Part shown: one piece after another, positions 1 through 38,002 of the stretch
How positions within the stretch are numbered: position 1 is the first letter of the stretch
Layout of the letters: every line of letters begins with the position of its first letter
Assembly: GCA_022425805.1 (NCBI GenBank)
Contig: JAKMEQ010000037.1
Coordinates: 1-38,002 of the forward strand
Length of the DNA: 38,002 bases
Direction: 5' to 3'
Origin: Acidimicrobiales bacterium
GTDB taxonomy: Bacteria > Actinomycetota > Acidimicrobiia > Acidimicrobiales > UBA8592
Notes under the pieces: generated by a model
The model's input: the letters and a program-made list of their open reading frames with translations, nothing else
What the model was told of the DNA's origin: nothing
Database searches by the model: none
Position numbers and translations under genes: made by a program

Positions 1-198
1 TAGCCTATGTCAGCCATGGTCCTAGAAGAATTGATCGTATGGACTTTCCGAGTGCCATACGTATCAGAAAACCAAAGTAAGTTCTCGTACCAACGTAAAC
101 CCTCTGGCCACCCAATTCCTTCAGCAATTACTGATGATTTCCGCACCGAATACCCCTCTACCTATTAAGACTTTAACATCAAATAGTATTTTTAAGAA

Positions 199-228
199 TA
201 TTTGCAACTTTCATTGAAGTTGCAAATA
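199..228. repeat. Perfect 12-bp inverted repeat upstream of the first gene
   Basis: The arms TATTTGCAACTT and AAGTTGCAAATA are exact reverse complements separated by six bases. No T-tract follows on the plus strand, so it does not look like a rho-independent terminator. It sits 8 bases before a perfect TTGACA hexamer, which suits an operator for a dimeric regulator, although a hairpin in an RNA from an upstream gene is also possible. Confidence 0.75.
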
Positions 229-236
229 CATATCAG

Positions 237-265
237 TTGACAGAAGTTGCCCTATGTAATTAATT
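237..265 (+). promoter_or_regulatory. Putative sigma70-type promoter of the ADC-like gene
   Basis: TTGACA at 237-242 is followed after 17 bases by TTAATT (260-265), a weak -10 match. The promoter would give a 5' untranslated leader of roughly 110 bases before the ATG at 380. The -35 is perfect but the -10 is poor, so the call is tentative. Confidence 0.4.
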
Positions 266-379
266 ATTTCCCTTCGCTACTCCTTGTCGAACTTGTCCCA
301 TATTTCGCAAAACCCTTCTCGTTGTGCGAAAGTAACGAATAGGAAAAAATGATGAGTCCCCTATAACAAGGAGAAAACC

Positions 380-1150
380 ATGAGCGAGCATCTAACGCGT
401 CCCGGAGAAACAGGCGGCTGGCCAAAATTAAAAATCTCCTACTTGACTGATCCGGAAAAGATCGCTGATTTGCTTCCACCTGGATTAGATCCCATTGGAG
501 ATCCGGTCGTACAGATCAATGTGTACTGTGTCCCAATCTTAGGAGAACCTGAATATGGGGTCAGTACCAAGGTCAGAGCCTCCTTTGACGGGATGGAGGG
601 TCTTTATTGTGTTGGCATGGGCATCGATCAAGAAGCCGCTATCTTCATCAGCCAAGAACTAAACGGCCAACCAAAATTTCCATGCAACATATCGTTCTAT
701 AGGATCGAAAACTATGTGGAAGCGGTCTGTGAACATCAGGGGTACACCTTTATGGAATTCAAAGGACAGAGCACTGGTCTAGAAGAAACCTTAGATGGAG
801 ATATTGAAGAAAATGAGTGGTGGATTAAATCCTCAAGAAAAATCGGCAGTATTGAAAAAGAATACGATTTCCCTCCTCATGTCGTTCGTGTCCACAGTGT
901 CAGCGAACCAGTTGAAATAGAGAATCTTAATGGAGAGCTTGTTCTTCGGGACAGTCCTTGGGACCCTTACACAACGTTGCTTCCGATTCGGGAACAAGTA
1001 TCAGCCCAATTGGTTCGGTCCGCTCATAAGAGCCGTGAGATATCTAATGCCGGACCGCTGGATCCAGATGCATTCTGGCCATATGCGGATACTATCGGTG
1101 GTTCCAGATGGCCAGGTGAACGCGGCGGCCCTCGAAACTGGCGACCTTAG
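380..1150 (+). CDS. Acetoacetate decarboxylase-like protein
   Basis: This 256-residue protein resembles the acetoacetate decarboxylase (ADC) superfamily in length and motif order. The stretch NGQPKFP places Lys99 where ADC enzymes carry the Schiff-base lysine, after a conserved Glu93. ADC enzymes decarboxylate beta-keto acids, but many relatives act as hydratase-aldolases or on larger substrates, so the actual reaction is open. The ATG at 380 is well supported by AAGGAG seven bases upstream. The gene ends two bases before the stop of the convergent SDR gene. Its surroundings (SDRs, amidohydrolases, BVMO, CoA transferase) suggest a role in breaking down ketone- or keto-acid-bearing organic compounds. 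The family call is fairly sure and the substrate unknown. Confidence 0.75.
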   Translation: MSEHLTRPGETGGWPKLKISYLTDPEKIADLLPPGLDPIGDPVVQINVYCVPILGEPEYGVSTKVRASFDGMEGLYCVGMGIDQEAAIFISQELNGQPKFPCNISFYRIENYVEAVCEHQGYTFMEFKGQSTGLEETLDGDIEENEWWIKSSRKIGSIEKEYDFPPHVVRVHSVSEPVEIENLNGELVLRDSPWDPYTTLLPIREQVSAQLVRSAHKSREISNAGPLDPDAFWPYADTIGGSRWPGERGGPRNWRP

Positions 1151-1152
1151 TC

Positions 1153-1986
1153 CTAGAGATTCTCCGACCATTCAGTAAGAAGGCTCCGTTTTTTAACTTC
1201 CCGCTGGGCATTACAAATCTTTCCTCCATATTGTGACCGAGCTTCAGGGTCATCAACGATCCACGCTACTGCCGCTCCTATTACCTCTGGAGGGGCACTA
1301 GGGAAAGCTGTGTATTCTTTATCCTTCTGCTTAATCTTCTGACGTTCAGTTACGACATGCCCGGGGTCAATATTGTAAGCGACGATACCTTCTTCCCCAT
1401 GTTCAACCATTAGCAAGGGGGCCACTCTTTCAAAAGCAGCTTTAGTCATCGCATACCCGACACCCCAACCTCCAGCACCAATCTTTCCCGGTGGATCTGT
1501 GAAGGCCGTAGCAGAAATCATATTGATGACCGTGGCACCACCCTGAGCTATGAAAGCAGGGAGGAGATGACGGGTGAGTGCTATATGTGCAAAAAGGTTC
1601 CCTTCAAACAATAGGGAAAGATACCTGTCTTCTAATTCTTTGAAGGGCAGCATCGCCCCTAACCCTTGGTAGATAGCGTTATTTACTAGAACGTTGATTT
1701 GGCCGAAATGGTCGTAAATAGCATCAGCAGCTGCAAGGACCGAACCTCTATCAAGAAGGTCCATTTCAATGGCATATCCCTGTTGCCCTCGTTGTTGAAT
1801 CTCTTGCAACGTAGTGTCCAAACCACCAGAGACAGCAGTCACTCCATCATCCAAACGTGCGCTGCCGTCGACCATGGTGCGTGCTGCTACAGCAACGTCA
1901 TATCCTGCTTCTGCCAGAGAAATCGCACATGCTCGCCCGATGCCACGACTGGCTCCAGTTACAAAAGCTACTTTTCTTGGCTTCAC
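1153..1986 (-). CDS. Short-chain dehydrogenase/reductase (SDR)
   Basis: This 277-residue classical SDR has the cofactor motif TGASRGIG near the N-terminus, the NNA motif (VLVNNA) and a YAMTK active-site Tyr/Lys motif around the middle. It should be an NAD(P)-dependent alcohol dehydrogenase or ketoreductase. The start is a GTG at 1986, supported by AAGGAG six bases upstream, and no ATG competes. It is transcribed towards the ADC-like gene and away from the amidohydrolase at 2078, from which it is separated by about 90 bases that should hold both promoters. Substrate cannot be assigned. It is one of four SDR genes in the first 17 kb, each divergent enough that recent tandem duplication is unlikely. 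Confidence 0.88.
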   Translation of the reverse strand: MKPRKVAFVTGASRGIGRACAISLAEAGYDVAVAARTMVDGSARLDDGVTAVSGGLDTTLQEIQQRGQQGYAIEMDLLDRGSVLAAADAIYDHFGQINVLVNNAIYQGLGAMLPFKELEDRYLSLLFEGNLFAHIALTRHLLPAFIAQGGATVINMISATAFTDPPGKIGAGGWGVGYAMTKAAFERVAPLLMVEHGEEGIVAYNIDPGHVVTERQKIKQKDKEYTAFPSAPPEVIGAAVAWIVDDPEARSQYGGKICNAQREVKKRSLLTEWSENL

Positions 1987-2077
1987 CTTTTCTCCTTGAT
2001 ATTCAAACTCTAGGGTAATGGTGTGGCCTTCTTCATGAAATATGCCTTATATACAGAATTAATTTACGGAGCGTCCT

Positions 2078-3280
2078 GTGTCTACTTCCCTTGATCCTGA
2101 TCTTTTCCTTCCGGACCCAGAACCGGCTGAGGTTTCCTACACGGTTATATCGGTTGATGACCATGTTGTTGAACCTCCTCATTTATTTAAAGAATACATG
2201 CAACCCCAATTCCGTCACCTAGGTCCACAGCTTATTGAAACCGACCAGGGCCACGAAGTTTGGGAATTTGACGGCAACGTGTACACACAGGTAGGAATGA
2301 ATGCTGTTGCCGGAAGAAATCCAGAAACGGTAAAGATCGAACCCTTCCGTTTCGATCAGATGCGGCCTGGGTGCTATGACATTGACGCCCGAGTCAAGGA
2401 CATGGACCTCGGAGGAATATGGGCTATGTTGAATTTCCCCTCTCAAATAACAGGGTTTTGTGGCCGTGTCTTCGCCGACGCCAAAGACCCTAAAGTAGGT
2501 ATAGACGCTGTACGGGCATGGAACGACTGGATGTTCACCGAATGGTATACGCCCTACCCCAATCGTGTTATCCCCGGAGGCATCACCTACCTTGGAGACC
2601 CTAATGAAGCGGCGAAAGAAATCCACCGCAACGCTGAACGGGGTTTCGTGTCAGTTACCTTACCTGAAATGCCACATCACACCGGCTTACCCAACCTCTG
2701 GGACCGGGACTATTGGGACCCAATCATCCAAGCATGTGCTGATACCGAAACTGTAATTTCTCTTCATGTGGGAAGTTCAGGAATGACTCCGTTTACTCCT
2801 GGTGCTCCTGCATTACAAATAGGGGCGACGCTCTTTGGCCAGCTATCGCTCGGAGCTTGCGCTTACTGGTTATGGAGCGAATATCCGATTCGTCACCCTA
2901 ATTTAAAAATTGCAATGTCTGAAGGCGGAATCGGATGGGTAGCTATGCTTATCGACCGTCTCGATAACATCATTGACCGATCCGGATATGGACTTGGCTG
3001 GAGCGAGCGACCCGCTGATGTTCTACGCAAGAATTTCTGGTTCTGTACTATCGATGATCCATCCACGATAGATACTCGCCATACCATTGGGATTGAAAAT
3101 ATTTGTGTCGAGACCGACTACCCGCATGGGGACGGAACATGGCCACATACCCAAAAGTTGATAGCTGACGTCTGGGGGCATCTCCCAGTAGATGAATTAC
3201 GAATGATCTGTTGCGAAAATGCTGCCAATCTGTATCGTCACCCTCTCCCCCCTGTCGTACTACCAAAGATTACTTCTTGA
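2078..3280 (+). CDS. Amidohydrolase_2 family metal-dependent hydrolase/decarboxylase
   Basis: This 400-residue protein belongs to the Amidohydrolase_2 (ACMSD/gamma-resorcylate decarboxylase-like) TIM-barrel family. The N-terminal VDDH motif (Asp27, His29) provides the first metal ligands, SLHVGSSG holds a later histidine, and ETDYPHGDGTWP holds the conserved aspartate. Members hydrolyse C-N or C-C bonds or decarboxylate aromatic and unsaturated acids. The start is a GTG at 2078 preceded by ACGGAG. It is followed after 12 bases by an SDR gene on the same strand, so the two probably form one transcript. Two related but distinct proteins are found at 13606 and 14942. Family is sure; substrate is unknown. 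Confidence 0.87.
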   Translation: MSTSLDPDLFLPDPEPAEVSYTVISVDDHVVEPPHLFKEYMQPQFRHLGPQLIETDQGHEVWEFDGNVYTQVGMNAVAGRNPETVKIEPFRFDQMRPGCYDIDARVKDMDLGGIWAMLNFPSQITGFCGRVFADAKDPKVGIDAVRAWNDWMFTEWYTPYPNRVIPGGITYLGDPNEAAKEIHRNAERGFVSVTLPEMPHHTGLPNLWDRDYWDPIIQACADTETVISLHVGSSGMTPFTPGAPALQIGATLFGQLSLGACAYWLWSEYPIRHPNLKIAMSEGGIGWVAMLIDRLDNIIDRSGYGLGWSERPADVLRKNFWFCTIDDPSTIDTRHTIGIENICVETDYPHGDGTWPHTQKLIADVWGHLPVDELRMICCENAANLYRHPLPPVVLPKITS

Positions 3281-3292
3281 AAGTAATAACCT

Positions 3293-4150
3293 ATGTCAAC
3301 ACAAACTCCAGATAACGTTCCCGAAATCAATAACTGGAACCGATTACTTGAAGGAAAAGTCGCTGTGGTTACTGGAGGTGGCGCTGGTATAGGAAAAGCG
3401 ATCTGTGAGCTTTTCGCTGAGCATGGGGCCCATCTTGAAATAGCAGAAATAGACCCTGACCGTGCAAATGAAACCACCGAGACAATACTGAGCGATGGAG
3501 GACATGTATCTAGTCATATCGTGGATGTGCGGAATAAAAATGAAGTCGACGATTTTAAGGAAACGGTACTTGCTAGGCATGGGAGTATCGACATCCTTGT
3601 GAATAATGTGGGAGATTACCGGCCACTTGTTCGTTTTCTTGATTCAAGTCCAGAAAGCTGGAAAGAAATGTATGACATCAACTTTCATCACCTCTTGCTG
3701 GTAACTCATGCTTTTTTACAATCCATGATTGATGGTGGAGGAGGTTCCATCATCAATATCCATTCCGTTGAAGGAATGCGTGCCTATCCAAGTGAACCGG
3801 TTTACGGGGCGTTGAAAGCAGCAGCAAACCATTTCAGCACTTGTCTAGCTGCAGGATATGGACGACATGGAATTAGGGTAAACGGTATTGGAGTGGATCT
3901 GACCCAAACTCCTCAGGTCGATTACATAAGCGGCTATGAGGATGTCGAAAACCTTTGGGAATCATGGGCTCCAGTCGGCCGGTTGGGTTGGCCAGAAGAC
4001 CAAGCCCGTGTCGCTTTATTCCTCGCAAGTGATCTTTCCGCTTATGTAACTGGTCACAATATCCCTGTTGACGGAGGGAGCCATGTAGGTGGTGGCTGGT
4101 TCTTTTCTCCTGATGAGAAGCGTTTCGTGAATCGACCCAAAAATCTCTGA
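3293..4150 (+). CDS. Short-chain dehydrogenase/reductase (SDR)
   Basis: A 285-residue SDR with TGGGAGIGK for dinucleotide binding, VNNVGD in place of the usual NNAG, and VYGALKAAA as the YxxxK catalytic motif. The C-terminal VTGHNIPVDGG stretch is typical of classical SDRs. The ATG at 3293 lies 12 bases after the stop of the amidohydrolase, so the two are likely co-transcribed and may act in sequence. It converges with another SDR gene on the opposite strand; the stops are only two bases apart and no terminator hairpin is visible. The NNVG variant is seen in some SDRs and does not imply inactivity. Confidence 0.88.
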   Translation: MSTQTPDNVPEINNWNRLLEGKVAVVTGGGAGIGKAICELFAEHGAHLEIAEIDPDRANETTETILSDGGHVSSHIVDVRNKNEVDDFKETVLARHGSIDILVNNVGDYRPLVRFLDSSPESWKEMYDINFHHLLLVTHAFLQSMIDGGGGSIINIHSVEGMRAYPSEPVYGALKAAANHFSTCLAAGYGRHGIRVNGIGVDLTQTPQVDYISGYEDVENLWESWAPVGRLGWPEDQARVALFLASDLSAYVTGHNIPVDGGSHVGGGWFFSPDEKRFVNRPKNL

Positions 4151-4152
4151 TA

Positions 4153-4926
4153 CTACGAAGCAGAAGCTATTAAACCACCGTCTATTTTAAGGATCGAGCC
4201 GGTCGTGAACGAGCTTGCATCACTTGCAAAATAGAGAGCAGCGCCAACGATTTCTTCTGGTTGTCCGCCTCGCCCGAGAGGGAGTTGCTTCAAAGAATCA
4301 AGGGTCTGGTCAGACCATGCATCACTGATATCTGTCAGAAACGGACCTGGCATGATGCAATTCACTCGAACATGTGGTGCATACGCTCGTGCAAATGATT
4401 TCGTAAAAGAATGTAACCCAGCTTTAGCAGCGCCGTAGGGTACTTCATGAGGGCTGGGTTGTGCGGCAGCGACAGAGCTCACATTAATTATTGACCCTGT
4501 TCCCCGATTGGCCATACGTTCACCGAATAGTGCTGATAGGCGAAACGGACCCCGCAAATTGACATTCATGACCTTGTCAAATAGTTCTTGGGTCACTTCG
4601 GTAAGTGAAGAATAGAGCGGTGACATGCCAGCGTTATTTACTAGGACATCACATCGGCCGAACTCTTCGTACACTGCATCGACAAGAACATCGCATTGAT
4701 TCCATTCACCAACATGACATGCCACTGGAAGAGCTTTATTTCCAGTCTTTTCAGTGATTTCGCTTGAAAGAGCTTCACAATTTTCTAACTTGCGGCTTGC
4801 AATGACGACATGCGCTCCACAACGGGCAAACGCCATCGACATTTCTTTCCCAATTCCCCTACTCCCACCAGTGACGGTAACAACCTTGCCCGCTAGGTTC
4901 GTTAAAGCATCTTCTGGGTTCTTCAT
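4153..4926 (-). CDS. Short-chain dehydrogenase/reductase (SDR)
   Basis: A 257-residue classical SDR: TGGSRGIGK at the N-terminus, LVNNAGMSP, NVSSV and PYGAAKAGL (YxxxK), ending in a standard ILKIDGG segment. It resembles 3-oxoacyl-ACP reductase/glucose dehydrogenase-type SDRs by sequence feel. The ATG at 4926 follows AAAGGA eight bases upstream. It lies 14 bases downstream of the dihydrodipicolinate-reductase-like gene (start 6017) on the same strand, so the two are probably co-transcribed. Substrate unknown. Confidence 0.88.
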   Translation of the reverse strand: MKNPEDALTNLAGKVVTVTGGSRGIGKEMSMAFARCGAHVVIASRKLENCEALSSEITEKTGNKALPVACHVGEWNQCDVLVDAVYEEFGRCDVLVNNAGMSPLYSSLTEVTQELFDKVMNVNLRGPFRLSALFGERMANRGTGSIINVSSVAAAQPSPHEVPYGAAKAGLHSFTKSFARAYAPHVRVNCIMPGPFLTDISDAWSDQTLDSLKQLPLGRGGQPEEIVGAALYFASDASSFTTGSILKIDGGLIASAS

Positions 4927-4940
4927 CTCTCATGTCCTTT

Positions 4941-6017
4941 CTATGAGCTTTGAAACTGGGCTCCGAGGTTCAAAGGGGTCACATTAAGAGGGTGAAGAAC
5001 TCCTGGCGCAGCTGCGCACACTGCCGGAATAGAATTAACTATTCGGTTCGCTGCAGTTCCATTACCTCCACCGGCAGCGCCAGGTTCACCATGTTCTTCC
5101 CCATGGATTGTGACTATGAGGTCGGGTTTACCTGAAATTTTGATCCGATGCGCTCCTTGCCCTGTGGGAGGATATGGCCAGTCAGGGGCACAATCATCAT
5201 CAATACGGGTGACATGTTCCATGACAAGCATAGGTTTCCCATCAACGATCCCTTCAACATTGAAACGCAACGCTCCAATAGTTCCTTCTTCAAAGTCTCC
5301 CATCCCATCAACCGTCACAGTTTTTTCTAACGCTCTTTTCTCTACATGTGTCCGTATCTCTTCGAGTTCGACTCCTAACCCGTCAGCAAGGATTCTGATT
5401 TCCGGACCCCAAACCATTTGAAGTGAGAAATCAAGCACCATCGGTGGGGTTTGATCCATCGGCATACCAAAACCAACAAGGGTTCGCACGGCTTCAGGCT
5501 GGTCATATAGCGCATAGTTGAAAATCTCTTGAGAGCGTATTTCTGTAATACCGGCACTAACTCCACTTAAAAGAAGCGGAAGAATGTCACAGGTCCACCC
5601 CGGATCAATACCAGAAGCGAAAATAGACGCATTCCCCTGGGTGCATGCTTGCTGAAACCTTTCCGCTAGGTCTTTAGGCATAGAGGGTGGATGATACATA
5701 GGATAGAAGCTTGAAGTAACAACATTTTTTCCTCGTATAAGCAGCTCTTCCACTTCGTCAAGAGATTCCATTGGACGAAAATCAGCATTGACTGTATAAA
5801 CGACAGCATCTACGTTGTCTCGGTAAATGACCGACACATCATCTGTCGCTGCTACACCAACCGGATCCAATCCAGCTAACTCTCCAGCATCCTTCCCAAC
5901 CTTGTCAGGATTATGGACAATGACCCCAACAAGGTCGAGGTCTTTATTAGCTAGAACGGAACGGATTGCGGGCCTCCCCACGTTACCGGTCCCCCAAACA
6001 ACAACTCTTGTTCCCAT
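4941..6017 (-). CDS. Dihydrodipicolinate reductase-like NAD(P)-binding protein
   Basis: This protein (358 residues from the chosen start) begins with a Rossmann fold, VVVWGTGNVGRPAI, and resembles proteins annotated as dihydrodipicolinate reductase-like or 2,4-diaminopentanoate dehydrogenase-like, often found in actinobacterial catabolic clusters. The open frame extends 60 codons further to 6197, but the ATG at 6017 is preferred: it has AAGGGAG upstream and places the Rossmann glycines at the very N-terminus as the family requires; the extra 60 residues would also overlap the divergent gene at 6192. It may reduce or oxidise an amino or keto group on a catabolic intermediate. True lysine biosynthesis is unlikely, given its length and context. 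Confidence 0.75.
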   Translation of the reverse strand: MGTRVVVWGTGNVGRPAIRSVLANKDLDLVGVIVHNPDKVGKDAGELAGLDPVGVAATDDVSVIYRDNVDAVVYTVNADFRPMESLDEVEELLIRGKNVVTSSFYPMYHPPSMPKDLAERFQQACTQGNASIFASGIDPGWTCDILPLLLSGVSAGITEIRSQEIFNYALYDQPEAVRTLVGFGMPMDQTPPMVLDFSLQMVWGPEIRILADGLGVELEEIRTHVEKRALEKTVTVDGMGDFEEGTIGALRFNVEGIVDGKPMLVMEHVTRIDDDCAPDWPYPPTGQGAHRIKISGKPDLIVTIHGEEHGEPGAAGGGNGTAANRIVNSIPAVCAAAPGVLHPLNVTPLNLGAQFQSS

Positions 6018-6191
6018 CGCTCCCTTTCGCTTACTCTGACATACGTTAAGGGAGAACAAGCGGAAGAGCGAACCAAAAATAAGATCTGTTATTCGAACCA
6101 ATGGCAGGTTTTGTCTACTGTTTAGATTAGGGGTATACGCATAAGATAAGTTACGCGACAATAGTGGGACCACCCAAAGAAAGTAGAAGGC

Positions 6192-7283
6192 ATGCAAGGA
6201 CTGATTCTTGAAGGAACAACTGAAGATAGTGTGCGATTATCTAACAATATTGAACTCGTAAATGATTTGAACCCTCGGCAGGTGCGCGTTGAAATTCATG
6301 CTGCAGGAGTCTGTGGATCTGATTTGAGCTGCGTGCATGGAAAGTACTACATGCCAACACCATTAGTTCCTGGTCATGAAGCAGCTGGAAAAGTCGTAGA
6401 GACCGGATCAGCGGTTACGTACTGCAAAAAAGGAGACCATGTAATTCTTTCTACATTTGGAAATTGCGGGCATTGTCCAGAATGTGAAGATGGCCACCCT
6501 GGGAACTGCCGAAACGGTGGCATGGGAGGATTGACACAACCGTACCGCGAGGACCAGCAGCTTCTCTACAATTTCGCAAACATAGGAGCATTCGTTCAAG
6601 AAACAATCGTAAATGAGAATCAGTGCATTCCTATCCCGAAAGAAATTCCATTCGCCTCTGCTTCACTTATTGGATGTGGAGTGATCACAGGTACCGGTGC
6701 TGTTTTTAATCGGGCTAAAGTCCAGATTGGCGATACTGTAGTTGTGATCGGGGCCGGTGGAGTCGGATTGAATGTTATACAAGCCGCCCACCTTGTCGGC
6801 GCAAGCCAAATCATCGCCATTGATCGTGTCTCAGCTAAAGAGAAACTGGCAAAAGATTTTGGGGCAACAGATTTTATTCTCGCAGACGGAGATGAATTTG
6901 ATGCTGTAGCAGCTGTAAAGGAACTATTGCCTTTAGGTGCGAATCATTCCTTTGAAGTTGTCGGCCATACCGGACTTTTAAATGACGCCATTAACATGAC
7001 TCAACCCGGTGGGAATATCTGCGCTGTCGGAGTTCCCGATCTCACAGCGACCGTGACCTACGGATTTCAAAGCCTCCATCAAAATAAACAATTGATGGGT
7101 ATACGCGCCGGTGGAGCGAAACCACGGAAAGACTTTCCGATGCTTGCCGACCTTTATATACGTGGAAGACTCAAGCTTGATGAAATGATCTCAAATACTG
7201 CGGGCTTGGATGGTATCCAAGCAGCGTTTGATTCTATGAAGACCGGAGCGGAAGCACGTACAGTTCTTCTCCCTCACGGATAA
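6192..7283 (+). CDS. Zinc-dependent alcohol dehydrogenase (MDR family)
   Basis: A 363-residue medium-chain dehydrogenase. Catalytic zinc ligands are Cys41 (GVCGSDL) and His62-Glu63 (PGHEAAG). The structural-zinc loop holds Cys92, Cys95, Cys98 and Cys106 (CGHCPECEDGHPGNC). The NAD-binding motif GAGGVG follows. By feel it is close to the class III/ARPP-type alcohol dehydrogenases used on medium or hydroxyacyl alcohols. The ATG at 6192 has GAAGG just ahead of it. It is divergent from the dihydrodipicolinate-reductase-like gene and followed by an amidohydrolase 31 bases later, which is likely in the same transcript. Confidence 0.9.
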   Translation: MQGLILEGTTEDSVRLSNNIELVNDLNPRQVRVEIHAAGVCGSDLSCVHGKYYMPTPLVPGHEAAGKVVETGSAVTYCKKGDHVILSTFGNCGHCPECEDGHPGNCRNGGMGGLTQPYREDQQLLYNFANIGAFVQETIVNENQCIPIPKEIPFASASLIGCGVITGTGAVFNRAKVQIGDTVVVIGAGGVGLNVIQAAHLVGASQIIAIDRVSAKEKLAKDFGATDFILADGDEFDAVAAVKELLPLGANHSFEVVGHTGLLNDAINMTQPGGNICAVGVPDLTATVTYGFQSLHQNKQLMGIRAGGAKPRKDFPMLADLYIRGRLKLDEMISNTAGLDGIQAAFDSMKTGAEARTVLLPHG

Positions 7284-7314
7284 TTGAAAAGGGTTCTAAG
7301 GCTAAAGTAAAACT

Positions 7315-9048
7315 ATGTTTGATTACCTCATAAAAAATGGAACCGTTATTGATGGAACAGGTAGCGTGGGCTTTGTAGCCGACATCGCTATCAAAGGCGA
7401 CAGGATTGTAAGTATCGGGAGAGTCAGTGGGGAAGCTAAGGAAACCTTTGATGCCACAGGTCTGATCGTGGCACCCGGATTTATTGACCCCCACACCCAT
7501 TATGACGCGCAACTATTTTGGGACCCACATGCAACACCATCAAACCTCCATGGAGTAACCAGTGTTGTTATGGGAAACTGCGGTTTCACGCTTGCTCCGG
7601 TAAACAACGAAACTGACGCCGATTATCTTCGTCGCATGATGGTTCGAGTTGAAGGGATGCCGTTAGAGGCACTTGAAAACGGGGTGAGTTGGAACTGGAG
7701 TAGTTTCAAAGAGTACCTATCTCAACTTGAAGGAAAAATCGGACTAAATGTAGCGACGATGGTTGGCCATTGCGCATTGCGCATTGCGGTAATGGGAGCT
7801 GAAGCTACTGAACGTACAGCTACTGACGACGAAATCAATGCTATGAAAGATCTACTTTCGGAGTGTTTAGGTGCTGGTGGTTTGGGATTTTCCACAACAC
7901 GGTCTTACACACACAATGATGGGAATGGGAATCCAGTCCCATCACGAGTTGCGGCAGAATCTGAATTACTTGCACTATGTGAAGTCGTTGGAGCTTTTGA
8001 AGGAACGACCCTTGAGTGGGCCAGTGATGGATGCCTCAACGGATTCTCAGATGAAGAAGTGAACCTGATGGCGGATATGTCTTTAGCGAGCCAACGTCCT
8101 TTGAATTGGAATGTTCTAACCGTCGATGCAGCCCGCCCTGATGATTACCAAAATCAGCTCAAAGCATTGGAAGAATGTACTCAACGGGGTGCTCGGGTTG
8201 TGGCGTTAACAATGCCGGTACTCGTTGGCATGAATATGAGTTTCCTTACGTACTGTGGATTAAATATGATGCCTGACTGGGGTCCGATCCTTAGCCTTCC
8301 ATTAGACGAACGTATGACGAAACTTCGCGATCCGGATGTTCGAAGATTTATGGAAGAACGGGCGGCTTCTCCAGATGCTGGTGTGTTTAGCCGACTCACC
8401 GGATGGGGACTATATATTATCGGCGATACCTACTCAGAGGAGAATGCAGGGTTGAAGGGACGAACTGTAGGAGATATAGCTAGAGAACGAGGGGTCCGAG
8501 ATTTCTATTGCCTTCTTGATATTGTTCTTGCCGATGGGCTCCAAACAGTTCTGTGGCCAGGCCCAACTGATGATGATCCTGCAAGTTGGCATATGCGGGC
8601 ACAAGCATGGCAACACCCAGATGTCATGATCGGAGGTTCCGACGCTGGCGCTCACCTTGACCGAATGTCAGGAGCCCCCTATACAACAAGTTGGCTGCAT
8701 GATTGTCTTCACGGAAAAGCTCTGACAACGTTAGAAGACGCTATTTGTCATATTACCCAAGTCCCTGCCGAGCTCTTTGGATTACTCGAACGAGGAGTGT
8801 TACGTGAAGGATGGTATGCCGATGTCGTTGTCTTTGACCCTGAAACTATCAACGCTGGCGAAGTTGTCCTCCTCAATGATCTCCCTGGAGGCGCCGGTCG
8901 GCTGTATGCGGATTCATTAGGTATGCGCCGTGTTTTTGTCAATGGAACACCTACAGTTATCGACAATCAACCTATGGAATCTCTTCCTGGGACTGTTTTA
9001 AAAAGTGGCCAAGACACTTACACCGTTAAGATCCCTGCTTCTTCTTGA
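7315..9048 (+). CDS. N-acyl-D-amino-acid deacylase-type amidohydrolase
   Basis: A 577-residue amidohydrolase of the D-aminoacylase/Amidohydro_3 type. The metal-binding HTH motif is at His60-Thr-His62 (GFIDPHTHYDAQLFWDP), and Cys89 in MGNCGFT matches the cysteine metal ligand of D-aminoacylases. Later motifs VGHCALRI and GGSDAGAHLD carry further ligands and the catalytic aspartate. The family hydrolyses N-acyl-D-amino acids, but many close relatives have unknown substrates and occur with alcohol dehydrogenases and SDRs. Its length is slightly above the roughly 480-550 residues common in the family. The start codon has no strong ribosome binding site nearby (AAGG lies about 13 bases away). Confidence 0.85.
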   Translation: MFDYLIKNGTVIDGTGSVGFVADIAIKGDRIVSIGRVSGEAKETFDATGLIVAPGFIDPHTHYDAQLFWDPHATPSNLHGVTSVVMGNCGFTLAPVNNETDADYLRRMMVRVEGMPLEALENGVSWNWSSFKEYLSQLEGKIGLNVATMVGHCALRIAVMGAEATERTATDDEINAMKDLLSECLGAGGLGFSTTRSYTHNDGNGNPVPSRVAAESELLALCEVVGAFEGTTLEWASDGCLNGFSDEEVNLMADMSLASQRPLNWNVLTVDAARPDDYQNQLKALEECTQRGARVVALTMPVLVGMNMSFLTYCGLNMMPDWGPILSLPLDERMTKLRDPDVRRFMEERAASPDAGVFSRLTGWGLYIIGDTYSEENAGLKGRTVGDIARERGVRDFYCLLDIVLADGLQTVLWPGPTDDDPASWHMRAQAWQHPDVMIGGSDAGAHLDRMSGAPYTTSWLHDCLHGKALTTLEDAICHITQVPAELFGLLERGVLREGWYADVVVFDPETINAGEVVLLNDLPGGAGRLYADSLGMRRVFVNGTPTVIDNQPMESLPGTVLKSGQDTYTVKIPASS

Positions 9049-9109
9049 GCTTCGAGAACCCATACTTTACTCTGAACTTGAAAAAGAACGGACAAAGTCA
9101 CTATTAGAA

Positions 9110-10570
9110 TTAATTCTCCAAAGCGTGTTCAACAGTAATTTGTCCAAAGCAAAGAGCTTCAGAAAGGTTACTTCCGTCTCCCGGATACAGTAAACCTGAA
9201 ACTTGACCCAATTCACCCGCAGCGTAAAGGCCCTGAATGGGCCTACCAAATGGATCAATCACTTGTCCATGTTGGTTTCGTTGAGGACCTCCAGTCGTAT
9301 TAGACCCCCCAGGGTAGAGAGGGACACAATAATACGGAGGCTGGTCTATTGGGATCATGGTGTCTGGTGGACGATCAAAAGGGTCAGATTCTTGTGTTCT
9401 ACAAAGTTGATTGTATTGCTCAACTGTTGCTGCTGCTGTTTTCGGATCGTCCATTCCGGCTGCTCGCGCAACATCTTCTATGCTGTCACCCTTTTTAATC
9501 CAACCACGGAGAATCTCTTCTTCATTATCTTCCGTCCAGTCATAAATTCCAACAGCAGGTGCGCCAATATGCGTAAGCGTTAATGGACCAGCTCTACGGC
9601 GAGTCTCATCAAAAAACCAATAGCAAGGAACACGAGGACGTAAGTTTCTTTTAGGGTCATATAAGAGAAGGTCATAGTAAAAGTCATGACGGAGAAGAGC
9701 TTGATCTTCTTCATTTGCGAAACGTTGACCGAAACGATCAGTGATGACATACCCGGGAGGACCGATGCTAATGAGGAAATTCACATCCGACCCATCGTCA
9801 AGTTCAAAATGGCCGATAGCTCGTCCAATCATCTGATTCATATGCCACATTGAAGCTCCAACAGCTTGAGCCATACGAACACCATCACCAGTATTGTTAG
9901 GATTCCCATAAAAATAGACCGGATAGGTTCGAAGGTTGTCTCGCTTGAGGTCTTCATCGTATTCGTAGCCACCGCAGGTGAGAATGACAGCTTTCTCTGC
10001 ATAAATATCGACGTTCACCCCATGAGCATCAACGGTACGGACGCCCACAACTGCGTTCACGTCATCTGTAATAAGTTCTTGTGCTGGGTGTTCCCATCTA
10101 ACATCAATATCCCTCCGTTGCATAGCCGCATCTAATCCGGCAAAGAGGGCCGGACCGCCACCAGCATCAGAGGACAATCGATCGCTACTACCCCCTGGTT
10201 GTATAGAAACAATAGCTTCTGATCCAGAAAATTCTGTGTGCTCAGCTCCGGCGGCAGCGGTCATATTTAAACCACCGATAGATTCTGCTAACCAAAGTTC
10301 AAGTTCTTCTGCCCGTTCAGCCCAAGCTCGGGTGACTTCAATGGGAATCATGCCGCTGGCACACGCATCAAGATAGGTTGTTGCAGCATTGGCGTCAGTT
10401 GCAACCATAACCATTCCTCCAGACATTCTGGTATTTGGAGTATGGCGGTCATGCGGATTCTTTTCAACAACTATTACCGAAGCACCAGCGTCTCTAGCGG
10501 TAACCGCTGCTGCTGTGCCAGCGGCGCCATATCCAACAACAACAATGTCTGCAACATTAGATTCTTTCAC
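9110..10570 (-). CDS. FAD-dependent oxidoreductase (fumarate reductase/ketosteroid dehydrogenase type)
   Basis: A 486-residue FAD_binding_2 flavoprotein. The N-terminus holds the ADP-binding motif VVVGYGAAGTAAA and the C-terminus closes with a GLYAAGELGQ segment followed by LSEALCFGQ, both typical of fumarate reductase, urocanate reductase and 3-ketosteroid delta-1-dehydrogenase relatives. It probably desaturates or saturates a carbon-carbon bond next to a carbonyl. No signal peptide or heme motif is present, so it should be cytoplasmic. The start is a GTG at 10570; there is no ribosome binding site, but TATAAT ends 6 bases upstream, which suggests a leaderless transcript. Its stop faces that of the amidohydrolase across 61 bases. 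Confidence 0.87.
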   Translation of the reverse strand: MKESNVADIVVVGYGAAGTAAAVTARDAGASVIVVEKNPHDRHTPNTRMSGGMVMVATDANAATTYLDACASGMIPIEVTRAWAERAEELELWLAESIGGLNMTAAAGAEHTEFSGSEAIVSIQPGGSSDRLSSDAGGGPALFAGLDAAMQRRDIDVRWEHPAQELITDDVNAVVGVRTVDAHGVNVDIYAEKAVILTCGGYEYDEDLKRDNLRTYPVYFYGNPNNTGDGVRMAQAVGASMWHMNQMIGRAIGHFELDDGSDVNFLISIGPPGYVITDRFGQRFANEEDQALLRHDFYYDLLLYDPKRNLRPRVPCYWFFDETRRRAGPLTLTHIGAPAVGIYDWTEDNEEEILRGWIKKGDSIEDVARAAGMDDPKTAAATVEQYNQLCRTQESDPFDRPPDTMIPIDQPPYYCVPLYPGGSNTTGGPQRNQHGQVIDPFGRPIQGLYAAGELGQVSGLLYPGDGSNLSEALCFGQITVEHALEN

Positions 10571-10576
10571 GCTGAA

Positions 10577-10582
10577 ATTATA
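10577..10582 (-). promoter_or_regulatory. -10 element for a leaderless flavoprotein transcript
   Basis: Reading the minus strand, a perfect TATAAT is followed by TTCAGC and then the GTG start of the flavoprotein gene. This spacing places transcription start at or next to the start codon, and no Shine-Dalgarno sequence lies between. Leaderless genes of this layout are common in Actinomycetota. Confidence 0.6.
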
Positions 10583-10685
10583 GCCACACTATCCACTCTA
10601 TTATCATTAGAATCTTAGATACATGGCCGGGCAGTAACATGAGAGCAAGTAATCAGAACTACATTCATAACATCACTGTCCACCA

Positions 10686-11186
10686 TTGATACGGAGAATT
10701 ATCCTGACTACAAGATTTTTAAATTCTGCATTTCGTAAAGTTGCTGAGTATCAGAGAAGGCCGCTCTGGAGGTCAATTGAAGCAACTCTTATCGGAGGAG
10801 CCTTTATAGCAGTTGGATTCAATCATTTTACCGACCCTCATTTTTTCGAAGCGATTGTTCCAAGGTGGTTTTGGAGTCCATCATTTGCGAATCAGGTATC
10901 TGGGGCTGCAGAAATTTTTCTAGGGGCAACACTTATACCAATATGGACTCGGCGATATTCCGCTTGGGGGCTACTTGTCCTCCTTGTCCTTGTCTTTCCG
11001 GCGAACATAGACATGTTCATCAACGACGTGGGCTTTGCTACAGATGAATTTGGGAACACCATGCGTGTTGAGAATATGTCTGGTGTCTTTGTTCGTAATC
11101 TAATACGACTCCCGTTCCAGTTTGTCTTTGCGTGGCTTATTTGGAGACACACTCGTAAAACATCATCAATTCATAGCGAAAGATGA
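10686..11186 (+). CDS. DoxX-like small membrane protein
   Basis: A protein of about 166 residues with at least three or four hydrophobic segments (IEATLIGGAFIAVGF, SGAAEIFLGATLIPIW, WGLLVLLVLVFPANIDMF, LPFQFVFAWLIW). The pattern FNHFTDPHFF followed by GAAEIFLG and FPANIDMF resembles DoxX/DoxD-like integral membrane proteins, whose roles are poorly defined and include thiosulfate:quinone or redox functions. The frame opens with a TTG at 10686 that lacks a clear ribosome binding site; no ATG or GTG occurs in the first 45 codons, so the start is uncertain. Its 3' end overlaps the end of the convergent thioesterase-like gene by 16 bases. Confidence 0.65.
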   Translation: MIRRIILTTRFLNSAFRKVAEYQRRPLWRSIEATLIGGAFIAVGFNHFTDPHFFEAIVPRWFWSPSFANQVSGAAEIFLGATLIPIWTRRYSAWGLLVLLVLVFPANIDMFINDVGFATDEFGNTMRVENMSGVFVRNLIRLPFQFVFAWLIWRHTRKTSSIHSER

Positions 11187-11986
11187 CTGGAAGGAACTAC
11201 TTCAGCAAGAAAACTACATGACAGTACTTGATGGCCTTCATCGACCAGAGAAACTCTTATAAATCCTTGGTCGGGTGAAGTCACCCATTGAGCGGTGGTA
11301 GTTAGCGGACCAGAACGTCCACCAACCATGTATCGTGCGTCAAGGGCGGTGACTGAGCATGGTTCGCCAAAATAGTTTTCTCCAAAGCTTTGTGCACTTA
11401 TCTCACCAAGAAGTGTCATGATCGCTCCTTGCACAAAACCGCCAGGGCGTCGCACTGCATCATGTGGGAAAAGAACTGCTCTACCAATAGATGGATCCTC
11501 GACTCTGATACCCGAGAGGTCCCCAATCGGTTGGTCTAAATCTGGGATTTCATTTTTAGCCATTCGCATCCTGATGTTACTAATATCTGGTTTCATTTCT
11601 CCTTCTCGCAATGGGGTTCGAAGAAAAGTGATTTGTGCGTAACCTATTGAATTTCCGCTTTCGTCAAGATAATCAAGCTCTTCTATGAATATTCTTTTCC
11701 CATGCCGGAGAATTCGGCTCCTAGCTTCAATAATTTTTCCCTTAGAGGGAAAACCCCGTCGAAAAGAAAAATCAGTTGTAAAAGTCCAATCTTTAACTGA
11801 CGATTCTAATTCCATTCCAACAATCATGTCAGCAAGAAGCATCAGCGGAGCTACTCTGACAACACCATGGCTTTCAAGTCCTTCACTGACTTTCAAAGAA
11901 CCTTTCTTAGGATCGATAGGGTCTGGCCGAACTCCCATACGGGCCATAACAGTAAGAAATTCTGGGTTCACTGGATTAGAAGGCAT
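11171..11986 (-). CDS. Double-hotdog thioesterase-like protein
   Basis: A 271-residue protein whose two halves each resemble a PaaI/4HBT hotdog domain: about residues 35-125 (GVVRVAPLMLLADMIVG ... AQITFLR) and about residues 165-265 (DAVRRPGGFVQGAIMTLLGE ... CSFLAEV). Hotdog proteins of this type hydrolyse acyl-CoA thioesters or hydrate enoyl-CoA. In each half the helix carrying the usual catalytic acid is present, with Glu in the second half (LLGEIS) and Asp in the first (LLADMI). It lies 179 bases downstream of the P450 gene on the same strand. An acyl-CoA thioesterase is the best guess; the substrate is unknown. Confidence 0.7.
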   Translation of the reverse strand: MPSNPVNPEFLTVMARMGVRPDPIDPKKGSLKVSEGLESHGVVRVAPLMLLADMIVGMELESSVKDWTFTTDFSFRRGFPSKGKIIEARSRILRHGKRIFIEELDYLDESGNSIGYAQITFLRTPLREGEMKPDISNIRMRMAKNEIPDLDQPIGDLSGIRVEDPSIGRAVLFPHDAVRRPGGFVQGAIMTLLGEISAQSFGENYFGEPCSVTALDARYMVGGRSGPLTTTAQWVTSPDQGFIRVSLVDEGHQVLSCSFLAEVVPSSHLSL

Positions 11987-12165
11987 CAGAAATCAACCTA
12001 GATCCAGTAGAGGCAAAACAGCACGTTTTACTCTTTCTAGCTAAGGAAAACACTTCTCTGACCGTGAACATGGAACCTCAGATCATGTATCGATTACGTC
12101 AAGGGTGCTCCAGAGAGAATAATTAGCATCCATGATCACTCTTTTTTGCAGTTATTCAGCGCGGG

Positions 12166-13392
12166 TTAGCTTTTGGGACCCGGCGTCCAGATGACGGGAA
12201 GACGTTTTATGCCCCCTATAAAATTAGAACGAAGATAATCCGGTTCCCCTGCCAATCGCATGTCAGGTATACGCTCGACGATCTCACGGAAGATAAGACG
12301 AAGTTCTGCACGAGCTAAATTTGCTCCCAGACAATAGTGAGCTCCCCCACCGCCGAACGCTATATGATCATTTGGCGATCTCGTGATATCAAAAGTGAAT
12401 GGGTCATCGAAAACTTCTTCGTCACGATTGGCGGAAATATACCATATGACAACCCGACTTCCTTTTTGGATTTCTTTTCCAAGAAGTTCTGTGGGAGCGG
12501 TTGTGGTCCTTCTGAAATGCAAGACCGGAGTCGCCCAGCGAATAATTTCATCAACAGCTGAATCAATATAGGTATCAATATCGCTTTGAAGGAGCGCAAA
12601 CTGTTCAGGATGTGTCAACAGGGCATACATTCCATGAGAGGTCGCGTTTCTCGTCGTTTCATTTCCCGCTACTGCCAATAACATCATGAAAAGATCTAAC
12701 TCCGTCTCTGTTAGGCGGTCCCCCTCGATCTCTGCATTGATAAGTTTCGTAATAATATCATCCTGTGGATCAATGCCACGTTGCGCTGCAAGCTCATGAG
12801 TGTATGAGTAGAGTTCCATAGCAGCTACTAATGGGTCTCCCTTAAACTCAGGGTCATCAGTACCGATTAAATCATTTGACCATTTAAAGAGAAGGTGTCG
12901 ATCTTCTTGAGGTACTCCCATGATCTCGGCAATTGCCTGAAGGGGAAGTTCCGCAGCAAGATCCCCTACGAAATCTGCTTCACCCTGTTCAATGACATTG
13001 TCGACAATTAGTTTCGTGCGATTGGCAAGAAATTGCTCGAGCAAACCAATCATCCTAGGCGTGAAACCTTTATTAACCAGTCGCCGATACCTTGTATGTT
13101 TCGGCGGGTCGGTGTACAGCATATTCAAACCACGCTGGTCAACGTGTGCACCATTATCTGGTTCCTCGGCATAATTCTCGATACTTATCCCACCAGCTTC
13201 ACTGGAAAATAACTCGTTGTCACGGTTTACGTGTCGGACATCAGCATGCTTGACGACATTCCAAAATCCGAGTCCATCCGGATGATCATGCCAAAATAAC
13301 GGCGACTCTTCACGTAGAACAGTGAACATCTCATGATGTTCCATGCGTACGAAACGATCAGCGTCAAGTAGATCAATGTCTTTAAGGTTCAT
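12166..13392 (-). CDS. Cytochrome P450
   Basis: A 408-residue soluble bacterial P450. The I-helix oxygen-binding motif AGNETT is at 242-247, the ExxR pair is Glu282 and Arg285 (EIIR), and the heme-binding loop FGGGGAHYCLG carries the axial Cys354. There is no membrane anchor, so it needs a separate ferredoxin and reductase, and neither is encoded in this window. It resembles actinobacterial P450s of the CYP125/CYP142/CYP124 neighbourhood that hydroxylate sterol side chains, terpenoids or branched lipids, but the exact family needs comparison. The ATG at 13392 follows GGGGAG. It is divergent from the amidohydrolase operon at 13606. Confidence 0.93.
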   Translation of the reverse strand: MNLKDIDLLDADRFVRMEHHEMFTVLREESPLFWHDHPDGLGFWNVVKHADVRHVNRDNELFSSEAGGISIENYAEEPDNGAHVDQRGLNMLYTDPPKHTRYRRLVNKGFTPRMIGLLEQFLANRTKLIVDNVIEQGEADFVGDLAAELPLQAIAEIMGVPQEDRHLLFKWSNDLIGTDDPEFKGDPLVAAMELYSYTHELAAQRGIDPQDDIITKLINAEIEGDRLTETELDLFMMLLAVAGNETTRNATSHGMYALLTHPEQFALLQSDIDTYIDSAVDEIIRWATPVLHFRRTTTAPTELLGKEIQKGSRVVIWYISANRDEEVFDDPFTFDITRSPNDHIAFGGGGAHYCLGANLARAELRLIFREIVERIPDMRLAGEPDYLRSNFIGGIKRLPVIWTPGPKS

Positions 13393-13571
13393 ATTGCTCC
13401 CCGGTAAAATCGGAGGCTTTCTCTTAGTTTATTTTTTCTTGAAAAAGTAACTAGGTCGGTTTACCGCAAAACCCAGTCCCAAAAATTAAAATCTGGACTA
13501 TTGAGACTTTTACATTTCATTGAACAGCACTAAAGTCGTTACTAACAAGTATTTAATGAAATACATTAACT

Positions 13572-13577
13572 TATAAT
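13572..13577 (+). promoter_or_regulatory. Putative -10 element of the 13606 operon
   Basis: A perfect TATAAT lies 28 bases ahead of the preferred GTG start, but no convincing -35 hexamer sits 16-18 bases before it. The intergenic region 13393-13605 also holds a small TTTTTC/GAAAAA inverted repeat (13433-13446) nearer the P450 gene, and otherwise nothing I recognise. Confidence 0.4.
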
Positions 13578-13605
13578 TATCCAGTTGGCAATTAGGGGAA
13601 CAAAC

Positions 13606-14898
13606 GTGGAATCTGAAATCAATACGAGCAACGACCCATACATAATTGTTTCTTCAGATACCCATGCTGGTCTTCAATGTGAAGAGTACCGACCCTATCT
13701 TGATTCTTCCTTACACGATGAATTTGACGATTACATTGCCGAACGGCACGAACATCGGCGATTGACCGAAGAAATCAACGGCGAATACGTACAAGAGTGG
13801 GAAGGAGATAATGCTGAAGGCCTCCAAGGAGCGTATGACCCTGAAGTTCGGGACAAAACACTTGATGCTGATGGTATATCGGGTGAAATTATTTTTGCCG
13901 ATGGAGATGCTGTAACTGGTATGGAGTCTCCCCCTTTCGGTGCGGGACTAGCTGCCGGACAGATCACCGATTCTCGCCAAGCATGGGGTGGAGCCCGCGC
14001 CCACAACCGGTGGCTCGAAGAATTCTGTGCTACAAATCCACCACGTCGAGCCGGAGTTGCTCTTCTGCCTATCACCCATGGAGTAGACGAAGCAGTAAAA
14101 GAGGTAGAAATTCTTGCAGGTAAGCCTGGGATCAAAGGAGTAATGATCCCTACTCTCTGGCATGATGCTCCACCCTACGGGAGCGACCATTACGATAAGT
14201 TTTGGGCAGCATGCGCTGAAACCGGACTGGTGGTCCATACCCACTCTGGCGAAGCAGATTTCCCAAGCTACGGCGAGAATATTGCCATGTACATCTCTGA
14301 AGTCGCATTTTGGACTCACAGAGCCTTGTGGCAGCTGCTCTTCGGTGGAAAGTTTGATAAGTTCCCTGGACTAAAATACGCCGTAGTTGAATGTGGAAGT
14401 TGGTGGGTCGGCGACCTTCTCTGGAAAGCCGATGTTAATTTTGGTGCAAGCTGGAAAATCAAAAAAATGAGCAGCCGTATGAAGGGCTTGCTTTCACAGC
14501 TACCCTCCCAATATTTCGGCGAGAGTGTCTTTATCGGCGCATCGACAATGAGCCGCTACGAAATCCGTGAACGACAACGGCTCGGAATTGAAGCTCTGAT
14601 GTGGGGAACAGACTACCCACATCCTGAAGGGTCATGGCCAAATACCGTACATCGTCTAGAAAGTGACTTCCAAGATGTCTCAATCGAAGATACACGCCGC
14701 CTACTTGGCTTAAACGCTATCGAATGTTACAACCTTGACGTTTCAGGACTTAGCGAAGTTGCAAATCGGATTGGACCTACACCAGCGAAACTCAACCAGG
14801 ACCCTGATCTTCGAACCAGTCCAAAAGCAAAACGAGAAGCGCGATGGTGGTTTGATGAATATGGGATCGAGTGGAGCGGCTCTGAAAGCGGATTTTAA
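13606..14898 (+). CDS. Amidohydrolase_2 family metal-dependent hydrolase
   Basis: A 430-residue TIM-barrel amidohydrolase. Asp18-Thr-His20 (SSDTHAG) gives the first metal ligands, VVHTHSGEADFP a later histidine pair, and MWGTDYPHPEGSWP the conserved aspartate. The open frame begins 21 bases earlier with a TTG, but the GTG at 13606 has AGGGGA (13594-13599) six bases upstream and is preferred. It is followed by a second, clearly related amidohydrolase and then an SDR, all in one direction, forming a three-gene operon. The two amidohydrolases share layout (SADSH/SSDTH, YPHxEGSxP, an inserted WWxxRALWxL segment), so they look like old paralogues that may act on related substrates or as a hetero-oligomer. 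Confidence 0.87.
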   Translation: MESEINTSNDPYIIVSSDTHAGLQCEEYRPYLDSSLHDEFDDYIAERHEHRRLTEEINGEYVQEWEGDNAEGLQGAYDPEVRDKTLDADGISGEIIFADGDAVTGMESPPFGAGLAAGQITDSRQAWGGARAHNRWLEEFCATNPPRRAGVALLPITHGVDEAVKEVEILAGKPGIKGVMIPTLWHDAPPYGSDHYDKFWAACAETGLVVHTHSGEADFPSYGENIAMYISEVAFWTHRALWQLLFGGKFDKFPGLKYAVVECGSWWVGDLLWKADVNFGASWKIKKMSSRMKGLLSQLPSQYFGESVFIGASTMSRYEIRERQRLGIEALMWGTDYPHPEGSWPNTVHRLESDFQDVSIEDTRRLLGLNAIECYNLDVSGLSEVANRIGPTPAKLNQDPDLRTSPKAKREARWWFDEYGIEWSGSESGF

Positions 14899-14941
14899 AT
14901 GATATTGCTTAGTATTTCCGCTGCTGCGAAGGAACCAAACA

Positions 14942-16252
14942 ATGAACTCTAATCTTCCCGAGACTGATCACCATATTATCATTTCTGCCGATAGTCATTG
15001 CGGAGCTGATCTACGTGGTTACAAACCGTATCTTGAAAAAAAATTCCACTCTGATTTCGAAGAATGGGCAGACGCGACGGAAAAAGCAGCTGAAAAACAG
15101 GAAGCTCTTTTTGCGGGCAAAGGGCGTTCAACAAGAAATGTAGGGATTGATGGAGACCCGATCCTTGATGCCAACCGTAATTTTTCATCTGACCGACGTC
15201 TCGAAGAACAGCAAGCTGATGGTGTAATCGCCTGCGTTCTATTCCCAAATACACAACCACCTTTCGCTCCCCAAGCTGCTACACAATTTGAGGCCCCACC
15301 CTATAGTGACAACTTCGAACATCGCTGGGCCGGCCTCAGAGCACATAATCGTTGGTTGAAGGATTTTGTTGATCAAGCCCCGATACAACGTGCCGGCATC
15401 GCCCAAATTTTCCTTGGTGATGTTGAAGGGTCTGTGGCTGAAATCGAATGGGCTGCAAACAATGGCCTGCGAGGAGGCATTCTTGTTCCAGGGGCACCTC
15501 CTGACTCCCCCTTTGAACCTCTCTATTCATCAAGTTATGAACCTATTTGGGCTGCTGCTGCTGCGAATAATATGACATTAAACCACCACGCAGGAGGAGC
15601 GACGCCGAATTTTGGTAACCATTTCCCATCATCGCTGGCGGTTTTCATGCTAGAGGTTTCTTGGTGGTCCCAACGCGCATTATGGCACCTTATGTTTTCC
15701 GGGGTTTTTGAGCGTTATCCTTCTTTGAAGTGGATAAACACTGAAACCGGAACGGCGTGGGTACCAGACACGTTAGAGAAACTTGATTCGTTCTACCATC
15801 GGATGAAATATTCAAAGTATGGATCCGAATCTATCTTTGGTGGAATGGCTGTCGAGGATTTAAGCTTAACCCCAAGCGAATATTGGAAACGGCAATGCTA
15901 TGTCGGTGCAAGTTTTCTCCGACCTACCGAAGTATCGCTTTGTTCAAATATCGGCGTAGACAACATCCTTTGGGGTTCTGACTACCCTCATATCGAAGGG
16001 TCCCATCCTCATACCCGTGAACATCTTCGATTAACTTTCGCCCATTTACCTAAAGACCATGTTACGAAATTACTAACAACAAACGTTGCTAAAGTCTACG
16101 ATTTTGATCTTGAAGCACTCAAACCACTTGCTGAGAAGTACTGCCCAACGAAGGAAGAAGTTGCGACCCATATACCTTATTCAGATATTCCTGAGACAGC
16201 TAAGGGCTGCCCAGGCATGAACCCCTTAAACCAGATTGAGAAGGTCGCCTGA
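14942..16252 (+). CDS. Amidohydrolase_2 family metal-dependent hydrolase (paralogue of 13606)
   Basis: A 436-residue paralogue of the preceding protein. Asp17-Ser-His19 (ISADSHCG) is the N-terminal metal motif, LNHHAGGATP carries a histidine pair, and LWGSDYPHIEGSHPHT carries the conserved aspartate. The ATG at 14942 follows AAGGA at the usual distance. It lies 43 bases after the previous gene, and its stop overlaps the next gene's start by one base (TGATG), a sign of translational coupling to the SDR. The reaction could be hydrolysis of a ring-opened intermediate or decarboxylation; the sequence does not decide. Confidence 0.87.
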   Translation: MNSNLPETDHHIIISADSHCGADLRGYKPYLEKKFHSDFEEWADATEKAAEKQEALFAGKGRSTRNVGIDGDPILDANRNFSSDRRLEEQQADGVIACVLFPNTQPPFAPQAATQFEAPPYSDNFEHRWAGLRAHNRWLKDFVDQAPIQRAGIAQIFLGDVEGSVAEIEWAANNGLRGGILVPGAPPDSPFEPLYSSSYEPIWAAAAANNMTLNHHAGGATPNFGNHFPSSLAVFMLEVSWWSQRALWHLMFSGVFERYPSLKWINTETGTAWVPDTLEKLDSFYHRMKYSKYGSESIFGGMAVEDLSLTPSEYWKRQCYVGASFLRPTEVSLCSNIGVDNILWGSDYPHIEGSHPHTREHLRLTFAHLPKDHVTKLLTTNVAKVYDFDLEALKPLAEKYCPTKEEVATHIPYSDIPETAKGCPGMNPLNQIEKVA

Positions 16253-17148
16253 TGGCAACCACTCCTTTAACAATCAATACTGAAGATTCCGTAGCCGTCG
16301 TCACCGGCGGAGCGAATGGTATTGGAAAGGGAATTGTCAAGGCGTTACTCACCGGTGGGGCTTCCGTGGTGATCGCCGACATTGAAGAAGATGTCGTCAA
16401 TGCGACAGTTAAGGAATTGTCTCCATTAGGGCCTGTTGATAGTTTCATTACCGATGTAGCAGATGAAGCATCTGTTGAAGATTTATCGACATATGTGTTC
16501 AATACTCACGGAAAATGCAACTTTCTTTTTAATAATGCAGGGGTAGGGTCGGGAGGCGGAGGGAAAGCATGGCAGAACGAACCAAATGACTGGAAATGGT
16601 GCTTTAGTGTCAATGTATTTGGGACAGCTCACGGAGTCATTTCTTTTGTACCAAAAATGCTTGAATCTGGAGAACCCGGACATGTCATTAATACGTCATC
16701 GGGCGATGGAGGTTTCGCCCCAGTACCCATGGCATCAGTGTACGCATCGAGTAAAGCGGCCGTAAGTTGTTACACGGAAGCCCTTAATCACCAGCTTTTA
16801 AGCGAAACCGACAATATGGGTGCATCCGTGTTCTACCCCTCCGGGGGACTAATGAATACTGGTCTTTTTACTTCACAACGAAACCGCCCAGAAGAGCTAC
16901 AACGTCTCCGTGGCGGGACAGGCCGTAAATCGATGACTTTTGAAGAACTGAAAGCCCTATTGGAAAAAGCCGGTCGTGATGTAAAAGTAGCAGACCTTGA
17001 TGAGCTCGGCACCTACGTCGTTCAGGCAGTGAGAGAACGGCGTTTCATCATTGGACGCGACCTTGAGGAGACAGTAGACCTTCTGCACCGACGCGCGGAT
17101 GCTATAGGAGAATTTCGATGCCCTCCTCATCACGATATGGGAATATAA
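16252..17148 (+). CDS. Short-chain dehydrogenase/reductase (SDR)
   Basis: A 298-residue SDR with TGGANGIGK for cofactor binding, LFNNAGVGSGGG, and VYASSKAAV as the YxxxK motif. It has a longer C-terminal half (after GGLMNTGLF) than a minimal SDR, matching the roughly 280-300-residue extended-tail SDRs found beside P450s and steroid or terpenoid genes. Its ATG overlaps the stop of the upstream amidohydrolase by one base, so translation is likely coupled. It ends 24 bases before the stop of the convergent PAP2 gene. Confidence 0.88.
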   Translation: MATTPLTINTEDSVAVVTGGANGIGKGIVKALLTGGASVVIADIEEDVVNATVKELSPLGPVDSFITDVADEASVEDLSTYVFNTHGKCNFLFNNAGVGSGGGGKAWQNEPNDWKWCFSVNVFGTAHGVISFVPKMLESGEPGHVINTSSGDGGFAPVPMASVYASSKAAVSCYTEALNHQLLSETDNMGASVFYPSGGLMNTGLFTSQRNRPEELQRLRGGTGRKSMTFEELKALLEKAGRDVKVADLDELGTYVVQAVRERRFIIGRDLEETVDLLHRRADAIGEFRCPPHHDMGI

Positions 17149-17172
17149 AATCTGGCAGGTAAAAGCTTATAG

Positions 17173-17976
17173 TTAGGTGGCTCCGACGTCCGCTATCTCC
17201 TGTTCGCCACCCAAACTAGCTTCTCCTCCACCCTCATCAACCATTATCAAGGGACGGTTTCTCGCGACCATCCATCCGCACACCCCAAGTATCGCTCCAA
17301 CAAAGATATCTAACCACCAATGATTCGCGGTGACAACTACCACAATGGTGGTGATAATCGGATGCAGTAAAACGAACCAGCGGTATCTGGTTTTACAAAT
17401 CGACAACACCGCTAACGCAACAAGAATTGCCCACCCGACATGTAACGAAGGCATCGCTGCGTATTGATTCGCTGCCTTAGCTATTCCAAGTCTGTACGGA
17501 TCAGGTCCGAAAACTTTCGCAGTATCGACAAACCCAGCGAATTCAGTCAGTCGAGGGGGCGCAAGTGGAAAAACCAGATGAATGATCAACCCCATAGCCG
17601 TTGAACTGATCAGCGCTAAGCGGATTCTTGCCATCCACTCTCGTTTCCGTAACATAGCCCAAAGAAGGAAGGCGATCATCGAGGGAAAATGCATGACAAA
17701 GTAGAAAGTATTCGCCACTTGTACGACCCATTCCGTATTAAGGATATGTTTTTGGAGGATTGTCTCACTTGGGAGGCCTACTCGCTCCTGAAAATCAACA
17801 AGGCGCACAGCATTCTCCTGAGCGACTTGAAATGAACCTGAGGTGATACGACGGACAGTAGAGTAGCCAAACCAAAGCAATACAAATGTCAACATATTGA
17901 AGAAAACCGACATTGTTAAACTCGGTTTCTTCAAAGATGACATCAATTTATTAAATTTTGGTATCACAGCCTGCAT
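17173..17976 (-). CDS. PAP2-family membrane phosphatase
   Basis: A 267-residue multi-spanning protein with about six hydrophobic helices. The PAP2 signature is present as AMPSLH (Ser and His about 177-179) and ANHWWLD (His about 219, Asp about 223), which supply the phosphatase nucleophile and acid/base. It resembles the PAP2_3/inositol-phosphotransferase-like branch found in Actinobacteria, so it may dephosphorylate lipid phosphates or transfer a headgroup on the outer face of the membrane. The frame begins with TTG at 17979, but the ATG at 17976 has AGGA six bases upstream and is chosen. The tail after the last helix is acidic and glycine-rich. It does not obviously belong to the catabolic units around it. 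Confidence 0.82.
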   Translation of the reverse strand: MQAVIPKFNKLMSSLKKPSLTMSVFFNMLTFVLLWFGYSTVRRITSGSFQVAQENAVRLVDFQERVGLPSETILQKHILNTEWVVQVANTFYFVMHFPSMIAFLLWAMLRKREWMARIRLALISSTAMGLIIHLVFPLAPPRLTEFAGFVDTAKVFGPDPYRLGIAKAANQYAAMPSLHVGWAILVALAVLSICKTRYRWFVLLHPIITTIVVVVTANHWWLDIFVGAILGVCGWMVARNRPLIMVDEGGGEASLGGEQEIADVGAT

Positions 17977-18135
17977 CAACTGTCCTATCGATAGCCCCCC
18001 GGCAATCCCTGCCTTTTATTCTAAATGATCAGGCTAGAAAAGTGAACTTCCAATTAAATTTCATCAGATGTTGAGAAGAAGAATCTTTGGAATGGTACTA
18101 CTACCGTCCCACAAGTAATCTCTTGTAGAGGTCCT

Positions 18136-20070
18136 ATGGCATTTACTCCAGATATTCTTCCAATCCTCGAGTCAGACGATGAGATTGCATCTATCCTTTC
18201 TCATGCTGGAACGGAACTTCCTCCTCTCCTTCCTGCGCTTGCGTATGCACTGGGTGACCTGTCACTTCTTGATAAGGATCTTTGGCTAAATCCGACGAAA
18301 TCACTTGAAGAACAGGGAGGGTGGACTCTTGAGGAGCAGAATCGTTGTCGCGACATCGCTTTGAGAGCTATCCAACGCTTACGAAAAGGTGAAGCACGCA
18401 CTTCAGCACCAACACCCGAAGAGTTACGTTCTATCATGTCATGGGCATGTGGGACTAAACTTGACGGATCATATCTAGAGATGCTCCGTGAAGAACTTGC
18501 TCCAGAAAACATAGATTTACGGGCACCAGATTGGTCAAAAGATACGTTAGATCCAGATCGTGATTTTACTGTAGCAATTATTGGTGCAGGTATGTCTGGC
18601 ATTTTAGCTGCATACCGACTTAAACAAGCTGGAGTGCAGTTTGTCATCTTTGAAAAAAATGACGCCATCGGTGGTACGTGGTTAGACAACACATATCCCG
18701 GCTGCCGAGTTGACGTTTCAAATCACGTTTATTGCTATTCGTTTATGCAAAAACATGACTGGCCACATTTCCATTCAACACAGGAAGTTCTTCTAGAATA
18801 TTTCAATGACTGTGCAGATATGTTCGATATCCGTGACCACATACGGTTCACGACTGAAGTTTCCTCGTCCGTATGGGATGAAGATACCGGTACCTGGAAT
18901 TTAAATCTTGTATCAGACGATAGGGAGGAAGCTTTTTCTTGCCATAGTATTATCAGCGCTGTCGGCCAACTAAACCGCCCTTCGTTCCCTGATATCGCTG
19001 GAAGAGACTCCTTCGACGGGCCATCCTGGCATTCTGCACGTTGGAACCATGAGGCAGAATTAGAAGGAAAACATGTTGCCGTGATTGGGACCGGCTGCAG
19101 TGCCGTCCAGTTTATTCCTCGAGTTGCGGAGATTGCAGCATCTACGACAGTCTTTCAACGAACCCCGAACTGGTTAATGCCGAGACCGCAATATCAAAAA
19201 GAGTTGCCCGAGAGTTTACTTTGGTGTTTCAACCACCTTCCTTATTACAACAACTGGTTTCGTCTGCATCTTTTCTGGCGGAGCCATGAAGGGCTTCTAC
19301 CCCGACTGGAAGTAGATCCACTCTGGGGTGACCATGGTGATAATTCTGTGAGTGCGAGTAACCATGAATTGGGATTGATGTTACGTTTGTATCTGCAAAG
19401 CGAATTCTCAGAACGACCTGATCTGCTGGAGAAAGTCACCCCGAATTACACTACAGGTGCAAAGAGGTTTGTGATTGATGACGGTTTATGGGCTACAACC
19501 CTGCAACGTCCTGATGTGACATTGTGTACGGATTCAATTGCAAGTATAACCACTGAGGGTTTGATCACAGAAGACGGAACTTTTTATGATGTTGATGCAA
19601 TCATCTATGGGACCGGTTTTAAGGCTTCAGAGTTTCTAACACCAATGAAGATCGTTGGAAAAGGTGGAGTCAGCCTCCACGAACAGTGGGATGGCGATGC
19701 TCAAGCTTATTTAGGGATTGTGAGTCCGAACTTCCCCAACTTGTTCTTCCTATATGGCCCGAACACAAATATCGTGATAAATGGAAGCATAATTTATTTC
19801 TCTGAATGTGAAGTGCATTACGTCACCCGCTATATCCGCCATCTCCTAGAGAACAAAATCACAGCTCTGGATGTGAAACCTGATGTTCATGATCAGTACA
19901 ACATTAAAATCGATGAAGGAAATGAAAAAATGGCATGGGGGATATCCACGGTCAACAGTTGGTATAAGAATACAAATGGGCGGGTATCCCAGAACTGGCC
20001 GTTCTCACTGTTGGAGTACTGGAATCAAACACAAGAACTCAATCCAGATGACTATATAGAGTTACAATGA
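18136..20070 (+). CDS. HAPMO-like Baeyer-Villiger monooxygenase
   Basis: A 644-residue flavoprotein. After an N-terminal extension of about 140 residues comes the FAD motif GAGMSG (150-155), a GGTWLDNTYPGCRVD block, then the Baeyer-Villiger fingerprint FDGPSWHSARWN (293-304) and the NADPH motif GTGCSA (318-323). The length and extension match 4-hydroxyacetophenone monooxygenase (HAPMO) rather than cyclohexanone monooxygenase. The fingerprint normally ends in Trp-Pro or Trp-Asp; here it is Trp303-Asn304. The enzyme should insert oxygen next to a ketone, giving an ester or lactone. The ATG at 18136 follows AGAGG. An alpha/beta hydrolase and a CoA transferase follow on the same strand, which fits ester cleavage and CoA activation as next steps. 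Confidence 0.88.
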   Translation: MAFTPDILPILESDDEIASILSHAGTELPPLLPALAYALGDLSLLDKDLWLNPTKSLEEQGGWTLEEQNRCRDIALRAIQRLRKGEARTSAPTPEELRSIMSWACGTKLDGSYLEMLREELAPENIDLRAPDWSKDTLDPDRDFTVAIIGAGMSGILAAYRLKQAGVQFVIFEKNDAIGGTWLDNTYPGCRVDVSNHVYCYSFMQKHDWPHFHSTQEVLLEYFNDCADMFDIRDHIRFTTEVSSSVWDEDTGTWNLNLVSDDREEAFSCHSIISAVGQLNRPSFPDIAGRDSFDGPSWHSARWNHEAELEGKHVAVIGTGCSAVQFIPRVAEIAASTTVFQRTPNWLMPRPQYQKELPESLLWCFNHLPYYNNWFRLHLFWRSHEGLLPRLEVDPLWGDHGDNSVSASNHELGLMLRLYLQSEFSERPDLLEKVTPNYTTGAKRFVIDDGLWATTLQRPDVTLCTDSIASITTEGLITEDGTFYDVDAIIYGTGFKASEFLTPMKIVGKGGVSLHEQWDGDAQAYLGIVSPNFPNLFFLYGPNTNIVINGSIIYFSECEVHYVTRYIRHLLENKITALDVKPDVHDQYNIKIDEGNEKMAWGISTVNSWYKNTNGRVSQNWPFSLLEYWNQTQELNPDDYIELQ

Positions 20071-20110
20071 CGCTCTATCGAGCGAACTTGAAACCCCATG
20101 AAGGTTATGT

Positions 20111-20782
20111 ATGAACAATAAACAGGTAATGCTAGATGTATACGAACAAGGCGAAGGTATTCCTGCCATATACACGCATGGATGGGCTGACGACCGCACA
20201 GCATGGGATGGAGTGATTAACTCCCTCGAAAATCATGCACGAAATATATCTTGGAGTCTTCGCGGCCATGGTAAATCAGATGCTCCACCCCCAGGGAATT
20301 ACACACGAGACCACACATTGGATGATTTAGCTCGCATTGTCGATATCAGCGACGACCCTGTTGTCCTTATTGGTCATTCACTTGGTGGATATCTTTCTCT
20401 TGCCTATGCTCTTCAACATCCAGATCGTGTCCGTGCATTGGTTTTGATAGCAGCAGGGCCAGGGTTTCGGAAGGAAGAAACACGAGAACAGTGGAACACA
20501 TCCGTTCAAGCTTCTGCCAAAAAAATGGACATCCCTGCAGGAAGTGAAGAAGCAGCGTTACATGTTGATTCATGGGTGATTGATTCACTCGAGGATATTA
20601 CAGTTCCCGTACTTGTTATTGTGGGAGAGAACGACAAACGGTTCGCTGCATCTATGGCTGTGTTTGAAAAATATCTGGATGTCAAAGCTTCTGTTATTGT
20701 TCCTGGAGCAGGCCATTCGGTACATAAAAAACATTTCAGACCAGTTGCTACAGCAATTCAAGGCTTCTTATCTAAGATCTGA
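20111..20782 (+). CDS. Alpha/beta hydrolase (probable esterase/lactonase)
   Basis: A compact 223-residue alpha/beta hydrolase. The nucleophile is Ser90 in GHSLGG, the acid is probably Asp175 (VGENDKR) and the base His202 (GAGHSVH); THGW near residue 22-25 supplies the oxyanion hole. It is shorter than the usual 260-280 residues because the cap region is minimal. It begins 40 bases after the Baeyer-Villiger monooxygenase and is therefore likely to hydrolyse the ester or lactone made by it. No signal peptide is seen. Confidence 0.87.
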   Translation: MNNKQVMLDVYEQGEGIPAIYTHGWADDRTAWDGVINSLENHARNISWSLRGHGKSDAPPPGNYTRDHTLDDLARIVDISDDPVVLIGHSLGGYLSLAYALQHPDRVRALVLIAAGPGFRKEETREQWNTSVQASAKKMDIPAGSEEAALHVDSWVIDSLEDITVPVLVIVGENDKRFAASMAVFEKYLDVKASVIVPGAGHSVHKKHFRPVATAIQGFLSKI

Positions 20783-20867
20783 CCTAAACGCGTTAGAAAA
20801 TCTATCAAACTGGTTGAGATAATTCTTAGCTTGTAAGGTCACGAATATGTATGAATCCATAAGCAAT

Positions 20868-20873
20868 AGGAGG
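20868..20873 (+). promoter_or_regulatory. Consensus Shine-Dalgarno of the CoA transferase gene
   Basis: A perfect AGGAGG five bases before the ATG at 20879, the strongest ribosome binding site in the window, suggests this gene is translated well and independently of the gene 96 bases upstream. Confidence 0.85.
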
Positions 20874-20878
20874 ATCTA

Positions 20879-22078
20879 ATGGCGGGACCACTAGATGGTA
20901 TAAAAGTCATTGACATGTCAGCTGTGATTTCTGGTCCTATGGCCTGTCAAGTCCTTGCTGATCAGGGAGCTGATGTGATCAAGATCGAACCATTGGGAAT
21001 AGGCGATATAACAAGGATTGGGGGATTCCGTGTAGGCGATATTTCTGCCATGTTCGCGACAGTGAATCGGGGGAAACGATCGGTCGCTCTCGACCTTTCA
21101 CAAGAAGAAGGCGTATCTATCCTGAAGAAAATGGTGGAAACGGCAGATGTACTGGTTCAGAATTTCCGCCCCGGTGCTGTTGATCGGATGGGAGTCGGAC
21201 CTGACACAATGCTAGAAATCAATCCGGAACTGATTTATGTATCTATTTCTGGATTTGGGGCAGACGGGCCATATAGCGATTGGCGAGTATACGATCCGAT
21301 TATCCAATCAATTTCTGGAGTTGTTTCAATCCAACAAAGTCCAGAAATCCCCATTCCTGATCTTGTTCGAACAATTGTGTGCGACAAAACCACAGCTTTA
21401 ACTGCAGCTACTGCAATTAGTTCCGCTCTTTTCGCTCGGGCATCAGGAAAATCATCTGGTCAACATATTGAAATTCCTATGCTTGACGCTGCCATTTATT
21501 GGTTATGGCCAGACGTGTTCATGGGACATACCCTCTGGGATGATGACGTTGTTCCTGGGGCTCTCATCTACCAGATCTACAGGCTGCAACAGACCGCTGA
21601 CGGGCACCTCGTTTATTTTTCTGCTTCTGATAAGGAATTCGCTGGACTCACTAAAGCTTTGGAGCATCCGGAATGGTTAGAAGATCCACGGTTTTCTTCG
21701 CCTGCAAAACGGCAGGAGTCTGAAAATTTTGAGGCGTTGGGTGGGCTTCTCCACGACGCGTTCCTCAAGTTTACTACGGATGATATTATGGAGCGTCTCC
21801 GAACAGAAGAGGTGCCTGCAGCTCAAGTAAATACTGTCGATGAAGTTTTTACTGATCCTCAGGTTATAAACAACGAAATTATCGTTGAATGGGAACATTC
21901 TGATGCAGGACTAATGAAAATGGCAAAACCTCCTGTTCGGTGGGGGACAACGAAACCCGATCTAACGTGGTCAACAGACCATGTCGGGCAAAGCACACTA
22001 GAAGTATTAGACGAATATGGCTTCGATCAAGAGGAAATTAGCATACTTAAAAAGAAGGGAATTATCCCAGAAACCTGA
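20879..22078 (+). CDS. Class III CoA transferase (CaiB/BaiF/Frc family)
   Basis: A 399-residue family III CoA transferase. The N-terminus has the usual LDGIKVIDMSAVISGPMACQ start and VIKIEP; Asp169 in IVCDKTTA sits where formyl-CoA transferase has its catalytic aspartate. Such enzymes move CoA from a donor acyl-CoA to a free acid. Here the gene closes the unit with the Baeyer-Villiger monooxygenase and the hydrolase, which suggests it activates the acid released by ester cleavage. Other carnitine-, oxalate- or bile-acid-type substrates cannot be excluded. The stop is five bases from the convergent tatA stop. Confidence 0.92.
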   Translation: MAGPLDGIKVIDMSAVISGPMACQVLADQGADVIKIEPLGIGDITRIGGFRVGDISAMFATVNRGKRSVALDLSQEEGVSILKKMVETADVLVQNFRPGAVDRMGVGPDTMLEINPELIYVSISGFGADGPYSDWRVYDPIIQSISGVVSIQQSPEIPIPDLVRTIVCDKTTALTAATAISSALFARASGKSSGQHIEIPMLDAAIYWLWPDVFMGHTLWDDDVVPGALIYQIYRLQQTADGHLVYFSASDKEFAGLTKALEHPEWLEDPRFSSPAKRQESENFEALGGLLHDAFLKFTTDDIMERLRTEEVPAAQVNTVDEVFTDPQVINNEIIVEWEHSDAGLMKMAKPPVRWGTTKPDLTWSTDHVGQSTLEVLDEYGFDQEEISILKKKGIIPET

Positions 22079-22083
22079 ATTCT

Positions 22084-22266
22084 TTAGTTCTGTTGCTCAG
22101 GGCTGGACTCGTCCGCCGCATCCGTCGGTTCTTCACGGAGGCCAGTTTTAAACTCATTTAGAGACCTCCCGAGGGAACGTGCAACCCCAGGAATTTTCTT
22201 CCCGCCGAACAAAGCAAGTAGAACAATCAAAATGATAATGAGTTCGGGGGTACCGACGCTGCCCAT
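22084..22266 (-). CDS. tatA: Sec-independent translocase subunit TatA
   Basis: A 60-residue protein with the TatA/E layout: a short periplasmic N-terminus, one hydrophobic helix (PELIIILIVLLALFGG), the FGGKKIPG hinge, an amphipathic helix (VARSLGRSLNEFKTGL) and a short acidic tail. TatA forms the pore of the twin-arginine export pathway in the cytoplasmic membrane. The ATG at 22266 has GGAAG upstream. It lies 66 bases after glcF on the same strand and may be part of that transcript; none of the Glc proteins shows a twin-arginine signal, so the linkage is probably not functional. Confidence 0.9.
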   Translation of the reverse strand: MGSVGTPELIIILIVLLALFGGKKIPGVARSLGRSLNEFKTGLREEPTDAADESSPEQQN

Positions 22267-22332
22267 AGTCTTCTTCCTTTTTTTCGCCCAGTCTTTCTTT
22301 TAAGGATACCCCAAAGAGGGCATACTCACTTT

Positions 22333-23505
22333 CTATAAATCACTAGGAATAGTTTTTAGCGAGATAGCCTCATCAATAATATCCATCGGATGCCGAATAT
22401 CGATACCTCCTTGTTGGAGGTGCATTGAACATCCGGGATTTGCACTAGCAACGACGTCACACTGCTTTTCGTTAATCACAGCTATTTTTTGATCGCGTGC
22501 CTTGGATGCAAGATCGGGTTGGAATATAGAGAAAGCGCCTCCGGCGCCGCAACATAATCCATCATCGTTAAGTTCTATGACCTCATCGACAAAGGGTTCA
22601 AGAACATTTCGAACTGCTCTATGCGATCGTTGAACATGACGTAAATGGCATGGGTCTTGAATAGCAACTCGAAGAGAAAGCTTGCTCGATACTGCGAAAG
22701 TCTCGATATGCTTTTCAACCCATTCATGAATATCAAAGATTCGGGAACTGAACGCCAAAGCTTCCTCCGTTCCAAGGAGATGCCCGTAATCTTTGAGAGC
22801 TGCACCACATCCAGCTGAATCTACTAGAATCGGACGCTCATTATCAGATAAGGAATTGATAACATTTTCCGCTATTTCTTGCGCTTTGGTTCCAAGCCCA
22901 GCGTGAGTATGGAGAGCTCCGCAACAAGGAACTCTGTCTCCTGTAGGTGTAACACCAAAGCCCAGGTGTTCAAGAACCCTTTTCCCAGCTTGATGTGTCT
23001 CTCGTTGCCATGCATCCATGACGCACCCGGTGAAAAGGTACACATCGGTCCCGGAAGGTATAAGGGGTTTGTTGAAGAAAGGAATATTCTTTGGGATAGC
23101 AAACCGTTTCGGAATAAGGTGCACCTTATTAGCTATAGTCAACAATCGACTCAGAAAACGAAGGAGACGGGGTCGGGTAAGCACATGGTAGGGAATCCGT
23201 TGCCACCTAGGAAGAATCCGGTTTTCTTGAACCAGCGTTTTTCTAGTTTGTTCTATTAACGACCCGTAAGGAACTCCACTAGGACATGCAGGTTCACAAC
23301 CACGGCATTGGATGCAGGTTTCAAAGGATGCCAACGCTTCTTTCGTTACCATCTGGTCGTTTGTTTGAATCTCCTGCATAAGCCGTATTCGCCCACGAGG
23401 AGAAAGCGCTTCTTCTCCGGTGATGCGAAAGGTCGGGCAATGCGGGAGGCAGAGACCACAGTGAACGCACGTATTAAGCTCCTCCGAATCAAGTTTTAGA
23501 TCCAT
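22333..23505 (-). CDS. glcF: Glycolate oxidase iron-sulfur subunit GlcF
   Basis: A 390-residue protein with two N-terminal [4Fe-4S] ferredoxin motifs (Cys13, 16, 19, 23 in CVHCGLCLPHCP; Cys64, 67, 70, 74 in CIQCRGCEPACP). These are followed by two CCG cysteine-rich domains (PCCGALH with SAGCG; LCCGAGGAF with NPGCSMH). This is the architecture of GlcF, which passes electrons from the FAD subunits of glycolate oxidase to the quinone pool. The ATG at 23505 follows GGAG by six bases and lies two bases after the glcE stop. The order glcD-glcE-glcF matches the E. coli operon core. Confidence 0.93.
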   Translation of the reverse strand: MDLKLDSEELNTCVHCGLCLPHCPTFRITGEEALSPRGRIRLMQEIQTNDQMVTKEALASFETCIQCRGCEPACPSGVPYGSLIEQTRKTLVQENRILPRWQRIPYHVLTRPRLLRFLSRLLTIANKVHLIPKRFAIPKNIPFFNKPLIPSGTDVYLFTGCVMDAWQRETHQAGKRVLEHLGFGVTPTGDRVPCCGALHTHAGLGTKAQEIAENVINSLSDNERPILVDSAGCGAALKDYGHLLGTEEALAFSSRIFDIHEWVEKHIETFAVSSKLSLRVAIQDPCHLRHVQRSHRAVRNVLEPFVDEVIELNDDGLCCGAGGAFSIFQPDLASKARDQKIAVINEKQCDVVASANPGCSMHLQQGGIDIRHPMDIIDEAISLKTIPSDL

Positions 23506-23507
23506 TT

Positions 23508-24434
23508 TTAACTCCAGTTGCCTAGGTTACGGCCAGGATTCAGGCGGCTTGTAGGATCAAATTGTTTTTTCATCCGTTCTGTAATCGTTAGAGTTGCTCT
23601 GTCTAGCTTTCGCTCTTCCTGTGGTTGTTCAGCCCAGACTGTCCCAACCCCGATTGAAGCAACAAATCGTCCCATTAAGGTTTTTTCTAAGCTAAAGATA
23701 TCTACCGGCGGTATTGACCATCGATGAGCAGGGAGTGAGGGTCCAGTCTCGCTCTCATACACTTTCCCAGATTTAGTGAGTAAGGCGTATTGTGCGTCTA
23801 CATCGGGTGGGTGCCCTTCTAAATGAACCCAAGTCGTTGTACCATCCCAAAGAATTGCTGAAGGTCTCTGCAAGGTATCAAAAATTATTTTAGGATCCAT
23901 TGATGTTTGGATCCATAGTTGCCGAAGTGGTGTTGGATTTGTTCTCAGAGTTACTTCTGCAATAAACCCTAACGTTCCAAAAGATCCGACCATAAGTTTA
24001 TGAAGGTTAAATCCGGTAACGTTCTTTACAACTGGACCTCCGCAAGTGATGACCTTTCCTTCTGCAGATACATATCGGAGCTGAAGAACGGCATCACGAA
24101 CAGACCCTTTCCCTAATTTGTGGAGATCATTATGGCCGACAGCAATTGCTCCACCAACGGTTCCTCCCCGATCAGGAAGACTGGTTCGTTGCCGGTGATC
24201 AGCAAGGCATGTGTCCAACTCCTGAACAGTAGTTCCAGCTCTGACTGTCACGATCATTTCTTCCGGCTTATATTCCACTAGGCCAGAGGGAGCGGAAATG
24301 ACTGATGTACCTGGTTTTAATAGCCCGTTAAGACCCCACCGTGTTCTATTACCTTCTATAGCTATGGGGAGAGAGGGACCAACCGCCTCGGCAAAGCGAT
24401 TGAGAACCGTATCTATTTTGAGAGTTGCTTTCAT
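23508..24434 (-). CDS. glcE: Glycolate oxidase FAD-binding subunit GlcE
   Basis: A 308-residue FAD_binding_4 protein: GTTVQELDTCLADH, the diphosphate-loop RGGTVGGAIAVGH and VKNVTGFNLHKLMVGSFGTLG are typical of GlcE. It lacks the large substrate-binding C-terminal domain of GlcD and helps form the heterotrimeric glycolate oxidase. The frame can begin at a TTG at 24440, but the ATG at 24434 has GGGAG at good distance and overlaps the glcD stop as ATGA, so it is preferred. The length is a little shorter than E. coli GlcE (about 350 residues). Confidence 0.9.
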   Translation of the reverse strand: MKATLKIDTVLNRFAEAVGPSLPIAIEGNRTRWGLNGLLKPGTSVISAPSGLVEYKPEEMIVTVRAGTTVQELDTCLADHRQRTSLPDRGGTVGGAIAVGHNDLHKLGKGSVRDAVLQLRYVSAEGKVITCGGPVVKNVTGFNLHKLMVGSFGTLGFIAEVTLRTNPTPLRQLWIQTSMDPKIIFDTLQRPSAILWDGTTTWVHLEGHPPDVDAQYALLTKSGKVYESETGPSLPAHRWSIPPVDIFSLEKTLMGRFVASIGVGTVWAEQPQEERKLDRATLTITERMKKQFDPTSRLNPGRNLGNWS

Positions 24435-25909
24435 CCCCAAACTCCCTGAGGAACATTTTTTAATGACTGTATATCAGCGCATGAATGGCCGGCTGGAAGT
24501 ATTTTTCCCGGGTTTGACCTGCATTGAGGGTCAAAAGCATATCGCAATCGGTTTTGATGATTCAGATCTTCTGTGGTGAAGAGCTCATCCATATATGCCT
24601 GTTTTTCTATACCGATACCGTGTTCTCCAGATAAGACACCTCCTGCGTCGAGAGAGATCCTCATAATTTCAGCTCCAGCAGCGTGTACTTTTTCTAGCAT
24701 GCCTTCTTCCCTCGCATCAAACAAAAGCAACGGGTGGAGATTCCCGTCGCCAGCATGGAAGACGTTCATGACAATAAGGTCGTATCTTTCAGCGACTTCG
24801 TTAACTTTTTCTAAAACATCGGCAAGAGCCGATCGGGGGACGACAGTATCGTGAAGGTAATAGTCTGGAGCAATCTGAGCGATAGCTCCAAATGCTGTTT
24901 TTCGTCCCTTCCAGAGTAATTCTCGTTCGTTGTCAGTTTCAGCTACACGAACATCTGTTGCCCCATGCTTAAACCCAATTTCCCGGATATTAGAAGCGTC
25001 TATTTGGACTCCATCAACTAATCCTTCTACTTCAACCAGGAGTACTGCCGCTGCATCAGTTGGATATCCAGCACCAACGAAGCTCTCAACCGCGATGGTG
25101 ATACGCTGATCCATCACTTCCATGGCAGCAGGGACAATTCCAGCTGCGATGACAGCGCTGACCGTCTCAGCGGCGGCACGCATCGAAGAGAACGAGAGGA
25201 GTAAGGTACGGACGGTTGGAGGATTTTTAGTAATACGGACAGCAATTTTAGTTGCTATTCCTAGTGTTCCTTCACTACCTATGAACGCTCCACGAAGATC
25301 GAAGCCGACGGGTTCCGGATCAAGACCACCGATGGTAGCGACTTCTCCATCAGGGAGGACTATTTCAAGAGCCAACACATGGGCGTCGGTCACGCCATAG
25401 GCGAGACAGTGGGGACCTCCGGAATTATTAGCGACATTACCGCCGATAGTGCAGACTTGCTGACTTGAAGGATCAGGAGCAAAATGGAATCCAAAGGGTT
25501 GTAGGTAACGACTTAGATCAAGGTTGATCACGCCAGGCTCAACCCAAGCGACTCGATTGTCAATATCTATTTCGAGAATTTTATTCATTTTAGTCATTAC
25601 CACCACTACAGGTGCTCCCAATGGGATAGCTCCTCCCGCAAGTCCGGTTCCTGCACCACGAGCAACAATCGAACGTCCATGTTTTTCTGAGATGCGCATG
25701 ATTGTTTGCACTTCTCGGGTTGTTATAGGGAAACAAATTGGACCGGCGTTTCCTTCATCAAAAACGGAAGAATCGTGGGAGTGAAGGAATCGTTCAGTCG
25801 CATCAAAACGTACCCGCTCTGGGGATAGGGCTGCTACGAGTTCCGCTACAAATACATCTTCAAAGACTGATGGTTTAATAAGGTTTTTAATTTTATCTAT
25901 GAATGACAC
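24431..25909 (-). CDS. glcD: Glycolate oxidase catalytic subunit GlcD
   Basis: A 492-residue FAD-linked oxidase with an FAD_binding_4 domain (VARGAGTGLAGGAIP, GGNVANNSGGPHCLAYG, GSEGTLGIATK) and an FAD-oxidase_C domain with the metal-site segment NVFHAGDGNLHP and the C-terminal SGEHGIG motif. It should oxidise glycolate (or D-lactate) to glyoxylate (or pyruvate). The neighbours GlcE and GlcF favour glycolate. Glycolate is a major algal exudate, which would suit an aquatic organism. The start is a GTG at 25909 with AAGGG seven bases upstream. It diverges from the phosphotransferase gene across 156 bases that should contain both promoters. Confidence 0.93.
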   Translation of the reverse strand: MSFIDKIKNLIKPSVFEDVFVAELVAALSPERVRFDATERFLHSHDSSVFDEGNAGPICFPITTREVQTIMRISEKHGRSIVARGAGTGLAGGAIPLGAPVVVVMTKMNKILEIDIDNRVAWVEPGVINLDLSRYLQPFGFHFAPDPSSQQVCTIGGNVANNSGGPHCLAYGVTDAHVLALEIVLPDGEVATIGGLDPEPVGFDLRGAFIGSEGTLGIATKIAVRITKNPPTVRTLLLSFSSMRAAAETVSAVIAAGIVPAAMEVMDQRITIAVESFVGAGYPTDAAAVLLVEVEGLVDGVQIDASNIREIGFKHGATDVRVAETDNERELLWKGRKTAFGAIAQIAPDYYLHDTVVPRSALADVLEKVNEVAERYDLIVMNVFHAGDGNLHPLLLFDAREEGMLEKVHAAGAEIMRISLDAGGVLSGEHGIGIEKQAYMDELFTTEDLNHQNRLRYAFDPQCRSNPGKILPAGHSCADIQSLKNVPQGVWG

Positions 25910-26065
25910 AGAGCACCCTTAGTTGTTCTTCCTCTTTCAGGGTAGTCATATTGACAGGCAGGCCGGTGCAGGAGAGCGTCAAACCCTGAGACGTTTTTTA
26001 TTCTCTATTTGACACAGCGGCAGAGGGTTGAGAATGTAGGGAAAATTCATTAATTGGAGACTTGC

Positions 26066-27148
26066 ATGGATATTCCTTTATTGCCTTCTGAGATAACCCC
26101 AGACTGGTTGACGACTGCTCTACGTTCTAACGAATCTTTCAGTGATGTAGAGGTTGCTTCACTAGCGATACAGGACATAGGTGCAGGAACTGGCATCTTC
26201 GGAGAGATCGGCCTCTTGAGAGTAGAATATGTGGTGCAAGGGAAAGCACCAGATTCACTAGTTATAAAAATGCCATGTGTGGAACCTGAGAACCTCGCTG
26301 TTGCACATGCCTTAGGTATCTACCAAAGAGAATTGAACTTTTTTTCTCATATTGCCCCATCAGCAAGTTTGCGTGTACCGGATTGCTATTACTCATATAT
26401 GGACTCGGATGGCCGTTTCGTTCTGCTCTTAGAGAATTTATCCGTAAATTACGTTGTAGGGGACCAGATCGTTGGAGCAACTGATGAGCAGGTCATTAAT
26501 GCTGTTGAAACGCTCGCGCAATTCCACATTGACTGGTGGGAGAAAGAAGACTTGTCATCTTTATCGTGGTTGCCTGTTCCTGATGACCCGGCTTATATGG
26601 CTGCGGTTCCAAATATTTACCGTGCTGGCTTACCGGTGCTCATCCAAGACTGGTCTGATCGTGTTCCTGCAGAAAGCATCACGATAGCGCAAGAGATCGA
26701 ACCCGATTTTGAGAATCTGATGCTGATGTTCGCAGGAGGTCCACATACGTTTAGTCATGCTGATACAAGGTTAGACAACTTATTCTTTGCCCGCGATAAA
26801 TCATCTGACGTAGCTTTCATAGACTTTCAACTATGTTTGAAGGCCCGGGGGGTAAACGACATAGCTTATTTGGTCGGAAACAGCGTACCGAAAGAATTAG
26901 CAGCGGAACATTGGGAACGGTACCTACGAAAATGGCTTGATCGTATTCAAGCTGCAGGCATTTTGTATTCTTGGGATGATGCTATTTCCCACTATCGGCA
27001 GGCAGTTCTTTATTATACGGTCGGCGCGATGTCATTAATAGGTTCATTTGATACTGGAAATGAGCGTGGGGCCGCCATGGCGGAAGCATACGTGACACGT
27101 ATCTTTAATCATGTCGTTGATATTGAAGCAGCGAGAGTTTTTCGATAA
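26066..27148 (+). CDS. APH-type phosphotransferase (small-molecule kinase)
   Basis: A 360-residue kinase-like protein. Lys68 (LVIKMP) is in the ATP-binding lobe position; HADTRLDN (His231, Asp233, Asn238) is the Brenner catalytic loop and IDFQ (Asp253) the metal-binding motif. The layout is that of the aminoglycoside phosphotransferase/ecdysteroid-kinase-like group, which includes many environmental kinases of unknown small-molecule substrates. Antibiotic resistance should not be inferred. The frame begins with a TTG at 26054, but the ATG at 26066 has GGAG six bases upstream and is preferred. A second member lies at 28008. Confidence 0.82.
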   Translation: MDIPLLPSEITPDWLTTALRSNESFSDVEVASLAIQDIGAGTGIFGEIGLLRVEYVVQGKAPDSLVIKMPCVEPENLAVAHALGIYQRELNFFSHIAPSASLRVPDCYYSYMDSDGRFVLLLENLSVNYVVGDQIVGATDEQVINAVETLAQFHIDWWEKEDLSSLSWLPVPDDPAYMAAVPNIYRAGLPVLIQDWSDRVPAESITIAQEIEPDFENLMLMFAGGPHTFSHADTRLDNLFFARDKSSDVAFIDFQLCLKARGVNDIAYLVGNSVPKELAAEHWERYLRKWLDRIQAAGILYSWDDAISHYRQAVLYYTVGAMSLIGSFDTGNERGAAMAEAYVTRIFNHVVDIEAARVFR

Positions 27149-27228
27149 TCCATCTTTACCTTGAAACCGTCTTCTTGTAATCAGAATGGGAGAAAAGGTT
27201 CCGTAGTCTTTCCGGCCCTGCCCCTCTT

Positions 27229-27939
27229 TTAGGAAGACACCCGATAATGTTTCCCTTCTTTCGTGTGCTTTAGTTCGATGATTGTCCCAGCATTGCGGAA
27301 ACAGTATGCCATTTGTTGAGCGATCCCTCGCGATATATTGCCAAGTGTTGCAATATCAGCAGTTGTGAAAACTTCCGGAAGTCCCTTAGGGAGAAGTCTC
27401 ATAAAATCTTCAATACCTGCAAAAGTATGGTTGGAGTGAACTTCAATAAGTTCAGTATTGATAGTCCGGTACCCACCACGTCGCCTCCGCAATGATGGGT
27501 CATATTCCTGAATTTTTTGTACAGACACACAGACAACTTCGAAACTTAAATTGGGATGTGTAAGAAATTCGGGGATAGAAACTAGCTCCTCAAAAACGGT
27601 GTAGAGAGTTCCCTTTTTTGGTGATTTCCGACGTTTCTGATCAGGTTTGATGAGATATATCTCTACAGGAACGGGATAGATAACAACGATCTGGTAGTCG
27701 TTTAGAAGGTGGGAAAGTTTCTTCCGCATTGCTGCAAACGATGTTGTTTGAACTTCAAATAAGATCGATTTCTTTCCTGAACTCCGAACAATATCAATAA
27801 CAAACCCATCAATCGTGACTTCGAATGCGTCTCCCGATATAGCAGCGAGTTGTTTCATTGCTGAATGTAATGATCCCTCATTAAGTGTTCCAATATTGAT
27901 TTCTTTACTGTAACCTGACAGCGCCTTCCCATGTGTCAA
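27229..27939 (-). CDS. Uncharacterised protein with possible PD-(D/E)XK-like core and winged-helix tail
   Basis: A 236-residue protein not assigned to a known function. The N-terminal region has Glu21 (LNEGSLH), then Asp49 in GFVIDIV and Glu62-Val-Gln64 in LFEVQT, followed by a helix and VVIYPV; this acid/beta-strand/E-x-Q pattern resembles the PD-(D/E)XK nuclease fold, and from memory the uncharacterised family DUF8091. The middle is lysine/arginine-rich (RRKSPKKG). The last 50 residues (FTTADIATLG ... AGTIIELKH ... HYRVSS) look like a winged-helix domain. The only start codon is a TTG at 27939 with a weak ribosome binding site. It sits alone between two kinase genes on the other strand. DNA binding or cleavage is an inference only. 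Confidence 0.55.
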   Translation of the reverse strand: MTHGKALSGYSKEINIGTLNEGSLHSAMKQLAAISGDAFEVTIDGFVIDIVRSSGKKSILFEVQTTSFAAMRKKLSHLLNDYQIVVIYPVPVEIYLIKPDQKRRKSPKKGTLYTVFEELVSIPEFLTHPNLSFEVVCVSVQKIQEYDPSLRRRRGGYRTINTELIEVHSNHTFAGIEDFMRLLPKGLPEVFTTADIATLGNISRGIAQQMAYCFRNAGTIIELKHTKEGKHYRVSS

Positions 27940-28007
27940 ACCTATAACTCACGATTGTGCTTTAGAGATGCATCTGGCAATCTAGTCAAGAGCGCTATCG
28001 GGGGGTT

Positions 28008-29180
28008 ATGAGAAAGAAGGAGACGCCATTTGTCCCACAGAACGGAGAAGATTTCACGGCTGAATGGTTCACTGACTGCCTGCAGGAACAATTCGGAGCT
28101 GCTGTCCTCGAGGTCAACCGTGAAATCATTGGAACTGGGATTGGCTTTATTGGTGAAATACACCGATGCCATCTTTTCTGGGATGCTGAACGCCCTGACC
28201 TTCCGGAGTCGGTGATAGTAAAAGTTCCATCCAAAATACCTTCTAACCGAGCTTTAGGTGAGGGACTTCAGCTTTATGAACGGGAAACTATTTCTTACCG
28301 TGAACTTGGTAACACAATGGGCTTACCTATGCCCAAGATGTTCTTTTCAGCAATGGATGATGACCCGATACCTTGGTTGGATAGAGTCATCGACTTTCTC
28401 TTCACTAGTCTTCCTATCGGAGCTGTGAACTGGATCACCGTACAGTTCTTAAGAGTTACAGCTAAAAATCCTCGACTGCGCCGGCATCTACTTATCATCG
28501 AAGATATCACTGACGCCCGTCCTCCGAGTCAAGTAGCCGGTGGATCATTAGACGATGCCATAATTGCTCTTACTACATTGGCTAAATTCCACGCAGCTCA
28601 TTGGATGCGGGAAGAGTCCATGGATATCTCCAGTCGGATATGGCCTTTAGACCGACTCCCAAAAGTCTGGCAGGCAAACTACCGGCGAAACCGGAATGAA
28701 TTCCTTCACCGCTTCAGAGAGTTAGTTGGTAGCGAGAAAATCCGTCAACTTGACCAGGCGCAAGTAGATATGCCCAATCTGCTCCGCCCTCTCGGCGAAG
28801 CCCCATGGACCCTTCTCCATGGAGATTACCGGCTTGATAACATCATGTACCGTCCAGATGGCAGCCTCGTCATCATAGATTACCAGATGCTATCGAAAGG
28901 TCGTCCAGGCTGGGATGCTGCTTATTTCATCACTACAGCTCTTAATCCTGAGCACAAAATAGAAGAGGACCGATTGCTACAGCACTACCACCAAGTTCTT
29001 TGCGCATCAGGGGTTTCAGATTACCCCTACATCATGTTCTTGGAAGATGTTCGCTTAACAAAATTGTTGCTCGCTCATCGTCTGGTAGGTGGGAGGGATT
29101 CCTTTGAAACTGAACTACAGGACAACGATGAAACCTTTGTTGATCTTCTGGTTAAAAGGGTTGTCGGCTGGATCGAATAG
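28008..29180 (+). CDS. APH-type phosphotransferase (small-molecule kinase)
   Basis: A 390-residue kinase-like protein with VIVKVP (Lys72), the catalytic loop HGDYRLDN (His271, Asp273, Asn278) and IIDYQ (Asp291). It shares overall layout with the kinase at 26066 but is clearly diverged and has an inserted region around 120-160. It probably phosphorylates a hydroxyl group of an unknown small molecule or acyl-CoA precursor; some relatives work beside acyl-CoA dehydrogenases. The ATG at 28008 follows a run of G (GGGGGG) that can serve as ribosome binding site. It ends 13 bases before the stop of the convergent FAD protein. Confidence 0.82.
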   Translation: MRKKETPFVPQNGEDFTAEWFTDCLQEQFGAAVLEVNREIIGTGIGFIGEIHRCHLFWDAERPDLPESVIVKVPSKIPSNRALGEGLQLYERETISYRELGNTMGLPMPKMFFSAMDDDPIPWLDRVIDFLFTSLPIGAVNWITVQFLRVTAKNPRLRRHLLIIEDITDARPPSQVAGGSLDDAIIALTTLAKFHAAHWMREESMDISSRIWPLDRLPKVWQANYRRNRNEFLHRFRELVGSEKIRQLDQAQVDMPNLLRPLGEAPWTLLHGDYRLDNIMYRPDGSLVIIDYQMLSKGRPGWDAAYFITTALNPEHKIEEDRLLQHYHQVLCASGVSDYPYIMFLEDVRLTKLLLAHRLVGGRDSFETELQDNDETFVDLLVKRVVGWIE

Positions 29181-29193
29181 TGCCCGAAGATTC

Positions 29194-30570
29194 TTAGTCT
29201 TCAACAACATGACTTTCAAAACGGTTAAGCGCCGTCGACCATGCAAGATCATTGAACTCCCCATCTTTAGAGAGGGCATGTGCGGCATCCCATCCCATCG
29301 CAAGAGTGTGATGAATGTTGTCTGGAACGATCAGTCCTTGCCTTCCAAAGCTGGATAAACGACCGAGCGAATTACCCCACTGCAAGAGAGTCTTACGCTC
29401 CTCTCGTGTAGAAGATTCAAAAACTGGATAAACAGACGGAAGTCTGCGAACTTCCGTCGTCACAAGTTTCATTTTTGGTAGCCCTAAGCGAATGAGATCA
29501 TCACTAACAATATTTCCTAACTCTTCATTTGAGGCTGACCAGATAGCATCAGTCTTCCAGCATGGGAGTTCAGCACATAAGATGGTCTGATCTTTTGGGT
29601 CAGAGCCATCCCGATAGTTCTTCGGCTCAGAAAGACGAGCAATCCTAGTATCGAGACCGGGGAAATAATGAGCATCGAATTCTGTGAATTGTGGCTGGTC
29701 CAACACTAAGTAGACGAGAACCATCCCGCGCACACGTAATGCTGCTGCCGCTTCTGTTACATTCTTATCTGGTTTGGGCCTTACGATTGTTGGCAAAATA
29801 TTAAGGGGAGATGTCGTCCAAACAAGTTCTGCTATATGTCTGCCATTTATTGACTCTAAATGGCAGTCACCATCATTTAAATGAATCTGTTGTACCGGAG
29901 AATTTAATTCTATTTTCCCACCTGCGGAGATTACGGCATCGGCAATAGCTTCAACGATCTGTCCATAGCCATTTCGAGGGTAAAGAAAAGCTCTGCCGGA
30001 CGGAGATGAAGATTTGATTAAACGACGAAGAATAGTAAGAGGGGATGATGCTGAAACTCTACGTCGCGCCAATTCACTATCGATTTTGCTCGGGTGGAAC
30101 CCCCATAACTTTTCGGCATAAGGCGTGTAGAACTCATCTGAAACCGTTTTCCCCAACCTGCGAGTAACTTCATGCTGAAAGGTATCTTCATTAGCTCCGA
30201 GAAATGGTCTTCGGACAATATCAAATGCTGAACTAATAGAAAATTTCAATGGGAGGTGACGAAAGAGGTCCGCTGTCCGTAGAGGAAATGCCACCCACTT
30301 GTCATAAAGACGTATTCGTCCATTTCGTTGGCGGGTTTGCAGGTCTTCGCCAAGTAAAGATCTAATTGCTTCTAAAAGGTGAGGGGGAGTCGAAGGGTGG
30401 AGGCGATGTGATCCGTAATCTACCCGTTGACCTTCTATTGAAAAGCTTGCAGACATGCCGCCTACGTCGGAGCTTCCTTCGAAGACAGTAACCTCATGTC
30501 CAGCTTCTGCTGCTTGCCATGCAGCCATTAATCCGGCCGGTCCCGCCCCAACGATAGCTACCTCCGTCAT
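29194..30570 (-). CDS. FAD-dependent amine-oxidase/UDP-galactopyranose-mutase-like protein
   Basis: A 458-residue flavoprotein. The N-terminus has VAIVGAGPAGLMAAW, an acidic ribose-binding residue (VTVFEG) and GGMSASF followed by VDYGSHRLHP. YTPYAEKLWGF is typical of the group that includes protoporphyrinogen-oxidase-like and UDP-galactopyranose-mutase-like enzymes found in polysaccharide clusters. It might isomerise or oxidise a nucleotide sugar or a lipid-linked glycan. It diverges from the NDP-sugar epimerase across about 110 bases that contain a putative iron box overlapping a minus-strand TACAAT -10 hexamer. The ribosome binding site is weak (AAGAAA). The substrate is unknown; heme synthesis is less likely in this context. 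Confidence 0.75.
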   Translation of the reverse strand: MTEVAIVGAGPAGLMAAWQAAEAGHEVTVFEGSSDVGGMSASFSIEGQRVDYGSHRLHPSTPPHLLEAIRSLLGEDLQTRQRNGRIRLYDKWVAFPLRTADLFRHLPLKFSISSAFDIVRRPFLGANEDTFQHEVTRRLGKTVSDEFYTPYAEKLWGFHPSKIDSELARRRVSASSPLTILRRLIKSSSPSGRAFLYPRNGYGQIVEAIADAVISAGGKIELNSPVQQIHLNDGDCHLESINGRHIAELVWTTSPLNILPTIVRPKPDKNVTEAAAALRVRGMVLVYLVLDQPQFTEFDAHYFPGLDTRIARLSEPKNYRDGSDPKDQTILCAELPCWKTDAIWSASNEELGNIVSDDLIRLGLPKMKLVTTEVRRLPSVYPVFESSTREERKTLLQWGNSLGRLSSFGRQGLIVPDNIHHTLAMGWDAAHALSKDGEFNDLAWSTALNRFESHVVED

Positions 30571-30614
30571 GCGTTTCTTAAATATTCCATAGGGTTGTGC
30601 GCTCCAGAATGACT

Positions 30615-30632
30615 ATTGTAAGGTAAACCTAA
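30615..30632 (-). promoter_or_regulatory. Putative DtxR/IdeR-type box over a -10 element
   Basis: TAAGGTAAACCTAA at 30619-30632 matches TTAGG-N4-CCTAA in 9 of 10 palindrome positions. It overlaps TACAAT, read on the minus strand at 30615-30620, which is a good -10 for the FAD protein gene. A plus-strand promoter for the epimerase may also lie close by (TATAAA/TATAGA downstream). A single 9/10 match is expected by chance about once in a window this long, so the site rests on its position and on the further sites at 35719, 37375 and 37468. Confidence 0.45.
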
Positions 30633-30686
30633 TTATAAATGTAAACTATAGATGTCATTTATTGATATGAATACCGATTGCAGGGA

Positions 30687-31658
30687 ATGATGGGAAAATC
30701 AATTGTTACAGGAGCTGCAGGCTTCATAGGTTCGCATCTCACTGAACGTCTTTTAGACATGGGAGAGACTGTAGTTGGAATTGACAACTTTGACCCCTGG
30801 TACGACCCTAAATCAAAAGAATCGAATATTCGGTTCGCTCTCGCTAATCCAGATTTCTCAATAATAAAAGAGGACGTCCTATCTTTGGACTTAGGGAAAG
30901 TCTTCAATGAGGGCGACGTTGTTTATCACCTAGCCGCTCGACCCGGAGTGCAAGATTCATGGAATACAGGATTTTCTGCAAGTGTTGAAAATAACATCCT
31001 CGCCACCCAGCAAGTCTTCGAATCTGCTTTAATAAGCGGGGTGCGGCGGGTCGTTTTTGCGTCAAGCTCTTCTGTGTATGGAGAGTCAGCCACAGAGGAC
31101 ACTAAATCTATTTCTCCCATAAGCCCATACGGGGTTTCAAAAGCAGCATGTGAGCAACTTGCTGATGTATATCGAGCTCGTGGTTTAGACATAATGATCA
31201 TGAGGTATTTCACTGTATATGGACCCCGCCAACGTCCTGATATGGCAATGAACCGACTATTCCGTGCCACCCTCCCTGGGACATACAGATTCCCCCTCCG
31301 CGGTAATGGAAGTCAAAGGAGGGAATTCACATTTATGAAAGATGTTGTTACTGCCAGCATCAAAGCAGGAAGTTTAGATCTCCAAGAAATCTCTGCCCCA
31401 TTTGATGTTGGCGGAGGTGTTTCCGCTTCACTCGGTGAAGTGATGTCAATTGTTGAGGAGCTCGTAGGGGCTCAGCTGCGGATAGATCAGGAACCTCTAG
31501 CGGTAGGAGATCCACTTATCACTGTAGCTTCAACAGATTTCACGGAAAGCGTTCTAGATTGGAAAGCTACCACAGACCTCAGAGAGGGGCTAGCGCAACA
31601 TTATGACTCCTTTAAAGAAAGGGTTTCATCTAATTCGGGAGAAATAGTCGAATTTTGA
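30687..31658 (+). CDS. NAD-dependent epimerase/dehydratase (extended SDR)
   Basis: An extended SDR of about 323 residues. It has VTGAAGFIGSHL for NAD binding, YHLAARPGV, the catalytic SSSSVYGE with YGVSKAACE (YxxxK), and MRYFTVYGPRQRPDM. This is the layout of UDP-glucose/UDP-glucuronate 4-epimerases and related NDP-sugar dehydratases, which supply activated sugars for surface glycans. The frame starts at a TTG (30678), but the ATG at 30687 places the glycine motif right at the N-terminus; ATG 30690 is an alternative. The last 58 bases overlap the 3' end of the convergent GT-C-like gene. Confidence 0.85.
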   Translation: MMGKSIVTGAAGFIGSHLTERLLDMGETVVGIDNFDPWYDPKSKESNIRFALANPDFSIIKEDVLSLDLGKVFNEGDVVYHLAARPGVQDSWNTGFSASVENNILATQQVFESALISGVRRVVFASSSSVYGESATEDTKSISPISPYGVSKAACEQLADVYRARGLDIMIMRYFTVYGPRQRPDMAMNRLFRATLPGTYRFPLRGNGSQRREFTFMKDVVTASIKAGSLDLQEISAPFDVGGGVSASLGEVMSIVEELVGAQLRIDQEPLAVGDPLITVASTDFTESVLDWKATTDLREGLAQHYDSFKERVSSNSGEIVEF

Positions 31659-33010
31659 GCCTTCCCTTTCCGCAGGAATGGCAGGATCGATAATACTGAT
31701 AGAGCGATCCACAATATATTGAGTAGAGCTGATTTCGTTCCAAAATCCCTGAAGTTTGGGAAAATAGAAAATAGAAACCTATATATGGGGTATCCGGTTT
31801 CTTCAAAATCAACAATCAATGTTCGACGACCGGTCTGTGCTTCTACCGCTAGCCAAATCCATCCGGTTATAGCAACAACCCCTCCGGAAAAAATATACCA
31901 GCGCCAAACCTTATGTTTCTCAGATAATATCGCTAGCAAAATAATTGCTGCAGGTAGTATCACAACAAGTTGCCGGCCTGGCCACCACCATCCATGCATA
32001 GTTAGCGCTACCCAAGTAGCGACAACCCAACCAGTTACCGTTACCACCCCGAGAACAGACCAATGCTTAACCCGCCATTTTATTGCAGCGACACATGAAG
32101 GAATAAGAGCAAAATAGAATGGAGCCCATGGGACTAAACCAAACCCCCTATCAAACAGCAACCCTGACAACCTTCGAGAGCGGGCAGAAAAATTTGGATT
32201 TCTCCCGACGACTTCGAATTCTCCATTAATGAAATGGTCCCCACTTGAGTAGACGGTCCACCCACCATAAATACGTTGATGAATAAAGAGATATATCAGG
32301 CCAGAAGCAAATAAAATTCCTCCGAAGATGAATAGGTCTTTAAGATTTTTCTTACGAAGGAGAACTACGGTTACGAAAACAAGGGCAAAAGCCACGGGGA
32401 CGTATTTCACCGATAGCCATGGCAAGGCGGTCACCGGAATGGATAGCCAGAGAAGTTGGGGTCTTTTAAGTTCTGAAGTCACAAGGCCAACTCCAAGTAC
32501 CAAACACAAAGCAGCAAGCATCTCAGGGTAGACCTGTGTCGCGTACACAGTCATTGGCGGAGCAGCAAAAGACATCCCGACAACGACAGTAGCAATAGAT
32601 TCAGAAACTGAGAAACGTCGAACTGCTACCCAAAGTGTTGCCGCCGCTGTCACGGCAGCAATCAAAGCAAGAGTAAGCTTCGCTGCCAGCCATCCTCCCA
32701 ATCCCATCGGTATTGCCAAAATAAGAGGAAGCAGGGGATCATGGGGGCTAATCCGCTGCCCTTCCTCATTCAGGTCAATTGTTTGCTGATTTAGTTTCAA
32801 TGGGTGATACGCCCAGTATTTTTTATCTTCAAGTTCATCGCTGATATCAAGATCCCCGTCTTCTATAAGACTCTGAGCAGTAAGGAGATACTGAGGTTCA
32901 TCAACACTTATTTTTGCTCCATAAGTAGCTTGCGCATTTATCGCCACCATGGCGAATGCAAAAGTAGTAATAGCTACAAGAACAAGCTTCAGCCGAAATG
33001 AACGGCTCAT
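31601..33010 (-). CDS. GT-C-like polytopic membrane protein
   Basis: A 469-residue membrane protein with about ten or more hydrophobic segments. After the first helix comes VDEPQYLL with an acidic pair (Asp37-Glu38) in the first external loop, where GT-C enzymes using polyprenyl-phosphate sugars keep their catalytic acid. Loops with HPL and ISPHDPLL follow. I therefore read it as a GT-C-type glycosyltransferase, though function is unproven. Its ATG overlaps the stop of the upstream iron permease gene as ATGA, so it is translationally coupled to an Fe(III) transporter, which is an unusual pairing. The 3' end overlaps the convergent epimerase gene by 58 bases. Confidence 0.65.
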   Translation of the reverse strand: MSRSFRLKLVLVAITTFAFAMVAINAQATYGAKISVDEPQYLLTAQSLIEDGDLDISDELEDKKYWAYHPLKLNQQTIDLNEEGQRISPHDPLLPLILAIPMGLGGWLAAKLTLALIAAVTAAATLWVAVRRFSVSESIATVVVGMSFAAPPMTVYATQVYPEMLAALCLVLGVGLVTSELKRPQLLWLSIPVTALPWLSVKYVPVAFALVFVTVVLLRKKNLKDLFIFGGILFASGLIYLFIHQRIYGGWTVYSSGDHFINGEFEVVGRNPNFSARSRRLSGLLFDRGFGLVPWAPFYFALIPSCVAAIKWRVKHWSVLGVVTVTGWVVATWVALTMHGWWWPGRQLVVILPAAIILLAILSEKHKVWRWYIFSGGVVAITGWIWLAVEAQTGRRTLIVDFEETGYPIYRFLFSIFPNFRDFGTKSALLNILWIALSVLSILPFLRKGKAQNSTISPELDETLSLKES

Positions 33011-34611
33011 AGGTGATCGGCTCTACGGATTACCAGAAACCATGTAAGTGCGAAAGAAAGAAGCACGAGGATCACAGCCATGATTCCTGCTTCCGCAACG
33101 AATGCATCTTCAAATGAACTAAATATCCGCGTTGCGAGAGTCGAAAATCCGAGTGGCGAAATTAGGAGAGTGATTGGGAGTTCTTTCATGGTTGAGAGGA
33201 TCACAAGTCCTGCTGCCGCTGCTAAACCCGGCGCCATAAGAGGAATATCTATCCGAAAAAAACGTGATGGTCTCTTAGCCCCAAGTGTTTGTCCCACGTC
33301 ATGGAGTCTTTTCGGAACTGCAGCGACTGCGACAAGTACTACTCCCATGGCAAGTGAACCAAATCGCACAATATATGAGAATACAAGAAGAGTCTTTGTA
33401 TTATCTAGAAGCTCAAAAGCCCAATCCGTGCGTAAAACCCAGAACCGCATTGATAAGGCAATGAGAAGGCCAGGAACAGCAAAGGTAGCGATTACTACTG
33501 CATGAGCAATGCTTCCGGTACGTGACCGGTAGCGGGCTACGAGAAAAGCTATAGGTAGAACCGCTAACACAGCAACGAAACCTGAAATGACGCTGATAGA
33601 GAGAGTATTCCATGTGGACTCTATAACCTGTCCCCTATCAACTGTTAGTGGAGACCCACCACGCGTGGTCCGAGATATTCCATCGGCGGCCCAATCTCCC
33701 AAGGCAAGCATGGGAGCCCCGATCGAAAGAAGCAGTACTAACAGAACTGTCGCTAGACCAGGTATACGCCATTTACCTAATGTGTACCTAACAGGTTTTC
33801 CTGTAAGAGTTTCTTCAGAAGTAAACGTTACTTTTGAGAAAAACCGTTCTGAAAGCACAATTACAGCAGCAAGAAGAAGAAGCAAAAGGCTCAAAGCGAG
33901 AGCTGTTGATTGATTAATTAAACGGTTCGTATAAATACTGCGCGTTAAAGTGTCGTAACGCATAAGTTGAACAGCGCCAAAATCACTAATGGTATAGAGA
34001 AAGACAAGGAGGCTGCCAGCAGCGAGAATCGACCCTATCTGCGGCAAAACAATCCGTCTAAACGTTTGGAAGGAAGATTGTCCTAAAACTCGTGCATTCT
34101 CCTCTAACGACCCTGGAAGTTGGCGTAAACGTGCTGCAACAGGGAGATAAACATATGGGTAACAAAAAAGAGTCAGGACCAACCATGCCCCAAAGAACCC
34201 TCGCATTTCCACGATCGTATCTATCCCAATCCCGCCCAACATACGATTTATTAATCCGCCAGGGTTCATCGTCCGAATAAAGGCAGCTGCTCCGATGAAG
34301 GTCGGGAATACTAAGGGTATTGGAAGCAAGATTCGCCAAAGACGATTTCCGAAAAGATCAGTGCGACTAGTGAGCCAAGCAAGAGCTGTCCCAATCACAG
34401 CGGTCGTCATTGAAACGGTAAAGGCCAGGGAGACAGTCCTCCATAAAGGAGCAAGTACCCGTTGAGTGCTAATCAATCCAATCGGATCAGATTCCTCTGT
34501 GAAGTTACGCCAGACAAGGTATAGGCCCGGAAAGCTAAATAGAAATGCAAAAGCATAAACTATCAGCCGGAGCGTAACCGGAGTTGATCGTTTTATTTCA
34601 ATTTGGCTCAC
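33007..34611 (-). CDS. Fe(III) ABC transporter permease (FbpB/FutB type, fused)
   Basis: A 534-residue permease containing two BPD_transp_1 units of about six helices each, the fused two-domain form typical of iron(III) and thiamine ABC importers (FbpB, SfuB, ThiP). EAA-type loops are visible as ENARVLGQSSFQTFRRIVLP in the first half and DVGQTLGAKRPSRFFRIDIP in the second. It should form the membrane channel for iron delivered by the binding protein encoded just upstream. The start is a GTG at 34611 that overlaps the upstream stop as GTGA. No ATPase gene is found in the window, so that subunit would have to be supplied from elsewhere. Confidence 0.87.
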   Translation of the reverse strand: MSQIEIKRSTPVTLRLIVYAFAFLFSFPGLYLVWRNFTEESDPIGLISTQRVLAPLWRTVSLAFTVSMTTAVIGTALAWLTSRTDLFGNRLWRILLPIPLVFPTFIGAAAFIRTMNPGGLINRMLGGIGIDTIVEMRGFFGAWLVLTLFCYPYVYLPVAARLRQLPGSLEENARVLGQSSFQTFRRIVLPQIGSILAAGSLLVFLYTISDFGAVQLMRYDTLTRSIYTNRLINQSTALALSLLLLLLAAVIVLSERFFSKVTFTSEETLTGKPVRYTLGKWRIPGLATVLLVLLLSIGAPMLALGDWAADGISRTTRGGSPLTVDRGQVIESTWNTLSISVISGFVAVLAVLPIAFLVARYRSRTGSIAHAVVIATFAVPGLLIALSMRFWVLRTDWAFELLDNTKTLLVFSYIVRFGSLAMGVVLVAVAAVPKRLHDVGQTLGAKRPSRFFRIDIPLMAPGLAAAAGLVILSTMKELPITLLISPLGFSTLATRIFSSFEDAFVAEAGIMAVILVLLSFALTWFLVIRRADHL

Positions 34612-35705
34612 TTATTAAGGATGCCACTTGCCTCGATGATTCGCGACGCTTCTTCAAAACCTCCACCAAGTTTATCGAAGTCAACTGATCCAATTTCCAA
34701 CGCTGTTAGTTCCGGTAAGGCTGCATTAGGTTGAATCCCCGCAGCAAGTGGATACTCGAACGTCCGATCAGTGAAATACTGCTGAACGGGACCTGTCAAC
34801 AAATATTGAAGGAGGTTTTCTGAAGCTTCAATATTTTCTGAAGACTGGAGAATCGTTGCAGCGGTTATCACAAGTAAAGAGCCTATATCCTTGTTATCGA
34901 AGTCGTAGTTTTCAGCTTTGTGAGCATTTCCTTCTGAGGCTTTGATTTGATAATTATAATAATGGTTAACCAGACCCATAGAAATCTCGCCTCTACCGGC
35001 TGCTTCTACGATAGATCGGTTATTGGGATAATAGGTCGCCCCGTTTGTGACCATGTCATCAAGCCATTGGGTTGCTACATCTTTGCCATGAACGTCCATA
35101 AAGACTGTAAACCAGTCAATAAACGAACCATTCGTGCCAGGTAGAGCTACTTTGTTACGGAATTCTTCGGCAGTAAGGTCAAAAACTGATTCGGGTAGGT
35201 CTTTTGGGCTGTATTCATCAGTGTTATATACCATGACACGTTTCCGTCCAGAGAAGCCGACCCAACGTCCAGCAGCAGATCGGTTCTGTGATTCGACAAG
35301 ATCGAGGGTTTCCGAACTGATTTCTCCAAGTAAGTCTTTTGATTCGAGATATCCGACAGGACCAGGTGAACGAGAAAGAAATACATCGGCGAGGGTTTTT
35401 TCCCCTTCTTCATTTATAAGAAGAGCTAAATCTGTCGAAGCGCCCCATCTAACTTGAACATTTGTTCCTGTTTCGCAGGCAAAGGCTTCAAGTACCGGAT
35501 TGATAAGATTTTCTGTTCTTCCTGAGTAAATCGTTACTGTGCTGCCATTTGAGCCAGCACACTTTTCGATACCTGGAGGATAAATCTCTGCAGCTCTCCC
35601 ATCAATAGTCTGAGGGTTTCCGTTGCCGCAAGAAGCAAGGATTAAAATAGTTATTAGGGTTAAAAAAAGGATTCGTAATCTCATGGCGTTGAACTGTACC
35701 CGCAT
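34608..35705 (-). CDS. Fe(III)-binding lipoprotein (FbpA/FutA type)
   Basis: An extracellular solute-binding protein of about 365 residues. It opens with a lipoprotein signal, hydrophobic FLTLITILILASC, where the cysteine near residue 26 would be lipidated. TIYSGRTENLI is typical of periplasmic iron-binding proteins, and NHYYNYQ (tyrosine pair about 249-250) matches the Tyr-Tyr iron ligand motif of FbpA-type proteins. It should deliver ferric iron to the permease encoded downstream. The frame opens with TTG at 35714; ATG at 35705 and ATG at 35684 are alternatives and no strong ribosome binding site selects among them. A minus-strand TACATT hexamer nine bases before the ATG at 35705 suggests a nearly leaderless transcript. 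Confidence 0.87.
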   Translation of the reverse strand: MRVQFNAMRLRILFLTLITILILASCGNGNPQTIDGRAAEIYPPGIEKCAGSNGSTVTIYSGRTENLINPVLEAFACETGTNVQVRWGASTDLALLINEEGEKTLADVFLSRSPGPVGYLESKDLLGEISSETLDLVESQNRSAAGRWVGFSGRKRVMVYNTDEYSPKDLPESVFDLTAEEFRNKVALPGTNGSFIDWFTVFMDVHGKDVATQWLDDMVTNGATYYPNNRSIVEAAGRGEISMGLVNHYYNYQIKASEGNAHKAENYDFDNKDIGSLLVITAATILQSSENIEASENLLQYLLTGPVQQYFTDRTFEYPLAAGIQPNAALPELTALEIGSVDFDKLGGGFEEASRIIEASGILNK

Positions 35706-35714
35706 TTTTACCAA

Positions 35715-35735
35715 AATGTAAAGCTATCCTAACGT
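35715..35735. promoter_or_regulatory. Divergent promoter with a putative DtxR/IdeR-type box
   Basis: Only 35 bases separate the ATG codons at 35705 (minus) and 35741 (plus). TAAAGCTATCCTAA at 35719-35732 matches the TTAGG-N4-CCTAA palindrome in 8 of 10 positions. It overlaps a minus-strand TACATT (35715-35720) and a plus-strand TAACGT (35730-35735), each spaced to give leaderless or nearly leaderless transcripts. A repressor bound here would block both directions. The match is the weakest of the four boxes. Confidence 0.4.
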
Positions 35736-35740
35736 TTAGT

Positions 35741-37363
35741 ATGAAGTTAGCTCGTCATAGCCATTATCTTAAGAATCCTTTTATCGTCTTCTTCGTATCG
35801 GTAGTCAGCCTAGGAACAGCTGCGGTCGTTATTTTTCAGTTGATAGATGTTTCTTCCTTCAAGGATGCTATTCGTCAGGCTAGTGATGAGCCTTTAGGTG
35901 TCTGTCTTGCTATCGGCTCGTTTGCCTTAGCATTTTTTCTTAGAGCATTAGCATGGAAGAAAGTACTCCCATCGATTTCACTTAAGCAAAGCCTTGCAGG
36001 AATTCACCTTTCACTTGGCGCTAACCATGTCCTCCCCTTCAGACTCGGTGAACCTTTTCGGGTTGTGAGTATTGTCAGGAGAAGTTCTACTTCAATTGAT
36101 GCAGCTACAGCTTCCACATTGACCTTGCGATCGGCAGATGTACTCTGTGTGATTGTGATTGGTGCCGTAATAGCCCCAGCAGCTTTTGCTGATTTGCTCG
36201 GATGGGTTGGTTGGGTATTAATCGGGATTATCAGTGTTATCTGTTTTTTTTCCTTCGATTGGTTAAAAAAAATTGTCAAACGTAACGATTCTGTCAAATT
36301 ACCAGGCCCTGTCGCTATCGGACTTTCAGCAGTTGCTTGGCTATTGGAATCGATATTGGTTTGGCAATGCGCACACTGGGCGGGTTTGAATGTCTCTTGG
36401 AGCGATGCCCTACTTGTAACAACAGTTGCGGTTGGAGCTCAAATTGCAGCTATCGCTCCAGGTGGTTTTGGGACTTACGAGGCTGCAGCCGTTGCGGCAT
36501 ATGTAACTTTAGGATATGAGGCTGAAGCTGCACTTGTCTCTGCCCTAACTGCTCATACTTTAAAAACTATCTACTCGCTTGTTGCAGGTGGAATAGCTAT
36601 TTTGACTCCTAAACCAAATCTATTAGGACGGATCCGGCTCCAAAACACTTCAGAGTTAAAGCCCGTTCGTTCTCTAGTAAACAATCCCGTACTTCTGTTT
36701 CTCCCTGCCTTCAATGAAGAAGATGCTGTCGCTGACTGTATCCGGCGTGTCCCAAAGCAAGTATGTGGCCTACCTGTGCAATGTCTAGTTATTGACGATG
36801 GGTCAAAAGACAATACAGCGGAACTTGCGGCCGCCGAGGGAGCAGAAGTTATTTCACTACAACAAAATCAAGGTTTAGGAGCAGCAGTCCGAGTTGGGCT
36901 TTCGGAAGGAGTAAATCGTGATGCAAGCGCTGTTGTATTTGCAGATGCAGATGGAGAATACCCACCAGAAGAACTCCAAAACCTTGTAGAACCAATCCTT
37001 AGTGGGCAGGCAGATTATGTAGTTGGCAGCAGGTTTTTGGGCGATATTCAATTCATGCGACCCCATCGAAGATTCGGGAATTTAGTACTTACACGTATTC
37101 TTTCACTTATTGCGAGAAGAAAAATCACAGACGGACAAAGCGGGTATCGGTCTTTCTCACCACGGGCAGCGAATGCAGCAGAGATAATTCATGATTTCAA
37201 TTACGCCCAAGTCATTACACTCGACTTGCTTGCAAAGGGGTTTACCTATTTAGAAGTTCCTATCAGTTACCATTTTCGAACAACAGGTGAAAGCTTCATA
37301 AAGCTTTTTCCATACCTTCGTAAAGTTATTCCAGCTGTTTATCGAGAAGTAAATTCAACCTAA
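35741..37363 (+). CDS. UPF0104/LPG-synthase-type membrane domain fused to GT2 glycosyltransferase
   Basis: A 540-residue two-domain protein. Residues 1-290 form an integral membrane domain of the UPF0104/lysylphosphatidylglycerol synthase transmembrane type, with NHVLPFRLGEPFR (95-107) and the hallmark APGGFGTYEA (239-248). Residues 315-540 form a GT2 glycosyltransferase: LPAFNEEDAV, VIDDGSKDNT (350-359), the metal-binding DADG (402-405) and the GQSGYRSF loop (465-472). It resembles dolichyl/polyprenyl-phosphate sugar synthases. These two modules are usually separate genes; here one chain would make and perhaps flip a lipid-linked sugar. The ATG at 35741 lacks a ribosome binding site and follows TAACGT by five bases, suggesting a leaderless mRNA. 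It is divergent from the iron-binding protein gene. Confidence 0.82.
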   Translation: MKLARHSHYLKNPFIVFFVSVVSLGTAAVVIFQLIDVSSFKDAIRQASDEPLGVCLAIGSFALAFFLRALAWKKVLPSISLKQSLAGIHLSLGANHVLPFRLGEPFRVVSIVRRSSTSIDAATASTLTLRSADVLCVIVIGAVIAPAAFADLLGWVGWVLIGIISVICFFSFDWLKKIVKRNDSVKLPGPVAIGLSAVAWLLESILVWQCAHWAGLNVSWSDALLVTTVAVGAQIAAIAPGGFGTYEAAAVAAYVTLGYEAEAALVSALTAHTLKTIYSLVAGGIAILTPKPNLLGRIRLQNTSELKPVRSLVNNPVLLFLPAFNEEDAVADCIRRVPKQVCGLPVQCLVIDDGSKDNTAELAAAEGAEVISLQQNQGLGAAVRVGLSEGVNRDASAVVFADADGEYPPEELQNLVEPILSGQADYVVGSRFLGDIQFMRPHRRFGNLVLTRILSLIARRKITDGQSGYRSFSPRAANAAEIIHDFNYAQVITLDLLAKGFTYLEVPISYHFRTTGESFIKLFPYLRKVIPAVYREVNST

Positions 37364-37374
37364 CAGCATAAATA

Positions 37375-37388
37375 TTAGGCTTACTTAA
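37375..37388 (+). promoter_or_regulatory. Putative DtxR/IdeR-type box, distal site of the 37516 gene
   Basis: TTAGGCTTACTTAA matches TTAGG-N4-CCTAA in 9 of 10 positions and also matches the right half of the IdeR consensus in 12 of 14. It lies 12 bases after the upstream stop codon and 93 bases before the more perfect site at 37468. Alone it could be chance. Confidence 0.4.
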
Positions 37389-37405
37389 TAAAAGACGATA
37401 TGTAT

Positions 37406-37430
37406 ACCTTAGTTTTTTTCAATCTAAGGT
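37406..37430 (+). repeat. Small hairpin (7-bp arms) between two putative iron boxes
   Basis: ACCTTAG (37406-37412) and CTAAGGT (37424-37430) are reverse complements around an 11-base T-rich loop. The T-run lies in the loop rather than after the stem, so it is not a normal terminator. It may end the upstream transcript weakly or form part of the operator region. Confidence 0.4.
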
Positions 37431-37467
37431 TGTCATTCCATTAGACATGTAGCCATAATGATGATTG

Positions 37468-37487
37468 TTAGGTATGCCTAATATAAA
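37468..37487 (+). promoter_or_regulatory. Perfect TTAGG-N4-CCTAA palindrome over the -10 of the lipoprotein gene
   Basis: TTAGGTATGCCTAA at 37468-37481 has both arms perfect; extended to 19 bases it agrees with the published IdeR/DtxR consensus TTAGGTTAGGCTAACCTAA in 14 positions. TATAAA (37482-37487) adjoins it, with a poor -35 upstream. By simple arithmetic an exact palindrome of ten fixed bases is expected about 0.04 times in 38 kb, so this is the strongest of the boxes. It suggests metal-dependent repression of the gene starting at 37516. Confidence 0.6.
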
Positions 37488-37515
37488 CCCCCTATTACTT
37501 TCTTAAGGAGAAACT

Positions 37516-38002
37516 TTGAGATCAAAACTTTTACTCTTAACATTCCCAATCCTAGCCATCTTCAGCCTCGTAGCTGCCAGTTGCGGCGATGACGACGGCG
37601 GCGGCGTTCGGGATTTAAATAGTTCATCAAACTCTGCAAGTTCAGGATCTAGCTCCGCTTCAGGATCTAGCTCCGCTTCAGCGTCTAGCTCCGCTTCAGC
37701 ATCTAGTCCCGCTTCAGCATCTAGCTCCGCTTCAGCATCATCGGCAGCAGAAGTTGTCGCTGATACCACTCCTGGCGATGGTGGATATGAATACGCTTCT
37801 AACGTTGACTCACATCGTCTCGTCGTCGCAGATATTTGCGACATAAATGATGCGCTTGGAGAATACAACTGGGCTGCAGCGCTTGAGATCTATGAAAACG
37901 GAAAAAATTCTGTTAAATCTTCAGGTTCTGTTCGGACCATCGGCGGCTTCGCTGCTGCAGAAGGAAAGGGTCATGGTTTCGATACTTTCTATGGAACACC
38001 AA
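37516..38002 (+). CDS. Repeat-linker lipoprotein resembling FEA1-type low-iron proteins (partial)
   Basis: An open frame runs from a TTG at 37516 off the end of the window (162 codons seen). AAGGAG at 37505-37510, five bases upstream, supports the start. A lipoprotein signal (LLLTFPILAIFSLVAASC) ends in a lipobox cysteine at residue 23, followed by an acidic/glycine stretch and a Ser/Ala-rich linker encoded by five 18-base repeats. The globular part then begins: ADICDINDALGEYN, LEIYENGKNSVKS, SVRTIGGFAA and FDTFYG. From memory these resemble the FEA1/low-iron-inducible periplasmic protein domain. The promoter carries two putative iron boxes, which fits a surface protein made under iron limitation. 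The C-terminus is missing, so the family is tentative. Confidence 0.6.
   Translation, partial: MRSKLLLLTFPILAIFSLVAASCGDDDGGGVRDLNSSSNSASSGSSSASGSSSASASSSASASSPASASSSASASSAAEVVADTTPGDGGYEYASNVDSHRLVVADICDINDALGEYNWAAALEIYENGKNSVKSSGSVRTIGGFAAAEGKGHGFDTFYGTP
37645..37734 (+). repeat. Five tandem 18-base repeats encoding a Ser/Ala linker
   Basis: Five consecutive copies of an 18-base unit (first copy GGATCTAGCTCCGCTTCA; later ones begin GCG or GCA, and one has AGTCCC) keep the reading frame and encode six residues each, Gly/Ala-Ser-Ser-Ser/Pro-Ala-Ser. They form a flexible spacer between the lipid anchor and the folded domain. Copy number can change by slippage without shifting frame. Confidence 0.9.

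Follow-up and report, generated by a model that had tools for sequence, protein, structure and literature searches.

A putative DtxR/IdeR-type cassette pairing Fe(III) import with a predicted polyprenyl-phosphate sugar pathway in Acidimicrobiia

The DtxR/IdeR operator is a 19-bp box in which TTAGG and CCTAA half-sites are separated by nine nucleotides (N9). The locus described here resembles the DtxR/IdeR regulons of Actinomycetota in its regulator family, half-sites and iron-uptake targets, but its box is mainly a 14-16 bp form with a four-nucleotide spacer (N4), the regulator has other residues at M10 and C102 of its primary metal site, its targets constantly include a glycan-building module, and the regulon looks small and local. 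Its predicted importer shares with FbpABC, HitABC and SfuABC an FbpA-family fold with a Tyr-Tyr pair, a fused permease and a dedicated ATPase; unlike in those systems, FbpA is here a lipoprotein of a monoderm lineage, the ATPase gene lies apart from the fbpA-fbpB operon, and a GT-C gene closes this operon.

The predicted sugar pathway is reminiscent of ArnC/ArnT and the mycobacterial polyprenyl-phosphate-sugar systems, with a UDP-uronate-derived sugar, GT2 loading, flipping and GT-C transfer. However, the flippase-like domain and GT2 are here joined in one protein, the predicted sugar is galacturonate, and a DtxR-type box is present; lipid A, in contrast to the ArnT setting, is not expected in this lineage (Acidimicrobiia). 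An SBP-type lipoprotein linked with a GT-C envelope enzyme is also seen in the mycobacterial pairs FecB-AftB and LpqZ-AftA, but those SBPs are orphans with no iron role shown (PMC12802301), whereas the present locus combines a complete Fe(III) ABC system with DtxR boxes. Finally, the Fea1 domain is shared with the algal proteins FEA1 and ISIP2a (phytotransferrin), relatives which are induced at low iron and loaded with iron (PMC4855317, PMC7676907); here it belongs to a bacterial lipoprotein with a Ser-rich stalk (NF038033), a putative iron binder. None of the papers searched described such a cassette. Iron is growth-limiting across much of the ocean, and iron capture by uncultured marine actinobacteria is poorly known.

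The window analysed is the whole of contig JAKMEQ010000037.1 (C89; 38,002 nucleotides) of assembly GCA_022425805.1, from an Acidimicrobiales bacterium that is a marine actinobacterium. In a block of ca. 9 kb (29194-38002), glycan genes and Fe(III)-import genes lie side by side, and the gene identities proposed there by a sequence-only reading were all borne out. No riboswitch or other known RNA was found in the window at Rfam gathering thresholds.

Three genes on the minus strand encode an FbpA-type Fe(III)-binding lipoprotein (34608-35684; the ORF extends to 35714, the likely start being the ATG at 35684), an FbpB-type fused, double-length Fe(III) ABC permease (33007-34611; PF00528) and a polytopic GT-C protein (31601-33010). 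As neighbouring genes overlap by 4 bp at each junction, fbpA-fbpB-GT-C appears to be one translationally coupled operon. FbpA carries the lipobox LILASC, matches the solved FbpA 7w3w (phmmer E = 3.8e-57) and, as a Tyr-Tyr ligand SBP of the FbpA family, has the motif NHYY (Y252, Y253), kept at ≥95% in 30 sequences. On the plus strand, a FEA1-related lipoprotein gene (37516-38002) is interrupted after its 5' part, which includes a Ser-rich linker, by the end of C89. Contig C22 shares 12 bp with this end and carries FEA1 onward in frame, followed by a convergent gene for an FbpC-type ATPase (C22:789-1868). Together with this ATPase, FbpA-FbpB may be inferred to bind and transport Fe(III) as a predicted importer. 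The Fea1 domain was recognised with E = 1.9e-29 (PF07692), and the C22 part alone scored 399 bits against NF038033 (633 bits in a congener; cut-off 250). Assignment of FEA1 to transferrin-like or imelysin-like proteins was rejected, the predicted fold being all-helical with no significant PDB match.

The glycan genes lie on both sides of the operon. The minus-strand gene at 29194-30570 encodes an FAD-dependent flavoenzyme of the UGM superfamily (PRK07208 group), which among solved structures is closest to UDP-galactopyranose mutases (4dsg, 1.9e-12; match over residues 3-246). Its GSHRLH motif, R171 and R312 are kept in 36/36 sequences, and the two arginines may correspond to those of the UGM active site. 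The plus-strand gene at 30678-31658 encodes an NDP-sugar 4-epimerase, a predicted UDP-glucuronate 4-epimerase, with BcUGAepi (6zl6, 2.5e-60) and MoeE5 as the best solved matches. The BcUGAepi specificity residues P85, Q211 and T280 and the carboxylate-binding Arg185 are all present; their counterparts P89, Q213, T282 and R186 occur in 27, 30, 32 and 32 of 32 homologues, respectively, which fits UDP-GlcA/GalA specificity. The genome also has a UDP-sugar dehydrogenase family gene, next to which no box was seen.

The GT-C protein had no Pfam family match. Its model (pTM 0.90) found ArnT (5ezm) as the top PDB fold, with E 4.4e-5 and a TM-score of ~0.5, followed by ALG12, ALG9, AftB, Emb and Pmt; on this best match we predict an ArnT-like glycosyltransferase. 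Its extracytoplasmic acidic motif D37-E38-P39 is invariant. The remaining plus-strand gene (35741-37363) encodes a fusion of a flippase-like domain with a polyprenyl-phosphate GT2 (LPG_synthase_TM/GT2; PF03706, PF00535), the GT2 part of which is closest to dolichyl-phosphate mannose synthase (5mlz, 9.8e-16), with ArnC structures next. The transferred sugar is probably of the uronic-acid type, namely galacturonate.

TTAGG-N4-CCTAA-like palindromes, reported previously in all three regulatory regions of the block, were found again at the four positions concerned. The divergent flavoenzyme/epimerase promoter region contains TAAGGTAAACCTAA (30619-30632; 1 mismatch), the region between fbpA and flippase-GT2 contains TTAGGATAGCTTTA (35719-35732, read on the minus strand; 2 mismatches), and two boxes, TTAGGCTTACTTAA (37375-37388; 1 mismatch) and the perfect TTAGGTATGCCTAA (37468-37481), precede FEA1. 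With up to 2 mismatches, the window has 9 sites in 35.8 kb of coding DNA and 6 in 2.2 kb of intergenic DNA, four of the latter in the block. Genome-wide, allowing up to 1 mismatch, 30 of 35 sites fall inside coding ORFs; three of the five intergenic ones are in the block and one lies 5' of the gene convergent with dtxR. As the reversed pattern gave 58 sites against these 35, there is no bulk enrichment in the genome, and we dropped enrichment as an argument in favour of position and phylogenetic conservation. Box scanning covered the stretches around matches.

The 30619 box is kept in every same-genus locus covering the region and also in other genera, and the 35719 box in loci of the same genus and of other genera. 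At the position of the 37468 box congeners have GTTAAGTAAACCTAATAT or GTTAGGTAACCCTTATA, and the 37375 box was not seen at the equivalent place in the congeners compared. Outside the genus, a box with at most 1 mismatch occurs in 48/163 upstream regions of block genes, compared with 2/163 for the best permuted half-site and 11/302 for other upstream regions, divergent regions being entered once per gene and related loci not being independent. Enrichment there was seen with a spacer of 4 only (other spacers gave at most 4). In held-out loci, 11 boxes lie 5' of block genes, in 9/13 loci. The total box count in these loci (13) was rejected as unspecific evidence, two permuted half-sites having reached 12; the motif stands apart from its best permutation only when boxes 5' of block genes are counted (11 versus 1). 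The classical N9 spacing gave 5 held-out boxes. The N4 form is dominant, and N9 also exceeds the other spacers. In divergent genomes, GTTAGG-N4-CCTAAC is specific to promoters of the block, far above permuted and re-spaced controls, and this was repeated in held-out loci. In one of the latter (L171), dtxR and GT-C diverge around a perfect box; matches at 1 mismatch are absent in some lineages, e.g. L065, L069, L076, L085, L163, L166, L167 and L174.

The genome encodes one DtxR homologue (C76:2670-3341), with PF01325 (N-terminal HTH) and PF02742 (metal-binding/dimerisation) above cut-off and with IdeR (1fx7, 9.6e-36) and DtxR as its closest solved relatives. The ancillary site (H79, E83, H98) and E105 and H106 of the primary site are kept in all regulators covering them. 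In this regulator, M10 is replaced by E and C102 by G; among block regulators position 10 is Glu in 30/30, and position 102 is Gly, Asp, His or Ala. Because of these replacements we call the protein DtxR-like rather than IdeR, and its metal specificity may differ from that of IdeR, with iron as the likely metal.

The block recurs around GT-C at 58 loci in Acidimicrobiia and relatives, far beyond the strain and genus, and a DtxR/IdeR-type regulator lies within 10 kb of GT-C at 41 of them, in many relatives being encoded inside the block. A cultured relative, Aquihabitans sp. G128 (L070), also carries GT-C and dtxR. In the conserved order (38-88% identity), FEA1/flippase-GT2 diverge from FbpA-FbpB-GT-C, which converges on the epimerase, itself divergent from the flavoenzyme. 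The glycan partners of GT-C at these loci are the flavoenzyme (51), flippase-GT2 (50) and the epimerase (32), and the iron partners are Fe ABC genes within 10 kb (46; FbpB at 45), FbpC (32) and FEA1 (24). Where importer genes are absent, glycan genes keep a box or a dtxR neighbour, as at L048, L050 and L084, with boxes on glycan genes and no importer nearby. The linkage and shared DtxR/IdeR-type control proposed in the sequence-only reading are thus supported, at the level of sequence, by synteny, regulator and promoter boxes, and none of the three refuting conditions named with that proposal came true.

Based on these observations, we consider it somewhat more probable than an even chance that a metal-responsive repressor of the DtxR/IdeR type governs the block as one cassette, whose two outputs are the import of Fe(III) and a uronic-acid-type sugar pathway running over polyprenyl phosphate. 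When carrying its metal, the repressor would occupy the GTTAGG-N4-CCTAAC boxes of all three regulatory regions, and a drop in iron would release it, allowing both gene sets to be expressed. FEA1 might then bind Fe(III) at the surface and FbpA-FbpB with FbpC import it. The epimerase would convert UDP-glucuronate to UDP-galacturonate, the flavoenzyme could possibly change the sugar ring form, the GT2 domain would attach the sugar to polyprenyl phosphate, the flippase-like domain of the fusion would turn it outward, and the ArnT-like GT-C would transfer it to an envelope acceptor. What the sequences show directly are the gene families and their order, the conservation, the footprint of the boxes and the key residues; repressor binding, iron as the signal, the sugar and the direction of flow are what we infer. 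As iron-type boxes precede both gene sets, iron shortage probably alters surface sugars together with iron uptake. In linking Fe(III) import with a low-iron protein of algal type, a polyprenyl-phosphate glycan and one regulator, the recurring cassette suggests surface remodelling within iron acquisition; it would be a specific case of a DtxR-type regulon extending into glycan synthesis, and offers a bacterial setting for the study of the Fea1 domain.

As to the role of the glycan, we favour an envelope glycan that would concentrate cations near the lipoproteins over the decoration of a single protein. It is rather doubtful that the outer part of the iron-capture apparatus is a uronic-acid-bearing glycan, produced at the surface solely when iron is short and under the control of a DtxR-type repressor, which traps Fe(III), hands it to FEA1 and FbpABC and replaces siderophores in these bacteria. 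The predicted uronic-acid donor is the sole point in support of an iron-binding glycan. It also seems unlikely that the pathway decorates the block lipoproteins, the ArnT-like enzyme O-glycosylating the Ser-rich stalk of FEA1. A linker of 44-97 residues (20-49% Ser/Thr) directly follows the lipid anchor in 20/20 FEA1 proteins examined, and GT-C is present in 7/8 strong-FEA1 genomes. However, such linkers are common in lipoproteins, and the FEA1 of G506, with no block gene nearby, has a similar Ser/Thr-Gly linker, so we rejected the linker as proof of glycosylation. Moreover, 34/58 glycan loci, some of them truncated, have no FEA1 nearby, and in 7/60 genomes the glycan genes occur with no strong FEA1 match; decoration is further weakened by the boxes or dtxR that glycan genes keep without FEA1 and/or FbpA.

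The regulator could instead sense manganese, some other metal or an excess of iron, in which case the cassette would not be an iron-starvation response. The altered primary site agrees with this, and MntR models do score, though lower; IdeR and DtxR are the nearest solved relatives, no Fur was detectable in the genome, and its targets comprise Fe(III) importers and FEA1, the algal relative of which is low-iron induced and iron-loaded (PMC4855317), which makes this explanation quite unlikely. Very unlikely, in our opinion, is a purely envelope-biogenetic role of the glycan genes with the SBP-type lipoproteins as their partners rather than importers, even though SBP-GT-C complexes are documented in actinobacteria, FecB being from an iron-related SBP family (PMC12802301), fbpA-fbpB-GT-C are translationally coupled and the GT-C fold resembles AftB too. 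FecB and LpqZ are without transporter genes, whereas here a permease and ATPase are conserved with an FbpA that retains its Tyr-Tyr iron motif, and the DtxR-type box and algal-type low-iron protein would be left unexplained. Finally, shared ancestry might keep the glycan genes near iron genes, with the boxes serving the latter alone. The loci are related by descent, and a single box common to divergent promoters is not assignable to one side. Nevertheless, we regard this as extremely improbable: the epimerase/flavoenzyme regions, which have no iron gene, carry their own boxes, importer-less loci retain boxes or dtxR beside glycan genes, flanking genes beyond the block show no conservation (the commonest non-block neighbour family occurs at 14 loci), and GT-C is patchy, in 24/248 genomes of the order and many families.

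No viral carriage of FEA1 was found, and plasmid matches of FbpA were all below 60% identity and ordinary. Two FbpA subfamilies, ~24-28% identical and both with NHYY, adjoin the same glycan genes.

All the genes that the sequence-only reading had listed for the block (29194-38002) were found, each at its assigned position. Searched against solved Fe(III)-binding proteins, FbpA matched 7w3w (3.8e-57) and keeps the NHYY residues; the permease is an FbpB of double length. The GT2 half of the fusion protein matches dolichyl-phosphate mannose synthase and ArnC, and the best solved relatives of the flavoenzyme are UDP-galactopyranose mutases. The FEA1 gene is cut by the end of C89, the complete 38,002-bp contig, and resumes in frame on contig C22, which overlaps C89 by 12 bp. 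Beyond the remainder of FEA1, C22 carries a gene for an FbpC-type ATPase, which completes the FbpABC set of this organism. Its genome (1.57 Mb, 74% complete) is closest, among named relatives in the genome collection, to marine Acidimicrobiia MAGs and single cells. No known RNAs were found in the window with Rfam.

A single scan with GT-C as query, own genome left out, yielded 58 loci in relatives. The block recurs around GT-C in the order FEA1, flippase-GT2, FbpA-FbpB-GTC, epimerase, flavoenzyme, with GT-C identity falling to about 38%. De novo clustering of neighbouring ORFs added two recurring members that had not been sought, the FbpC ATPase and a DtxR-type regulator. By tblastn, Fe(III) ABC genes lie within 10 kb of GT-C in 46 of the 58 loci and the regulator in 41; by neighbour clustering, the commonest unrelated family after these reached 14 loci. 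GT-C itself is patchy in the order (24/248 genomes, scattered over many families), and its co-occurrence with FEA1 in 60 relatives gave a Fisher p of ~6e-5, a statistic that ignores relatedness. The same glycan genes also adjoin a second FbpA subfamily, ~24-28% identical to that of the window, in five loci (L041, L062, L071, L075, L078) and in three held-out ones (L158, L164, L166). Since importers of two FbpA subfamilies are joined to one glycan module, mere inertia would be hard to invoke, and we regard linkage of the block as well supported by these comparisons. No published account of the cassette appeared in the literature searched, whose coverage excludes most subscription journals.

The common box proposed for the front of the block genes also stood up, with matches far above permuted and re-spaced controls. 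In same-genus loci the palindrome occupies equivalent sites in all three regulatory regions, where covered. Outside the genus (48 loci), TTAGG-N4-CCTAA with at most 1 mismatch was present in 48 of the 163 regions upstream of block genes and in 11 of 302 upstream of other genes; within the same 163 regions the best other half-site of equal composition gave 2 matches and other spacers at most 4. The consensus from 50 sites, GTTAGGTATACCTAAC, looks similar to the left-hand portion of a DtxR box of the classical type. In the 13 held-out loci, 11 boxes lay directly upstream of block genes (in 9 loci), against 1 match for the best permutation; classical N9 was the sole other spacing with a clear signal (5). 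A perfect TTAGGTGCGCCTAA separates divergent dtxR and GT-C in L171, and a perfect TTAGGGAAACCTAA precedes FEA1 in L154, whose genome belongs to this phylum but not to the order that was sampled. A shared operator is well supported by sequence. Away from the block and from C76, the genome has a single further intergenic box within 1 mismatch (C41:22543-22556); it lies in front of a gene for a DAO-type FAD oxidoreductase and may be there by chance. An inverted repeat after the flippase-GT2 gene (ACCTTAG...CTAAGGT, 37407-37433) is possibly a terminator or degenerate operator.

One DtxR homologue, as anticipated, is encoded in the genome (C76:2670-3341); no Fur was detected at the tested threshold, an absence not firm at 74% completeness. 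The regulator is closest to IdeR. Aligned to what we take to be the IdeR reference sequence, it keeps H79, E83, H98, E105 and H106, but M10 and C102 are replaced by Glu and Gly, respectively, a change common to relatives; alignment to a solved structure gives the same substitutions. The block is linked with this regulator, and iron would be the sensed metal. Because the neighbours of dtxR on C76 adjoin the block in congeners, a rearrangement separated the two. We infer binding of the regulator to the boxes, the sensed metal, the sugar and the benefit with certainty falling in that order. Regulators clustering with the block (L032-L089) form a DtxR-like subfamily with M10 replaced by Glu, C102 by Gly, Asp, His or Ala, and usually Cys at position 12, which suggests an altered metal site. 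Convergent with dtxR is a 188-aa gene (C76:3334-3900) matching no Pfam or NCBIfam family, with a perfect TTAGGCATACCTAA box ~142 bp upstream (C76:4042-4055); in congeners, the place of its homologue is between the genes for the flavoenzyme and DtxR.

Algal Fea1 relatives are induced by low iron and iron-loaded in cells (PMC4855317, PMC7676907). The FEA1 of the block is a lipoprotein whose stalk is rich in Ser. The bacterial FEA1 domain (L036:4309-5535) is predicted to be all-helical, and the predicted domain had no significant match in the PDB. In mycobacterial FecB-AftB (PMC12802301) a substrate-binding-protein-type lipoprotein works with a GT-C; such a protein beside a GT-C need not mean iron uptake, and this case is the main caution for an iron-uptake reading here.

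The closest matches to the epimerase are BcUGAepi and MoeE5, both UDP-glucuronate 4-epimerases. Enzymes of this activity are set apart from UDP-glucose/UDP-xylose epimerases by P85, Q211, T280 and the carboxylate-binding Arg185 (PMC12338863), equivalents of which are all present and largely conserved in homologues; from this enzyme we infer the identity of the sugar. A UDP-glucose/GDP-mannose dehydrogenase family gene in the genome could supply UDP-glucuronate, and the predicted GT-C model (pTM 0.90) has ArnT as its nearest fold. Taken together, these features suggest that a uronic-acid-type sugar is loaded on polyprenyl phosphate, flipped and transferred outside. As boxes or dtxR stay with the glycan genes in loci that have neither importer nor FEA1 nearby, an acceptor in the envelope is favoured over a single dedicated lipoprotein. 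Adjoining the block are an EcKL/APH-like kinase (28008-29180), a gene resembling it by eye (26054-27148) and, between them, a gene for 236 aa (27229-27939) that matched neither Pfam nor NCBIfam. The convergent epimerase and GT-C genes share 58 bp at their 3' ends (31601-31658). An overlap is also present in the congeneric loci L032 and L034, and the two transcripts could interfere with each other.

Follow-up and report, generated by a model that had tools for sequence, protein, structure and literature searches.

Why should a gene for a glycosyltransferase-like protein be tied to genes for iron uptake? The window analysed here, 38,002 nucleotides that make up the entire contig C89 of the source genome (G000), carries three minus-strand open reading frames encoding a binding protein, an ABC permease and a polytopic membrane protein, joined by four-base overlaps at 34608-34611 (binding protein/permease) and 33007-33010 (permease/membrane protein). 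The original prediction held that this iron ABC operon has a gene for a GT-C-like protein in place of the ATPase gene, and that the coupling reflects a shared role. We confirmed the three genes and both overlaps, and examined the two interpretations separately.

The first gene (34608-35684, minus strand) encodes a lipoprotein (lipobox ILASC) of the ferric-iron-binding FbpA/HitA/FutA type. Its best PDB match is 7w3w (E 4e-57), with HitA, FbpA and FutA also matched, and its NHYY segment aligns with the NNYY of 7w3w, giving the Tyr pair of ferric-type binding proteins, in keeping with the iron assignment made originally. The open reading frame (34608-35714) opens at TTG 35714; ATG 35684 is a likelier start than either this codon or ATG 35705. 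The second gene (33007-34611, minus strand) encodes an FbpB-like fused two-domain permease of 534 residues, in which BPD_transp_1 (PF00528) was matched twice, in two stretches. NCBIfam equivalog names for both proteins (2-aminoethylphosphonate and others) scored far under the cut-offs and were set aside. Judging from these resemblances, ferric ion is the putative substrate of the importer.

A PF00005 search of contig C89 found no ABC ATPase. The claim that the window lacks an ATPase gene is correct for C89, but misleading, since the contig ends inside the gene of a lipoprotein of the low-iron-inducible Fea1 type. The last 12 bases of C89 are identical to the first 12 of contig C22, and the reading frame of the cut gene runs on from one contig into the other. 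Right after the remainder of the Fea1 gene, at C22:789-1868 (minus strand), lies a gene for an FbpC-like ATPase of 359 residues, in which PF00005 and the TOBE domain (PF08402) were matched and whose PDB matches include 9j4r and 3fvq. The fbpC/futC-like ATPase that was to be sought elsewhere in the genome is thus encoded about 0.8 kb past the window end, and it is orthologous to the ATPase near the trio in congeners. There, a single contig holds the order ATPase, Fea1, flippase-GT2, binding protein-permease-GT-C. The ATPase gene is two genes away from the binding protein gene in GT-C-bearing congeners and immediately precedes it in GT-C-less ones. At two other loci both genes occur together: in G097 the ATPase, binding protein, permease and GT-C genes all run in the same direction, and in L150 the order is binding protein-permease-ATPase-GT-C, with a four-base overlap between the ATPase and GT-C genes. 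The idea of an unusual transporter, in which the GT-C protein replaces the ATPase and works with a binding protein and permease lacking one of their own, drew on the ATPase-free window and on the overlap of the permease and GT-C genes. It is almost certainly wrong, because an orthologous ATPase adjoins the contig end and accompanies the GT-C gene in relatives. The ferric importer of the source organism, a marine actinobacterium, is complete and of the FbpABC type, with its ATPase encoded beyond the contig end. Operon genes that seem to be missing at contig ends need checking against the remaining assembly.

What, then, is the third protein? Its gene (31601-33010, minus strand) encodes 469 residues that gave no match in a PDB sequence search. 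In Foldseek, the predicted structure (pLDDT 82, pTM 0.88) matched ArnT best (5f15, E 1.8e-4, probability 1.00), followed by ALG12, ALG3, STT3, EmbA/B, AftA and PglB, with AftB also among the matches. Almost all of the 35 best matches are GT-C enzymes, at a TM-score of about 0.5. The modelling thus agrees with the original prediction in that the protein is predicted to hold a GT-C fold. Conserved residues include D37, E38 and P39 in the first outer loop, H90 and D91, the QxYPE motif at 159-163, and R346. The acidic DEP loop is indeed present, D37-E38-P39 being invariant in 16 of 16 homologues, and it provides the acidic residue in the first outer loop that is expected in the GT-C superfamily. 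Enzymes of the GT-C_A families typically use a lipid-phosphate sugar as donor, and we infer a putative lipid-phosphate sugar transferase activity for the GT-C protein. The protein falls outside GT39 (Pmt), as it matches neither PF02366 nor any other Pfam family. Searching the source genome with PF02366 gave no hit; a classic Pmt in the source genus was considered and rejected, the PF02366 hits being open reading frames of about 1570 residues, none of them from the source genome. The match to the LA_3751/LA_3752 putative glycosyltransferase family (NF047440) reached 32.3 bits against a curated cut-off of 200.

Four-base ATGA/GTGA overlaps are frequent among bacteria and are by themselves a weak sign of coupling. 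We consider the coupling meaningful because the permease/GT-C junction is kept in congeners (at -4 or -1 in six of them) and the adjacency recurs in distant genomes. Our survey covered 63 GT-C loci from two actinobacterial classes, Acidimicrobiia and Nitriliruptoria. The permease gene lies directly upstream of the GT-C gene in 43 of these, and an iron-type permease, sometimes non-orthologous, occurs within 9 kb in 54. Other conserved members in the window are the divergent partner of the trio (35741-37363, plus strand; 60/63 loci), in which a flippase-like LPG_synthase_TM domain is fused to a GT2 domain resembling polyprenyl-phosphate-sugar synthases; an FAD oxidoreductase similar to PRK07208 and UDP-galactopyranose mutase (29194-30570, minus strand; 55/63); and an NDP-sugar epimerase-like protein (30678-31658, plus strand; 38/63), whose reading frame overlaps the GT-C gene tail-to-tail at 31601-31658. 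A DtxR-type repressor gene is found in 42 of the 63 loci. The absence of the third gene from most relatives had been named as a point that would tell against a shared role. The GT-C protein does occur at full strength in only 18 of 148 relatives, but where its gene exists, an iron transporter adjoins it in most loci. As originally proposed, and on the strength of this gene order, the association of importer and GT-C gene does not appear to be accidental. Alternatively, history may have brought iron transporter and glycan genes together beside a DtxR gene, where they share a promoter but have no functional link. This would fit the several cases (G024, G037, G118, G030) in which the GT-C gene neighbours DtxR and no transporter is present, and a permease tree that shows many gains or losses of the coupling. 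Against it stands repeated re-association, even with non-orthologous iron ABC systems in another gene order (permease identity 27-31%, separate clade), together with the linkage of Fea1 genes to the GT-C cluster and iron boxes both at the shared promoter and at the genes of tagged lipoproteins described below. We therefore regard a purely historical neighbourhood as improbable.

The promoter region itself points to iron regulation. Between the divergent binding protein and flippase-GT2 genes lies a DtxR/IdeR-like iron box, AAATGTAAAGCTATCCTAA (35714-35732), matching the consensus at 15 of 19 positions. Across 43 dereplicated divergent regions the iron-box consensus was enriched, with a mean best score of 13.7 against 11.06 +/- 0.39 for permuted palindromes, none of which did equally well (0/300). 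Upstream of tagged lipoprotein genes the score was 12.1 against 10.9 +/- 0.24 (0/300), and 5' of the ATPase gene in congeners scores were not above those of shuffles. The promoter thus bears an operator-like box, as in DtxR/IdeR regulons; a search for the DtxR-type gene of the source genome did not locate it. We propose that the cluster is under iron-dependent repression by a putative DtxR/IdeR-type repressor.

The lipoprotein gene cut by the contig end (37516-38002, plus strand; remainder at C22:3-713) belongs to the Fea1 family (PF07692; 63.4 bits for the C22 part and 100.6 for an orthologue, cut-off 25). Its model is good (pLDDT 91) but matched no PDB fold below E 0.3; an imelysin-like fold was therefore rejected, and because no solved fold is matched, iron binding by Fea1 rests on family and context. 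At 37582-37752 (plus strand) it carries the tag CGDDDGGGVRDL followed by a Ser/Ala/Gly tract. In lipoproteins of GT-C genomes this N-terminal tag, which consists of CGxDDGxxVRxIG and a following Ser/Gly tract, was found on four unrelated C-terminal domains, including Fea1, imelysin (M75) and cupredoxin-like domains, and on mini-lipoproteins that consist of the tag only. The motif occurs at 61 of 97 GT-C loci versus 0 of 26 GT-C-less iron loci; at the other 36 the locus sequence examined held no tagged lipoprotein. Outside the source genus, tagged lipoproteins were detected in 15/29 genomes with the GT-C gene versus 0/181 without it (Fisher test, which ignores shared ancestry), and in G030, G076 and G147 they lie apart from the GT-C gene. 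Where a genome has no GT-C gene, its Fea1 copies are untagged, and such copies are dispersed over the Fea1 tree. No tagged lipoprotein was found in the divergent GT-C clade G026/G033, and the ferric-binding lipoprotein itself is untagged. Two GT-C-less congeners, G005 and G017 (MAGs 76% complete), encode a Peripla_BP_6 lipoprotein with the tag and a Ser tract; hence the tag does not strictly require the GT-C enzyme.

The transporter is complete, a GT-C fold is predicted, the cluster is conserved, an iron box is present and tagged lipoproteins co-occur with the GT-C gene. From this we suggest that an iron-regulated gene cluster joins an FbpABC-type importer to lipid-linked glycosylation that decorates iron lipoproteins, a proposal to which we give an even chance. 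Low iron would release the repressor and open the shared divergent promoter. The epimerase and the FAD protein would shape a nucleotide-sugar precursor, from which the flippase-GT2 protein would make a polyprenyl-phosphate sugar and perhaps also flip it. Outside the membrane, the GT-C protein may pass this sugar to hydroxyl groups in the Ser/Thr-Gly tract located after the lipid anchor in Fea1-, imelysin- and cupredoxin-type lipoproteins. Once decorated, the linker could keep the iron-binding domains at a distance from the membrane and supply the binding protein and permease with iron. What we infer here are the activity of the enzyme, the identity of its sugar and acceptor, and the gain for iron capture; the Ser/Gly tracts can also be mere flexible tethers. 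This is what they would be if the GT-C, flippase-GT2, epimerase and FAD proteins instead built a glycan or glycolipid of the envelope when iron is limiting, such as a barrier polymer or one that binds iron. Genes for epimerases and for proteins like UDP-galactopyranose mutase are a usual part of glycan assembly, the cell-wall arabinosyltransferases EmbA/B, AftA and AftB are among the structural matches, and some GT-C loci have no tagged lipoprotein. A plain tether would leave unexplained why one tag is common to unrelated domains and tag-only peptides, and the tagged lipoproteins track the GT-C gene even away from its locus; we consider an envelope glycan unlikely, yet a serious candidate. Returning to lipoprotein glycosylation, its boldest form, which we advance tentatively and with rather less than even confidence, is a dedicated iron-regulated system of Acidimicrobiia and Nitriliruptoria. 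A non-GT39 GT-C enzyme would read the portable tag C-G-x-D-D-G-x-x-V-R-x-I-G plus Ser/Thr-Gly tract and decorate the lipoproteins that carry it, both iron-capturing ones with unrelated folds and mini-lipoproteins made of the tag only, as mucin-like stalks on the surface that serve the ferric importer. If true, this would connect protein glycosylation with a shortage of iron in marine actinobacteria that are abundant and uncultured, allow glycosylated lipoproteins to be predicted from genomes by a sequence tag, and give bacterial lipoprotein glycosylation, still termed enigmatic (PMC12757957), a purpose.

Several known systems share parts of this arrangement. Like the FbpABC and FutABC ferric importers, it has a ferric-type binding protein, a fused two-domain permease and an FbpC-like ATPase; in the source genus, by contrast, the ATPase gene is set apart by a divergent two-gene insert, and downstream of the permease gene comes a GT-C gene. 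ArnT (GT83) is the best structural match of the GT-C protein among GT-C_A enzymes, but identity is about 14% and another acceptor is expected; to our knowledge, lipid A is not expected in these organisms. The Fea1, imelysin M75 and cupredoxin-like domains of the tagged lipoproteins recall EfeUOB/imelysin and algal Fea1 iron-assimilation proteins (PMC3143127, PMC9174327), whereas we did not find a system of tagged lipoproteins combined with a GT-C protein in the open-access papers surveyed. Open-access literature on bacterial Fea1, on DtxR with glycosyltransferases and on GT-C proteins with serine-rich linkers contained no description of the cluster. A precedent is known from Streptomyces, where Ppm1/Pmt O-mannosylates substrate-binding and metal-binding lipoproteins (PMC6593405, PMC5882110). 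The actinobacterial Ppm1/Pmt (GT39) system (PMC6593405, PMC5882110, PMC12757957) likewise pairs a polyprenyl-phosphate sugar synthase with a GT-C enzyme bearing an acidic residue in the first outer loop, and its acceptors, lipoproteins that include substrate-binding and putative iron-transport proteins, resemble the putative acceptors proposed here. It differs in that our GT-C protein, devoid of PF02366 or any other Pfam match, is encoded in an iron operon, and its putative acceptors bear a specific N-terminal tag.

The trio lies on the minus strand of the window: a ferric-type binding lipoprotein (34608-35684/35714), which matches FbpA/HitA/FutA structures, a fused permease (33007-34611) and a polytopic protein of 469 aa (31601-33010). 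Both predicted 4-base overlaps (34608-34611 and 33007-33010) are there. By contrast, the proposal that a GT-C-like protein, a sugar transferase-like membrane protein, takes the place of the ATPase gene did not hold. The genome (1.57 Mb, 104 contigs, 74% complete; named relatives are marine Acidimicrobiales) has the window as the whole of contig C89, which ends inside an ORF (37516-38002). The start of another contig, C22, sharing 12 exact bases with the C89 end, supplies the missing C-terminal part of this Fea1-like gene. It is followed by an ATPase of 359 aa that combines an ABC with a TOBE domain and shares 75% identity with the corresponding protein of congener G002; an iron ABC ATPase (9j4r) and FbpC (3fvq) are among its best PDB matches. 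The same cluster occurs in five congeners (G002, G010, G001, G004, G014), in the order ATPase (+), Fea1-like lipoprotein (-), divergent polyprenyl-phosphate-sugar synthase/flippase (flippase-GT2) (-), binding protein, permease, GT-C (+), epimerase (-), FAD oxidoreductase (+). In congeners without the GT-C gene (G003, G005, G006, G017), ATPase, binding protein and permease form an unbroken series, with a convergent DtxR-type repressor gene (PF01325/PF02742) after the permease in three of the four; the G005 contig stops within the permease. Where GT-C is present, two genes separate ATPase from binding protein and the GT-C block follows the permease. From the C22 ATPase and the congener gene orders, it follows that the iron transporter is ordinary and complete.

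In the window, the FAD gene lacks the adjoining DtxR/NAD-kinase-like/SDR block of congeners, and two ecdysteroid-kinase-like genes (EcKL, PF02958) lie near each other (26054-27148 and 28008-29180). One MAG, G012, carries two versions (L065/L066; C97, C30), with the permease followed either directly by DtxR or by GT-C/epimerase/FAD/DtxR, which could reflect allelic variants, a duplication or a mixture of strains. In G147 the permease frame next to the GT-C gene is broken into two tblastn pieces (L070 6361-8160), possibly a pseudogene or an assembly error. In assemblies of the genus, contigs end repeatedly at the locus (G000 C89/C22, G015 C46, G012 C97, G016 C14, G007 C72), which suggests strain-level variation.

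The GT-C protein had no Pfam match, and among NCBIfam models only a sub-threshold match to a putative glycosyltransferase family. An AlphaFold2 model built from 16 homologues (pLDDT 82, pTM 0.88) matched ArnT (E 1.8e-4), ALG12, ALG3, STT3, EmbA/B, AftA, PglB, AftB and PMT in the PDB at TM about 0.5. The predicted structure thus bears out the GT-C-like call.

A GTDB scan found 144 relatives, 80 of which were kept (nearly all Actinomycetota, of Acidimicrobiia and Nitriliruptoria; two records oddly labelled). Upstream sequence sufficed at 63 loci: the GT-C gene has the permease as its direct upstream neighbour in 43/63, and an iron-type permease lies within 9 kb in 54. The same loci contain genes for flippase-GT2 (60), the FAD protein (55), the ATPase (43), a DtxR-type protein (42) and Fea1 (26). 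Grouped at 60% GT-C identity, the loci form 21 clusters, of which 19 have an iron-type permease in the vicinity. Some loci carry a different iron ABC transporter (permease identity 27-31%, separate clade); at L150 the order is binding protein-permease-ATPase-GT-C, with a 4-nt ATPase/GT-C overlap. Coupling changed at least seven times on the permease tree. Since non-orthologous transporters were joined repeatedly, these gene neighbourhoods argue for function rather than inertia, in line with the original prediction of a shared role over chance adjacency. GT-C genes without an adjoining transporter (G024, G037, G118, G030) usually neighbour a DtxR-type gene.

The Fea1-family lipoprotein cut at the contig end has a Ser/Ala/Gly tract after its lipid anchor. 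Scanning GT-C loci revealed a common start, C-G-x-D-D-G-x-x-V-R-x-[ILV]-G plus a Ser/Thr-Gly/Ala tract, on Fea1, cupredoxin-like (PF13473) and imelysin-like (PF09375) proteins and on a Peripla_BP_6 lipoprotein. Nearly tag-only proteins also carry the motif; such mini-lipoproteins (33-66 residues past the anchor) occur in several GT-C-bearing genomes (L092 8642, L157 2891, L160 10395, L181 2681, L250, L251). The motif was found at 61/97 GT-C loci versus 0/26 GT-C-less iron loci. Verified tagged lipoproteins outside the genus occurred in 4/9 GT-C-positive versus 0/121 GT-C-negative relatives, and in 11/20 versus 0/60 class members, the latter 60 including many genomes from one small-genome genus; combined, 15/29 versus 0/181 (Fisher 2.5e-15, without correction for ancestry). 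The tagged gene lies away from the GT-C gene in G030, G076 and G147. The tag is absent from Fea1 proteins of GT-C-less genomes (G062, G361, G566, G314; G101 has a broken copy), and these proteins are dispersed over the Fea1 tree. Exceptions are G005 and G017, with a tagged Peripla_BP_6 lipoprotein and no GT-C gene detected, and G678 (GT-C fragment), whose Fea1 has a Thr/Gly tract without the VRxI motif. The Liv-type Peripla_BP_6 protein of congeners G005 and G017 is also a second tagged lipoprotein of the present genome (G000:C33:44820, L249 2817), starting CGNDDGVGVRSVG plus a Ser tract. In GT-C-less G062, an untagged Fea1 gene adjoins another iron-type permease (L187, G062:C4), which lends support to an iron role for bacterial Fea1.

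A DtxR/IdeR-like box, AAATGTAAAGCTATCCTAA, lies at 35714-35732 in the divergent region of the flippase-GT2 and binding-protein genes. Across 43 such regions left after dereplication, the mean score was 13.7 for the true consensus versus 11.06 +/- 0.39 for permuted palindromes, 0/300 of which scored as high, and a 15/19 match was reached in 17 regions versus 0.17 expected. The region upstream of tagged genes is likewise enriched in iron boxes.

The simplest reading covering all observations is an iron-regulated glycosylation module of putative enzymology: flippase-GT2 would supply polyprenyl-phosphate sugar, GT-C would transfer it on the outer side of the membrane, and the acceptors would be Ser/Thr-Gly tracts on iron-related lipoproteins. 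The main rival is that GT-C and its partners build a glycan or glycolipid. As for a glycosylation module, such chemistry exists in the phylum, since Ppm1/Pmt glycosylates substrate-binding and metal-related lipoproteins in actinobacteria (PMC6593405). Among the residues invariant in GT-C homologues are D37-E38-P39 (first outer loop), H90-D91, E163 and R346, and we infer a likeness to the catalytic-residue pattern of PMT enzymes, which in ScoPMT is D113, H159, D233 and R510 (PMC12757957).
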